In this document: piece by piece, positions 1-64,000 of the stretch
Position numbering within the stretch: the stretch's first letter is position 1
Layout: the number at the start of each line of letters is the position of its first letter
NCBI GenBank assembly: GCA_025526995.1
Contig: JAHLKG010000019.1
Location: 603,539-667,538 of the forward strand
Direction of reading: 5' to 3'
Length of the DNA: 64,000 nt
DNA from: Powellomyces hirtus
Taxonomy: Eukaryota; Chytridiomycota; Chytridiomycetes; Spizellomycetales; Powellomycetaceae
Notes under the pieces: model-generated
The model's database searches: none
Told to the model about the DNA's origin: nothing
Seen by the model: the letters and a program-made list of their open reading frames with translations, nothing else
Made by a program: the position numbers and the translations under genes

Positions 1-270
1 TCGACGGCGGCCTCGCAACAAGGCCGGCTCTTTTCCCTCCTCCAGCTGCTCGACAACTCGGCCACCGTGATTTCCAATCTCGTGTTTCCCCCCCTCTGGG
101 CCGCGACCGTCGGCTCCCGCTTCCCAGGCGCCTTCTTGTCCCTCATGGGCGCCCTCTTTGCCGTCGCCGCCGCGGTGAGTTGTGCGTGTGTCGCGACCAC
201 CCATGTTGTTGCGGTGTTGCACCGCGCAAGGGAAGAGAGAGGAGAGGCGAACGGGCCGCCCCCCGAGTGA
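1..270 (+). CDS. MFS transporter, C-terminal end (partial)
   Basis: The reading frame is open from base 1 and ends at TGA 268-270, so only the last ~89 residues are present. The segment has a charged-loop motif (SQQGRLFSLLQLLDN), a hydrophobic stretch with FPPLWAATV, then GAFLSLMGALFAVAAA and a polar tail. This is the layout of the last two or three membrane helices of a major facilitator superfamily permease, with the tail in the cytosol. A possible splice donor (GTGAGT at 175) lies within the last helix, so the true C-terminus could differ. Substrate cannot be inferred. It converges on the oxidoreductase gene downstream. Confidence 0.55.
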   Translation, partial: STAASQQGRLFSLLQLLDNSATVISNLVFPPLWAATVGSRFPGAFLSLMGALFAVAAAVSCACVATTHVVAVLHRAREERGEANGPPPE

Positions 271-789
271 GACTGCGCCCTTGCCGTCGTGATGTGACCT
301 CGGCCCCACGCCCCCACGCCCCGCGCGCAACGGCGTGTTCCCACAATCTTGCCTTGGTTTGTTTCTGTCTTACGTTCATGTTCATGTTTTTTTTTTTTTT
401 TTGCGGGGGGCACTGTCTATATATTTGTGTGTGAGCCTAAGACAAGTGTTTTTATGGTTTTGTTTGTCTTGGTTTGTTTGTGCCCGCCCCGCATCTGTCC
501 TGTGGTTCCCTCAGTTTCGTATCGATACCGTAACATATAAAGGCCATCATGCAGGAGAAAAACGTGTTTCACAAAATATCAATGATTCAAGGTTTTCTAT
601 CCATAGCGATAGCTAGATATATATATATATATATATATATATATCCACATATGTAAAAAAAGAGGGGTGAAACGAAAAAAAACCCAGTCCCGAAACACAC
701 AGAACGTTTACATTTCTATCAATCTACAGGACCGCCCAACGAGCAGCCCCCTTTTGCTCCCAAATCTGTATATATATCTGGGTTTACGG
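271..789. other. Intergenic, convergent 3' region with poly-T and (AT)n
   Basis: No credible gene is seen. The stretch lies between two convergent 3' ends and holds a poly-T run near 387-402 and an (AT)n microsatellite at about 617-644. Confidence 0.6.
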
Positions 790-2698
790 CTACACAACGA
801 CTCTCTTGACCAGCCACGACAGAGCACATCCCACCAAGAATGCCAGCAGGAACTGGCGCAGGGAGATGGGTTTGTCGGCGTTTTGTTTCCGGTCGCTGGT
901 GGTGGTGGTGGTGAGCCACGGCACGACGATGGGGGTGGCGGGGGCATCACACTTGCTGATGGCCGTCACCGCAGCGACCGAACTGGCGACACATCCCTCG
1001 AGGAGCGGGATGCCGTGCCAGGCCCACGAGCCGACAAACCAGAGGCGGCTGCCGGCATTGCCCAGTTCGTTTTGGGTGGCCTGCAGACGCCGCAGCGCGG
1101 CCACCGAGCGCGGGGTCACGACGACGCGTTCGAAATACGTCGTTGCGAGGGTTTTGGCCGGGTGGGGTCGTTTGTACGGGTTGGTGGTTTGGAAATAGTG
1201 TCTTGTTGTTGTGGCCGCCTTCCTCGCTGTCGTCGTCGTCAAGGCCGGGTCGGATTTGTTGTAGTAGTGCGAACACGTCGGGGTCGTGGTGGTGTTGTAC
1301 GGGAACGGGTTGTGGGTGGGTGATGATTGTGTTGGCAACGAGCCTGATTCGGTCTCGGTCTCGGCTGCTGCACCGCGGCCCGTATACTCTTGATGCGTGA
1401 AAAAATTCATACACCGCCACAGTGCCTTGTCTCTCGGCATCAGCTCCTCATCGGTATGACACACGACCACAGTCTTGACATACTCGAACGCGTCCAGCAG
1501 TTCAATCTGCGCGTCCATGGTGTTGGGGGTGTCTTTGTCGTCCGCTCCTCGGCGGGAGGCGCGCAGGATGCGGGCCGCCTGCGAGGCCTGCGTGGCGAAA
1601 ATTACGTGATCGTAGTGGCGCGTCGTGCCGTCCGCGGTTTCGACGGCCATGGCCGGGTCCGGTTCCGGGGTTGGGGGCAGGCGCGGGCTAGTGGTGGTGG
1701 CGGTAGTGGTGGTGGAGGTGGTGGATGGGCTGCTACTACTACTACTACATGTCGTGGTTGGATGGACAGAAACGACCGAGGTGTCGAGAAAGATCTTATC
1801 AACATGTTGCGTGAGCGCAGTGCAGACGGCTTGCACGCCGGGAGTCACAAACGACATTTTGCCAAACGGCATCGCGCGCGATACATAATCTACAATGAGC
1901 AACCCCCCAAAAAAAAACAATTAATGTTTGTTCCATTGTACTCCCCCCTCCCCACACACACTTACCCAAAATCTCCACCGCCGGAAACCTGCCCAACGTC
2001 TGCACATCACACGTACACACGCCACAAAACAGGGGCACAAAAGCACCCCACACAAACTCGTCTCTAACCGCATAGCGGTCCCAAAACGCATCCAACGACA
2101 AACCCCTCAACCTCTCATCCACCACCTCGCCATTTTCGCGCTTCTCAAACGCCCCCGTCCACGCCAACCACTTTACAATCGCGAGGAAATACAGATACCC
2201 CACGACCGTCATGAGGGCGCGCCACGGCGTCGCACTCGCGTGCTTGAACGAGAGGTCCGGGTACGACACCACGGTATCCGTAAACGGGATCTTGACACAG
2301 GAAAACGAAAACGTCGGAACCGCCGCCCCCTCCTCCTCCTCCTCTTTCCCCTCCCCTTCTCGCCCTCGCCTCGTCGTGTACTGCGAAAACGAAATACTAT
2401 TATCCGCCGCATGCGTCGGGATCCCCAAATACGCAACCAACCGCGCAAGATGCTCATAATGCTCCGGAAAAAACGACCGCATCGGCACATCCATCACAAC
2501 CGCACCACCATCACCGGGAATCTCAATGCTCGCCTGCGCAAGACCCAACCGCCCCGCCTTCTCATACACATCCACAGCGTACCCGTTCGCAACCAGGAGG
2601 TACGCCGTCGACAGCCCCGCGAGACCTGACCCGATAACTGCGACCCGCCCCCGAGTCCCACTCCGAGCCGTAATCGCAGGTGGATCCGAAATGCGCAT
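790..2698 (-). CDS. FAD-dependent amine-oxidase-like oxidoreductase, tail-anchored
   Basis: Two exons (2698-1966 and 1889-790) with a 76-bp GTAAGT...TTGTAG intron join in frame to 610 aa. Start chosen at ATG 2698, shortly before the dinucleotide fold. Residues ~18-45 carry the FAD-binding VIGSGLAGLSTAYLL motif with an acidic strand end (VDVYEK). The next part (MDVPMRSFFPEHYEHLARLVAYLGI) resembles predicted NAD/FAD-binding proteins of the COG2907/amine oxidase type. The C-terminal FVGSWAWHGIPLLEG stretch fits the second part of the FAD site. A Ser/Thr-rich insert follows VSVHPTTT. The last ~20 residues (FLLAFLVGCALSWLVKRVVV) form one membrane helix, suggesting a tail anchor. Substrate unknown. 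Confidence 0.75.
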
Positions 2699-3450
2699 TG
2701 TGGCGAAATGACCTGGCAAAAGTAACGCTCCCCCCACGTTGGTCCGTCTTTCTTGTTTCTTTCTCCTCGTGGCTCGCTCCCGTGTCTACACCCGGAACCT
2801 TCTATGCGGGGCAAAGTACAGAATACAAAATACAAATGCAAATAACACTGTGAGGGCGTAGGAGCGAGGGTGGGATGGGAATTCGTGTAAATGTGCGGTT
2901 TATTTGCACGGGGGGAGCGGCCGCGGGGCGGGCTAAACTGTAAAACACACTCCACTCGCCCCTGATGTTTTTCGCCAAGCCACTCACTCGCGCACGCGCA
3001 TTCCTCCACCGAACTCGCGCAAAACCCCATATCAAAAGCGCCGATTTGTTTTTTGGCACATAGCCACTTTTTTTTTTTTTTTCATCGTCTTCCCACTCCC
3101 CACTCAGCCCCCACCCGCATGGTTGGGAATTTCGCACTAAGACGTGGGGGGGGGACAAGGTAAAGTGCGAAACCTCATTCATCAATCAAGCGTTTAATCA
3201 CAAACACATCTGTTTCCCGAGTTAATATATATATATATATATAATGTCCTATACTCGGGTACCCGTCACTCACTCACGGTGCAAAAAGAGGGGAAATCGA
3301 GTGACCAGATGGGTAGGTAGGACGGGTTTCGCTAAAATACAAAAAGTAGGGTTGTCCAACGTCTATATATCCAATGTTCCGAAAGCGTCACGTAAAAAGC
3401 GCAGGAAGAGAGAGAGAGACGAGGCCGTATACACATAAACAAACAAGGCG

Positions 3451-3489
<39 letters not shown>

Positions 3490-3541
3490 CGCCATCCGCC
3501 GCACCCAACCGCCTATACGCCACGCCCTTTTTCCTTCATTT
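2699..3541. other. Intergenic region with (AT)n and (TAG)n microsatellites
   Basis: No gene is supported. It contains a poly-T run near 3069-3082, an (AT)n tract at about 3225-3242 and a (GTA)n/(TAG)n tract at about 3451-3489, just past the 3' end of the PX-PB1 gene. Confidence 0.6.
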
Positions 3542-6436
3542 TCACCGCACACTCGCCGGATCCACTCTCACGCCCACGACAACCTTGCCTTGCGCCGCCG
3601 CACACAGCACCAACCAATCCTCCTCATCACACACTTCAATCTGACATCCCTCTTCATCCAGGTACGTCAGTCCCAGGACCCGGATCCCCGGCGCCGCCGC
3701 CGTCATTCCACTCTCGGGCTCAGTCGCCGGCGCCGGCGGCGGCGCCAGCACCGCCGAAAACTTTTCCTGCAGCCGCGCCGTGACCACGCCCAGCTGCGTG
3801 GTGCGCGAGACTTTGAGGAGGATCGTGATGGGTGGCGTGGTGGTGGTCGGGTCCGCCGTGTACTGCGCCTTCAGGTGGATGAAATGCGAGGGGAGGGTGG
3901 TGGCGCTCGTGAGAGTGTGGGAGCGGCGCGGCGGGGGCAAATCGCGCATCGAGTGGGTGTGCGACCGATGCGACGTGGCCGTTCGCATGGGTAAGGGCGA
4001 GATGCCTCGGGCCAAAGTCGACGTGTCTTCCGCCATCGAGAAAACAGTGTTAACCGTGCGGGCCCGGAGGAGGGTTCCCGGTGGGTTGCTGCTCTTGGTC
4101 ATGGGCCGATCGTTGTTGTAGATGATTCCGTTCTTGACACTGTTGGAGCGGCCAATACGGTTCCATGGCGGGATAGTGGGGTCGTCTGGGTCTTGCGCGA
4201 CGGGTGGCGGGGAGGGCGTCTTGTTGGCTCGGCCAAGCTGCGTTTTGGCGCGGGCTAGCAGCGACGGTTTGCGGGTGGGGATGTTGGGTATGGTTTTGAG
4301 GTGGAGAGGCAGCGACGACGCGGGGTTCGCAGCGGTGGTCGACATGGGAACCGGTGATGGGGCAGACCTGTCTTCAGGAGACGGAGTGCGCCGTGTGATA
4401 AAAGGGTCGGTGAGGGCGCGGTGGAGAGACGGCGGGGCCAAATCCGCATGTCGCTGAAACGGTTCGGCGCTGACAGGCATCGGCGGGGCCACCTCCGACT
4501 GCGGGGTAGTGGGCACGTCGGGTCGCTCCAGAGTCGGCGTACTGTGATGCCGGGTGAGCGTCAACGCTGTCCTGGGTTCCGCCAGCCCAACCGGCGCTTG
4601 CGAAACAACGACAATCCGTGACGGTCGCTCGAGGGTTGACGTGACGATGGACGGCAGCACGGACGAGCCGCTCGCAGGACTGCTTACGATGTCGTTTGAC
4701 ATTGTCGTGGTCGCTGGTGAAGGCTCAATCTCCGGGGACACTGGACCCGCCGTGGGCGTGGTCTCTGTGCGCAAAAGGGTCGGACGCCGGCTGCGGGTTG
4801 TGCCCCGTGTTAGGGTGGTTGGGTTGGTCAGCGCTTGGGGATAATTGGGATTGTCCGACGTCAGGAGAGGAGCCGACAAGGCCCCGCCCATCATTTCGTA
4901 CATTTTCATTGGCGCCGGGGTCGTCGCCTTTGGCGGTGATCCACCCGGTCTTTGATGAATCGTGTCCTGGCTAGACCGCGACGATGTCGATTCGCTCATC
5001 CTCGGAAAGTACTCGTAGCCGCTTCCCACGGGTGTTCCTCGGTTCGGGGAAGAAGCGCCCGAAAAGACTGGCGAGTTGTTTTCCGAGCTCGAGCGGCCGG
5101 CCGAGGCAGTCACTGGAGAGGGGGAAGACGAGGACCAGTTGCGAGAATGCGAGCGGTGCGGAATGTCGAGACTCGGGCCCGAGAATTTAGGCGAGTGGGG
5201 TGCTGCGCCGGACTGGATGTGGCGGGCGGTTTGCATGGGACCCCGGACGACCGAGTCCTTGCGCTGAGGGACTTGGGTAAGGGTCATGCCATACTTTCCG
5301 CTGATGGGTGGGGGTTCCGCAAAATGTGAACCGAGGGTGGGAGATGCAGGCATAGCCGTCGTAGCCGTCGTGAAGCTCTGAGCAGCGGCGGGTTGAATAT
5401 GGGACTGCCCCACGCTGTTTTTCCGAATCTGCTCGGTAGCGACGGGTGGTGCCGGGCGGACAGTGTCCGAGTCGGGCAGGCTGTCCTTGCGGGCAAAGAA
5501 GGTCTGCACTCCCGTTCCCTTTGTGCCGTCTCTGAGGAGCGTGTTCAACCCGGGGCCAAAAGAGCCAGCTTCCAGGAGCATCCGCGACGCTCTCTTCTCT
5601 TGCACAGGTTTCAACCACGCTTCGTCGAGATCCACGTCTTCGTCGTCGCTGATGGGTTTGGGCTGGTGTCGGTGGTACCGGTCGCGGGTGGTGGAGGACT
5701 TTAGAGCCGACTTTGCCGGTTGGGGTGCATGACGAACTCGGATGTCTTCTGACCGGCGGCTTCGTGGTTTTCCGATCTCGTCATTGTTGTCGTCGGCGGG
5801 GGCGGCGGTATCGATCGCCCCATCATTGGCGTCCCGGGGCCACACGCCAAAGAATTCGGCGACGACGACATTGCGAGTAATTCTCTGGTCCATGTCGAGC
5901 AGCAGGCGGACGTATTCATCGAGTCTCACGACCCGGTCGTCGCAGACTGTTCTCGTGACAAAGAGCTTGCTTTTCGGTACCGAGGGCAAGTGTGGCTTCG
6001 TGGCCGCTGGGTGCGCAGTCGTGTCCCTCTTTATCTGCATGCTGAGGGCGGCATGAAAGTCGACAAAATGCTCATAACGGCGAAAAATGCAGTACGGAAG
6101 TGAATGAGCCGCCGCAGCGTCCGCCGAATAGCTCCCATGACTGCCGTTCACATTCAAGTTGCCATTGTTGTTGTTGTTGTTCCCACCACGACTCTTTGAC
6201 CTCGACCTCGACCTCGACGTTCTTGGCGGGGTTTGGGGCGGAGTTATCGTTACCGGCGAGTTCTGGTTATAGTTGTTGCTACCCTGATTGTACTGCGCAA
6301 GCTGTTTGGGGAACACCGTGAGCTTGTACCATACTTTACCGTCGTCGAGCTTGGCGTATTCGGTGACTCGGGCGGTGTGAATGAGCGGGGCCAGCTTCAC
6401 GGCGGGCGTCAAGGGACGGTGTGAGGCGGTGGCCAT
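3542..6436 (-). CDS. PX and PB1 domain scaffold protein
   Basis: Single-exon ORF of 964 aa. N-terminal residues ~15-205 form a PX domain: VWYKLTVF, a low-complexity Asn/Ser/Arg insert, then CIFRRYEHFVDFHAAL and the proline stretch LPSVPKSKLF, ending LDEYVRLLL. PX domains bind phosphoinositides on membranes. The middle ~600 residues are Ser/Thr/Pro-rich and probably disordered. The C-terminal ~110 residues form a PB1 domain with an acidic OPCA-like motif (LTYLDEEGCQIEVCDEEDW). PX plus PB1 is the pairing seen in Bem1/Scd2 polarity scaffolds and in p40phox/NoxR NADPH-oxidase regulators. I see no SH3 domain, so it is not a standard Bem1. Partner and pathway are inferred only. Confidence 0.8.
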   Translation of the reverse strand: MATASHRPLTPAVKLAPLIHTARVTEYAKLDDGKVWYKLTVFPKQLAQYNQGSNNYNQNSPVTITPPQTPPRTSRSRSRSKSRGGNNNNNNGNLNVNGSHGSYSADAAAAHSLPYCIFRRYEHFVDFHAALSMQIKRDTTAHPAATKPHLPSVPKSKLFVTRTVCDDRVVRLDEYVRLLLDMDQRITRNVVVAEFFGVWPRDANDGAIDTAAPADDNNDEIGKPRSRRSEDIRVRHAPQPAKSALKSSTTRDRYHRHQPKPISDDEDVDLDEAWLKPVQEKRASRMLLEAGSFGPGLNTLLRDGTKGTGVQTFFARKDSLPDSDTVRPAPPVATEQIRKNSVGQSHIQPAAAQSFTTATTAMPASPTLGSHFAEPPPISGKYGMTLTQVPQRKDSVVRGPMQTARHIQSGAAPHSPKFSGPSLDIPHRSHSRNWSSSSPSPVTASAGRSSSENNSPVFSGASSPNRGTPVGSGYEYFPRMSESTSSRSSQDTIHQRPGGSPPKATTPAPMKMYEMMGGALSAPLLTSDNPNYPQALTNPTTLTRGTTRSRRPTLLRTETTPTAGPVSPEIEPSPATTTMSNDIVSSPASGSSVLPSIVTSTLERPSRIVVVSQAPVGLAEPRTALTLTRHHSTPTLERPDVPTTPQSEVAPPMPVSAEPFQRHADLAPPSLHRALTDPFITRRTPSPEDRSAPSPVPMSTTAANPASSLPLHLKTIPNIPTRKPSLLARAKTQLGRANKTPSPPPVAQDPDDPTIPPWNRIGRSNSVKNGIIYNNDRPMTKSSNPPGTLLRARTVNTVFSMAEDTSTLARGISPLPMRTATSHRSHTHSMRDLPPPRRSHTLTSATTLPSHFIHLKAQYTADPTTTTPPITILLKVSRTTQLGVVTARLQEKFSAVLAPPPAPATEPESGMTAAAPGIRVLGLTYLDEEGCQIEVCDEEDWLVLCAAAQGKVVVGVRVDPASVR

Positions 6437-7419
6437 GGGGGTGGTATTCTGTGGGAGGAGTCTATCTAATGGTGAGTTCTGTAGTAGGGGTTATTTATTA
6501 TTATTCAAGGTGATTGTTGGGAAGAGAAGTAAAATATAGTGTATGAGGAAAATAAGTGGTGAACTGGGGCGCGGGAGGGTAAGTGTGAAGGAAAGGGCAA
6601 AAGACGGGACTTGTACTGGAAATGATGAACTCTTTCACACAACACAACCAACTACGGTACTCTTTACAATTCACAAATTGAACGGTCGTCGTTACCTTTG
6701 CCTTTCCTTTTCCCAATGCAGAAGTGAGAAGCCCCCACCTCCCCGGGCCTAGCAATACAGGCAATCACTACAAACGCATTTTCCGGGTAACTCGAACCCA
6801 AACCATCGTAGCTCTTTGTATCGAGAAATTTTGCCTCATGGGTGCCCAACTCGGCACTCTGCCATCCTGCGCCGCTTCTCCTTGGCCTCTTCTCAAGCTG
6901 CTCTCTCTCTTTGGTGGTGCGGCGGCCCCGACTTTCCTTTTTTTCATCCTTTGGTGACGCGTCGCGCAACCAACCAAAAACGAAATCTCACACTGACGGC
7001 TGCAAAGTGAGAATTTTCACACATTTTTGCAAGTGAGGCGCGTTCTCGGCAGCGGCAAAGGACATCAGAGAACTTTTTGAGACGCGATGTCGACATAAAA
7101 ACACATAACATCTATTATGATATGAAAACCTCATTAAAGCTATAGCACACACACTCGACAAATGTACAAAGAGGGGGGAATCAGGAAGGGTCAGAATGGG
7201 AAGGGGATCCATGCATTGGGCGTTGGCGTTAGCATCTACTTTCAAGCATGTGAAACAAATACACTACAACGAATGTCTCATAGAACGCTTTTGCGAGCAA
7301 AGAGTGTCACAACACACTTTTCAACCCACAGTCAAGGGTGATAGGTAGTAGAGTCTCGGGCTGAACTTGAGGGGAGCGGGGGTTAAAGAAAATGTCTCGG
7401 TGTGGGTGGAGGGGCATCT
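6437..7419. other. Intergenic; no supported gene
   Basis: Probable 5' region of the PX-PB1 gene and 3' flank of the membrane-protein gene. ORFs here are short and lack recognisable domains. Confidence 0.5.
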
Positions 7420-8541
7420 TTAATACCGGTTGGCGGCGGCTGGGTGGGCGGCTGGATGGGACACTGCGGGATCATAGACTCCGTAAGCAGCATCTCCATA
7501 AGGAGCGTAGGCGGCTTCGGCGGCATATATGTTTGGACCTGGTGCTGGATGACCATAGGCATGGTGGTCGTAGGCCGGGTATGCGTGCTGCTGCTGCTGT
7601 GGCCCAGGTGCGCCATAGGTGTACCCCGCGTAAGCGAGATGCGGGTCTGGCTGGGACGGGACGGGCGAGGGCGAAGTCATGTGGAGGTTGTCATGCAGGG
7701 TGTCGTGGATGAATCGCTTGTCTCTGGGTTCCGGGGTGGCCGTGGCGGTGGTTTCCGAGTGAGTGAGGGTAGCGGCGGCCGAACCCGCCGCACTGGGGGC
7801 AGCGCTGGGGCCAAGTCCGGGCATGCCAAGGTCAGCCAGCCGGCCTCGGAACCTCTTGGAGGGTTTCAGTCCCAGCTTTCTGAACATGAAAATGCCCAGC
7901 GCGGCCAAGACAATGGCGGCCCCAGCGACAGCTATGCCGACGATGGTGCCTGTGGAGATGCCCTTGTCGGCGGTATTGACATTATCGCCTGTCTTGGCGG
8001 CGCCGCCGGGATTGGAAGGGGAGGGAGATGCCGGGGATGGTGGGGTAGTGGCCGGGCCGGTATTGGGCCGTGGTTTTGTAACGATAACGGTGACGGTTTG
8101 GCCAGCTTCGTTGACAGACGTCTGGGTTTCCGGAGCGGCGGTCACCACGGGGGACTGAGGTTGAGAGGGTGGTGGTTGAGTGGTCTTTGTGTCGTCGTCG
8201 TTGGAGGGGGGTGGTGTTGGTGGTGGTTGAGTGGGTGGGTCTTGGGTGGGTCCGGGATCGTTCGTGGTGGGTGGGTCTGTGGGCGGTGTTGGGGGGTTGT
8301 CGTTGCGAGTTGTGGTGGGGCCTCCTCCACCTTTGCCAGTGGAGGGCCCCTGTCGGCGGTGGAGAAACTCGCGAGGAGGAGGAGCAGCCTGGCCGCCAAT
8401 GCGGAAATGCATGCGGTCGGCCATGTGTTCAAAGGCACGGCATTGAGCGTCGTGGGGGAGGCAGGGGGGGTTGGCAGCGATGGCGACGGCGGCGAAGGAG
8501 CAGAGGGCCAGCACGGGAGCGGCGACAAGAGTCCACTTCAT
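7420..8541 (-). CDS. Single-pass cell-surface protein with Pro/Thr-rich ectodomain
   Basis: A 373-aa ORF. I chose ATG 8541 because it starts a clear signal peptide (MKWTLVAAPVLALCSFAAVAIA). The ectodomain has a short Cys pair (CLPHDAQC) and a long Pro/Thr/Ser/Asp stretch of O-glycosylation type. Around residues 205-230, TGTIVGIAVAGAAIVLAALG is one membrane helix, followed by basic residues (RKLGLKPSKRFRGR). The cytoplasmic tail is rich in Ala, Tyr, Pro and Gln with repeated AYxPY-like motifs. The layout matches fungal wall-stress or mucin-type sensors (Wsc/Mid2/Msb2-like) in architecture only, as no WSC domain is visible. It could equally be a wall-anchored adhesin. Confidence 0.65.
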   Translation of the reverse strand: MKWTLVAAPVLALCSFAAVAIAANPPCLPHDAQCRAFEHMADRMHFRIGGQAAPPPREFLHRRQGPSTGKGGGGPTTTRNDNPPTPPTDPPTTNDPGPTQDPPTQPPPTPPPSNDDDTKTTQPPPSQPQSPVVTAAPETQTSVNEAGQTVTVIVTKPRPNTGPATTPPSPASPSPSNPGGAAKTGDNVNTADKGISTGTIVGIAVAGAAIVLAALGIFMFRKLGLKPSKRFRGRLADLGMPGLGPSAAPSAAGSAAATLTHSETTATATPEPRDKRFIHDTLHDNLHMTSPSPVPSQPDPHLAYAGYTYGAPGPQQQQHAYPAYDHHAYGHPAPGPNIYAAEAAYAPYGDAAYGVYDPAVSHPAAHPAAANRY

Positions 8542-9321
8542 GGCAGTGTGAGGGAGAGTGAGCGGGAGGGGATAGAATGGGAATGTGGGAGGGAGAAGCG
8601 CCTTTGAGAAAAAGAACGGGAGGGAGTCAGCACCGACGATAATGCCAAGGCCACAACGAGTCCCAGTCCCCAAAGTCAGTCAGTCAGTCAGTAGTCAGTC
8701 AGTCAGTCAGTCAGTCAGTCAGTCGCGCACAACGGCTAATCAGAATAAGATCAATACAAAGGCTAAACGCAAGGAAGGTCTTTAGTCAAAAGATTCAACA
8801 TGGCCGCCGTTTGTGTGTTTCACTTTGGTCCTCACTCCCTACCTCGCGCACGCCCTATCCTTCTTGTAGGCAGGCAGGCCACACACGCCCTCTCTCCCTC
8901 CCTCCCTCCCTCAGTCTATAGTCAGTCAGTGTATAGTCAGTCTATAGTCAGCATTGTCAGTCAGTCAGTCAGTCAGGCGATGGTGAGGATGGATGGATTT
9001 AGGGTGACTGTATGTGGGATGGAAGGAGCGAGTGACTAGATATAATATGGTGACTAGATGTATGATGATGCACTTTGTGATAGACGATACTATATCCAGT
9101 ATCCATGCGGATGGATGGGATGCGACGACAAACAAGGGAATCCATCCTCCCTCTCCCTCTCCCTTCAGTCTACTCGACTAGTCACTCAGTCGATGGTGAG
9201 ATGATGGGGCTGGCAGGGGCCTAAAAGACCGTCGATTCTTTGGCTGAAGATCTGACGTGAAATGCACAGCCACACTGTCCCCGACCTTTTTGGCTCCTTC
9301 GCTGCCTCTCAAGACCAAACC
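8542..9321. repeat. Intergenic region with two (CAGT)n microsatellite clusters
   Basis: Two clusters of the tetranucleotide CAGT/AGTC lie at about 8675-8724 and 8912-8976. The second mixes in TATAGTCAGT variants and follows a (CCCT)n run. No gene is seen. Confidence 0.75.
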
Positions 9322-10880
9322 ATGGCTGGCCGCGTTGAGGCCCGCCCTCCTTCTTCAATCCAGGGCCCTTGCCACCCAGCCGTCAAAGGTTTCCGCTACC
9401 GCCCATGCCGCCAAAACTACCCGGAGCCGTGTCGCCGCCACCGCAAGAACCGCCCGCTCAGCCTGAAAGCGTTGGCATTCTCAATCGATTTGCGTTCGAT
9501 CTGAATCTGCGCGAAAGCTGAAGGAGGAAGCGGCCGCTGCAGGGGTGGAAGCGCCGGCGCTTCCTCTAGTGGAAGAGACAAAGAATTTCCAAAACAACGT
9601 TTCGGTGCTTGAAGGAGAGATTGCTCAAGGACTGGGATTCTTTTCAGACCCGGATTCTTCTCCGCCCTCGATGGCCGACTGCAGGAGCAGGGGAAGCAGC
9701 TCGAGGCCCCGCAGCAAGCGAAACGGGCGGCTGGGCAGCCTCCAGGATCTCGCCAGAGATGCAGCAGCGCATGGACAAGTACCTCGATTTGGACACGAAT
9801 CTGAAGGAACGAGAAGATCTGTGAGTCATCATAGTGCATTGGCTCGAACGATGCTGCAGGTTCACAGACTGAACCGGTGGCCCCTTCCAGCCTTAAGCAA
9901 GCATTTTGGGACGGATATTGGGACGATTATAAGGGTAACTGCTAATGCGAAGCGTATATTGGGCGGGAAGCACTTGTGCTGACAAGCACTGGGTCGAAAA
10001 CAGAGGCGGCTCTCAAGGGATAGAAGCTGTGGGACGCCCCGCGCAGACTGCGTCACGCCCACGTATGCGCTTTCGCAATTCCCGCTCAAGGCGTGAAAGC
10101 CGGTGCTCACCAAGCGACATTCAGGCCAGTCCGTTAATTCCGAACCCGGAATCCAAATCACTCACCGGGGAAACCACCAATGTCATGTCGCTCGTAAAAC
10201 AAAAGAAGGCGTCCCTCGTGACGTTCATGTTCTCTGCCTTCGGGGAGGTACGTTTTGGTTGCGGGCAATGGACGTCTGTCGCCGGTAGCCTTATCATTGC
10301 CGCTGCATTCCAGGGACACGTAAACTCGTACACACAGCGATTTTTGGATGAGTTCAAGGGCGTCAACGACGTGCAACTCGTCCAGATGAATGTGGCGGAA
10401 AACTTGCTCAAAGCTCCAGTGCTCCGTGTGCTCACTCGGTTTGTGCGGCGGAAAGTTCCAAAGGAACCGCAGGTGAGGGCATTCGTTGCGCATTGGTGAC
10501 ACTGGTCTATCGTGGCTTCCGCGTCCCTGCGTGTGCTGTGTGTTAACACCCCGCGCTTTCACAGGCCAACTATCTGCTCCACTACAAATCTATACAAGAA
10601 TCACGACGCGCCGCCGGCATGTCCAACACGGTTCTGGGATGGGTCAACCTGGTGGACCAGGAGCGGAAAAGTCAGGTGGCAGGCGCACGGACCGGCAAAG
10701 GACCACGAACTCGACTCGATGATCCGTTTGACGAAACATCTAGCGGGAATCCCCTATCCCCAAAGTGGCCGCCAAAGCCACGCCAGGGTCGCCGATCAAC
10801 CCAACACACCCGCCGGCCGCTGCTCAGTAGAAAAGCTGGGTCAATTACCACAGCGAAACAGGGCAAAGGAAGAGATGTAG
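9322..10880 (+). pseudogene. ATP10: ATP10-like mitochondrial F1Fo-ATP synthase assembly factor, frame-broken
   Basis: Atp10 is an inner-membrane-associated factor needed for Fo assembly. Order seen: a presequence-like stretch (ALRPALLLQSRALATQ), a charged region ending MDKYLDLDTNLKERE, an exon with AFWDGYWDDYKG, an exon with NVMSLVKQKKASLVTFMFSAFGE, then HVNSYTQRFLDEF to RRKVPKEPQ, and a last exon with GWVNLVDQERK and ELDSMIRLTKHL. These match the Atp10 family pattern (RGK-SLV-FS block, then NLVD-RWQ block). Introns of ~67 bp (10247-10313) and ~92 bp (from 10472) have GT-AG ends. At least two frame breaks look like one extra base (GG near 9325, AAAA at 10667-10670), so this may be a working gene with consensus errors. 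Confidence 0.65.
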
Positions 10881-11008
10881 ATACATGGGTACAGTAGACA
10901 ACGATAAGAGATCCGGCTTGTTCCTAGTCCTTAAGCGAGGGTGGGGAGCCGGGAGGCTAGCTTACCAGCCACACCTATATCAGAGAGGTCCGGGCCCACA
11001 CACATACC

Positions 11009-11300
11009 TTTCCAAAAGCAGAAAACATGAATGTGACGAGGGTCGCCTTCTTCCCTCTCACTAGTGATACCACGTCGGTTGTTTGCCTAGTCAGGGGTAT
11101 CATGGGACTACTCTGGGCCTTGCGTATCTGTTTCGGTGCCTCCCACAGTTCAGCTCCTTTCCAAGCAGTCTCCTTGTGAGTCATCCCAGTATCCGTTACC
11201 CTTATCGATCTGCTTCTGCAGTTTGGGTGTGATTTCTGGACTGGTTTGGGCTTGATTTGCTGTCAAGACCCGACAGGAATCCCTGCGTACACAATCAAAT
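11009..11300 (-). pseudogene. Partial inverted duplicate of ATP10
   Basis: On the minus strand, SPEITPKLQKQIDKGNGYWDDSQ parallels the ATP10 segment before its AFWDGYWDDYKG exon, and TDVVSLVRGKKATLVTFMFSAFGK parallels the core exon about 1 kb upstream. It ends at a GTATGT donor, and the last two exons are absent. It lies tail-to-tail with the plus-strand copy. The two are clearly diverged, so this is not a very recent assembly artefact. Confidence 0.65.
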
Positions 11301-11692
11301 ATCAGCCTACTCTTGCGTCTCCAATCTTCCATCTTCTGTATTCGACGCCATTTCCGCCGTGCCGACCCTGCATGACCGAGGGGCAAACAGAAAGAGGTCA
11401 GGCACATCGCCTCAGGGTTGCGGGACCTGCCCCCTCGCAGATCTTCCCGTCATCGACCTCGCCCCCCGTTCTACAATTCTACTTCCGACTCTACCGAGCA
11501 TTCAGCAGCTCTGACCGCAGGCTGTCGCCGACCGAGTGCACGACCGCGTCGCCCTCTCTGGACAACGGTTCGTTCGCTCGCTGCGCTGCGCTGGTTCTTG
11601 CTCGCGCGTCACAATGCTCAAGCGTGATTTTGCCTGCAGCAGCTTCATGATTTCCAACCACGGCCTCGTTCGCGAACTCATCGCTAGGGTAT
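11301..11692. other. No supported gene
   Basis: Fragmented short ORFs in all frames with no recognised domain. Confidence 0.4.
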
Positions 11693-11983
11693 GTGAAGCG
11701 TCCGGATCCTTTTTCGGCTAGTCGCCAGCGGAAAAAGGCTCAGCACGTCATCAACATAGCCGCAGGGCAAGTCGACGGGCTACTGTGGCGGAAACTGGAT
11801 CCCGACAACCAGCCGGTCGGCGACTTCAAAGAGGGGCCTGGACGTTACACCGCCAGCTGGGGCGTGGACGACCCTAATCACATCTGTCGGACGACTGGTT
11901 CCGCGAAGCCTGTTATGCTCGAGTACTTTGCGCAGGCCACGCGGTTGGAGATGACGCTTGTATCCGCTTTTGGGAGAGCGTAG
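11693..11983 (+). CDS. Unrecognised 96-aa ORF, probably a gene fragment
   Basis: Not recognised. The protein has an amphipathic, ordered look (VDGLLWRKLDPDNQPVG, then ASWGVDDPNHICRTTG and PVMLEYFAQATRLEMT). It could be an exon of a longer broken gene, since a GTATGTG donor and a CTAG stretch lie just upstream. Confidence 0.3.
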   Translation: MKRPDPFSASRQRKKAQHVINIAAGQVDGLLWRKLDPDNQPVGDFKEGPGRYTASWGVDDPNHICRTTGSAKPVMLEYFAQATRLEMTLVSAFGRA

Positions 11984-12899
11984 GGGCTTGTGAGTGGGGA
12001 TACGCGCTCATCTGGTGGCGGACGGATGGAGTCATATATGTGTGTGCTAAGATCCGTTCTCACCACTGCAAGCCTCTCAACGCTCTCGCTCCATTTTTCG
12101 CCCGAGCCGATGACGATGCTGCGCTGCTGCTGGCAATATTATTACCTGGCATCTCCGCCCATTAGCCCCGAGTCAGTTGGGGCTGCAGCGCTCATTAGCG
12201 ACGATGGCACCCTGCGGCGATCCTATGTTTGCACATAATGGTGATGGTGGCGTCAATCGGAGCCGCGTCTGACCGACCGCTAAGGAAGCAAACCCCCACC
12301 GCCCCACTTCTAGCTTCGGTTGCCTAAGCCCCTTGTTCTTCAGAAGCAGTCTGAAACGGATGGCCGCATCGCCGAAACAGACAGGCGGCGCGCGGAGAGC
12401 GAACCAAGACAAGACGTGAGGACGTGGACAACGGTCGAGCAACCCAGCGCGTACCGTAAACGTCTCCCATTCAGCGTGCCGCCGTCCTCCTTGCCCCTCC
12501 TCCTTTATCAAATGATGAGACGTCCGGCAGTGAGGACTCTGAGGGTTTTGGAAGATCTCTCCGACGATGTGCGGTGGAGACCTCAAACATTCGTCAGACA
12601 CTGTGACTGCTTCAGCGCAAAAAACCCGCAACGACACCCGATCCCGCTCCCCAGATCCGGAACTTTCTGCAAACCCGCCAATCGCCCCGCCTTGTTTTCG
12701 AGTACCCCCGCACAGAAAAGCAGGAACATTCGGACCCCCCTCGGCGCTGTGCTACTCGAGCATGACATAAAAAACGCTCACGGCTCATAAAGCCAGCTCG
12801 AGCCGGACCCCTGCGGCAAGCGGGCAGTAGAAAGGACGGCAAAATGGCTCCAACCGCTCTTTCCCCCCGCGCTGCAGGAGTAGCAGGCCGAAGCGGAGG
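11984..12899. other. Fragmented region upstream of the SET gene
   Basis: It may contain 5' exons of the SET-domain gene, as low-complexity charged ORFs and GT-AG-like signals are present. I cannot define them. Confidence 0.3.
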
Positions 12900-14320
12900 C
12901 ACCGCGGGTGTTTGCTAGCAGGGACGCTAGGTCTGAGCGCACAAGGAGGAGAATGGAGTCTGAGCGCAAAAAGAACCCGCGTCCGTCACCTTCTAATGTT
13001 CTGCCGCTTGGAAAGTATGCGAAAGACGCCAAAGGGCGATGGGGCGGGGACCATCGGAGTTGGATCAGCTATACGCCAAAAAGTCTTATCTTTGTGCGGG
13101 CCTCTACTCGAGCGCTTATCAAAGTGCCTCGTCCGCTGCCGATCCTCCGGCCAGGATGACCTCCGAGTTTGACACCGGCAAACGCGCCCCCTCCTCTACC
13201 CCTCCCAAAGTACTACGGAGACACGATCATGGCTACCGAGCGGGACTTTTCTCTGCCATTCGATCTGCTGGTCTTTGCTCAGATTCACGGAGGCCCGCGG
13301 ATATTGAGACCCGGGCCCGTTGCAAAACCGCCGTCCGCCTTCACCAAGATCCAAAAAAAAAACATCTTTGTCGACCGGCGGCCGTACAAACTGAAGGAAG
13401 TTGCCGTCTGTCACTACGCGCGACCCGGACGACCCCCAACGCGTGTGGGCGTGCCTCGACAACTGTTCAAGTCGCTGCATGATGATCGAATACAACCCCG
13501 AACGCGTGTCCGGCGGGCGATCGATGCGCGAATCAACGGTTACGGAACAAAGTGCACGTGCCTGAATTTCAAAGTTGTGTAGGTGAGTCTTTGAGCCTTA
13601 CTGGCTCTGTGTACCGCGCTTACTCATCGCCCCTTTCTGTCCAGACCGCAGGACAGGGATACGGTCTCCAGGTATCCACCGCGATCAAACCTTCCACCCT
13701 CGTCCTTGAGGACCAGGGAGAAATCATATCTGCAGGACACGTGCCTCGACCGCATGCGAGATATGTACGGCGACCTTGAAAATGACTACTTTGTCAATTA
13801 CGCGCGGGGGGCAAGTCATCGACGGGTGTCGCAAAGGGCACCGACGCTCGCTTTGTGAATCATTCGTGCGAGCCGAACTGCTCTCATAGAAACGTGGTAA
13901 GTCACCATTAAGAGTTCGATCGTGCTATTTTGTTCAACGTCTCATCGCGAATGGTCTGAACAGGATGGTTGATGGGGAATGTTGGTGTTCGGCCTGTTTG
14001 CCACCAAGGAAACTTGCGCCGGGGGAAGAGTTGATATATGACTACTGCTTCGCATCTTTCAGGCCAATGAAACCGGGCCTTTGCGGTGCGGCAACATGCA
14101 CAGGTACTTGCATGCGCCTTGAGTCGGTCATTTCCTGAGGTGCTTGCTCACCTTTCAACAATCGCAGGGTTTTTTGGCACCAACAAGAAGGTCAAAGTGG
14201 CAAGAGTGGCAAGAGTCTGTCACTTATTCAGGTTAGTTGGAGGGGCTAGTGTCATCTTGCGGTTCATCCAACTTAACAGCCCTGTCTGAAATTCTTTGCT
14301 AGGAATCTCTCAGGAAAGCA
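12900..14320 (+). pseudogene. AWS-SET-postSET histone methyltransferase (ASH1/SET2-like), frame-broken
   Basis: Families with AWS, SET and post-SET domains (Set2, Ash1, NSD) methylate histone H3, usually K36. Order seen: a pre-AWS stretch (PKYYGDTIMATERDF, VDRRPYKLKEVAVCHYAR); a Cys-rich AWS part (CLDNCSSRCMMIEYNPER, then CANQRLRNKVHVPEF in another frame); an intron ~13583-13644; the SET core (GQGYGLQVSTAI, then RMRDMYGDLENDYFVNY and the cofactor motif ARFVNHSCEPNC); an intron ~13896-13963; GEELIYDYCF; and post-SET cysteines (CGAATC) followed by GFFGT after another intron. The breaks near 13506, 13806-13811, 13836-13838 and 14021-14025 are each consistent with one extra base. Basic sequence continues to about 14.7 kb. 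Confidence 0.7.
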
Positions 14321-15004
14321 AAAAAAAGCCGCCTTCCAAGGCGCACAGTCAGAGGCGGTTTGCCGTCCGCTGTGCTCGGCAGCGCCTCCGCTGACGACTT
14401 GATTCCGCGGTTTCACCCCTTACCAGCTGCCGCGGCCTCCGTGCAGTGCAAGAAAAGGCTGCGAAGCAAAAAGCAAACGTGGTGGGGGCGTGAGCATGTG
14501 CAGGCACGGCACCGCTTCAAAGTACTCGCGCGGACGTTTCGAAAACCTCGTCAAACATCGCACGCCCTACTCTGGAATTCGTTTTCCCAAGTTCGCTGCG
14601 CAGTAGCTGGCGCGCGGTACCAGAGGCGTCAGCGTTCGGGCGCGCCTGGCACGAAGGTCCTGACAGCGGAGCCAGCCTGAAGGCGACTTATCGGAAACCT
14701 TCTACGACGAGGACAAAAGCGGACGCCGGTGCGGGGGATATGGACGTTTCACGGGCAAAGCATCGCAAACAGGGACCCGACGCCGTGATCGCACGTCTGA
14801 GGGTGGTGACGCACGGCGTCCCGCCTCCGGCCGATCCTTAGAAAGTCACCCCTCGGCGATCGGCTCGAATCAAGCCTATTAGTGCGCAAGCTAACACTAC
14901 CGTGACGGCCTCACCGAAAGAAACTGGCAGACGCAGAAGTACAAGCACTCGGCAAAAGGGCCGGCGAAGCGGCTGACATAAGGGTCTCCGCGACGGTCGG
15001 CACT
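14321..15004. other. Basic, low-complexity tail region
   Basis: Frames here give Arg/Lys/Ala-rich peptides that may be the C-terminal part of the SET gene. No domain is recognised. Confidence 0.3.
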
Positions 15005-15472
15005 ATGACCGAGGTTGTTTCCACGACCCTAAAGGTCTTCACCAGGCGACGCTCCCGATCTTCCGACGCCGATCCGTCCCCAGCTCTCGGCGCGGAGCGT
15101 GCGTCCATTGCGCTGGAAACTACCAACCCAGCTACTCCCCTCCGGCGCGGCAGTCGCCGCCAAAAGCCTGACCTGGACGACCTCGAAAACACCGCTGCTC
15201 CGGAAGGTCGGAAACTCGCCGTCCTTGCGAAAGCGCCTCAGCCTCGTCTGGCGTCACAAAACATCAACGCAGCCAAGATCACACCGACATTGAAGATCGG
15301 AAAACGAAGAGGCGGTGCAGCGCAGGCTTCGGCACTGGCGGCACCTTTACGCTCCGCATGTCTTCCCGCACGCGAAACGTCCGACCGATCATTTAACCAC
15401 AGGAGGGCATTCGAAGCACGGAATCGGTCGATAACGGCTAAATTTCCCTTTCAGCGCACAGGGGAGCGGTGA
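15005..15472 (+). CDS. Unrecognised basic 155-aa ORF
   Basis: Arg/Ala-rich protein starting MTEVVSTTLKVFTRRRSRS, with no domain and likely disorder. It could be a nuclear low-complexity segment, possibly a C-terminal exon of the SET gene, or a chance ORF in GC-rich DNA. It overlaps a better-supported minus-strand fragment at its end. Confidence 0.2.
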   Translation: MTEVVSTTLKVFTRRRSRSSDADPSPALGAERASIALETTNPATPLRRGSRRQKPDLDDLENTAAPEGRKLAVLAKAPQPRLASQNINAAKITPTLKIGKRRGGAAQASALAAPLRSACLPARETSDRSFNHRRAFEARNRSITAKFPFQRTGER

Positions 15473-15943
15473 CCCCCTTCCAGCCTTCATCCAGAACCGA
15501 GAAGTTTTACTCAGATATGCACGGCCGCTCTCGCAGACCCGATCCTGGTCACGCCCCCATCTTTCTCTCGAAGCCGCTCCCTCGCCAGTTCTTCCTTCGG
15601 CATCCACAAGCCCGCGGACATTCCACTTGTACAAGTTTGTCCGCACGAGCATTTCGCAGACGTTGTGTACCCCCGCGAACGGGCCTTTGCTCTCGCTCAT
15701 TCCGGGAAACAAGTCAGCGCGGCACAAGAGACGGGCGAGGTCGTGCGCGCTGACCCATCGGCCGAGGTTGCTCGGGCGGTAAGGGTAGTCGAAAACTTGG
15801 TGCTTGACCGCGCTCTCCGGGGGTGACGTATTCGTGGAATAAGAGGCGGCGTGCGGTTGTCGATAGGAGACGGGTCTGTCGGTTTCTGCGCGCCTGGGAG
15901 TGAGACCTGGGTTGGAAACGATTCCTACGCATACCGCCAACAA
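15389..15943 (-). pseudogene. Decayed fragment, repeat-unit family (copy 1)
   Basis: The minus-strand ORF includes HQVFDYPYRPSNLGRWVSAHDLARLLCRADLF and GPFAGVHNVC. The pattern loosely resembles the RWVSxxDLARL segment of extended short-chain dehydrogenases such as uronate dehydrogenase or epimerases. That assignment is weak. Three further decayed relatives lie at about 16.9, 17.5 and 19.1 kb on the same strand. Confidence 0.35.
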
Positions 15944-16849
15944 GGCGCCGTCTTACCAGGACGAGTTGCTCTACGTAGACGTGGGGACAGGACCCTCTCT
16001 CCCTTTTCGCGGCTCCCACTCATACGAGTCGTCGCTGCTGGACTCGGGTGCCTACTCGCCTGCATCGTCGGGCGTCTGACAAACCGTCGGGCTAAAACTT
16101 GAACTGCGCGCACGTAACCCTCCGCACCTGCAACGCAGCCCTTCTTTCGTTTAAAACCCGCGCGTACTGAGCCTTCCCGATCGTTCGTCCGCCTCCGCGG
16201 CGCTTCCGCTTCTTTTTCGCGGGGCAACAGCGCCGATTCCCTCACGGCCGCAAGGGCTCGAACGAAGGCCGCCGCGGCGATCCGGCGTTCGTCGCGGGCG
16301 CGGGCGTTGGCGGCGGCGAGGAGCTGTTCCAACCTGTTTTGAACGTTGAACGAAGCTCGCGAGGATGGCCTTTGGAACTTGAGATGGAGGGTGGTCCATG
16401 GTGGGCGGCGAGCTTGCATGTTTTTTGATCGGGTGCGGGTGGGAACGAGGAAAAGCGGTGCGCAAGGTTTTCGCGCCAAAAAAACCGCGCACGACGCGTG
16501 ACTCTTAGCGAGTCAACAGCTGCCAGTATGCGCGGTTGGGCGATGAGAAGACGGAAAACGTTTTTTTTTTTTCCAATGCGACGAGCAAGGAGTGGGCACA
16601 CAATCCTGTCAGGCTTGGATAAGATCTTGTGCTGGACGCGCGCAGCTAAGCTGCAACAGCGACTATCGATTGTTGGGTGGATAACAAGCTTTCTCGATCC
16701 TCGCGCACCCAGACGCGCTTCTGTGCATATTTCCCACCCGTCACAATTCTCTCTTCCACCCCGCTTCTTCTTCTCACCGGAAAGATCGTGCTGGGGGTTG
16801 CTTCGGGCGCGGCCAAAGCCAGCTCGTTAGCCTTCCTTTTTCCGCTTGT
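15944..16849. other. Fragmented region, Arg/Ala-rich frames
   Basis: Minus-strand frames at 16151-16492 contain QNRLEQLLAAANARARDERR, a short coiled-coil-like segment. No gene can be defined. Confidence 0.3.
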
Positions 16850-16869
16850 ACTTGCGTGTGCGTTTAGAG

Positions 16870-17010
16870 CTTTATGCATCTTGTCGGCCCTTCCTTTTCT
16901 TTGGCGGCGAACGCAGCGTACATGTCATGCAGGCAGACGAGCTCGACGAGATACTAGGTGTTGACCTACGCGCCCCAATGGGTGGCGTTAAGGTACGTGA
17001 GGACCCCGCT
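16870..17010 (-). pseudogene. Decayed fragment, repeat-unit family (copy 2)
   Basis: Minus-strand reading gives YLNATHWGA and, after stops, YLVELVCLHDMYAAFAAKEKE. It aligns by eye with the copies at 17.5 and 19.1 kb. Stops interrupt it. Confidence 0.4.
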
Positions 17011-17369
17011 GTTCCAACTTTGAAATAATGCCGCCAATTCCGGGGACGTCCGAGTCGTCGGGCAAGGTTGCTGTCTTGAGTGGCTATTGCTCTGGAAAAT
17101 GATGAAAAACATGAACCGTACCTCCGAGTTGGTGGCCATATCCTTCGAGTCGTTCTCCAAATCCCCCGAAGTGTTTCCGGAACTCTCCGAGTCGTCATCT
17201 ACGCCGCGCGTCGACTGTGCTACGTAATTCGGAATAGTTTTCTTACAAAGAGTAGCTGAAATGCGGCCATCTTTTCTGGGCGTTTTGCGGCATCCGACCC
17301 GGGCGAGGACAACGGTGATCCGGCTCTCTCCGCGCACCGTAGACTACTGCTTCTCGTTCCTCGTCTGCT

Positions 17370-17640
17370 TCAGACCGTGCATGCCTTCTTCCGCGCTTGG
17401 CCCTCCTCGCCACAGCTTGCTTCCCGGGCGCCGAAACCCATGGGCGCTTTCGTTCGTACATGCCCGTGCGGTTCAAAGCTCCGACGATGTCGCAGGCCAT
17501 TTTTTGGTTGCGAACAAACACTTCGGGCCGGCAGACCAGGTGAATCAGATACTGTGTGCTGATCCATCTGTCCCGGTGGGTGGCGTGAGATATTCAAAGA
17601 TCCCATCTTTGAGCGCTTCTCCAATTCTGGTGAAACCACT
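17370..17640 (-). pseudogene. Decayed fragment, repeat-unit family (copy 3)
   Basis: Minus-strand frames give RDRWISTQYLIHLVCRPEVFVRNQ followed by a YERKRPW stretch. Closely related to the 19.1-kb copy. Confidence 0.45.
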
Positions 17641-17691
17641 GAACATGCATGATTTGTTGGGCAAGGGTGGGTCCCTGGGCCACGTCGAGAA

Positions 17692-18078
17692 TCAAATCGA
17701 GACCAGAAGAAATCGCGCCATGAAAACTTTCTTCAGCTTGCAATGGCCAGGAGTCCTACAAGTAGCCGTCCGATTTATTTCCCATTTTGAGCACCGGGCC
17801 AGCTTCCCAATCCGTCTTCGGAGTCGAAGGCCGTGACGTTCTCGGGAACGGTGGCAGGCGATACGCTTCCGCCATTTGGTGGGCGGATCGGAACCCGCTG
17901 CCCGACTTGCGCGGCCGCTAGGTACTTGTCGACTCGCTCCCTCTGGCTGTCGCGCACCGTTTGGTGTTTCTGACCTGCGTCTTTTCGGGCCGTGGCCCTC
18001 TCGTGGAAAGTAACACGCGACGCGACGCGCTTGCCGCGTTCGGTTCGCGGATCGGAACTCGCTGACTGGCCCCTGCAT
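17692..18078 (-). pseudogene. Coiled-coil protein tail fragment (unit A)
   Basis: Contains QRERVDKYLAAAQVGQRVPI and PATVPENVTAFDSEDGLGSW. The same peptide series recurs near 18.15-18.25 kb (QRERVDVHKAAAP) and 19.3-19.5 kb (PATVSENATAAKSEDDDWQ). It appears to be the end of a coiled-coil protein duplicated in tandem. Function unknown. Confidence 0.4.
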
Positions 18079-18124
18079 GCTTGTCGACTCGCTCCCTCTG
18101 GATTTCGCGCCCCGTCTGGTGTTT

Positions 18125-18607
18125 CTAGACTGCGTCCTTTCGGGTCGACGCGCTTCTTACATTCGGTTGGCGGATCGGAACCCGTGAACTGGCTGGTGCG
18201 GCCGCTTTGTGCACATCGACACGCTCCCTCTGGCTGTTGCGCATCGTCTGATCTTTCTGGGCTGCGGCGGTTTTGGATCGTGTCGGTGCCCTCTTTGCTG
18301 AGCAGAACCCGGGCCTCGGCTGCGTCCGCCCGGCTTTGTGCTTCCTACCTCGCGGTGAGTTTGCGTGTTCTAGCAGAAAGCGGTCCTTTTCGAGGGCGAT
18401 GCGATGTATTCCGAGCAAGAGGAGGGCATGCTCGGGGCATGCTCGGCAGTGTTCTGACCGTGCTGCTCTGACGTTCTGACGCCACACCTGAGTCACGCTG
18501 AGTGCAAGAAGGCACTTCCCGCCCAAATGTGTTCCGATCAAGTCGCTGCACAAGTGCTTCAGGCTCAACTGCTGCCACTGTATCAAGACTCTGCGTTTTG
18601 AGTCCAT
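18125..18607 (-). pseudogene. Coiled-coil protein fragment (unit B)
   Basis: The minus strand encodes a charged stretch with a SQRERVD motif shared with units A and C. Upstream frames are heptad-like (KDRFLLEHANS). Broken by frameshifts. Confidence 0.35.
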
Positions 18608-18891
18608 GATTTGGACTCTGAGGGGGCGTCTGATGCGGGGAAAGCGCCGAGCGGGAACAAAGGGGAAACGAACGGATCATAGCGTCATGCGGGCGTTAAT
18701 AGCAAGTCATCAGGTTTTTTTACCAACGTAGACGTGGCTGTCTGTAATGGCGACCGCGCAAGACCAGCACCGAGCCGTGACCACAGTAATATTATTTCCA
18801 AAGATCGGCTGGAATGCAGCAATCATATTCTGGGCGTTTTGTGCGGTTATGGACGGTGGTCGGCTGAACGAAAAACCGGGCGTTCCTTCTT

Positions 18892-19140
18892 TCACTCTCT
18901 GCAGATTGCCGCTCTCAATGCTTTCCCGCCCGGCGTCAGGCCGTGCGCGCTTTCTTCCGCCTTTGATCCTCCTCGCTGCAATCCTGCACCGGGCGTCACA
19001 GGCCGTCGTGGCCTCGTTCGTACTGGCCCGTGCGGTCCAGAGCTTGCCTCAGGCTCCACACCTTTTTCTACGTTGCCAGCAAAGGTGGAGCACACGTCAT
19101 GCCGGCAAAGCAGGTGAATCAGATACCGTGTGCTGATCCA
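18892..19140 (-). pseudogene. Decayed fragment, repeat-unit family (copy 4)
   Basis: Minus strand gives RYLNTTH, then STRYLIHLLCRHDVCSTFAGN and GPVRTRPRRP. It is homologous to copies 2 and 3 and sits between coiled-coil units B and C. Confidence 0.4.
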
Positions 19141-19301
19141 TCTGCCCGGTGGGTGGTGTTGAGATACCTAAAAATCTCGTGTTTGAGCGCTTCCCCGATT
19201 CACTTGTAACCACAGAATACGCGCGATTTGTCGGGCAAGGGTGGATCTGTCGCTTTCTGAGATGAGATGATGGGGATTGAGTGACTAGCCATTTGGAGAA
19301 C

Positions 19302-19740
19302 TCAAACCAAAAGAAGACGAAATCGCACCATGAGGATACTCTCCAGCCCGCTACCAGAACCAGGGTTGTACGAAGAGTGCTCCGAGGCGTTTCCCATCTC
19401 GAGCGCTAGCCCAGCTTGCCAGTCGTCGTCTTCGGATTTGGCAGCCGTCGCGTTCTCCGATACGGTAGCGGGCAACACGCTTCCTGGGACCAGCTGACCG
19501 GCTGACGCGGCCACTTGTTGCTTGTCGAGTTGCTCCCTCGAGCCGTCGAACTCCGCCTAGTTTTTCTGGGCGGCAAGCAGAAACCTGTCCTCGGCTGTGT
19601 CCGCCCGGCTTTTTGCTTCCCGAGCGCCTTTGCGCTGAGTTTCAACTTCTTTCTCAAGCAAAAGACGATTTTTTTCGAGTAAGGGGAGCGTGTTCTCGGC
19701 TGTCTTTGCTCGATCTTCAGTGTCGAGGGCGTGGGCGTTC
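19302..19740 (-). pseudogene. Coiled-coil protein fragment (unit C)
   Basis: Minus-strand frames give a clear heptad region (LLEKNRLLLEKEVETQRKG, AREAKSRADTAEDRFLLAAQ) and the shared tail (AASAGQLVPGSVLPATVSE, then SEDDDWQAGLALEMGN). One stop separates the parts. It is the best-preserved of the coiled-coil units. Confidence 0.45.
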
Positions 19741-20153
19741 GCTGCGCCTTCCTGTCTTTTTGCTGCGGCGGCCCGGTTTTGGGCGTTCTGCGAGGAGTCG
19801 GATCGGAGTACCGACGTCTATGTCTATGTTGAAGTGGAGACAGACGGTGGACGGCGGGGTGAGCCGAGACGGCTGTTGCAAGGCAAGCGCGTCCGAGAGC
19901 TTCAAGGGGAGCACGGGTGCTGTGCCCTACTGAAGTCACGCTGACTCATACCATACGGGCTTCCGCTGAGCACTTCAGGCCGCGAATGTCTTGCTACAAA
20001 AATATTTCCAAATCGCTGCCGCAAAAGATATACTATAACGGATAAGCCGCGCATCACAGATGGTGATGTTTTGCGCGTCCACTCTGTTCTGACGCACGCG
20101 GCCCGCGATCCGCTGCGCCGCGTGCAGACGGTCCGGGGACAGGCGCCGCGGAA

Positions 20154-21389
20154 TCAACCTCTGGCGCTGAAAAGCCGAGCCTCCATCTCATGGAAGCGGC
20201 GCTCTGCGCCCTGACACCGCGCTTCGGACTCCAGCAGACGTTTTCGAAGAGACGCGGTCTCCTGGTGTGCGCTGAAGGCGTCCTGCCCTGACGAGGGACT
20301 CCGGCTGATGTGCGTCTGTGATTGATCGTCCACCAAACTCCGCGCAGCGCCCCCTAGACGCAAGCGCGCATTTTCCTCCTGCAACCGAGGCATCTTTTCA
20401 GAAAACCCTGCAAGAGGAGGCTCAGCGAAAGAAGGAGAGAAATGAACTCTGGCGTATTCACACACCTGACTTCATCAGGATGCGCTCGAAGTCCGCTAGC
20501 GTCGTGTCTACTTGGATAGACATCTTGACGATAGTCGCGATGAGCTTGGAAATGCTGTGGTTCGAATGCGTCTGGCTGGCCGCCGATCCCGCGGCCTGGT
20601 CGCCCTCGAGCATCGTCGAGTGAATGCTGGTGAGAACTCGTCCACGTCGTCGCGCGAGATTTCTGACAGGTTGATCGTGGTGTTGGAAAGCGAGACATCG
20701 CAATAGGAGCGCTTGTCGTCCGTTCCTTGAATAAGGTCCTGTGGCTGATAGCGTGCAATCTACGTTCTGAAAGTTTCGCGCCGGCGTTCTTCCTGGCTGC
20801 AGAATCGGCCGAGAACTTCGGCCATGTCTTAAACTCTCGAGATGACACCTAGAGAATAGAGGTAAGGGAGCGCCGAACCTACGCCACCACTGGGAGAACC
20901 CCGCCGAACATACTCTGACGAACTCTCGCCGGACATACTCTGACGAACTCTCGCCGGCGGACAATCTCGTCGAGCATCGCGCCCCACGCCGCCGGCATGC
21001 GATGCACGTGCAGCAGCTGAGCAGAGGCCTGGGTGTGAGGGGGAGACGGCGGCGATCTGTGACTGAAGATGGGATATCGAGCGCAGGCGCTTCAGAATCT
21101 CCATTGGCAACCGCTGTTTCGAATAAACGCATCCCGACGCCAGGCTTCGTATCACCGCGTCTCATTCTTGAATGATTGGCAGGTACTCGTCGCGGTGGAT
21201 CTTGAGCAGGTGGTCCAGCGAGTTAAATTTCTCGCTGGAGACCGCCCGCGCATCGCCGAACATCTCTTCCACTTTGATCCAATGTCGCTCTATGCGCTCG
21301 CCCTTGGCGTCCATTCGTTGCCGTGCGCTTCGCACTTTCTCCAATTGTATCTCTAGACCGGCGCTAGGATCGCAAGAAAACCGTGTCAA
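20154..21389 (-). pseudogene. Broken coiled-coil protein gene
   Basis: Minus-strand pieces in order: LEIQLEKVRSARQRMDAKGE to LKIHRDEYLPIIQE; RLPMEILKRLRSISHLQSQI; a Ser/Arg-rich part; HSISKLIATIVKMSIQVDTT to DFERILMKS; then, after a GTGTGT donor and TTGCAG acceptor, KMPRLQEENARLRL and RKRLLESEARCQGAERRFHEM. The pieces are alpha-helical and heptad-like. A direct repeat TACTCTGACGAACTCTCGCC occurs at ~20910-20956. Not assigned to a family. A cytoskeletal or membrane-tether role would be a guess. Confidence 0.4.
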
Positions 21390-21554
21390 TCGTCGACCTC
21401 CAATAACCTCCAGGAACCGGCCCTAGCCCGGCGCGGGCGGCGCGCGTTTAATCCATGGCACAAGCGTTGACCCACGCTGCACTCACTCTAACATTGGCGG
21501 GGACTGGTTGTCAAAGAATATTGACAATATTGAGTAAACACATTTTACTATTAA

Positions 21555-22481
21555 TTAAACAGTTTGTCCATTGAAAATCAACTGGTGCATTTTGAACACC
21601 AGCGTAATCCTTCGCACAACTTCCAATACAAAAGATCGAATGAATAGAATACTCCACGCTGAAACGGCAGACGGATCTTCAAATCTTTCAAAGACGTCTC
21701 TTCCTTCCTTGAAGCTTCCAAGACTGACCATAGCACACCAGCCCAGCGGATGCTCTTTCAGATCCCGATGATTGACCACCCACTCATTGATGACGAGGAC
21801 GACAATGGAGAATGTTTTTTGGCATGGGTTCTGAGGCCAGAAGGCTTTGACTCAGGTGCCATGCGATCGAAGGCGTCGATAATCCTTTGCCATAGCGGGG
21901 TCCAGAGGATCAAAAAGAAGATTGATCAAGAGAGAGAGAGCCCTTGCATTGGTGTGGAAGAGATGAACCTGTGAACGGCTTGCTGAATGGCTGTCGTTGC
22001 ACCAGACTCCACAGAAACGCATGGGTTTTTCTGAAAGGCTTGCCAGGCACCAAGATGGTAGATGCCATGACATTTGCGCTGCCCTTTGAAAGTGATGTGG
22101 CGGTTGTCGTCTTTTTTTTTCAGCTTTGATGGTGGATACTCAGCTAGAAACGTTTGGAGTACTTTTGTGAGCTGAGTGCGTAAAGGGACAGGAATGGCAT
22201 CAGGCACAAAGCAGCAAAGACGTTGATCATCCTCATCCAGTCCCGCATAAGTAGATCTAAGGAATGTTATATCAGAAATGAGTAAATGTGCAAGAAACGT
22301 TACGTGACATGATAACGTACCTGGGAATAAGAGTGAAGCTCTCAGATTGGAGACAGTCTTTTTCATAGATTTTCATAACCTCATCTTTCGTCTTCCTACT
22401 GTTGGGTTGACGTTTGGCACCTCGAGAAGCCGAATCATCAACCAAACGTACGGGAAAACGTGATTCAGATGCTCTTGTCAT
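21555..22481 (-). pseudogene. Possible TET/JBP-like 2OG-Fe(II) oxygenase remnant, transposon-associated type
   Basis: Minus strand. The first exon starts MTRASESRFPVRLVDDSAS and ends near a GTACGT donor at ~22320. The next exon carries GLDEDDQRLCCFVPDAIPVP and FKGQRKCHGIYHLGAWQAFQ. After frame shifts come DPLDPAMAKDYRRL and INEWVVNHRDLKEHPLGWCAMVSLGSF followed by a strand-rich tail (SILFIRSFVLEVVRRITLVF). The H-R-D triad resembles the HxD iron ligands of fungal TET/JBP-type dioxygenases, which are known to occur with KDZ transposons. Where the family usually has a distal His, this copy reads LEV, so it would be inactive. Assignment rests on motif recognition only. Confidence 0.35.
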
Positions 22482-22602
22482 TTTTTGATACGGTGACGCA
22501 ACAGTCGGGTCCTGTTCTTCTGTACTGCAGGAAACAGACTAGGAAACAAAGGCACTGTGGGAGCAGAGGAGTGCAGAGGCAGGGGCGTGACAGCAGAGAT
22601 AC

Positions 22603-23013
22603 TCAAGGTGAAGACGTGAGGGGATCTGCGCCATCCTCTCCTCCTTGTACACCAGTATCAACAAGCAGGGGATCAGACATTTTGAGTGACCAGAGAGCGG
22701 GGTGATGTGGGCTGATGTGTGCGGGTTTAAGGAGGGATCCGTGGAATACGTTGTGGATTCTCCATGTCGTGGGGATCTTGACGCGGTAACTGACCTTGCC
22801 GATGCGCTCGGCGACGGGATAGGGTCCGAGTTTCTTGTCGTCGAGCCTGGTACTCGGCCGCTTGGTTTTGATATTGACTCGTCGGATGTAAACTTTGTCG
22901 CCGGCCTTGAGGGGTGGTAGGTCGAGGCGGCAATGATCCTTCGTGTCCTTCATGGTGCCCCGGGCGTACTGGAGCTCGATATTTAGGGTCTTGTGGAGGT
23001 CATGTATGGCCAT
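22603..23013 (-). mobile_element. Ty3/Gypsy integrase C-terminal (GPY/F) fragment
   Basis: A 136-aa ORF with the C-terminal integrase pattern: LHKTLNIELQYARGTMKD, LKAGDKVYIRRVNIKTKRPS, KLGPYPVAERIGKVSYRV (GPY/F module) and RIHNVFHGSLLKP. No chromodomain follows. It points away from the RNase H-integrase fragment on the other strand, and the two nearly touch near 23.01 kb. Confidence 0.8.
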
Positions 23014-24003
23014 TGTCGACGCCCTCCGTCATTGGCGCGCACTCCTCGTGGGGTCACCGCACCCAATCGCCATCTTCAGCGACCGCCAGACCCTGATGTA
23101 CTTTACTACGACGCGACAGCTGAATCAATGACAGGCCAGGTGGTCTCAGTTCCTCGCCGACTTCAACTACGTCATCGTCTATCGCGCTGGAAAGAACCAG
23201 GTTCAGGCCGATGCGCTGTGGCAGCGAAAACAAGACCGACCAACTCCGGGCTATGACATCAGCACTGCCAATCACCAACGACTCCTTGTCCCGGCGACCA
23301 GGTGCATCGGCGCCCTGACCGTTGACGACATTATTGACCGAGCCTTCATTGAGCGCGTACGCAACGCGCAGGCCACGGACCCCACCATTCAAGCCCTCCG
23401 CCAGAAGCTAGAAATCCCCGTAGACCAACGCGACCCAGTGACCGCCGAATCGCTCAGCAACTACTCCGCCGAGGAGAACCTGCTGCTCTGAAAGAATCGC
23501 GTCTACGTCCCGGGGACGGAACTCCAACACGAGGCCTTGCAACAATGCCACGACAACCCGACGGCGGGGCACTTCGGCACCACAAAGACGATTGAACTCC
23601 TCTCCCGGAATCTGTACTGGCCGCGGCTCAAGGCCGTCGTCCGGGATTACCTCAAGTCGTGGGAACCTTGTCAAGGAGCCAAGATTCACCCGAACAAGCC
23701 GTATGGGCTCCTCCAACCCTTGACGGTGCCGCAGAGAGCCTGGGGATCCATCTCCATGGACTTCATCACCGGTCTACCAAAAAACGCTCGCGGTCACGAC
23801 GCCATCCTAGTGGTCGCAGACTGCCTCACCAAGATGGGGCACTTCATTCCCACCACCGAGACCGCCACCGCTGAAGACACCTCGGATGTCATCATCAGGG
23901 ACGTCGTCCAACTTCACGGGCCCCCCGATCAGATCGTTAGCGACAGAGGACCCCAATTCAAGGCGGGGTTCTGGACACACTTCTGGGGAACCCTCGGCGC
24001 CGA
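23007..24003 (+). mobile_element. Ty3/Gypsy RNase H end and integrase fragment
   Basis: Plus-strand frames read the end of RNase H (VDALRHWRALLVG, IAIFSDRQTLMYF, YRAGKNQVQADAL), a linker, an in-frame stop near 23488, then integrase: zinc-binding HH-CC part (HDNPTAGHFGT, then CQGAK), first Asp (SMDFITGLP) and second Asp (IVSDRGPQF). The sequence leaves the family pattern at ~24003 before the third catalytic residue (Glu). Remnant, not active. Confidence 0.85.
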
Positions 24004-24231
24004 CTTGCAACAAAAGGTAGCGTGGAGTTGCCGAATACCGCATTGTTACGCGGTTTAAAAAAGCGGGCGAAGCAGCGTGCAACGTCAAGCAAGGACATGC
24101 TGCTTGTAACAGAGGTTCAGCCGTCGTGTTACAGTCAAAAGTTCCTTTGACCACGACAAATGTGTATAGCATACGCTCCTCAGGTCCGTGTCTCGTCGAG
24201 GAGCCTCTGACTGTTTGTTCTTCTCGCTCAG

Positions 24232-25524
24232 TATGAACGGGTTGCAAGCCGACATGTCATTCAACTCGCTCAGCGCGAAGCCCGCATCCATGAACTAGAA
24301 ACCCGGCTACAGCAGCCACGCACGCAAGCACCGACGCAGCCAGGCTCACCGGCTCCCGGCGCATCAGATTCCGAGGTGATCGCCTCGCTGCGGAAAAAGC
24401 TGCAACCGCCGTTCACCACCTCAAGCAGCTGTCTGCCGAAAACACAAACCTCACGCACCGGGTGACGGCAGCAGAGGCTGCCACAAAGCAGAAGGATGAA
24501 GAGCTTGCTGGAGAAGAGCGCCAACGTCAAGGCCAGCACTCAGCATGCTGAGATCGAGCGCCTGGCCAGCGACCTGCAGCAGGCTTTGTCTACGCAAGAC
24601 AGCTCTGTTGCAGCTGCAGAGGAAAAGCGACATGCCTTTGCTCACTGCGTGACAGAAATGAAATCCTCGATGCTGAGAGGCAAAGTCTTGCGCGAAAAGC
24701 CGACCTCGCTGCGCATATCGAGGACGCGAAACAGGTCGATGCAACAGAGCACGCGAGCTTGAAGTGCTCAGAGCCGAGAATAAACGGTTGGCGGAGCAGT
24801 TGCAGGACACGAAAAATGGGTTGACCGAATCCGCAGCTGACAGCGGATAAGGAGCGCTCGGGCGCCCAGGCTGTCGAATACCAGCGGGAGCTTGAGGCGC
24901 TCGGCGACGAGAACAAAAGGTTTGCGGGGCGTGTGCAAGAAGCCCAGCCCGGTCTCACCAAGCTCGAAGATCTCTCGCGGACGGCACAACAGCTGACGGC
25001 AGAAAAGGAAGGCTTCGATGAGCAGCGTCAGGCAGACGCGCAACACATCAAAGAGCTGAGTGCAGCCCTGTACAACTGCGCTGGAGTCGGCCCTTGGCTC
25101 CACATCTTTGTCTTCGGAAGAAGAGCCATTACGTGCCCAAGTCAACCTATGAAAGAACAGCTGGATGCCTCTGAGAAGAAATGTCAACTGCTGGACGCTG
25201 AGGCTGGAACTGCGCAGGGCAATTCCCGGTCCCGACGCCGCGCTCCTCGCCAAACTCGACGAAAAAGACCGCGAAATTGACTCTCTGAAAGCAAAGCTGG
25301 ACGACGCCGAGGCAGAACACGACGCCATCTACGAGGAAAGTGAAGCAGTCAAGGCCGAGCGCGATAACGCCGCGCGCCAGCTGCACTCTCTCACCGGAAC
25401 CGACGCCGAGCTGCGAAACGAGGTAGCCGCACTGAAGGCGGCCAACGACGACCACAACCGTCGCCTCGGCGACACCGGTGAAGCTAGGCAAAGCCCAGCC
25501 TCGCGAGGGTCCTCGCGCGTGTAA
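24232..25524 (+). pseudogene. GRIP-golgin-like protein, N-terminal half, frame-broken
   Basis: After a CTCGCTCAG acceptor, plus-strand frames give a long coiled coil: QLAQREARIHELETRL, LKQLSAENTNLTHRV, ENKRLAEQLQDTK, GDENKRFAGRVQEAQPGLTK, ALLAKLDEKDREIDSLKAKL, ERDNAARQLHSLTGTDAELR. Small indels switch the frame several times. With the C-terminal half at 26.4-28.4 kb it resembles a golgin (long coiled-coil Golgi tether). Its 5' end may have been removed by the Gypsy fragment upstream. Confidence 0.45.
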
Positions 25525-25882
25525 TTTCAAGGGGCACACCTACACATACACATGCATATACACCCGGCATCCAAAGTATGTGAAAAGCGCATACGACGCG
25601 ATCCAATGGCAAGCCCGCGCAAACCTAGCGTTATATATACAGTACGTTCGCACGTTCGTCGTTTTTCCCACACGCGGCGGGCTGATGTGTGGTTTCATTT
25701 CCTGTTGTTGTTTTCTTTCGGGTGCGGCTCGTGCAGCTGGGGGTGCGAATAGTGGCGATCCTAGATTAGGTCGCAAGGGAGGTTTTTCCCGGTTTCACTT
25801 TGGTTCTTTCTTTTGTCAAGCCTGGGAAAGATTCGCTCCTCGTTGGTCGAACACCCCCCGACAACAACGACAAAGCAACAAC

Positions 25883-26176
25883 ATGTACACCTCGGCACAC
25901 CTTGCTATTCTGTGCAGAACCTTCCTCACATGCTACCTGTGCATGCTCACCTGGAACAGCTGTGCTTACCTCCATTGGAAGGAGGCGCAAACAGGCGGGG
26001 TGGATTTCGACTTTGAACTCTCTGTCATGTCCTTCTTCAGAGGGAACCTGCTACAGATGTCCTTAACATTGACGATAGTCTCAATCATCCTCTACTCTAT
26101 TGTCGAACATCTCTTCCGATCAGTTATCAGGCTTTACGAAACTTTAACACATAGAAAGCATAGAACCTTTGTATAG
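25883..26176 (+). CDS. Small predicted membrane protein, 97 aa
   Basis: Starts MYTSAHLAILCRTFLTCYLC. Two hydrophobic segments are visible: LAILCRTFLTCYLCMLTW and MSLTLTIVSIILYSIVEHLF. Basic C-terminal end (THRKHRTFV). No family recognised. The composition differs from the GC-rich coiled-coil flanks. It may be a small gene carried by an insertion, or a chance ORF. Confidence 0.35.
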   Translation: MYTSAHLAILCRTFLTCYLCMLTWNSCAYLHWKEAQTGGVDFDFELSVMSFFRGNLLQMSLTLTIVSIILYSIVEHLFRSVIRLYETLTHRKHRTFV

Positions 26177-26202
26177 TCATATTATAGTTCAGTGTCCATT
26201 TC

Positions 26203-26391
26203 TCAAGGCTTTGCTGATTCTGTTGATTCGGTTCCTTTCCTGTTTGCCGCTTGCTCCTCTAGTGGTTTGAGGGCGGTCTCCTGGCGTTCCAACAGGAGAT
26301 TCAGTTTCTGGTCCTGTCGCTGAAGCATGGCGTGCAAGTCCAGGTATGGTCGCTGAGCCAGTTTGAGTGTAGCATCCAGAAAAGGTCCCAT
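26203..26391 (-). CDS. Small helical ORF, 62 aa
   Basis: Encodes MGPFLDATLKLAQRPYLDLH followed by QRQDQKLNLLLERQETALKP, a short amphipathic coiled-coil-like helix. No family recognised. It may be a terminal exon whose other exons are not visible. Confidence 0.25.
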   Translation of the reverse strand: MGPFLDATLKLAQRPYLDLHAMLQRQDQKLNLLLERQETALKPLEEQAANRKGTESTESAKP

Positions 26392-26396
26392 ATATC

Positions 26397-28360
26397 ATGA
26401 CAGCGGCTGGGGTGTGTCGAATCGCCGAGCTGGAAAACGACGTCGAAAAGTATCGCGCGCTTGCCGAGCAGAAACTCAGCGGACTCGACGAGCACAGAAA
26501 CGGTGCATCCGATACCCCTGATGTTGAAGCCGCCATTCTGGCCCTCCTGGACGCCTTGGTCGCCGGCGACCGCGGTGCTGATGCCGAGAGCCCGACTGCC
26601 GGTTGGGGCAGCATGGACAATCTCAACCACCAGGGAAGCACGGACGCGCCCCTCGCCGTCCAGGGACGCGTTGCCTCCCTTGGCCAACTGCTGGCTTCGT
26701 TTCGCGCGCGGGTGACCCAGCGCGAAGCGGAACTCGATACAGCTCACAACGTCGCGGCAGAGCTCAGAGTCAAACTGCAACGTTATGCAGCCACGGGCAG
26801 CACTGACGTTCCCACTGAGCGGCAAAACTACGACGCCGAGCTCGTCGAGCTTCGAACCAAGTGCGAGCAAGCCGAAGCAGACGTCAAGCGGTTGACCGGA
26901 GAGCGCACAAGGCTCATAGACAAACTCACCAGCATGAAGAACGCGTCTGCGTTGAAGCTACAAGCTGAAATGGTAAGGCGCGCAGTTCTTTGTTTACTTT
27001 GGGAGCTCACGTCGAGCTCACGTCGCTGATGCTTATCGCTTCCACTTTTCTCAGGAAACCTCTGCTCGACTCCGCCCCGAACTCGCCCATCTGCAGCAGA
27101 CCATCAACGCGCGTCACGCGCTCGCATGACACGCTCTTGGCCGACAATCATCGTATGACTTCGCCCAACGCTCAGCAGGATGACGCCATCGCGCGGCTCA
27201 ACACGGACACGCCATCGCGCGGCTCAACACGGACCTCGCTCGGCTCCGCGCGCACCTGGTCGAGACCGAAGACAGGCAGCTGGCGCACGCTGCCGAGAAC
27301 GAGGAGCGCCTTGCCAAGCTCCGGCAGCAGATTGCGGAGCGGGACCGCAGCCTGGCGCACAGGGAGGAACAGGCCGCGCGGGACCGCGATGCCGCCAGGC
27401 AGGCGCAGGACAAGGTCGACGCCTTGATGGACGAAGCGGACGAGCTCAAGCTCGAAGCGCAAAAGCTTGCGCTGGAGAAGGAGCGCGAGCAGCAGGCCGT
27501 CGAAAACCTCACGCGCCTGCTCGCCGAGTTCCAGGACTCGAAGCAGGCTGAATTGGACCAGGCCCTCCGCGCCGCGGGCGCTGAGACTGACGAACGGCGC
27601 ACGCAGCTTGAGGACTGCCAACGCGGCTGCAGCGGCTTAAGCCGGCAGTCGGGCGGCGGACGCGGCCGAGCTCGCTCTCAAAACGCAGCTCGTCGACATG
27701 CTCCGGCACGACCTGCACAACGTGCACCAACTCGGCAAGGCGCTCCGCCGGCTCCACGACACAACGGCCTCGGGCGACCCGGTGGACAAGCAGGTCGCGG
27801 CCAGCCTTCTCGCCGGCTTCCTCGAGCTCCCTCGCGGCGATCGCAAGCGGTACGACGTCCTCAACGTCCTTGCCAGCTATCTGTGCCTCGAGGACCAGGA
27901 CCGCGTCACGATTGGGCTGCCGCGCGGGCCGGCGGCTGGTGCCGGTGGAACGAGGAGCGGTCCGCCCAATGCGGCCGTTGGCGAAAGCTTTACCGACATG
28001 TGGATCAGCTTCTTGCTCAAAGAAAGCAGCAAGGGCGCCACGGATCAGGCCCCGCCGCCAACGCCCCCGGATTCGAGGCGCACGAGCGTGGCGCGCCTGC
28101 AGCCGAGCGATCTGCGCAAGGCGAGCACCATCCCGGTGGGAGGAGTCGCCGCGCCCACCGCACTGTCTCTGGAAGGGCAGCAAAAACCGCCTGCTGCGGC
28201 CGCACCGTCACCTCAGCCACTGCCCATCACAGCCGACGCCCCTCCGCCGTTAGCGAGCGACAAAATCGCAGAGAAGCAAGGCCAACCGGCCGACCGCTTC
28301 CAGTCCTCCCTCCCCCGACCCTCTCCTCTTTATCCTTCTCCCTCATGTACACTAATTTAA
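26397..28360 (+). pseudogene. GRIP-golgin-like protein, C-terminal half
   Basis: Plus-strand frames continue a coiled coil (RIAELENDVEKYRALAEQKL; KCEQAEADVKRLTGERTRLI; a GTAAGG donor near 26971; REEQAARDRDAARQAQDKVD; KLALEKEREQQAVENLTRLL). It ends with VDKQVAASLLAGFLELPRGD and RYDVLNVLASYLCLEDQDRV, close to the GRIP pattern that binds Arl1-GTP at the trans-Golgi in Imh1-type golgins. A Pro/Ala-rich tail follows, to a stop at 28358-28360. A near-duplicate of the ~19 bases GCCATCGCGCGGCTCAACA occurs in tandem at ~27185-27225 and shifts the frame. Confidence 0.5.
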
Positions 28361-28780
28361 CATGCGCGGTCGATTGTTGCTTGGCTCATTCTCCCTTTTT
28401 CGAGCGCCGACACCAGTTTGAGTGATTGCACCGCCACTAACGCTCATAATTTGGCGTTTGTTCGTCATCGTCGCGCTTCTCCTCCCATCTCAAGTCCGAC
28501 CAGTCGACATTCTTCTGCCATTGCAATTACACTTACCACTACTACTTGCGCTCCTTTGAGCAAACCCGTTTTGATGCCTTGCTGGTCCTCTCGATCCCGC
28601 GCCTCTCCGCGCTTGCCTTTCCTCCTCTGCCCTTGAGGCGCTCATGTCCCTCAAGGTCCCTTCGTCCGTCTGAAACTTCTGATACCTCCGACTTCTACTC
28701 GTGCCGCCAGGCCTGGCGGGGCGTACGACCGAGACCCTTCTACTCCACGCTCCCGCACGCTCCAAATAGTAATCAGACAA

Positions 28781-29590
28781 TGAAAGCGTATCAGGCAGAG
28801 CCGGGCGTTCTGCTAAAGGTCCGGGCGTCTGCCGCAACAAGAGGTTTGTGCCCGGACTGCTACGCTGTCGACGAAGTATTGCATTCTCGGCTCACTGTCC
28901 ACGAGCTCCGCATTCGTCAGCCTGGACCAGGTCAAGGAGGAAATCTACTCGCTGTTGTCTCCCGGTGCACGCGCAAATCCTTCTCCCGGGCAGAACTGCT
29001 GCCGATGCGCAGGTCAAAGAGTCCAACGTCGAGGATATCTTCAAAGAAGACGCCGTCCTATTCGTGTACAACCGTTTGCTGCTTCTCGACACGCCGGACT
29101 CTGCGGCTATGCTGCCTGTTTCTCCCGACATTGAACCCCCTGTCCCGCAAAAAGTGCTGCTTGACCTCGCGTCGCGAAACACGTCGAAGGCGCTCGAAAA
29201 GTGCGCCACGTACGTCGACGTCTTTCGCTCGCATTTGACCTTTAGCCAGGCTACCGCGCGCACTGCGGAGTATCACGCTTCCATCTGCGAAAAGTCTTAC
29301 GACGGTGAGTGGTTCTTGTTCCTCTATGAGACCCTGGACCCGCACCCGGGGGCTCACACTGCGCCCTTTATGTGCCAGAACAAAAGGCGCAGGTCGCGGC
29401 TCTAACCGTCGCGCTCACCAATCTCGGTGGGTACAGCAGAGCCGTCTGCGAAGCTTTCGACAAGTTTCTTGTTGCCGGTGGCCAGGAGCTTGCCCTTCTG
29501 ATCCATGATCGGACGATCGCCGAGAATCGGGTCGAGCGGCCTCATGAAGGGGACGCTCACCTACACACCCTACGAGCTGTCATATGAGCA
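28781..29590 (+). pseudogene. ATG11: ATG11-like autophagy scaffold, N-terminal part
   Basis: Atg11 scaffolds selective-autophagy machinery. Reading across frames from ATG 28781 (MKAYQAEPGVLLKVRASAAT): SSAFVSLDQVKEEIYSLLSP, then KESNVEDIFKEDAVLFVYNR followed by LLLLD (the ubiquitin-like domain end, where Atg11/FIP200 have an F-V-Y/F-D/N-R motif). Next come RNTSKALEKCATYVDVFRSH and FSQATARTAEYHASICEKSY, a GTGAGT intron (~29307-29378) and EQKAQVAALTVALTNLGGYS. The long helical remainder is missing. Several single-base frame changes are present. The family call rests on pattern and could be wrong. Confidence 0.4.
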
Positions 29591-29798
29591 TCGCGGAAAC
29601 CAGGCAAAGGTGTGCTCCGAGGTTGACAAGCTCTGGATCGACGAGGCTTGTCCCGAATACGCTGCCCTCAACACCAAAGTCCCCAGTGCTCTCGGACCAA
29701 ATAACTGCTTGGGCTACTGTACATACGAGAAAGACTCACATGGGAAAATCAAGATGATTTTGTGGCCATCGGATTATCCAGTAGATCAGCCAATGTAA
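29589..29798 (+). CDS. Unrecognised ORF fragment following ATG11
   Basis: Frame gives VDKLWIDEACPEYAALNTKV and NCLGYCTYEKDSHGKIKMIL up to TAA. It has normal protein composition but no recognised domain. It may be the end of an unrelated truncated gene. Confidence 0.25.
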   Translation, partial: HRGNQAKVCSEVDKLWIDEACPEYAALNTKVPSALGPNNCLGYCTYEKDSHGKIKMILWPSDYPVDQPM

Positions 29799-29889
29799 TA
29801 ACGGCGTGTAAGAGATGACAAGCTCGTGGCAATTTATTCGCAAAGCCGATAGAGGAAGTGGCGCCAGCGAAACTCGCGACGAAACGGTG

Positions 29890-30105
29890 GCAAGTCCATG
29901 AAAAGAGATGTGCAAAAAACTGTCGAAATGCGTGACAGTGAATACCTTGGTCAATACTTGACCAAATGGAACGAGACAGCGATATTCCTACTCGCCAGGG
30001 TCCCCTCTACGATGGGGTAATGCAGCGCTGTGTCTGTGTTGGGTTGGGAAAGCAAAGGGCACACAGAGATGGCCCCCATAGTCAAAAAACCGTCGATAAA
30101 TGCAA
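29890..30105 (+). repeat. Dispersed repeat, intact counterpart of the Copia 1 target site
   Basis: About 150-200 bp here match, at roughly 80% by eye, the pieces flanking Copia 1 (51790-51862 and 57621-57769). Shared blocks include CTACTCGCCAGGG, TGGGGTAATGC and ATAGTCAAAAA. The sequence GTCAATACTTG is uninterrupted here and is split by Copia 1 in the other copy. Confidence 0.75.
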
Positions 30106-31123
30106 AGGGTCGTCACTACCTGGGCCGCAGACTTCTGATACCCGGCTGTGCGACGATTGGGCGGCAAGGGTTTGAGGACCCTAGTCCCGTTGACGCGTCG
30201 CGCCTCACGCGAAGGTTGCACGTTGGAGTGCGCTGGCCAGACAGTCTGCGAGTTGCGAAATCTTCAGAGCAGGTCCTCCGTCCGTATCGTCGTCTTTGAG
30301 CACATCCTTGCGCGTGATCGCCTCATCTTTGTGGCGACTCCGACTCAGAGACGGACGCCGCGACGGAACGCAAATCTCGGTCGGGATCGCGTGGGCCTCA
30401 AGCGAGACCGTCCTAGTTAATAGCCTTGACATTCGCCGAGTGTGGAGCTTGTGCCGCGAGTAGACGACGCGCTGAGAGGTGAGTCATAAAAATTGGATAT
30501 GTATTTGTGCCTGTCGACGGTCGCGCGAATAGGAGCGTTGTCGGAGAGTTTTTGATTGGTAGGCGATGACATGTGCAGCCTTGTGAGGAGCTCGTCAAGG
30601 ACCGCGGGATGTCCAAGACAGTTTCTTGTTTTCATTACACCTTATCTGAGACTAAGACGGGTGAGGCCAGAAGCAGGGATGTGATGTGCATGCAATACAG
30701 GAGTGAACTCCCTCCTGATGTTGAGTTCGATTGTCCCGCGCCGTCAACTGCGGGTCGGTTGTCGCTGACGTGGCGCGCAGCGCGTAGAGCACATCGGACA
30801 GTGACAGGTGGTTCGGTCGTCAAACAGCTCCCTACGTCATCGCCGCGTCAGCAAGCTACTCAATGTGCGTGCGATTGGCGAGCTCGAAGCTCAAGGCATC
30901 TCTCGCAGATCGTATCCTGTTCGACGCGTTGTCAAGCACCTGTTGGGGGCGCTCACAGAAGAAGGCCCGAAGCCTCCTTCTCTCTTCCGTCATGGATGAC
31001 CGACTCGGAATGGACAGCAAACTCTCGTTAGAAGACCTTGGGCGCGCCCACGTCATTATTTAGGGGGTCTTTGGGCGAGCAAAGCAAAGTCACCTGAAGG
31101 ACGTTTCCCTGACGCGCGAGGCC
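30106..31123. other. No supported gene; short broken ORFs
   Basis: Frames on both strands are short and interrupted, and nothing is recognised. Likely decayed sequence. Confidence 0.4.
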
Positions 31124-31693
31124 GTGCAAACCTCACCGGCCACGTATTTTCCGCTTCTGTTCGCAATCCGCCTGTTCTTCGAAAGTGGGAGAGACTCCTG
31201 GAAGAAGTCCCTCGAGCTCAGGACGATCGAGGAGAAGAAAGCGCTCGCCCGTATCGATGATCGCGGGGGTGCCATCATCAAGGAGTTTCCGTTGCTCCCA
31301 GCGTTTAGCGATGGTTGGCAGCCAATTACAGTTGATAACTTGATGCTACTCGAGTAGATGGGACGCCAGGGCTTGGATGAGGGTGACGATCCCCAGCAGA
31401 TCTATCGAGCGCTCTGGTCGAAGTTTTTCCGAGTTCCCGACGTTCTACCTAGCGACGCGTGGGGGCAGACGAGCTACAGGACCTTTCACCACATGATCCG
31501 GACGCACGGCGTTTGGCTCGGCGTCTTGGTGAATACCGCCCGTTCTCGAAAAAGGTTGCGGGCCTCGGAGCCTGTCTCCACCATTCCGGGAGTGACCAAC
31601 TCGAAGGCGTCAAGGCTCGCCGCGACAGATCCCGCCGTTCTGCTTGGCAAGGTCGTCGCCGTCGTGGACCCGATGGAGTCTTTCTCGCCGTGA
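31124..31693 (+). pseudogene. Unrecognised ORF with one in-frame stop
   Basis: Two ORFs in the same frame (77 and 111 aa) are separated only by TAG at 31355-31357. They read TYFPLLFAIRLFFESGRDSW up to the stop and then RALWSKFFRVPDVLPSDAWG and TFHHMIRTHGVWLGVLVNTA. The continuous frame suggests one original gene. Family unknown. Confidence 0.35.
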
Positions 31694-32138
31694 CAATTGG
31701 AGAGTGGGAAGTGCCCACAGTTATGAAGTTGGACACTCCGAGAAAGAAGAGCGAGACGATAGAGAAGATTGTGGATTTTTGAAATGGCAGAAGCCCATCC
31801 TGACAGTAGGGTACTACCGTATTGGCTCTGAACTTGGCCATAATGGAGAGCGACAAACTCGCCATTATAGAACGCACCAGATCGTGGCCAACGTCTTTGG
31901 GAAACTTCCCACCAACTTTAATCGTCACCATCTTGTCAATAACACCCTTTACGAGGTCATTGGTAATCTCGGGTGCCGAGTTGCCATTTTCGAGTCGATA
32001 GCGGTAATACAGGTTGAGGAACAGTAGAACTCTTTGCCCGACGACCGTTATGGAGAGGACCGCCAGATCGATCTTGTCTTGGAAAATTTTCCTTTCCGAG
32101 CTGTCGAGTGTTTTGTTGATGAAGGCACCGAGACTCAT
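31449..32138 (-). CDS. Unrecognised helical protein ORF, possibly a Fanzor N-terminal relative
   Basis: From ATG 32138 the frame reads MSLGAFINKTLDSSERKIFQ, then KIDLAVLSITVVGQRVLLFL, NLYYRYRLENG and TNDLVKGVIDKMVTIKVGGK. The end (after ~31.7 kb) becomes Arg/Ser-rich and is probably read-through of unrelated DNA. The helix-rich pattern with NLYYRYRLEN loosely resembles the N-terminal region of Fanzor proteins, but no RuvC part is present nearby. Weak assignment. Confidence 0.3.
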   Translation of the reverse strand: MSLGAFINKTLDSSERKIFQDKIDLAVLSITVVGQRVLLFLNLYYRYRLENGNSAPEITNDLVKGVIDKMVTIKVGGKFPKDVGHDLVRSIMASLSLSIMAKFRANTVVPYCQDGLLPFQKSTIFSIVSLFFLGVSNFITVGTSHSPIVTARKTPSGPRRRRPCQAERRDLSRRALTPSSWSLPEWWRQAPRPATFFENGRYSPRRRAKRRASGSCGERSCSSSAPTRR

Positions 32139-32670
32139 TCCAATGGTTGTCACCTCCGCACCCTTTGGAGTGTCGGCAAGATTTGCGCGGTAAAAGCAGC
32201 ACGCTTTCGACGTTGAGTGGCGGTAATTCAAAGATTTGTTGCGCCCCTCTGCGTTCCCCCGATGGGGTCCCCCGGCTTGGGACGGGGCGAGGCCGCATTA
32301 GCACCCCCGGGTGCTCGCTACTGTTTAAGGACCGAGCGCACGTCCGTCTCTCTCCCTCTCTCACTTGCTCCTCTTTGTTCTCCAGATTCCTCTTGCGCGT
32401 TCAGTCGACGATCCGAAATCGCGTCCGAAATCGCGTCCGAACGTCAACAAACAAAACAAACCAATCTAATCAAACAAACACGTCTCCGAATAGACGCGCG
32501 TCTGCCCAGTCGTCCATTTCTCACCCCGCGTTAGTTGTCTCCCGTCCAGCCCTCCCTCTCGCTACGTTGCTTTGACGATACACGTCCCCGACGTTCGACT
32601 GGCTCTGGGATATTGAAAGATAAGTCACGTCTGCCGTGTGAGATGAAGTGAATTGTCCGGCTCTTTGCAA

Positions 32671-32694
32671 AACATTGTTTGCACAAACAATGTT
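32671..32694. repeat. Perfect 24-bp hairpin
   Basis: Two 11-bp arms (AACATTGTTTG and CAAACAATGTT) flank CA. It abuts the first copy of the 242-bp tandem duplication. Confidence 0.85.
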
Positions 32695-33140
32695 GGGATT
32701 GGTAGCGTGGCCTACATGCGGTGTACTTTGCATGGGCCGGGTGTATCAACCTTGGCAAGGGTGTTTGCGTCCAGATGGGACCACCTGAAGAGGTGGATTG
32801 CTCTGGCTGGAAAATGCGTGACCACTTGTCTAAGAGGAGGCTTCCGTGGGGTCCAAGACAGACCCTGACCCATGAGGTGGGGAGGCTATCTTCTTCGAGA
32901 GCTGGATGAAGCAGACTGAAGAACTGCAAAGCAGTTGGGATTGGTAGCGTGGCCTACATGCGGTGTACTTTGCATGGGCCGGGTGTATCAACCTTGGCAA
33001 GGGTGTTTGCGTCCAGATGGGACCACCTGAAGAGGTGGATTGCTCTGGCTGAAAAATGTGTGACCACTTGTCCGGGAAGAGGCTTCCGTGGGGTTCGTCG
33101 CAAGACAGACCCTGACCCATGAGGTGGGGAGGCTATCTTC
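32693..33140 (+). repeat. Tandem direct duplication, ~200-bp unit, 242-bp period
   Basis: Copy 1 (32693-32893) and copy 2 (32935-33140) start TTGGGATTGGTAGCGTGGCC and end GAGGTGGGGAGGCTATCTTC. They are nearly identical apart from a few substitutions and a short insertion (TTCGTCG region) in copy 2. Between them is a 41-bp spacer. No coding frame is convincing. A non-coding RNA or promoter repeat is possible. Confidence 0.85.
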
Positions 33141-33437
33141 CCCGTCTGCCTATTTGTGAGAATGTTACGTCGAGTAAACGGTATTCTCAAGGAACTTGCC
33201 CGTGCTCACTCTCTCGTCCCTTCCAGCTTTCAACAGAGTGCGGCCGAAACGCGTCGAATCACCAATCAGCGTTCCTGGACGCCTTAGGCCTGTCTACCGC
33301 TTCCACCACCGCTTCGGCTGTCTACCGCTCCCATCACAGCTACGGCTGTTCTAGCAATTCATCCCCGATGAGCTTTCAGCTGTGTTTTTCCCCGTTACCT
33401 AACAGTTTGTTCGTATTTACCAGGCAATGCAGCAGCG

Positions 33438-34057
33438 GTGGTCCCAAGCCCACCCCTCCAACCGTATCCCAGAAGGGACGGTGTTAGGAGATGCAGAGGG
33501 CCTGGTATTGGGAGAGCGTGTGCACTCGACATGCTGAAAAGCATTGACCCGGCCGTCGTGCGTGACAACATACCTCTCAGTGCCCTAAACTTGACATGGC
33601 ACAGCGCCACCATCGAGATGCGGCTACAAACAGCGAGCATAACGCGCCAGTTTGACCGCTACGTTAAGAAGTTCGAGCACGAGAACCAAGTCTACTTCTC
33701 CCAAAAGCCCCCAAAAGCTGAACCCTCCTCCACTCACACACACTCCTTCCGTGGAAATATGGAAGGACGGGTCGGTGGATGTGGAACACACGCTCAGTTG
33801 CACTCTGGTTTCCTCTTGGGAAAAGGGTGAACTGCAAACTCTTCCATCCACGCTACGAGACCGTCTCCTTCCTTGAAGAGTACTTTGGAATATCGGCCGC
33901 ATCCCTTAAGTTGGATTACAAGGTCAACCCTTCGCGGAAAGGGAAGCTAGTCGTGAACGTAATCGTAACAGAGACTATTGAAGGCCGAGCGCTGGGATTG
34001 TGTGTGCAGATGATGGATAAGTCATTTGAGGCCGCGCTGCTGAACGTCTTTTTGTAA
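33438..34057 (+). pseudogene. Unrecognised protein gene, frame-shifted
   Basis: First ORF: MLKSIDPAVVRDNIPLSALN, MRLQTASITRQFDRYVKKFE. After a frame shift near 33.75 kb: LFHPRYETVSFLEEYFGISA, SLKLDYKVNPSRKGKLVVNV and MMDKSFEAALLNVFL ending at TAA 34055-34057. The composition is protein-like, but I recognise no family. Confidence 0.35.
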
Positions 34058-34602
34058 CTGGTAGTAATCATACATTGGGAAAAGTGTCCAGAAACGCCCG
34101 TGTCTTGGCGCTGAAAAGAAAGCGCAATTGAACTCACTAGCGCGAAAAAGTGTGATCTGTCAAAACCAGATCCCCCATCAAAGCGCAACGTTAGTCTGGA
34201 ATAATGGTGTAGGGGAAGAGCGTGACTCTCAGAAGGACGGTAGGATGCGAGGCGACCGAGTCTTGTCGGCCCAGCGTCAACACACCAGCGCTCCAACGCT
34301 CCCTGATCCAAATCGGAGGGAAGCCATGATGATCATTTATTTAATTTTTTGCTCTCCCAAATGACCACTAGAATTCCGCAGCCTTGGTAAGCCAAAGTGC
34401 GCCCAGGGGGGCGACCGCGTGTACGGTGCCTTCCGACTCGGAGAACAATACCAGAACATCTCTCGCTATTCTGCGCACTTGGGCACGGACGCCGGGGGCA
34501 GATGTGTTTTTTTCCCCGAAAACGCCTGATAAAAGAGCCGGGGACGCCCTCCGGATTCCACCTTTTTCATTTTTTTTTTTCCATCAACGTTTTTCGCAGC
34601 CC

Positions 34603-36484
34603 ATGTCTCGTCTCGTCCATCTGCTTATCCAAGCAACCCCGCCCCGCCGCGAAACGGTCGACATTCCGGAATCGACGCCGGCCGACGAGGTCCAAGCGCT
34701 GTTGTTTGCCGCTGCGGATGTGGGGCATCTTGCGGCGGCGACCACTGCGCTGAAAGTGAGAGCACCTGATGGATCCTTGCTCCCCGCCTCGGCGACCGCG
34801 TTGAAACCGAATGGGGCGGAGGATAGCGAGCGGTACACGCTCGATTTGTGTCGATCAGGTACGCTGAAACCAGCCCACATGTAGAATGTGTAGCAAATCA
34901 GCAAAATCCTTCCAATGCTGGGTTCTGAAAAATGACGTCCGATATCAAATTGACGAAGAATCACCCTTTTCTTTTTTTGCACGCGCCAGACAAAAGTCTG
35001 ACTACCCTCCCGACCGCGGCCGAGGTGACCGCCCTACAACAGACGCTGGCCGCTCTCCGGTCCGATTTGGACCAGATATCCCTGGCCCAGTCCAAGAGCG
35101 GACAACGGACGCCCGCTAATGCCACGCGTCGGATGACCGCCATCGACCCGCGGTACAATGCTGGCCCACGCTATATTTTCAGCGAGGAGACCAAGACGCA
35201 CTTGAAGACGCCTACGTTTGATCCTTGGTGAGGAGTGAGGAGTCGGGGGTCGGGGGGATGTAGTGTTGGGGGATTGTCTTGCGAGGCTTTGTTCTTACTT
35301 ATTATCTTTGTACTCTTTTTTTTTTCGACTTGTAGGGAGTGGCAGGAGAATGAAATGCTGGCGTTGCTGGAATATATGTTTGTTGACTTGGGAGTCTTGC
35401 AGGAATTCAAGATTGATTTGCCCATCTTGCGCCGGTTTTTGCAGAGCATCAAGGATAATTACAATTTGAATGTATGGTTTTTCGTTGTTTTCTGTGTTTA
35501 TGTGCGCCGGAAAAAAAGAAAGCACCCTTCTCCCCACAGCCAGCTGGGGGGATACTCACTTTTGCCTTTTTTTGGTCTTTCGCCCCACACAGCACTTTCA
35601 CAACTTCCGCCACTGTTTCTGCGTGTGCCACATGATGTACGCCATCCTCTACACGACGGGGATCGTGACGCAACTCACTCCCACCGACAAACTCATTCTC
35701 CTCGTTGCGTGCATCGGGCACGATCTCGACCACCCGGGGTACAACAACGCCTACCAAATCAACGCGCGCACGGCGCTCGCCACCATCTACAACGACTACT
35801 CGCCGCTGGAAATGCACCACGCGGCGGTTCTTTTTACCATTCTCCGCGAACCCGCCACCAACATCCTCGCCACGCTCCCCGAGCCCCAGTTCAAGGAGAT
35901 CCGCAAAGGCGTGATTCGGTGCATTTTAGCAACGGACATGGCGCGCCACGGCGAGATCCTGGCCACGTTCAAGAAATACGCTGACGAAGGGTTCACATTG
36001 GACGATGCGGACCACAAGAGCTGTTTGTTGCAGATGGTGACAAAGTGCGCGGATATCAGCAACGAGGTCCGCCCGCCGGACGTTGCGGACCCCTGGGTCG
36101 ATTGTCTGCTGGAAGAGTTTTTCGAACAGGCGGATCGCGAGAAAAAGGAGGGGTTGCCGTGGGCACCGTTCATGGATCGAGAAAAAGTCACAAAGCCGAA
36201 TGCGCAAGTCGGGTATGTGTTGTGGCCCTGCACTAACTCATCACCGAACCGCATGCATCGGTGCTAAATCTGAATCGCCCTCCCGTCGCTTCTCCTTCCC
36301 TCCCCGCAGGTTCATCGGCTTTGTCATGATCCCCCTCTATGAGCTCGTTTCGCGCGTGCTGCCCAACATGGACCCCATCATCACGCCCGTCAAATCGGCG
36401 CTGACGCACTACAAAGGCCTGTTGGAGAAAGAAAAAGCGGCGGCGGCTGCAGGTGCGACTGCGACCGCTACTGCCTCTGCATAA
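34603..36484 (+). CDS. PDE9-like 3',5'-cyclic nucleotide phosphodiesterase
   Basis: Hydrolyses cAMP or cGMP in the cytosol. Five exons (34603-34858, 34990-35227, 35336-35471, 35593-36212, 36310-36484) with GT-AG introns join to 475 codons (474 aa). Start: ATG 34603 after a poly-pyrimidine stretch. The HD-type catalytic domain begins near residue 170. Metal ligands: H217 in HFHNFRHCF, H253/D254 in GHDLDHPGYNN and D364 in KCADIS. The string HDLDHPGYNNAYQINARTAL is close to the PDE9 signature. The N-terminal ~80 residues (MSRLVHLLIQATPP...) resemble a beta-grasp or ubiquitin-like fold in hydropathy only. The Ala-rich C-terminus is probably disordered. PDE9-type enzymes are not the usual PDE1/PDE2 set of yeasts. 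Intact. Confidence 0.92.
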
Positions 36485-37223
36485 AGAGCCTGTGATTGTG
36501 CGGAAAGACAGACATTTATTTTGTCGCTTCTGTTGTATGTGTGTGGAGGGGTTACTAGAACTCAATAGTAGTTATCATCATGAAAGACGCGCAGCTAAGC
36601 CACTCCCATCACGCTTACTCCACATCTTGGCGATGGCGAAAACAGGCCCAAATCCCCGTTAAAAGGCCGGAAACCGGTGGTCAAGCAAATTGAAAAAAAA
36701 AGTAAAACTAATTGTGTAAGATAAAGCGGAACTCTTATGTTGATGATGACGGATACAAAAGGGATGCTCCCCGCCCCCTTGACCCAACTAGTGTTGGACA
36801 TGTCATCGCACGTTTCACGTCCGCCTTACCGTGCCAGACTAGTACGTCCAATTTCGTCGGGTCGGCTGGCATATGCGCGGGGTTGAAGGAGCACCAACGC
36901 CCAACCATGTCGTAACGTGGCTGTCCAAGTGCATGGTTGTCTAGCATCGGAAATTTCAAAGCCGCAGCGGCTAATTTAGAACCCTTCACCGACGGATGAC
37001 TACGGTTCCCGCAACGGACAAACTACACACGACGGCCCATTGAACGCCAACCACACCAGCGTCCATAAGGTGGGGGAAACGGGCTACACTTACGGTATCA
37101 ATCGTCACTGTTGCCCGTTACTCACTCATTACACCGACGGCATGGTTGACCGAATCCGACCGCGGTTTGAACGACAGCATGCGGTGTTGCTCCACCCTCC
37201 TCTCCACCCCCAATACCACCCCA
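36485..37223. other. Intergenic; no supported gene
   Basis: Short ORFs only. AT-richer than the PDE gene. Confidence 0.5.
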
Positions 37224-38290
37224 ATGAAGGTCGCAATCCTCGCACTCCCCCTCCTCACCCTCACCACGGGCACGCTGGCCGCATCCCTCACCGCGACCCC
37301 AAACACCAACAGCAGCGGCACCCCTACCCACCCATTTAGCACGGCCAATACACAGGGGGCCTCCCCAATCCTGCGCCGAATTCGGCCCCGGTAAATATCC
37401 CTTGATTCGCGTCGCGTTTGCGTGGGAACAGCTGCACAGGACCCGGGAGGGCAAATTGGATGAGCTGGAGTTTGGCAGGTTGGGTGCGACGGTGCGGCGG
37501 TATGGGACGGACCAGGAGCTGTTTGTGTTGCTGGATCCGCATAGTTAGAGTAGATACCAGGTAATGTGGCAGGTTCTCCCGCGCTGCCTTTCTTTGCTGC
37601 GAGAGACCTCAATCCATCAGCATCCAGGATATCAACTCATTTTGCATAAAACTGTTATTTTGAAACAGGGCCAACTCGTAACACCCTTCCAACTGGCCCT
37701 TCTTCTGGGGCGAGCTCGCCGCTCGGTACAAGGACAAATTCCAAAGTCATGTTGGGCTTCATGAACGAGCCGCACGACCAACCCACCGAAGATGCTCTCG
37801 TTACAATGCAAGCCGGCATCAAAGCCATCCGCGGCACGGAGGTCACCAACGTGATCAGTGTTCCGGGCAACCGATGGACGGGGGGCCCACTCTGGACCAA
37901 AAGTTACTACGGCACCAGCAACACAGACGTGATGGGCAAGAGCACGGACCCCGCTGACGATATCCCGTACGAGAGGCATCAGGACCTCGATGCCGACTTT
38001 TCGGGCACATGACCCACACGCCACTCGGCATTTATCGGCATCGAGACCCTCGAGGAGGCGACCCAGCGGGCACGTAAACTCGGCAAAAAGATCCTTGTGG
38101 CCGAACTCGGGGGAGGTGATAACAAGCTGTGTTATGCGGCGTTGGAGAATACAGCCACACTATAGGCTCGAAGACAGCAATGTTTGGGTCGGCTATGTGT
38201 GGTGGGTCCCAGGCGACTCCTTTCTGAGTGTGGAGCCGAATGCCGCCTTCCCCGCGAGATCTCAATGGGACAAGTTTGCGAAACGGTACA
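37224..38290 (+). pseudogene. Secreted GH5-like endoglucanase (cellulase), frame-broken
   Basis: GH5 cellulases cut beta-1,4-glucan outside the cell. ATG 37224 starts a signal peptide (MKVAILALPLLTLTTGTLAA) and a Thr/Ser linker. In shifted frames: CAEFGPGKYPLIRVAFAWEQ, RRYGTDQELFVLLDPHS, an intron ~37561-37669, WPFFWGELAARYKD, GFMNEPHDQPTEDAL (NEP, acid/base Glu), HQDLDADFSGT, KILVAELGGGDNKLCY (nucleophile Glu in VAELG) and VWVGYVWWVPGDSFLSVEPN. The breaks include one extra A at 37736-37738, a TAG after DPHS and a TGA near 38010. Both catalytic Glu regions remain, so it is recently lost or mis-sequenced. Confidence 0.75.
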
Positions 38291-38669
38291 CGCAGTCAAC
38301 CCCCAGTGTCCCCCTTTGCCTACCATGTTTTGTTCTCAAGGGATCAGTTGACAGTGCGGATACTCGACTAGCGTTGATGTATCTCCGTAAAACCCAATGC
38401 ACTTGGATGAACCTAAACCCAAATCCGCAAAGCAGAGAGCATGCCGTTCCGACGCATAGTGCGGAACCGTGCCCACATTGCGTAAAGGATGTCAGCATGT
38501 GGATCCCCCCACAGTATCAGTATCAGTTGCATTTTGGTTTCTCCAATCCCTGCTGTACTATGCGGGAGTGGAAAATGCGATAAGCGCCGGCGGGGGCGAC
38601 AATAAAGTAACAAAGGTCCATGTGCTCTGGTTACGAAATGGGTATAACTTTGCCACGCAGATTCATCGA

Positions 38670-38742
38670 GCTTCCTTAGCTCAGTTGGGAGAGCGTTAGA
38701 CTGAAGATCTAAAGGTCCCGCGTTCAATCCGCGGAGGGAGCA
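38670..38742 (+). tRNA. tRNA-Phe (anticodon GAA)
   Basis: 73 nt, no intron. The acceptor stem GCTTCCT pairs with AGGGAGC with one G-T pair. The D arm is GCTC...GAGC, the anticodon stem TTAGA/TCTAA encloses CTGAAGA (anticodon GAA), and the T arm has GTTCAATCC. The discriminator is A. Fits tRNA-Phe. Confidence 0.95.
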
Positions 38743-39648
38743 TAACTACAATTTTTGGTTTTTTCTCGCTCATTTGCGAAACAGATCGACCATTTATTTC
38801 GTTGCTCCACTCTACAAGTTTGAGATTGTTATTAGATTGTGTGTCGCGTCGATCCCTGCAGCTCTTAAGGGTTTCGGGTAGAAAAACCCGATCCTCGCAA
38901 ACTCTCGTTGCTAATGCCCGCAGACAGTCAGCGAGCAGCAACCAACTCCGCACGACTTGTCCATCACAAAAGCGTACATTGCCTGTATGGTACATGTTCT
39001 ATTTACACTTCACTTCAGGGCTTCTCGCTATATGCATGCTACTCCGACGTCGTCAGACATTCAAATAATAAATGGAGCTCCATAGGCAGCGGTCGTGCTC
39101 ACTGAAAAGCGTATCATCGTTGAGGACACTGCACTCTGTCTGGGCTCAGATGCCTATATCCATCCAGTAGGGGGGGACGCACTCTTCCCAATTGAAACAA
39201 GAAGGAGTGAGTCAAGTCTCTCATCCGCCTACATCTAGGCAGGCTACACCCTCCACGTGACTCAGTGCCGATGAAACAACGACAGACTGCAAACGCACTT
39301 TATATGATACAGTGACTGAAGAAAGAACAGTGCATCTGGCGCACGTGATACTCAACATCGCAATCCACCAACGTCTTCATCGTTTCCTTTTGATGAGAAT
39401 GTCGATAAATGAACGAATGAAATGAATGACGGCCGCTTTGATAATCAACTAATATCGGTAAATGAAATGTCGCGTGTGGCGTGTCTCGTGAAACACGCGC
39501 CGCATGTCCTCTTATGTAAGCAATGTTTCCGCTCTTCTCATCAACCACCCAGGGAAATAACATATACATGTCCATCCCCCCCGGTCGCCCACGGTGACCA
39601 CGACGACGACGACGACGACGACGATATCTGTTCCCTCGCCTTCCCGCA
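38743..39648. other. Intergenic; no supported gene
   Basis: A T-rich run directly after the tRNA (38755-38765, TTTTTGGTTTTTT) could serve as the Pol III terminator. A (GAC)n-like tract lies near 39600-39625, just upstream of the cyclin gene. Confidence 0.5.
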
Positions 39649-40359
39649 ATGTCTCTCCCACCATCGCCCTTCTACGCCCCGGCTCCAGCACCCCAATCCG
39701 CATCCCACTCACTGCAAAGTCTATCAAAACTCATCGTCCATGTCTTCCACCACCTGTTTCCCATCTACGCCACGGCGGACCTCACGCCCATGGTGACGTT
39801 TGTCAAAACACTCCTCCGCCGCATCCCCACCCAACCCACCACCCTCTTCCTCGCCCTCCAATATCTCGCCGCATGTGCCCACTCGCAGGACCCAATGCTG
39901 ATGCACTTTATGGCCCGACACGGGAAGCGACCGAATACGTCGACTCTGTCACAATCGCGGACCATCAGCGTGGACCCGTTGTTGCTCCTGACAGCCGCCA
40001 TCGCCACCGCCAACGACTTTACCAAATCGGCTCATCCCACACCCGACCACTACTCCACTGCAACAGGACTGAACATCTCTGCTCTGCTCCACGCCAAACA
40101 ACTCATCTGCACCGCTCTGCAATGGCAGTTCATAGTTCCGCCAAATATCTACGAACAATGGGTTGGCTGGTTGAAGCAGTTTGCCCTGCGCCGCTCAAGA
40201 GAAACGCAGGCGGATCGCCGGCGAGCCGTCAGAAAGCAGCAGTATATGATGTCGCCCGCGAGCCAAAAAATGACGTTCATGATAAAAGATGCGTTGCTTG
40301 AGCGAATGGGCGCAATGATGCCCCAGGTTGGGCTGGTCCAAGCTGCGATCCCTGTGTAA
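39649..40359 (+). CDS. Cyclin-like protein (PCL/Pho80-type fold)
   Basis: Single exon, 236 aa, ATG 39649. A helical domain spans ~25-185: LIVHVFHHLFPIYATADLTP, FVKTLLRRIPTQPTTLFLAL, a loop with a HGKRPNTST insertion, DPLLLLTAAIATANDFTKSA, and ISALLHAKQLICTALQWQFI ending YEQWVGWL. The order (PT-LFLAL helix, LLLTAAI helix with a DF motif, then a helix ending in W-F/Y) matches the cyclin box of PCL-type cyclins, which bind Pho85-type kinases. The typical KF motif is replaced by DF. The C-terminal tail is basic. Cyclin fold likely, partner unknown. Confidence 0.6.
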   Translation: MSLPPSPFYAPAPAPQSASHSLQSLSKLIVHVFHHLFPIYATADLTPMVTFVKTLLRRIPTQPTTLFLALQYLAACAHSQDPMLMHFMARHGKRPNTSTLSQSRTISVDPLLLLTAAIATANDFTKSAHPTPDHYSTATGLNISALLHAKQLICTALQWQFIVPPNIYEQWVGWLKQFALRRSRETQADRRRAVRKQQYMMSPASQKMTFMIKDALLERMGAMMPQVGLVQAAIPV

Positions 40360-40947
40360 GGTAGCAGAGAGTATGTATTGTACATGGATAGATAGCGATG
40401 TAAATATCATTATTGGGGCCTCTTTTTTTTTTTTTGCTGCGTGATTGCCGACATGCGTCAGAGTTTGCAAAAAACTCAGGCATGAAGCCCTTCTATCATG
40501 TCTTAGTCCCGCAGTTTTCGTTTCTTTCGATTTGGTGTTCTGCACTCTATAACCATGTTCTGTATTCGTTGCATCCTTGTTGGTATGATGACTGTGCTTC
40601 ATGGACGTCGTAATATCGACGGCCCTTCATATCAGTAACGCGCTATCACAGTCAGACGATCTATTTATAAATCCACGTTGCCTTTGCACCTATGAACATT
40701 ACGCTCAACCTTTCCCTAATCACGTCCAACAAACCTCGATGAATAGTGCCTGTTCAAGGATGGTTATCACGTCACTGCCAAGCCGCTCATCGTCGTCACC
40801 ACTCCCTTATCCCTGCGATGACACGCCTCGTTTCCAGGGATATATATCGAGGGGAGCCAAATCCCTTCCCGCGCTGTAATCAATCCCCACACCACAACAC
40901 GAAACACTCGAAAATACCACACCCACTACATCGTACCACCATAAAGA
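40360..40947. other. Intergenic; promoter region of the tubby-like gene
   Basis: No ORF is supported. It contains a poly-T run near 40423-40434 and the TATA-like tract GGATATATATCGA near 40840. Confidence 0.5.
40838..40852 (+). promoter_or_regulatory. TATA-like element
   Basis: GGGATATATATCGA lies about 100 bp upstream of ATG 40948 of the tubby-like gene. Position and sequence are compatible with a TATA box. Confidence 0.3.
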
Positions 40948-42218
40948 ATGTCCACTGACGACCAATCTCCTCCTGCCTACGACGGCACCACCTCCGATTC
41001 CACAGTCCGCTACCCGCACGACATCAAACCCGGGCAACACAATATAAACACACAAGCGTATGCTGTCGAGGGGGCTGCGTCGCAAGGGCTGTACCCGAAC
41101 GCAACTGAACACTATGTCCCGCCGACCGCGGAACCGGCTTCACATAATGATACGCGGTACGAGATGGCTAGTGCAAATGTTCCAACGGCACCTCCTGTGG
41201 CGAGTTTGCCGGTGCAGTCCGGCTATCAGCAGAATCAGTACCCGAACCAGTACCAGCAGCAACAGATCCAGCACCAGCAACCGCAGTATCAGCAGCAGGG
41301 TGCTCAGTTGCAGAATATGGTTCCGGGCACGGTTTTTATCGGGGAGCCGGTCACTGTGAGTTTTCTGAACGCAGGCTTGGAATTGCAGTATGCCTACAGC
41401 ATCATGCTAACAAAGTGGTCCTCATGTCGTTGACGCATAGTTCCATATATATCGACAAGGGTAAGCACAATCGCATCCCCCTCATCTTGCCCAACATCAC
41501 TATGCTAAATCACCCATGAATCTTCACAACAGATGGGTCTCCCGCGACTGTCGGATCCTGCAATCCGACAAAAAAACCGTGGCCTACCACATCGACGTAA
41601 GAAGTTTTTTCCTCGCTCCCATCTACCACATAACCACAACCCGTTATAACTGACCTGACTCACACCCGAAACCCCGGGGGGGCTTTATCCCACTCTCCCA
41701 GTATCCCCGTAGTTTCTTTGGCTCCTGGCACGTCAACATGCGCCGCAGCGGCGCCAACGGCCCGACCGTGTTCCTCATCACGAAATCGGCGATGGGGTCC
41801 GATTTCACCATCCAGGACCCCGTCAACCCGGCGCTGACGACCAAAGTTGTGCGCAGTGGTGGGGTCATTGGGAAACGAAAGCACGCGTTTGCGGCGTTTG
41901 ATGGAAAACAGTATGCTTGGAAGGGAGCGGGGCTCGGGTACGTACCCAAGAAAACAAACCAGTCCTTGCATTCTCGTTCTTTTGCACAAGCGCCCCGCCT
42001 AAATCTGCTTCTGCATACTCTTCTGTTGTCATTTCGGCAGAGGCGACCTGAAACTCGTATGCTATCCCTTGAAAACCGTCGCAGCGTTCTATCACCGCAA
42101 AAAACACGCGTGGGCAAAAGAGGGCAGACTCGAGATCCTTCCGGGGGGCCAGCATATCCTTGATCTCGTGGTCGCGACCGGGTTCTGCGTGGAGGAGTGG
42201 GAACGGCAGAACCATTAA
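40948..42218 (+). CDS. Tubby-C/LURP-like (fungal DUF6593-like) protein
   Basis: Five exons (40948-41355, 41441-41460, 41533-41596, 41702-41937, 42041-42218; one exon is only 20 nt) join to 302 codons (301 aa). The N-terminal ~125 residues are Gln/Pro/Tyr-rich (YQQNQYPNQYQQQQIQHQQ) and likely disordered. From ~130 a beta-rich domain reads GTVFIGEPVTFHIYRQG, SRDCRILQSDKKTVAYHIDY, RSFFGSWHVNMRRSG, MGSDFTIQDPV, RKHAFAAFDGKQYAWKGAG and GQHILDLVVATGFCVEEWER. Alternating strands with F-G-S-W and R-x-H-x-F patterns fit fungal tubby-C-like domains. Role unknown; membrane-lipid or ligand binding is speculative. Intact. Confidence 0.75.
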
Positions 42219-43045
42219 GTTCGCGGGAGGGGGGCGGCGCCCGCAACCTATATGTTCCCCATCACCCTTCTCCCAAAGGCCGCCTCTGGTTTTACATATA
42301 GTGGTTTTTTTGGAATCTCAAATTCTTCTCCTGGTCCCGAAAAAATGACAATGCTGGATTGGCGGTCTGCTTGTTGAACCCCGGGAGATGTGATGCAAGC
42401 CTGCCTGGACGTGCTATGCCATCTAGCTCTCCACAGGCCTCAGAACACAGGAATAAATAAACCTCCTGTAATCTATGTACGCTATCCAAACGCAGCCTCT
42501 CCGGTGGCCATAAACCCCTTCCAGAGACGGAAAATCAAGACGCCCGTTTCATTTCTATACCGCAGCAGCGAGCGGGGCATCTCATATGCTCGCACCCGTG
42601 GCCCCGTTCTATCATATTATGAATGAAAGCGATTTTCACTGTATCAACAAGTTGTCCCGTGGCGGGGGGGGAGGGGGGTTGGTTAGGCCGTCTGGTGCGA
42701 CGGTTCCGCATGTGGCGGTCGTCGTCGGAGTAGATGAAGCTGTGGTTGCAGCATGTCTGACAGCTCTCCGGGCAGGACACGCTGGGGTAGCAGGGTAGGT
42801 TCAGCTGCAGGTGTGTGATAGATGCCTAGTTCGTGGAGTGGTCGGCGCCAATCTGCACTGCTGATGACATCCCTCACGTGAAACCCGCGCCGTGGCCTTC
42901 GATATAGAACAGGCGGTTTCAGACAACCGGCAATACATCTCCATAGTGAAAGAATCCCCAGCCTCCAATTCAAGTCGTCGCCATAAGATCCTCTGATTGC
43001 ACCTTCTCCTTCTTCCCTTTACACCAGAACCACTCCCCTTACATC
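42219..43045. other. Intergenic; no supported gene
   Basis: Short ORFs only. A G-rich run lies at 42662-42679. Confidence 0.45.
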
Positions 43046-44330
43046 CTATTTCTTCGTAGTGTCGTTATCCCTGCGATCTGACGCAGGTGTGAAATCATCG
43101 TTGTCCTTTTCGTTCGATTCTTCCATGGTAGGGTCATCCTTGGCATTTTCGTAAGGGTCGCAACCCTCAGAGATTTTCGGGCCTAAGCTCTGACGACGTT
43201 GCTCGAATGATCAGGCCAGCCATCTGGGACAGGTTGCTTGATGGCATGCCGGCGGATGGGACAACAAGCAGCCATGAATGTAACACACCTGACCAATCAG
43301 AAGACCACGTGGGTATTCACTGGCCAACTGCTTGAACATGAATCCTTCGATATCGCATGCGTCCGTGAAGGACCGAGTGGATGAGATCCTTGACCATAAT
43401 GTAAAGACTCAAGTCTACAGTACGTTTAAAATGGCCGAAAAATCTTCCCCATGTGATCTTCATGGGTCCCGATTGCCCGTTGAACGATACGGAACATGTC
43501 CGGGGAGACATTTACGTATTGATACCTTCGATCGGTCACTGTCTTGAGAATGTTAAAAAGGCCGTTGAGAATTTCCTGAAAGGCCTCGCATGTCAGTTCA
43601 GAGCTCCTCCATGTCTATCGCTCATCACCGCGTTCCATTCAGTGGCGCCCATTAGATTTGAACGGAACAACCTGCTTTTTTAGATGCGAGATGATTCGTG
43701 GTGCTTCGTGCTCGGTTTAAGCGAGCGTCACTGACTCTACTGATTTGATCGACGTAAGTGACTTCCATGGACCCATTCGGAAAGCCGATGGCCGCGTGAG
43801 CCTACCCATTGGTGCCAACAAGGTGGGGTGCATCCAGCGGTCTTCCTCAACACCTGTACACATTGCGGCAAGATTGGGCTTAGTCCATCTCGTGACTTGT
43901 AGGTTGCCCAGGAACCACTTCAGAGATTCAACCACAGTATATCCACGGAGCCATGCCAGGCAAGGAATCAGGGAGCGGGTGGGCATGTACTCGTTTGAGC
44001 GAGAGAAAGAGGTGTTCAGTTTCTTTCAGGAATCCCCCTGAGGCTTTGGGCCGCACCAACCCACGCGCCATGTCGCAGAACCATGGGTCCAGTTCTGGAC
44101 ACAAATTTGTGTTAGTTTGGTCAAATTTGAGCTCCGCCTTCTTCTCGTGCGGGGAGGTAGATGATAAATGATATAGCCGCCATCAGCACCGCCATCAAAC
44201 CCAAGTTGTTTTGCACAGAAAGTCGAGCATGCTGTCCATACACTGATCTGGAAGTCAAGGTAATTTTGAGATAGAAAGCATGAGCCGAACCTTCGTGTTG
44301 CCGGTTTCGATAACTTCAAGCTAAACTGAG
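43046..44330 (-). pseudogene. Unrecognised broken minus-strand gene
   Basis: The minus strand ends with an acidic tail (GCDPYENAKDDPTMEESNEK, DFTPASDRRDNDTTKK) at TAG 43046-43048. Upstream frames give protein-like pieces: ITWGRFFGHFKRTVDLSLYI (43317-43511) and KWFLGNLQVTRWTKPNLAAM, VEEDRWMHPTLLAPMGRLTR, SAFRMGPWKSLTSIKSVESV (43717-43986). They are in different frames with stops between. No family recognised. Confidence 0.35.
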
Positions 44331-44779
44331 ATTCCCAGCAGCCTAGTTTGCAGTGAGACCCTCCGCAGATGAGGCCGCACTGCGGCAGACGTGAGGATGT
44401 ATTTCAACCGTTCTTGGTAGGGTCTCAATAACAGCATATTCTTACCGCTTGCTAAGATCGGCTTCCCGCCAAGGTCGTATGACTCAGGTATTTGTCCAGT
44501 TGGATACCCTCGGGACGCCGATAGGAGGGTTATCCGTTCCACCCAACCCCCTTGCTTGAGGCTTTGTTGGTCCGAGTTTACCTAACTCGCTTTCCGTCCC
44601 TTCCAATATAATGATTCACATGGTTCGGAGGACTGGAGGGTTGGGAGACATAAAGGATTATATTGGTTTTTTTTTTTCACATTCCCACGTTAAGAACAAC
44701 CCATGCCAGTGCAATCCCTCAGAAACTTTCATCGTCCAGTCCACTACTTCAACCAAACGACAAACATTCACATATTCCG

Positions 44780-45497
44780 ATGGCTACAAATGTTTTTTTA
44801 GGCCGTTCCTCTGCAGGTCGTTGGGTCAACCTGTTGTGCGACAAGAATGGCGCTACGGCCGAGCCCAAACAAAGCAACAGCAATTCGATCACGACAAAAG
44901 CTGAGCGCCAACCCTGCTACGCCAGGGCGACCGGACAAAGCCCAATGCGGTACGGGTGCGGTCTGACGTTAGTTTTCCAGTGGCGGCTTGTGTAACGAGA
45001 TAAGATTTCAATGCAGGACTCCGCGAGCTCCGGAGGCGGCAAAATCCCTAGCTGTCCGCTCGATCCAACTCTGCTCTTCGGCAAGCAACGCGTCGCGACC
45101 CACTCCCGACCAAAAACCAAAGTGTTCCGTTTGCAACCAGTCTTTCACTCACAGCGGACACCGCGCACGACACATGCGGTGAGCACTTGTTCGTGATGCC
45201 TCTGTCTGATGTCACATCCCGAACTCAGCATCTGTTCTCAGCATCCATACAGGTTCGAAACCCTACAAATGTCTCCTCAATCAATGTTGCAGCACCTTCT
45301 CTCGAAAGGATAACATGATGCAGGTAACCGAAAGAGATTGCATTCAAGCCATATATCTTTCAAATGGTGTTGATTGCTTGCGTTCCCAGCATTATCGCGC
45401 ACGCCATTGTTGGAACTACGAGAGGAATGACAACGAGCAAACTGGTCATCGCAAGTCCATGGGCCCTCATCGCCAGTCACCCGCCGGCGACCTGTGA
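44780..45497 (+). CDS. C2H2 zinc-finger protein (two fingers)
   Basis: Four exons (44780-44949, 45017-45178, 45242-45323, 45390-45497) with GT-AG introns of 66-67 nt join to 174 codons (173 aa). The N-terminal half is Ser/Asn-rich. Finger 1: KCSVCNQSFTHSGHRARHMR, completed by IH after splicing. The linker TGSKPYKC is the classic TGEKPYxC type. Finger 2: CLLNQCCSTFSRKDNMMQHY with RARH (C-x4-C, H-x4-H). Introns fall inside both fingers. It probably binds DNA as a transcription factor. The closest pattern is generic fungal two-finger proteins, and the target is unknown. It ends in TGA, which supports the standard code. Intact. Confidence 0.85.
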
Positions 45498-46950
45498 TCC
45501 TACCCATCATTTTATCATACTTCTTTGACCATTTTTGACTTGTACGGACAATGCTAGGGCTGTGCCCAATATTGAGCATCTATCCCACGCAAACTAGAAC
45601 TACAATGGCGAGAATCAGTTCTTCAAATCATCTCGCGACATTCGCCTACACTTTTGGTCTACAGTTTCAGTTGGATGGAATAAACCGTGTAACCCGTATG
45701 TGTTTGTCTTTTCAACGTGATATCGTATCGACGCAAACAGGCCAGGTCCTCTCTCTGGGTCCTTTCATTAGGGTTAAAGCGGATGAAACAAACGCAGTAT
45801 ATGCTCCTGAGCTGCAGCGCAGACTGGGCGTGCTGTAGTAGGGCCTTCCCCCATTCGCAGGGTTCCTTAAGGCTATCGGAAGGACGAGAGACAAGGTGAA
45901 GGAAACCCAAAATAGATTGGACTAAAGAGGTGCAATATGGCAAGGAGATTTGAAGGTGGGGCTATCGGATTGAGAGTCTCTTGTGCGCCGACTGTGACAA
46001 GCGAAGATGCGACACAGCTGACAATCATCATCCGGCTCTTGGCCTGCTGTTGCGCTTGGTCCTTAACCGGTTGATGTTGAATGACCACCATGCAGGAGGC
46101 TGCAACAAGAGTTACGCAGTTGTCGCATTCGTGGGGCCACTAGCCGTCCTCCTCCGTCCCAAGATCAACTTTGTTCAAGATGATGCAATCGGCGAGAGCT
46201 ACTTGTTTAAGTGCTTCGTTGACAGTACCGTTCTGTCCCAGTCCTTTTGATTGCTGAATGCCACGATGTACTAGTCAGTCTTTTCATCAAGTTGCCTAGT
46301 ACTTGCACCGGAAAGCAAGCGAAACTCCGTCCAGTCCAAACTTGGGATCGACGAGCGTACAGATAGATCTCGCTCTGCAATCCATCATCAAGCTGGAAGA
46401 TTGACGCGATAGGTCTCTTACGCCATCGCCATCAACCACAGACCTACCTTGGCCCGATGTCCATTCTGGTCAGCTTTCCATGATAATCATCAAGTCATCC
46501 TGAATAACAACACAAAGTCTGACTTTTGATTGTCGCGCGGTTTCTCGATGGGGTGCACGTTTCCACCGCATACGACGTGGAAAACTGAGAACGCAAGGAT
46601 GCGTTACTCTCCGTTTTTGGCCTGGCAGCATCGTAGGGTGAGCGGTGTTCTGACCTTGGATTACAGTCGGCGCGCAATCTTCGGCCGAGATGTAGCGCAC
46701 AGCCTTCGCTGCGATCGGAGGGTGTGTGCAACTTGATTGATTAAGAGAGCTTTAAAAAAGAGGAAGATGCGAAATGCGCGGAGTGAGCTACGCGTGGCTG
46801 AGCAATTGGTCAGCGCGCGGAGTGATTCTACTGTACTATCAAGGAGAAAGGGTGGTCCATTCGCTTCTCCGACCCAAGGCCGACGCAGACAATTTTGACC
46901 AAAAGACTGGGGGGCTCTCATACGTCAATCCAAACTCGATATCCAACGAC
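45498..46950. other. Intergenic; no supported gene
   Basis: Several short ORFs without domains. An in-frame ATG at 46774 could extend the UNC93-like protein by 59 residues. Confidence 0.45.
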
Positions 46951-48753
46951 ATGAGCACCCACTCGCTTCTCGCCGAAGACTTAGATGGCCACGGGACCGA
47001 GATTGGCGGATTCGGCTCATTTGGCCGTCGGTCTTCCAAAGCCAAAATCCTCAAAATCCCAGCGAGAGACAACGAGTCGACCGTTGTTAAAACATCTCAC
47101 CTGGGAACCGGGTCAACAACCATCCGATCATATACCTTGAAGTGCGCGTATCTCGGCTTTGCGTTCTGTCTCATCTTCACTGCATTGTAAGTTGCAACCT
47201 CCACGCGCCACAATTTGCGTTGTTCAACTTGTAAGCTGACTGGCATTAAGGACAGCAACGTAGCCCAGGCGTATATAACAGTCCTGTACCCCGACATTGG
47301 AACATTTACCCTTGGCATCATTTACGGGTTCTTTGCCCTCGGCTCGCTGATCGCTCCACGGGTCGGGGAGACTGTCGGTGCGAAATGGGCCATGTGTGCT
47401 GCTTCGGTGTTTTTCGTGCTGTTTATTGGAGTATTGAACACAGGAATGGTGAGAGGAAGATTGAACGTTTGCAGCGATCATCGGTGGGCAGTCAATGAAT
47501 GTACATGGGGTTTTAGCAAGGCTTGGTACTCCTGTCGGCGGTCTTCGTTGGACTGGGGTCGGGTATACTGTGGATTAATCAGGGGGTTTGGTTGAGCAGA
47601 CTGGGGTCCAATACTGGCGGCGCTTTAACAGGTGGGTCTTGCAGTGTTTTCGAGAATGGATAAGGAAAAACAGTGTCTAAATGGCTATATGGGAACCAAA
47701 CGCATCACACAGGATACTTCACAGGCGTGTTCTTCACCATCATGAACTCCAACGGCATTGTCGGCAACCTTCTCGCCATCATTCTCCTCGAAGCCGGTCT
47801 AGGGATCAACCTAATGATTTGGGGCATGTTTGCCGCTGGCGCCATCGGATCCGCCATGATGCTCTTCACCGACCCCATGCACAGCACCGTCGTCAGCACG
47901 CTGCCCGAAAAGACCGTGACGTTTGTAGACCAGCTGCGCGCGGTGTGGGATGTCAGCAAGATGAAGAAGAGTTTGGTGATTCTGCCCAGTATTTGGATGC
48001 AGGGGTGTAATTTGGCGTTTATGTTTGGACGGTTGCCAGAAATGTTGCCCGCCGGGGCCGGGAAAGTGGCGGTTGCGCAGGTGTTCTTGTGTTACGGTGA
48101 GAGAGCAACCCAAAAAAAGTACAGCGCTCCGATTGGCTCTCATCATGTTAAACAACATTCCTACAGGAACAACGCAATGCATTTTCTCCTACGCCAACGG
48201 GATCATCTACGATAAATTCGGGTGGAAACCCCTCGTCCACTCTTTCCTCGGCACCGGTCTTCTCGGTTACTTTATCCTCATCACGCTCGTTCCCTCCAGC
48301 TACTCCCTTTCCGCACGGGCAGGGGATCTCATCGAACCGTACCTCCTCATCGGGGGCCTCCTAGGTCATCTCGACACTAGCTTAAACACCGTCATCAACC
48401 TCGCCATGTCCAAAGCGTACCACCCCGGCTCGGAAACTGCTGCTGCGTTTGGGTTTTACCGGGTTGGGTTTTGTGCGGCCATGACGATCATGAATATCTT
48501 GGCATCCGGGTTTCGCGTCGGGTTTGTGGTGCTGTGGAATGCCGCTTGGATCGTGGTCGCGGAGGTGTTGTATAGGAGGTATGCGAGTGAGCTGCAAGGT
48601 GTGGGGTCGGTGTCTGTTCCCGCAACAGCAGACGGAGTGGATGCGGAGCTGGGTGCAGCGGGGCGTGCACAGGCAGCTTCCCCGACCACGGCGGAGCGAG
48701 AGGCGCTGTGGAAGCCGGCTGAAGGAGGAAGGAATGAGGGAAACTTTCAGTAA
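46951..48753 (+). CDS. UNC93-like MFS membrane protein
   Basis: Five exons (46951-47186, 47256-47448, 47517-47631, 47674-48096, 48167-48753) join to 518 codons (517 aa). The acceptor at 47255 is chosen because it restores frame and gives the family motif FTAFNVAQAYITVLYP. Membrane segments alternate as in UNC93/MFS proteins: LKCAYLGFAFCLIFTAF, LGIIYGFFALGSLIAPRVGE, GLVLLSAVFVGLGSGILWIN, a GNQTHHTGYFTGVFFTIMNS motif, INLMIWGMFAAGAIGSAMML, LVILPSIWMQGCNLAFMFGR and others. The hydrophilic N-terminus has charged Ser/Lys stretches. The C-terminal tail is cytosolic. Unc93 proteins act as channel regulators or transporters; substrate unknown. Intact. An alternative start exists at 46774. Confidence 0.88.
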
Positions 48754-49163
48754 ATGCCCGGAAACAATTGGATTTTGGACTCTACAGACAATCAAGTGTT
48801 ATATAATCATAAATTTTGGATTGGGCTTTTGAACAAGCAAGTCAGTGCATAGGGGCCGGCAGTACCTCGCGGCCACTCTTCAGCGGACGCGCATGGAATT
48901 AGGCAATCCGTTAACGACTGCGACATTTATGGTGCTCTCAGAAGCATTGGTTGCTTTTGCGGAATGGATGGGGATCCCCAAGACCATTTGAAGCAACGTG
49001 GCGCAGCCCGACGCGTGAAATTGCGCAGTGGACCCCGACAACCATGTAACTCTCATTGCAATCCTAATACAAGAGTGACAGGGAGGCACTACCCACCCTG
49101 CACCTTTACGTAAGGGGGGCATCAAGCAGCGTCAACTGCCTCGGAAAAAGTAAACTAAACTAT
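48754..49163 (-). other. 3' flank of the Fanzor gene; candidate guide-RNA region
   Basis: 410 bp without an ORF on the Fanzor sense strand. It contains a hairpin at 49075-49103 (GTG-A-CAGGG / CCCTG-CAC, 8-bp stem with one bulge). Fanzor guide RNAs are known to lie at or just past the 3' end of the nuclease gene, so this is the place to look. No RNA is shown by sequence alone. Confidence 0.25.
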
Positions 49164-51735
49164 TTACTCACACTCAGATCTACTCAGATGGGCTGGCCTG
49201 CCATTCCCGTCAATCATGGAACGGACAATGAGATCAAAGTTGCGAGTGGCAAGAAGATCACGGTTCCAGTACTTGAGCCGCGAGAGGGTGTGTGGATTGA
49301 CAGCCCAAGAGGCATCTTCACACGCTCTGCATCCGAGCAAGCCGTGGACCTCATCCATCTGCCCTAGAGCAGCTCTCCAAGGCCGTGGCGAGAGTCGCCT
49401 TGGGAGTACATGTGTGTGCACACGTCCGTGGCACTGTGGGCAACAGGAAGAAGTGCGGTATTCGTCGAGGAGGAAGCAGGGTATATGATGCTTTTTGAAA
49501 AGCTCGCGGAACCCTGCTACCTTTGACGGCTCTACCCATTTCCTGTGCCTACCTTTCGTCTGGCTTGACCAGTCTCCCATGACCACCAGAAATTTGGGGC
49601 CGAAGCGTTCCCGCATGTGCATGATGAGCTTGTCCTCCGCTGACATCTTTCGCCGCAGAGCGTCAAACTTCATGGTTGTCCAGATGCCTTAAAAAAATGA
49701 GAGAAATTAAAAACAACCAGCAACGCTAGCGGCTAACAAAAACTACTTACCTGTGTTGTAGCAATTAACCAAAGAAGCACGGTTGACTGCTTGCCACTCG
49801 ACCCATTCAGAGAAAGCAAGGACATTCATGGTCTTATGGGAAGGGGTTGTCGACTCCAAGTGCATGATAGTTCTCGGAGGCCCTTTAAAATTTGCGGGTA
49901 GTACTTCCAAAGTTTGCGCTCGAATAGTTTCTCTTTGTCGGCGCATGCGGCGAGAGTTCGTGTCGCTGGATCGTTGCATCGACGTGTACCGCAGTGTTCG
50001 AGGAAAGGTATGAGGTATGTCCGGGTGATGAGATCCCGCTCGATATAACTCTTTCATGTAGAGGAGGTCTCTGACGCCGGGGTCGATGAGTATAACATTC
50101 GTTTTGCCATCTGTCTGTGCTGCACGTCGAACACGTTCCAAATTTTGGGGCACGTCCACATAGAGGGCCTCGACCATAGCTTTCCGCTTTGCCTTTGTCA
50201 TTCTGGTTGGCTTCCGAGTACCGCCGCTGGTTGCCGCTCCAGGTGCCTTGAGCCATACAGAGATACCTGTGCCATCGGTTTGAATGGTTCCTTCAAAACA
50301 ATGAGTAAAAGGATGTTGTCCTCGTCGATGAAACGAAGAGTGTCCCAGATTGAAGCACATAGCCCAGATGTTCATCTTGTTATTCAAGTTGTTGATCGGC
50401 ATCCTCTTGCAGAGCAGAACTACATCACGGAGAAGCTTGGTGTCGATGGTAACATACGTTTGAGTATGACTCGTTCGAAGAGGCAAGGCGTTGAAGAGGG
50501 GAAGACCATGCATTTCGAAAAGGCGGGCCACTCCTGCGTAACTTTCCAGATAGAGCTCAGGACACGCTACAACATCGACATCCACAGTAACATTTTCAGA
50601 AAGATTGAAGGCTCGATCTGGATATGTGCCCCATATGTCTTCGAGTACCTCCAGCTCCAGGGGAGAGAGTTGCAGCAGCACTTTTGGTGACTGTAGGCGA
50701 CCTTCGGGATAAACCGCAAGCTCCTTGACATGGCGCGCTCGTCGAGAGAGATGTCTGAGGCTAAGTCTCAAGTCGTTGCCTGAGCGGAACCTCTGCATTA
50801 CATCGGCAAGCTGCTTGATTCGCAATCGCTGGTTAATGTAACTTCGAATCTTCTCCCCAAAGTGCATCTTGACATTGGTGTGCATGTTGGCAAGGATGCT
50901 TGCAGCACAGTAATTGATGGCATTTTGGATCTCGTTTCCAGTTGTTGTTGGAGTGAACCTTGCTTCAACAATGTAGGCTTGAATGATTGGACAAAGACTG
51001 TGGATGTTATTAGAACATGAAACTAGATGAGAATTGCCGGGAACTTCTGGCTACCTTGTAGTAATATAGACCATATCTGCTGCTCTTGGGTTGTAACGCG
51101 GGTTGTTGAGGAGGGTAAGAATAATTCTAATGTGCTTGAGAGTCAGCACAGGAAAAGACCCGGCAACTTGGCACCGCAATAGCCAATATTTGATTGCCCA
51201 CGTAGCATGCTGAGCAAGGTGATGAACAGTGTTGATGAAGGACATGAGACGCGCCTGCTCTTGTGCAGTACCAAAACAGGCCCTGGCAAAAGAGCCCTTA
51301 TTGGTAACAACCGACGGCACTGCAGGTGGTTTCTTCCTCTTCTTTCTCCTCCGTAGACGGCGTGCAAGTTCTCTTGAGTAGAAGTCGTCACCGGAGGTGT
51401 CCCAGTCAGAACTGGATGAGCTTGAAGAGCTGGAACTTGGGTTGGAGTCCGGACGATGTGGCTGCCGAAGCTTTTTTCTTGGAGTGGCCGGTATCTGAGG
51501 GACCGGGTGTTCTTGTGGAGGCGTATGGACATTGGTGTTGCTGCTGGCAGGATCGCTGCTCCATGGTGAATCTGCGCTGCTGCCTCCGGGATCGTGGACG
51601 TCTCCATATTCCTTGGGACTCCTGGTGTCATTGTAAAGACTGAGGCTTTGACATTGCAAACGTCAAATCCAAATGTGCGACGAGCTTTTACCTGGTGCGC
51701 TGTTTCTTTCTAGGAGGGGACTTTTGGTTGCTCAT
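49164..51735 (-). CDS. Fanzor RNA-guided endonuclease (eukaryotic TnpB homologue)
   Basis: Fanzors are eukaryotic TnpB relatives that cut DNA under a non-coding guide RNA. Four exons (51735-51692, 51639-51055, 50997-49751, 49687-49164) with introns of 52, 57 and 63 bp join to exactly 800 codons (799 aa). The N-terminus has a monopartite nuclear-localisation-like signal (SPPRKKQRT) and a second basic stretch (ARRLRRRKKRKKP). Family motifs: GTIQTDGTGISVWL; RuvC-I ILIDPGVRDLLYM (D515); RuvC-II FLVVMGDWSSQTKG, where G663 occupies the usual Glu position; an alternative Glu in LLDEYRTSS (E701); zinc finger CCPQC...CRAC (C708, C711, C745, C748); RuvC-III WNRDLLATRNF (D769). The Gly swap and relocated Glu are typical of Fanzors. 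All catalytic residues are present, so it may be active. Confidence 0.93.
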
Positions 51736-51789
51736 GTCATGCAGGCTGTTTGAGTGGGAGTCTTTCTTCTCGACGCGAAGTACACCGGA

Positions 51790-51862
51790 ATGTGCATAGA
51801 GATGTTGTCAATAGTCAAAAAAAAACGTCAAAAAACGCGAAATCGAATAACTCTGTCAATAC
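51790..51862 (+). repeat. Left piece of dispersed repeat interrupted by Copia 1
   Basis: Contains GTGCATAGAGATGTTGTC and ATAGTCAAAAA, shared with 57728-57756. The end (GAATAACTCTGTCAATAC) matches 29938-29958. It is the left flank of Copia 1 and includes its AATAC target duplication at 51858-51862. It lies 50 bp upstream of the Fanzor start codon. Confidence 0.65.
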
Positions 51863-52227
51863 TATTGGAGATATCGGCACTTCCAGTACTTTATCGGAAT
51901 TGCAGAGGATTGGCCGAATTCGATGTGGCCTCCAGTATACTTCGTAAAGGGGGGTTACAGAGCTCTTCTGTGATGCAGTTGACGATGTAGCGTTGTCAGA
52001 TGCACGGAGATGTAATGTATGTGAATGTATTTTTGTCTTAAAGTCTTTTCGGTAATGTCTCGCTTCGAGCGTTCTAATCTACTTTTTCTCCAATCACGTG
52101 ATCACACGTGATCCAATTCAGCTCTTAGCGTTACCGGTATGACGGTCACGCGTTCTAGTCGGAGAATCCAAGTAAGGATCTAATGTAAGGACCAAACGTT
52201 GAGTACGCAAGTCTCAACATTCCAATA
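51863..52227 (-). repeat. Copia 1 3' LTR
   Basis: 365 bp, with TATTGGA...TCCAATA ends. Contains a dense motif CCAATCACGTGATCACACGTG with ATCCAAT at ~52091-52116: two CACGTG boxes flanked by CCAAT on each side. Confidence 0.97.
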
Positions 52228-52266
52228 CACCCCCTGTCCGAGCAATCGATCCGCGATGATGGGATT

Positions 52267-55200
52267 TTACTCATTCGGGAGCTCCGTCATGGACGCTTTC
52301 GTCATTGGCGTGATGGTGTTATCGTAGTGCTTGATGCACATGTTTTCGCGATGGTATTTGAAAGCCGGGGCCGGTAAAGGCTTCGTAAGTGAGTCGGCTA
52401 CCATTTCAGCGGTGGGTAAGTACTCCAGATGAATCTCCTTGTCGATGTGATCACGAATGAAGTGATGTCGAATGTTGATGTGCTTGGTACGGGCGTGATG
52501 CACGGGATTCCTTGCCAACGAGATGCATGACTGATTGTCTTCGTAGATCGTTGTAGGTCAAGCATTCTCATCGAGATATTCGGGGATTTGGAGTTCTTGC
52601 AGGAGTGAGCGAAGCCAGATTGTCTCTTGAGTGGCGAATGAAAGTGCCATGTATTCAGCTTCGGTAGATGAGAGAGCAACGGTGGGTTGGCGCTTCGAAG
52701 CCCAAGTAACAGGGCCCGCATTTCCAATGTAGAAAAGGTAGCCAGTGATTGACCGTCGATCAATGATGTTGTTTCCCCAATCGGCATCGCTGTAGCCGTG
52801 AAGGGTGACGTTATTTCCGCCGATGCAGAGGCTGTAATCCGATGTTCCCCGTAGGTAGCGAAGAACGCGCTTGGCAGCTTGCAGATGTTGAGGCGAAGGG
52901 TTGCTTGCGAAGCGAGAAAGCATACTGACTGCGACAGCGATGTCAGGACGCGTGCATATCATCAGGTACATGAGAGAACCAACGATTTCGCGATATTCTC
53001 CTTCTTGCGGATTAGGTGAAGTCTTTGTATTTTCGACTTCGTAGTGTTCGAGTTTGGTCTGGTCCATCGGAGTGTTGACGGGCTTGCAATCTTGCATACC
53101 AAAGCGCTCGAGGATGTCATTTACATATGACTCTTGATCGAGGTAGATGACGTGCCTTGAGTAGTCGCGTCGAACTCTCATTCACCGGTAGTGGTTGACT
53201 TCGCCTAGGTCTGTCATGTTGAACTCGTTGTGCAGGGATGTCTTGATTGACGAGATTTCCGATTCGGTCTTTGCGAAAATGAGGAGATCGTCGACGTAGA
53301 CGGAGATGTACTGCGATGAGTCACTTTCAGGTAGAGTTCTGATGTAGACGGCATTGTCATTTGCCAGGCGCTTGAATCCCAAGGAGGTCAGTTCTTTGTG
53401 AAGTAGGGAGTACCATTCGCGCGGGGCTTGTTTCAGACCGTAAAGGGCCTTTCGGAGTCAAAGGATGGTCCCAGGCGGAAAGCCAGAGCCTTCAGGAGCA
53501 TAGATTAGGATCGTCTTGGTAACAATCCCATTCAGGAATGCGGTTACTACATCCATTTGATGGCATTTCAAGGCTAGACTGGCGGCGAGAGCGAGAAGGA
53601 CGCGTTGGGTAGCAATCTTGGCAACCGGAGCGTAGGTTTCGTTGTAGTCGATGCCGTAGCATTGTTCGAAGCCTTTCACTACAAGCCGGGCCTTGTATCG
53701 TTGGGGTTGACCATTCAGGTCTCGCTTAATCTTGAATACCCATTTAGTGCGGATGGGCCGTTGATTGTGCGGTAAGGATTTGGGGTTAATGACTTCCCAT
53801 GTTTCATTGGTATGAAGGGACTTCAATTCGGCATTTATGGCCTCGGTCCACTTCGGCGCGTCGTCTGATGAGAGTGCTTGTTTGTAGGTTTGGGGTTCTT
53901 CGGTACTTGCAGCCGAAAGAGCACTCGCCGTCTTCTCGTTGATGTAGTCAGCGAAGACTGTCAAATGATTGACATTTTCGAGCGGTTCCCATGTATTATC
54001 TTCGTCTTCGAATCCTAGCCATTTGCAGAGGAATTCGGGGCCTTCCGGGCCATCACGTGAGTCGAGAATCTCTTCGACTTCGTAGAGTTCTTCGGGCGGG
54101 ATGTAGTCTTTCGCGAGTTCGAGTGCTGAATTTTCGTCGAACGTTACATCGCGAGAAATGACTATTTCTCGACGGTTGTCATCCCAACAGCGGTAAGCGC
54201 CGTCAAATTCGTAACCAATGAGTTTGAGACGTGTGGCGCGCGGTGCCAACTTTCAGACTTGTTTTCTCTTGACGAGATGCACGAAGGCATCGGCCCAAAT
54301 CACACGAAGGTGAGAAAGTGAGGGCTCTTCGCCGTTGAGCCGTTCGTACGGCGAAATGTTGTTATTGGACTTGTGGGGTAGGCGATTCCGTAAGTAGACT
54401 GTTGTAGCCGCTAACTCGGTCCAGAGTTGTTTCGGGATGCCGTATGAGTGTTCCAAAGAACGAATGGTGTCGAACAGGGTGAGGTTGAACCTTTCAGCTA
54501 CACTGTTAGACTGTGGGGAATCTGTAGCGGTGAGTTCGTGCAGAATGCCCTTTTTCGAAATGAATTCTTTCAGATCGTGATTGACAAACTCCCCCCCTCG
54601 ATCGGAATGAAGTCGTCTGACCCTTTTGTTGGTCTGTTTTTCGATGAAATTGATGAATTCAATCAATTTTCCAGTAGATTCGCTCTTCGTCTTCAAGAAG
54701 AAGATCCATGTGAAGCGTGAATAGTCATCGATCACAACGAGGGCAAATTTCTCATCGCCAGCCGCGGGTATGTGCGGACCGTTTAGGTCGAAATGTAGGC
54801 GATCGAGTGGCGTCTTGGACCGTGTCATCGTACCGTTGAATGGTGAGCGCTTGTGCTTACCAAACTCGCAACCTTTGCAGACTTTGTTGGTCATTGGGAG
54901 CTTGAGTTGCTTCATGATGTGAGTGCCAGGATGGCCCAATCGGTGATGCCAGAGGGTTCCTTCGTTGACTGGAAAAGAGGGACCAGAACAAGCCCCAGAA
55001 GAAGCCGCCGAAGCAGCGGCGGCGGCGGCGGCGCCATTGGCGGATGGTGCCCCCGAGGGGGCACCATCCTCAGCATCATCCGATGCTTTTGGGGCGGCCG
55101 GCCCCCCACCACAGCACCCACAACTCTCACTCTCCAGTGGGGGGCTGGCCAGCCCCAAATTGGGGCGGCCAGCCCCCTCACTGGAGAGTATGGGGCCGGC

Positions 55201-57141
55201 TGGCCCCCCATTCGGGGCAGCCGGCCCCTCCGACGTGGCTTGGAGCGGGGTAGAACGCGTGACCGCCATACCGGTAGCATCTGTCGACAGGTTGAGTGCT
55301 TGAATCGATGTATCGGACGCGTGTGTCGGTACATTGGACGCGTTTGTCCATTTTGTCAATTCGGTAGATGTATTTTTCGACGCGTGTGTCGGTACATTGG
55401 ACGCGTGTGTCCTTGAGCGAGTTTGAGTAACAAAAGCCATCGGAGTTGGCGAGATGTGATACATTCCTCGAACGAGAGGTATGGTGATGTCGTTCGTAGT
55501 GCCATTGCAGTCTTGAATGATGGCGCTCTCATCTTCAAAGGTGACTCTCTTTCCATCTTTGGTGAGTGCGGAGACCGAGATGAGAGTCTTGGCGAGCTTC
55601 GGAACGTAGAGAACATCTGTGAGGGGTACATCTCCATCTGGAAGCTTCAAGATAGCGTTTCCTTTCGCTTCGGCATCGAGAAAGGCGTTGTTTCCAAATC
55701 TGACGCGCGTTGAGTGCTCTTCGTAGGATTCGAGAATGGAAATGTCATTCGTCATGTGCTGTGAGCAGCCCGAATCCAGGTATGCCAATGTAGTGGCGTT
55801 ATGTGCTTCTGCAATGTTGGCATTAGCAACGGGTTTTAAGGCTTCGACTGCCTTGGCTTTGAGGGGACAATTGAATGGGGTATGTTCATTCGAATTGCAT
55901 AACCAACAGGGGAAGTTCTGTCTCTTCTTCGAGTCTGTGGTCTTCTTCGCGTCGGTCTTCTTGTGACTTGAGCCGTCTTTCTTTGAAGGTTGGGCTTCGA
56001 GCGCGATGTTTTCGCTCTTCTTGGCGAAACAGTTGTTTTGGTTACTCTTGTTACTACCGTTATCCAGACGCTTGGCAGCTGCCATGAGGCCATGGAGATC
56101 CTTGAAACTTTGAGTTCTGACGAGCTCTGCATGATGTTCATTCATTCCGCGAAGATAGAACCACTTGTAGATTTCGAACGGCACCTTCAAGGGGATTTGA
56201 CTTGTGATCTTCGTGAATGAGGTATTGTACTGCGAGATGGAATGACTTCCTTGTCGGAGTCTTTCAAGTTGAGTGAGCAAAGTTTCTTCGTGATCGCTTG
56301 GTTGGTAACGCGAGAGGAAAGGAGGCTTGGAGGATTCCCAGTCCGTGACGGGCTCCACCATCCCTTGTTCGGCATCTTTCTGGTGATTACAATACCATTG
56401 TTTTGCTTCGCCAGAGAGCTTCGTGAAGATGAATGAGAGTTGTTCTTCTTCAGATACCGGTTTTAGGCGAAAGACTAGAGTAAGCTGATCAATGAAGTCG
56501 GCGAGTTTTGAGAGATTTCCCGTCCCGTCGAATGTAGATACTGCATCGATCGCAGATTTGAAGTATGCAAATGATGTACGTTGTGCGTCTCGATCATCGC
56601 TCTTTCTGCTGCTCGTAGTTGTTGTGCTCTCCGTTGGGGAAGACGGACGAAAGTGAGGGGCAACTGGGGCTTCAACTTCGCCGTGAGTAATGTGTTGATG
56701 TAGAAAAGGGTACTCAAGGCCCGCTTTTGGGCTTCTCATCGGTGAAACGGCCGTAGAATGACCACCGATATGAGGCTTTTCGTACTTCTCGGGTTGTTGA
56801 TGGGAAGTTGATGTAGCGAGAGGGTTTGAACTAGTCAATAAAGTCCTCTCCAACCTGTCCATCCGATGGTCGAGCTTTTCGTCGATTTCCATCTTGAACC
56901 TCTGCAGAATTTGCATGACAATGTCAGTCGGTACTTCGGACGGTACTATCGCCGAGTCTGCATGAATTTCTCCATGATTCATCTCATCCACATCGGCATC
57001 TGCGTCGTGGGAATCATGGTAGATTGCGGCATCGATATTAACGTCTTCTTCAGCGTCAGGACCCCGTTGGGCTTCTCGTGTGGCTTGACGGGCTTGTTGG
57101 CGGGTCTGCACTCCTTGAATGGGAGATCTTGCAGTAGGCAT
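52267..57141 (-). pseudogene. Copia 1 Gag-Pol polyprotein with four stops
   Basis: In reading order: Gag (FAYFKSAIDAVSTFDGTGNL, QWYCNHQKD); zinc knuckle CWLCNSNEHTPFNC (CX2CX4HX4C); aspartic protease AYLDSGCSQHMT; a repetitive NVPTHAS-type and Gly/Pro/Ala linker; integrase HHRLGHPG...CKGCEFGK with D (HFDLNGP), D (HSDRGGEF) and E (VAERFN); a chromodomain-like segment (EFLCKWLGFEDEDNTWEPLE); RT with YVDDLLIF; RNase H (SSTEAEYMAL). TGA stops at 54253-54255, 53458-53460, 53182-53184 and 52558-52560. Copy 2 has a sense codon at three of these; two of those three are CGA to TGA. The stop at 53182 is shared by both copies. Confidence 0.95.
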
Positions 57142-57227
57142 CTTGACGGTGTGCTCGGTACTTTCTTGGCACTTGAATTTGACGGAAGACTTGTAGTTTG
57201 CAGGTTTTACGAAGGGAGAATGATTCG

Positions 57228-57255
57228 AATTCGACCGGTCTCAGGGCTCATAACC
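57228..57255 (-). promoter_or_regulatory. Copia 1 primer-binding site
   Basis: Directly inside the 5' LTR, the minus strand reads GGTTATGAGCCCTGAG. Its complement, GGGCTCATAACC, is the anticodon arm of initiator tRNA-Met. Priming would then use a half-tRNA, as known for Drosophila copia. Confidence 0.65.
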
Positions 57256-57620
57256 TATTGGAGATATCGGCACTTCCAGTACTTTATCGGAATTGCAGAG
57301 GATTGGCCGAATTCGATGTGGCCTCCAGTATACTTCGTAAAGGGGGGTTACAGAGCTCTTCTGTGATGCAGTTGACGATGTAGCGTTGTCAGATGCACGG
57401 AGATGTAATGTATGTGAATGTATTTTTGTCTTAAAGTCTTATCGGTAATGTCTCGCTTCGAGCGTTCTAATCTACTTTTTCTCCAATCACGTGATCACAC
57501 GTGATCCAATTCAGCTCTTAGCGTTACCGGTATGATGGTCACGCGTTCCAGTCGGAGAATCCAAGTAAGGATCTAATGTAAGGACCAAACGTTGAGTACG
57601 CAAGTCTCAACATTCCAATA
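57256..57620 (-). repeat. Copia 1 5' LTR
   Basis: 365 bp, same ends as the 3' LTR. It differs at about three positions (for example near 57440, 57535 and 57549). Confidence 0.97.
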
Positions 57621-57769
57621 AATACTTGTCCAAATGGACCGAGACAGTGAGATTCCTACTCGCCAGGGCCCGCTCTACAATGGGGTAATGCGGCGGGGAT
57701 CTGCGTTGGGTTTGGAAAGCAAAATGTGCACAGACAATGTTGTCCGTAGTCAAAAAGACCCCATCAAGA
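57621..57769 (+). repeat. Right piece of dispersed repeat between the two Copia elements
   Basis: Starts with the AATAC target duplication and continues CTTGTCCAAATGGACCGAGA. About 80% similar by eye to 29952-30090. It is cut on the right by the LTR of Copia 2, so both elements lie in the same older repeat. Confidence 0.8.
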
Positions 57770-58134
57770 TATTGGAGATATCGGCGTTTCCAGTACTTTA
57801 TCGGAAATGCAGAGGATTGGCCGAATTCGATGTGGCCTCCAGTATACTTCGTAAAGGGGGTTTACAGAGCTCTTCTGTGATGCAGTTGACGATGTAGCGT
57901 TGTCAGATGCACGGAGATGTAATGTATGTAAATGTATTTTTGTCTTAAAGTCTTTTCGGTAATGTCTCGCTTCGAGCGTTCTAATCTACTTTTTCTCCAA
58001 TCACGTGATCACACGTGATCCAATTCAGCTCTTAGCGTTACCGGTATGACGGTCACGCGTTCTAGTCGGAGAATCCAAGTAAGGATCTAATGTAAGGACC
58101 AAACGTTGAGTACGCAAGTCTCAACATTCCAATA
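57770..58134 (-). repeat. Copia 2 3' LTR
   Basis: 365 bp, same inverted ends and the same CCAAT/CACGTG block (~57997-58024) as the Copia 1 LTRs. Confidence 0.97.
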
Positions 58135-58173
58135 CACCCCCTGTCCGAGCAATCGATCCGCGATGATGGGATT

Positions 58174-61100
58174 TTACTCATTCGGGAGCTCCGTCATGGA
58201 CGCTTTCGTCATTGGCGTGATGGTGTTATCGTAGTGCTTGATGCACATGTTTTCGCGATGGTATTTGAAAGCCGGGGCCGGTAAAGGCTTCGTAAGTGAG
58301 TCGGCTACCATTTCAGCGGTGGGTAAGTACTCCAGATGAATCTCCTTGTCGATGTGATCACAAATGAAGTGATGTTGAATGTCGATGTGCTTGGTACGGG
58401 CGTGATGCACGGGATTCATTGCCAACGAGATGCATGACTGATTGTCTTCGTAGATCGTTGTAGGTCGAGCATTTTCAACGAGATATTCGGGGATTTGGAG
58501 TTCTTGCAGAAGTGAGCAAAGCCAGATTGTCTCTTGAGTGGCGAATGAAAGTGCCATGTATTCAGCTTCGGTAGATGAGAGAGCAACGGTGGGTTGGCGC
58601 TTCGAAGCCCAAGTAACAGGGCCCGCATTTCCAATGTAGAAAAGGTAGCCAGTGATTGACCGTCGATCAATGATGTTGTTTCCCCAATCGGCATCGCTGT
58701 AGCCGTGGAGGGTGACGTTATTTCCGCCGATGCAGAGGCTGTAATCTGATGTTCCCCGTAGGTAGCGAAGAACGCGCTTTGCAGCTTGCAGATGTTGAGG
58801 CGAAGGGTTGCTTGCGAAGCAAGAAAGCATACTGACTGCGACAGCGATGTCAGGACGCATGCATATCATCAGGTACATGAGAGAACCAACGATTTCGCGA
58901 TATTCTCCTTCTTGCGGATTAGGTGAAGTCTTTGTATTTTCGACTTCGTAGTGTTCGAGTTTGGTCTGGTCCATCGGAGTGTTGACGGGCTTGCAATCTT
59001 GCATACCAAAGCGCTCGAGGATGTCATTTACATATGACTCTTGATCGAGGTAGATGACGTGCCTTGAGTAGTCGCGTCGAACTCTCATTCACCGGTAGTG
59101 GTTGACTTCGCCTAGGTCTGTCATGTTGAACTCGTTGTGCAGGGATGTCTTGATTGACGAGATTTCCGATTCGGTCTTTGCGAAAATGAGGAGATCGTCG
59201 ACGTAGACGGAGATGTACTGCGATGAGTCACTTTCAGGTAGAGTTCTGATGTAGACGGCATTGTCATTTGCCAGGCGCTTGAATCCCAAGGAGGTCAGTT
59301 CTTTGTGAAGTAGGGAGTACCATTCGCGCGGGGCTTGTTTCAGACCGTAAAGGGCCTTTCGGAGTCGAAGGATGGTCCCGGGCGGAAAGCCAGAGCCTTC
59401 AGGAGCATAGATTAGGATGGTCTCGGTAACAATCCCATTCAGGAATGCGGTTACTACATCCATTTGATGGCATTTCAAGCCTAGACTGGCGGCGAGAGCG
59501 AGAAGGACGCATTGGGTAGCAATCTTGGCAACCGGAGCGTAGGTTTCGTTGTAGTCGATGCCGTAGCGTTGTTCGAAGCCTTTCACTACAAGCCGGGCCT
59601 TGTATCGTTGGGGTTGACCATTCAGGTCTTGCTTAATCTTGAATACCCATTTAGTGCGGATGGGCCGTTGATTGTGCGGTAAGGATTTGGGGTTAATGAC
59701 TTCCCATGTTTCATTGGTATGAAGGGACTTCAATTCGGCATTTATGGCCTTGGTCCACTTAGGCGCGTCGTCTGATGAGAGCGCTTGTTTGTAGGTTTGG
59801 GGTTCTTTGGTACTTGCAGCCGAGAGAGCGATTGCCGTCTTCTCGTTGATGTAGTCAGCGAAGACTGTCAAATGATTGACATTTTCGAGCGGTTCCCATG
59901 TATTATCTTCGTCTTCGAATCCTAGCCATTTGCAGAGGAATTCGGGGCCTTCCGGGCCATCACGTGAGTCGAGAATCTCTTCGACTTCGTAGAGTTCTTC
60001 GGGCGGGATGTAGTCTTTCGCTAGTTCGAGTGCTGAGTTTTCGTCGAACGTTACGTCGCGAGAAATGACTATTTCTTGACGGTTGTCATCCCAACAGCGG
60101 TAAGCGCCGTCAAATTCGTAACCGATGAGTTTGAGACGTGTGGCGCGCGGTGCCAACTTTGAGACTTGTTTTCTCTTGACGAGATGCACGAAGGCATCGG
60201 CCCAAATCACACGAAGGTGAGAAAGTGAGGGCTCTTTGCCGTTGAGCCGTTCGTACGGCGAAATGTTGTTATTGGACTTGTGGGGTAGGCGATTCCGTAA
60301 GTAGACTGATGTAGCCGCTAACTCGGTCCAGAGTTGTTTCGGGATGCCGTATGAGTGTTCCAATGAACGAATGGTGTCGAACAGGGTGAGGTTGAACCTT
60401 TCAGCTACACTGTTAGACTGTGGGGAATCTGCAGCGGTGAGTTCGTGCAGAATGCCCTTTTTCGAAATGAATTCTTTCAGATCGTGATTGACAAACTCCC
60501 CCCCTCGATCGGAATGAAGTCGTCTGACCCTTTCGTTGGTCTGTTTTTCGATGAAATTGATGAATTCAATCAATTTTGCAGTAGATTCGCTCTTCGTCTT
60601 CAAGAAGAAGATCCATGTGAAGCGGGAATAGTCATCGATCACAACGAGGGCATATTTCTCATCGCCAACCGCGGGTATGTGCGGACCGTTTAGGTCGAAA
60701 TGTAGGCGATCGAGTGGCGTCTTGGACCGTGTCATCGTACCGTTGAATGGTGAGCGCTTGTGCTTACCAAACTCGCAACCTTTGCAGACTTCGTCGGTCA
60801 TTGGGAGCTTGAGTTGCTTCATGATGTGAGTGCCTGGATGGCCCAATCGGTGATGCCAGAGGGTTCCTTCGTTGACAGGAGAAAAGGGACCAGAACAAGC
60901 CCCAGAAGAAGCCGCCGAAGCAGCGGCGGCGGCGGCGGCGCCATCGGCGGATGGTGCCCCCGAGGGGGCACCATCCTCAGCATCATCCGATGCTTTTGGG
61001 GCGGCCGGCCCCCCACCACAGCACCCACAACTCTCACTCCAGTGGGGGGCTGGCCAGCCCCAAATTGGGGCGGCCAGCCCCCTCACTGGAGAGTATGGGG

Positions 61101-61628
61101 CCGACGTTCCCCGATGGGGCCGACCAGCCCCGATTTGGGGCGGCCGGCCCCTCCGTCGTGGCTTGGAGCGGGGTAGAACGCGTGACCGAGATGCCGGTAG
61201 CGTCTGTCGATAGGTGGAGTGCTTGAATCGATGTATCGGACGCGTGTGTCGGTACATTGGACGCGTTTGTCCATTTTGTCAATTCGGTAGATGTAATTTT
61301 CGACGCGTGTGTCGGTACATTGGACGCGTGTGTCCTTGAGCGAGTTTGAGTAGCGAAAGCCATCGGAGTTGGCGAGATGTGATACATTCCTCGAACGAGA
61401 GGTATGGTGATGTCGTTCGTAGTGCCATTGCAGTCTTGAATGACAGCGCTTTCATCTTCAAAGGTGACTCTCTTTCCATCTTTGGCGAGTGCGGAGACCG
61501 AGATGAGAGTCTTGGCGAGCTTCGGAACGTAGAGAACATCAGTGAGAGGTACATCTCCATCTGGAAGCTTCAAGGTAGCGTTCCCTTTCGCTTCGGCATC
61601 GAGAAAGGCGTTGTTTCCAAATCTGACG
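58174..61628 (-). pseudogene. Copia 2 Pol (protease end, integrase, chromodomain-like, RT, RNase H)
   Basis: Two long frames, 59089-61257 and 58174-59088, are separated only by a TGA at 59089-59091. The protease-end frame (61034-61573) is out of phase with the integrase frame because two bases are missing near 61036 compared with Copia 1. Integrase, chromodomain-like, RT (YVDD) and RNase H motifs are intact and lack three of the four stops seen in Copia 1. Confidence 0.95.
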
Positions 61629-61684
61629 CTATCACAGTGCAGTCAGCGTGTAGTATATACTACACGCTGACTGCACTGTGATAG
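61629..61684. repeat. Perfect 56-bp palindrome
   Basis: Two 28-bp arms without a spacer; the left arm starts CTATCACAGTGCAGTCAGCG. It sits exactly at the truncation point of Copia 2 and forms a strong cruciform/hairpin. Confidence 0.97.
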
Positions 61685-61760
61685 GTAGTCGGGGGGTAGT
61701 CAGGGTTGTAGTCACGGCTGTAGTCAGGGGTGTAGTCAGGGGTGTAGTCAGGGGTGTAGG
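61685..61760 (+). repeat. G-rich 12-bp tandem repeat
   Basis: About six copies, partly degenerate, of TGTAGTCAGGGG, directly after the palindrome. It is G-rich on the plus strand and resembles telomeric repeats in composition only. Confidence 0.9.
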
Positions 61761-62596
61761 CCAGATGTAGACAGCCGCTGTCCAAATCTAAACGCGTTCC
61801 CTTCCACCTAGATGTAACCTTTCCATGCTTATGTCATTCTCTCGTAAGCGACGCCTCCATGTTTCCTGATTACGTAATCATCCTTTGTCACGTCTGCGGA
61901 CTTTGCGCCAAAATAGCAAAACCCCCCCGGGAATCGTGGGTTCGTGCCCCAGTGTCCAAAAGAACACCGGTTGTATTCTTCTACTTGGATAAGTAGAAAC
62001 GCTCTATTGTTTGTAGCGCTACCCTTGAGCTTTTTGGTTCAATCTTTTCCATGTGTCCCTCGATGTATCATATTGTCCTAGTTTGGCACCCCTTGTCCCT
62101 TAGAAACATGGGAGTCCGTCTTCATCCAGGCGCCTCCTTAAGTAAGGCGTCCCCTTGTCTTCCATCGAATGAAGCTGATGTCACCCACGCGAAAGTCCTA
62201 TCGATAGCTGCTCGGTCTCCCACCCCGCTCGATCCAACCCTCGACATTTCCAAACACTCAGTTTTCAAAGGCGCCTCTCTCCATCTTTTCCAATTTCTCT
62301 TCCAACACCTCCATGCTCTCTAGGTAGCTCTCTCTTCTTACTCTATATTTTTTTACTCGAAAAATTTCTGAGTGTCTGAGTGGCTGAGAAACCATAGATC
62401 CGTTATAGCATCTGTAGAAATAATTGTTTTTTTCAAAAGACCCTATGAATTTATTTACTTTTTACCCCTTTTCCTCATCTCAAAACTCCCATTTCCAATC
62501 CTTTCGCTCGCCGCTCTTAGCTTCATTACGCCTGCCATGTCCCTATCCCGTCCCACAGCGAGTTCAAGGACGAGTAATCTACTCGGTAGCATCTAC
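61761..62596. other. No supported gene
   Basis: AT-richer DNA with short ORFs. A minus-strand helical end (VLEEKLEKMERGAFEN) near 62268-62320 may be the last exon of an unseen gene. Confidence 0.4.
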
Positions 62597-62923
62597 TTAA
62601 CTCTTGGTCTTCGGTGTGCAAGGCAATCCAACGGATACTATAGACATCAATACCCATCCACACCCCGCCACCGCATTCAGCAGCTTTCCAAACTCGAATA
62701 CTTTTCCTTTGTTTGCTGCAAGTTGGAAGGCTGGTTCTCGATCATATGCCGACTTATCATCCTTATGATTAACCATCATGTCCCTCATTTGATAAACGAT
62801 TTGTTTCAAGAGCTCTCCCTCTTCAACGTCCTTTAGCTCTCCTAAGGTTTTGGATTCCGTAGGGACCGTTTTGAGAAAGCCTTCCATGAAAGCGTCAGCG
62901 ATTGTTGGGATAACGTCTGCCAT
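62597..62923 (-). CDS. Unrecognised 108-aa protein
   Basis: ATG 62923 chosen (MADVIPTIADAFMEGFL), as it begins the conserved-looking helix. Contains TLGELKDVEEGELLKQIVYQ and FQLAANKGKVFEFGKLLNAV. The end (after AVAGCGW) might be read-through past a splice site. It is divergent with the gene at 63166. No family recognised. Composition and lack of introns differ from the left part of the window. Confidence 0.45.
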   Translation of the reverse strand: MADVIPTIADAFMEGFLKTVPTESKTLGELKDVEEGELLKQIVYQMRDMMVNHKDDKSAYDREPAFQLAANKGKVFEFGKLLNAVAGCGWVLMSIVSVGLPCTPKTKS

Positions 62924-63104
62924 CTTCTTTTGGCTATGCACTTGGAATTCTAAAAATGCTCTCGCCGCTTTAAATATAAACGTTATGACGGCTGCACGGT
63001 ATCATTAGAGCGTAAGATGATGGAATCAATCGACCGGAGCGAGCCTAACTAAGCGCGAAGCTTTGTGACGGGATTTCTTCCTATCGATAGATACCCCCAC
63101 TCTT

Positions 63105-63111
63105 CTATATA
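63105..63111 (+). promoter_or_regulatory. TATA box of the 63166 ORF
   Basis: TATATAA, 55-61 bp upstream of ATG 63166. Confidence 0.4.
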
Positions 63112-63165
63112 ACAGACCAACTTTTTCCTAATCCCCACTACCGTATCAAACTGGAGTATCTCAAA

Positions 63166-63531
63166 ATGACACAGGAACAGCTCAAGCAATATGCTGATTG
63201 GATTCAGGCAGCAACGAGGAGAACCGTCTTGGACAGGCCTCTACAACATCACACTGCTACCTTTAAAGCTATATCTGATATGTTCAGCCATGTTGACGGC
63301 TACGACGTGTACTATCTGGAAGCTTGGAAAAGCGGGGTGTTCACCCTCCGTGTTTTCCAAAGTCGCCTGATTACCGACATTGATGGCATGCCTGAAGATC
63401 ATACCGATATCGCTCGCCACCGCAGCTTCATCGCATACATTAGGATGATTCTTTCTTTGGCGGAAAGGGTCAGCACCCAGTTTGGGATTGAAATCATGGA
63501 TTTACCGACTGTTGACGATGATATGAACTAG
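63166..63531 (+). CDS. Unrecognised 121-aa protein
   Basis: Intact single-exon ORF: MTQEQLKQYADWIQAATRRT, YDVYYLEAWKSGVFTLRVFQ, HRSFIAYIRMILSLAERVST and an acidic end (DLPTVDDDMN). It looks like a globular alpha/beta protein. No family recognised. It has a TATA box and is divergent from the 62923 gene. Confidence 0.5.
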   Translation: MTQEQLKQYADWIQAATRRTVLDRPLQHHTATFKAISDMFSHVDGYDVYYLEAWKSGVFTLRVFQSRLITDIDGMPEDHTDIARHRSFIAYIRMILSLAERVSTQFGIEIMDLPTVDDDMN

Positions 63532-63591
63532 CTGAATGTGTATACTAGTTTTAGTTAACGTTTGGCCCCCAAACCATATTACAATGCTTCT

Positions 63592-64000
63592 CTATTTTGA
63601 ATGGAATTGGCTCTTATGCTCTTTGAAACATCTAATACAACGAATCTTATGAATAGGCTCCGTCATTTTGATTGGGAATGGACAGTTCTTGGTAATGCAA
63701 TCCCTTGTCTTTCTACGCGAGGTAACTACGGTTATTCTCGTGGTGATAGGGCGACCTGTACTTTCCTCCCAGCAAGGCATACACTTTTTCTTCCAACGGC
63801 GCTCTGATGTGCCTTCAGGGCAGTAAAACCATTGGCTACAGTTGGTGCATTTAACATTTTGCGAGAAGCAATAGTTACAAACCTCTTTATTTATGGCCCC
63901 TTCTTTTTTATAGCGCTGGTCACATAGGCAGCAAACACGTGTTTTATTACGTTCCTCTTTGATCATTTTATCTGCTTTTTGGACCACGGGTGCTGGAAGG
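63592..64000 (-). CDS. Cysteine-rich zinc-binding-like protein (partial at window edge)
   Basis: Minus-strand frame open to the window end. Its first in-frame start candidate inside the window is at 63987. Six CxxC-type knuckles are visible: CCLCDQRY, CNYCF, CTNCSQWFYCPEG, CMPCW, CITKNC and CIRCF. Paired knuckles suggest two or three treble-clef or RING-like zinc sites. The C-terminus ends FKEHKSQFHSK. No family assigned. Confidence 0.5.
   Translation of the reverse strand, partial: LPAPVVQKADKMIKEERNKTRVCCLCDQRYKKEGAINKEVCNYCFSQNVKCTNCSQWFYCPEGTSERRWKKKCMPCWEESTGRPITTRITVVTSRRKTRDCITKNCPFPIKMTEPIHKIRCIRCFKEHKSQFHSK

Follow-up and report, generated by a model that had tools for sequence, protein, structure and literature searches.

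The closest described system to the one reported here is Spu-1 of the chytrid Spizellomyces punctatus, whose Fanzor1 protein, SpuFz1, has solved structures and a tested guide RNA; the structural part of PMC10432273 places its residues D383, E541, D606 and Asn385 at two metal ions. The S. punctatus genome has 42 Fz-gene loci and 134 ghosts, and a 75-nt scaffold was seen as small RNA together with 14-15 nt of flanking sequence (PMC10432273). A second Fanzor1, PpFz1 of Parasitella parasitica, has an extra FRI domain according to the domain description in PMC11423790, and both SpuFz1 (8gkh) and PpFz1 (9cf0) were solved as RNA complexes (structural parts of PMC10432273 and PMC11423790). The related nuclease TnpB likely maintains its transposon, as set out in parts of PMC10278001 and PMC10432273. 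Fanzor1 genes, intron-bearing Fanzors, ghost loci and retroelement insertions are already in print, in the sections of PMC3627910, PMC10432273, PMC11423790 and PMC10711439 that deal with them, and the gene described here extends the known family by one Fanzor1; it is no new kind of system. Among the main texts searched, from 2018 on, we found no paper that pairs Powellomyces hirtus with Fanzor (supplements of surveys may name it).

Relationship to SpuFz1 and gene model

The window, which is the whole stretch of 64,000 nucleotides of P. hirtus DNA that was analysed, carries on its minus strand a gene (51735-49164, rebuilt from the sequence) that we consider, with a probability of roughly 0.8, to encode a Fanzor1 (OMEGA-type) RNA-guided DNA endonuclease of a mobile element. 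An earlier note, made from the sequence alone, had called a Fanzor at 49164..51735; its coordinates are correct, the strand being minus, and its identification is borne out by the homology to SpuFz1, by the active-site residues and by the repeated element to which the gene belongs. In phmmer, the best PDB match of the protein is SpuFz1 (8gkh), with an E value of 7.3e-96 over residues 87-790, which rules out chance homology; PpFz1 (9cf0) is less similar (E 1.7e-44) and the four remaining PDB matches have E values between 0.017 and 0.82. Counted along the phmmer alignment, D509, E695 and D763 align with D383, E541 and D606 of SpuFz1, the RuvC-II position is Gly in both proteins (G657) and a CxxC..CxxC zinc ribbon is present (C702/C705, C739/C742). 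In Fanzors, the catalytic Glu at the place of E541 is termed relocated. The same D/E/D, the Gly at RuvC-II and the zinc ribbon are features of Fanzor1 in Spu-1 too, as described in parts of PMC3627910 and PMC10432273. These residues had been noted before as D515, G663, E701, CxxC..CxxC and D769, a numbering that is higher by 6 because it uses an intron-1 acceptor 18 nt upstream. The sole departure from SpuFz1 among the metal-site residues compared is Gly511, which stands in the place of the metal-binding Asn385; PpFz1, also a Fanzor1, likewise has Gly after the RuvC-I DP, and so has the paralogue on contig C4 (contigs are given as C numbers; the window lies on C19).

The earlier note had proposed a profile search against Fanzor/TnpB and placement in a tree with chytrid members. 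Of the former, the phmmer match to SpuFz1 stands, while Pfam gave no Fanzor call for the window protein, nor for three of its relatives. One protein search found 3 matches (among the 8000 candidates sharing most words with the query) and a search with residues 340-793 found 12; those with a species name come from P. hirtus, Geranomyces variabilis and Rhizophlyctis rosea, and PF26935 is listed in the protein database for 11 of these 12. Closest are other P. hirtus Fanzors, annotated as 'hypothetical protein' (for example DFJ77DRAFT_508256), and those of G. variabilis, with 36-55% identity. Several of these P. hirtus and Geranomyces relatives are truncated models or have lost a catalytic residue (Gly for D763 in the C4 copy, which is matched by the P. 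hirtus protein P0004; Lys for E695 in BDZ88DRAFT_455536). In a tree of 14 proteins, the window protein falls into an eight-member group of P. hirtus and Geranomyces proteins with a support of 97/97, and SpuFz1, Rhizophlyctis and P0008 fall outside; its exact place within the group has a support of 89/90 and 83/85 only.

The gene model consists of four exons and three introns, which measure 70, 57 and 63 nt and are each bounded by GT..AG, and encodes 793 codons followed by TGA; all its parts lie on the minus strand. Exon 1 (51692..51735) contains the ATG and the basic stretch PPRKKQR. Intron 1 (51622..51691) has an alternative acceptor 18 nt upstream, and both acceptors keep the frame. The four spliceable exons with canonical GT-AG borders described earlier were recovered; the 800 codons described with them are obtained only with the upstream acceptor, the alternative being 793 and a stop. 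The paralogues on C23, C1 and C34 have intron 1 at the same place, in the same phase and with the same AG|G junction as the 793-codon model, behind a PPKKRRR(K)R stretch, and this favours the 793-codon acceptor without proving it. Exon 2 (51055..51621) encodes a Ser-rich and basic N-terminal region, followed by the beginning of the region alignable with SpuFz1. Intron 2 (50998..51054) is absent from C23, C1 and C34, where the exons are contiguous and the proteins run uninterrupted across the junction (ITT|SLCP). Exon 3 (49751..50997) holds the RuvC-I D509; intron 3 (49688..49750) corresponds to a gap shared at the same place in the paralogue comparison, and exon 4 (49164..49687) encodes G657, E695, the zinc ribbon, D763 and the stop. 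There is intron turnover in the family: an intron-like gap at residues 736/737 is found in C23, C1, C34 and C4 and is absent from the window copy and from C5. The description of the gene as complete and spliceable rests on this comparison with paralogues.

With its 793 amino acids, three introns and long Ser-rich and basic N-terminus the window protein differs from SpuFz1, which has 633 amino acids encoded in one ORF. The two basic N-terminal stretches reported earlier as resembling nuclear signals (PPRKKQR and RRLRRRKKRKK) are indeed present. Being split by introns, the gene resembles the Fanzor1 genes of CRe-1,2,3 of Chlamydomonas, which, unlike the window Fanzor, have five to ten exons and Helitron ends (element descriptions in PMC3627910).

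The Copia insertion and the other copies

That the Fanzor is borne by a transposable element is indicated by a second, 96% identical copy and by a right end that is shared at many sites with different flanks. A DNA search of the P. hirtus genome gave 13 matches, including this 96% copy on C5, which is itself interrupted by an insert of about 14 kb. C19 and C5 share the region 49068-51862, and C5 then continues directly with window sequence from 57621. The intervening 51863..57620 (minus strand) is a Copia-type retrotransposon with LTRs at 51863-52227 and 57256-57620, flanked on both sides by AATAC; C5 has an uninterrupted GTCAATACCTGTCC there. As C5 runs straight from 51862 to 57621, the Copia lies inside the 5' region of the Fanzor element: one part of this region (51736..51862, minus strand, shared with C5) is left next to the gene and the displaced upstream part (57621..57769, minus strand; the R repeat) is broken off at 57770 by a second Copia, itself truncated. 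The Copia reported earlier as lying beside the Fanzor is thus present, within the element's own 5' region rather than beside it. The description of the surroundings as ordinary genes applies at most to the left side, where a transporter-like gene has a weak MFS_1 match (E 7e-4, below the Pfam cut-off); on the right side there are retrotransposons, followed as far as the end of the contig by frames without assignment. Rfam finds only a tRNA in the 64-kb window and has no match in four loci.

Two further observations concern the retrotransposons. The Copia frame at 53458-54252 (minus strand) combines an RVT_2 reverse transcriptase with a chromodomain (PF00385, 1e-12), and a capsid of Ty3 type is matched by its gag region; the retroelements best known for chromodomains are those of the Ty3/gypsy group. 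A perfect inverted repeat of 56 bp is found at 61629-61684, at the point where the second Copia ceases to match the first one.

The two LTRs of the inserted Copia are 99.2% alike, indicating a recent insertion. The Copia has the same direction as the Fanzor and its 3' LTR is 127 bp upstream of the Fanzor ATG: the insertion may have removed the Fanzor promoter, or the LTR could even serve as one. The gene could accordingly be a recently silenced relic, encoding a protein able to work, cut off from its promoter and drifting like the other copies, and we give this possibility somewhat less than an even chance. The young Copia within the 5' region speaks for it, and so does the state of the other five gene copies compared, which are all broken or without a catalytic residue: the C5 copy has a stop at codon 255, C705S and a large insert; in the C4 copy, D763 is replaced by Gly and a repeat that also occurs in C34 has probably broken the N-terminal frame; stops outside introns are found once in C23 and more than once in C1 and C34 (the C34 copy lies in two places). 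Against it stands the window copy itself, the only one of the six with an open frame and all three catalytic residues, with splice sites and zinc residues intact too, and a same-strand LTR that could replace the promoter.

Divergence from the other copies bears on the same question. Towards its paralogues the window copy has a dN of 0.40-0.50 and synonymous sites that are saturated or nearly so; this points to purifying selection on the Fanzor in the past. Towards C5 we found no sign of present purifying selection: pN is 0.033 and pS is 0.042, a near-neutral divergence as expected of a relic. Of the 55 differences between the two copies (one being the C5 stop), the derived state lies on C5 in 19 and on the window copy in 12, and 24 are unpolarisable; with a near-neutral pN/pS and 12 of 31 polarisable changes on the window copy, current selection is not proven.

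The 3' end of the open reading frame is mosaic. Its last 83 bp (49159..49241, minus strand) are identical in 82/83 positions to C1, C23 and C34 and have 81 matches to C11; compared with C4 there are 75 matches, 2 mismatches and 6 missing bases, and compared with the sister copy on C5 74 matches, 3 mismatches and 6 missing bases. The 200 bp before this stretch (in gene direction) match C5 in 192/200 positions, and the best local alignment with C1 has 103 matches and 42 mismatches there. The simplest reading is that the mosaic end probably arose by gene conversion from the other subfamily. Constraint at the RNA level was considered as a cause of the near-identity and rejected, because the more distant C1.38 and C23.8 differ in this stretch and because the window is nearer to C1, C23 and C34 than to C5.

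The element end and its predicted guide RNA

Downstream of the stop codon, from 49144 to 49068 in gene direction, lies a 77-nt element end with two hairpins that resembles the guide scaffold of SpuFz1 and ends with ..CTCTTGTA. As in Spu-1, a scaffold-like region of about 75-77 nt thus fills the space between stop codon and element end, here recognised from sequence alone. We predict 49068..49144 (minus strand) to be guide-RNA scaffold and element end in one, and the flank directly 3' of it (49053..49067, minus strand) to be the guide, its length of 15 nt being set by analogy with SpuFz1. For the first 18 bases of the predicted guide the only exact match in the genome is its own flank; one further site has 2 mismatches, which is about chance level by our own estimate.

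Eleven of 15 element ends were aligned; C1, C4b and C23.8 were left out for deletions in the scaffold, and C23.13 as a near duplicate of C3 and C4. In all eleven, the first hairpin has an invariant CAGTTGACGCTG and the second hairpin adjoins the element end. The named structure pairs 97.2% of 141 cells, compared to 40-61% when the partners are slid by 1-3 columns, and 1 of 500 shuffles reached this value; the structure was drawn from folds of the same sequences, which favours it. One pair is changed on both sides (6 G-C, 4 C-G), a number of such pairs equalled by 465 of 500 shuffles, and this double change may be a single inherited event. Folding stability of the window scaffold is weak (z -1.0, 32 of 200 shuffles at least as good); three other ends have z between -1.8 and -2.4.

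The core of the first hairpin (SL1) is found at 20 sites of the genome (2 in the reversed control), the second hairpin (SL2) with the element end at 12 (0 in the control), and the end of a ghost, used as query, gave 22 matches, two duplicate ghosts being hit at either end. Five of the 20 core sites are at Fanzor gene copies (window, C5, C4, C23, C34), two (C1:386096, C11) at what is left of a Fanzor, a short remnant in each case, and the other 13 are without a Fanzor match in their vicinity; for 6 of these 13 the sequence was read. Among the seven unread sites, C3:957450 and C10:403996 lack support from the ghost-end query and may be chance matches. P. hirtus hence has at least about 20 element ends, compared to the 42 + 134 loci of S. 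punctatus (PMC10432273), and shares with Spu-1 both ghost loci and retroelement insertions in the locus.

Inverted repeats at both ends of the gene-bearing Fanzor copies were looked for and not found, and nor were a left end, a target duplication or a TAM of the window copy; with no inverted repeat found on their left side, the gene-bearing P. hirtus copies differ from Spu-1. GCGGCGGG (57697), a candidate left end from the comparison of C19 and C5, was ruled out as the paralogues match through to 57769. Both ends with TA flanks were seen only in the ghost on C6 and C40; the Spu-1 family has inverted repeats of 30-33 bp and a TA duplication. This ghost of 879 bp (L058 and L059, at C40:22077 and C6:1202248) has inverted repeats at both ends, TA flanks and duplicated surroundings, and its left end resembles the first hairpin in inverse orientation.

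The conserved two-hairpin end at many loci suggests that the element end may be a guide-RNA scaffold. That it is a mere transposon terminus, a site for a transposase at the DNA level and no guide RNA, is improbable: the same sequence does serve as terminal inverted repeat in the C6/C40 ghost, and the hairpins of the window copy are of weak stability, but the layout is that of SpuFz1, whose 75-nt scaffold, detected as RNA, likewise lies between the stop codon and the element end (PMC10432273), and the loop is invariant and the arms are paired. The two roles are, moreover, compatible.

Read as a mobile, guide-bearing Fanzor1 element, the locus suggests the following course: a transcript of the element end would be processed into the scaffold of about 77 nt, with flanking host sequence as guide; the Fanzor RNP would enter the nucleus via the basic N-terminus and cleave both strands of DNA that matches the guide, the empty insertion site in particular; and repair from the filled copy would retain or spread the element. 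Additional guides could come, in trans, from ghost loci. Domestication by the host, with the Fanzor kept for a cellular task and no longer a gene of a mobile element, would agree with the single intact copy among six and with the adjoining transporter-like gene, yet is very improbable given the element end at many sites with differing flanks, the 96% sister copy on C5, the retroelements on the right side and the absence of signs of present purifying selection.

The R repeat and DDE_3 transposons

The displaced upstream segment, the R repeat (57621-57769), has 20 matches in the genome, and 59 were found with a related query. Five of the six gene copies (window, C5, C23, C1, C34) have it on the upstream side of the Fanzor; for the sixth, on C4, it was not found in the approximately 1.1 kb read before the Fanzor. 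The genome also has 19 hits to DDE_3, 15 of them over the Pfam cut-off; we take DDE_3 to be a sign of Tc1/mariner-type transposases. An R repeat is found within 3 kb of 8 of the 19 hits (7 of the 15 over the cut-off) and in 7 of those 8 it lies 3' of DDE_3 in the same orientation, where a simple calculation gives an expectation of about 0.1. The R repeats form 26 clusters: 8 have a DDE_3 hit close by, 5 belong to Fanzors and the other 13 have neither. The DDE_3 element on C7 has an inverted repeat; its right end, the only end compared, was not found in 11 Fanzor or ghost loci. The connection between the Fanzor element and DDE_3 transposons is a lead, so far without common ends.

Several single loci stand out. 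The DDE_3 hits at C7:467508-467921 and C11:98676-99089 lie in stop-free frames of 399 aa with inverted repeats, and the two elements are 99% alike over the 501 bp compared downstream; they are candidates for recently active transposons. Within the window, a further R repeat copy without Fanzor gene is found at 29941-30089 (plus strand), with 81-85% similarity to the sequence upstream in C23, C34 and C1, and at C13:462819-464660 there is a tandem array of about 10 R repeat copies with a period of about 171 bp.

It is conceivable, though unlikely, that a single catalytic Fanzor1 has survived and acts in trans for about 15 guide-RNA loci without a gene, several of them partial, and that subterminal repeats are common to its element and a DDE_3 (Tc1/mariner-type) family that may be active. 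For Spu-1, the passages of PMC10432273 on its inverted repeats report that no transposase flanked by them was found.

With a complete protein, a scaffold-like end, ghosts and broken copies in one genome of 29 Mb, P. hirtus offers a second chytrid system, in which the guide RNA, the TAM and variation in the active site (Gly in place of Asn385) can be compared with SpuFz1. The repeat shared with transposase genes is a concrete place to seek the missing partner transposase of Spu-1-like elements. Should the service in trans and the sharing with DDE_3 prove true, the Spizellomycetales, where no such partner was found for Spu-1, would have a DDE transposon with a coupled RNA-guided nuclease.
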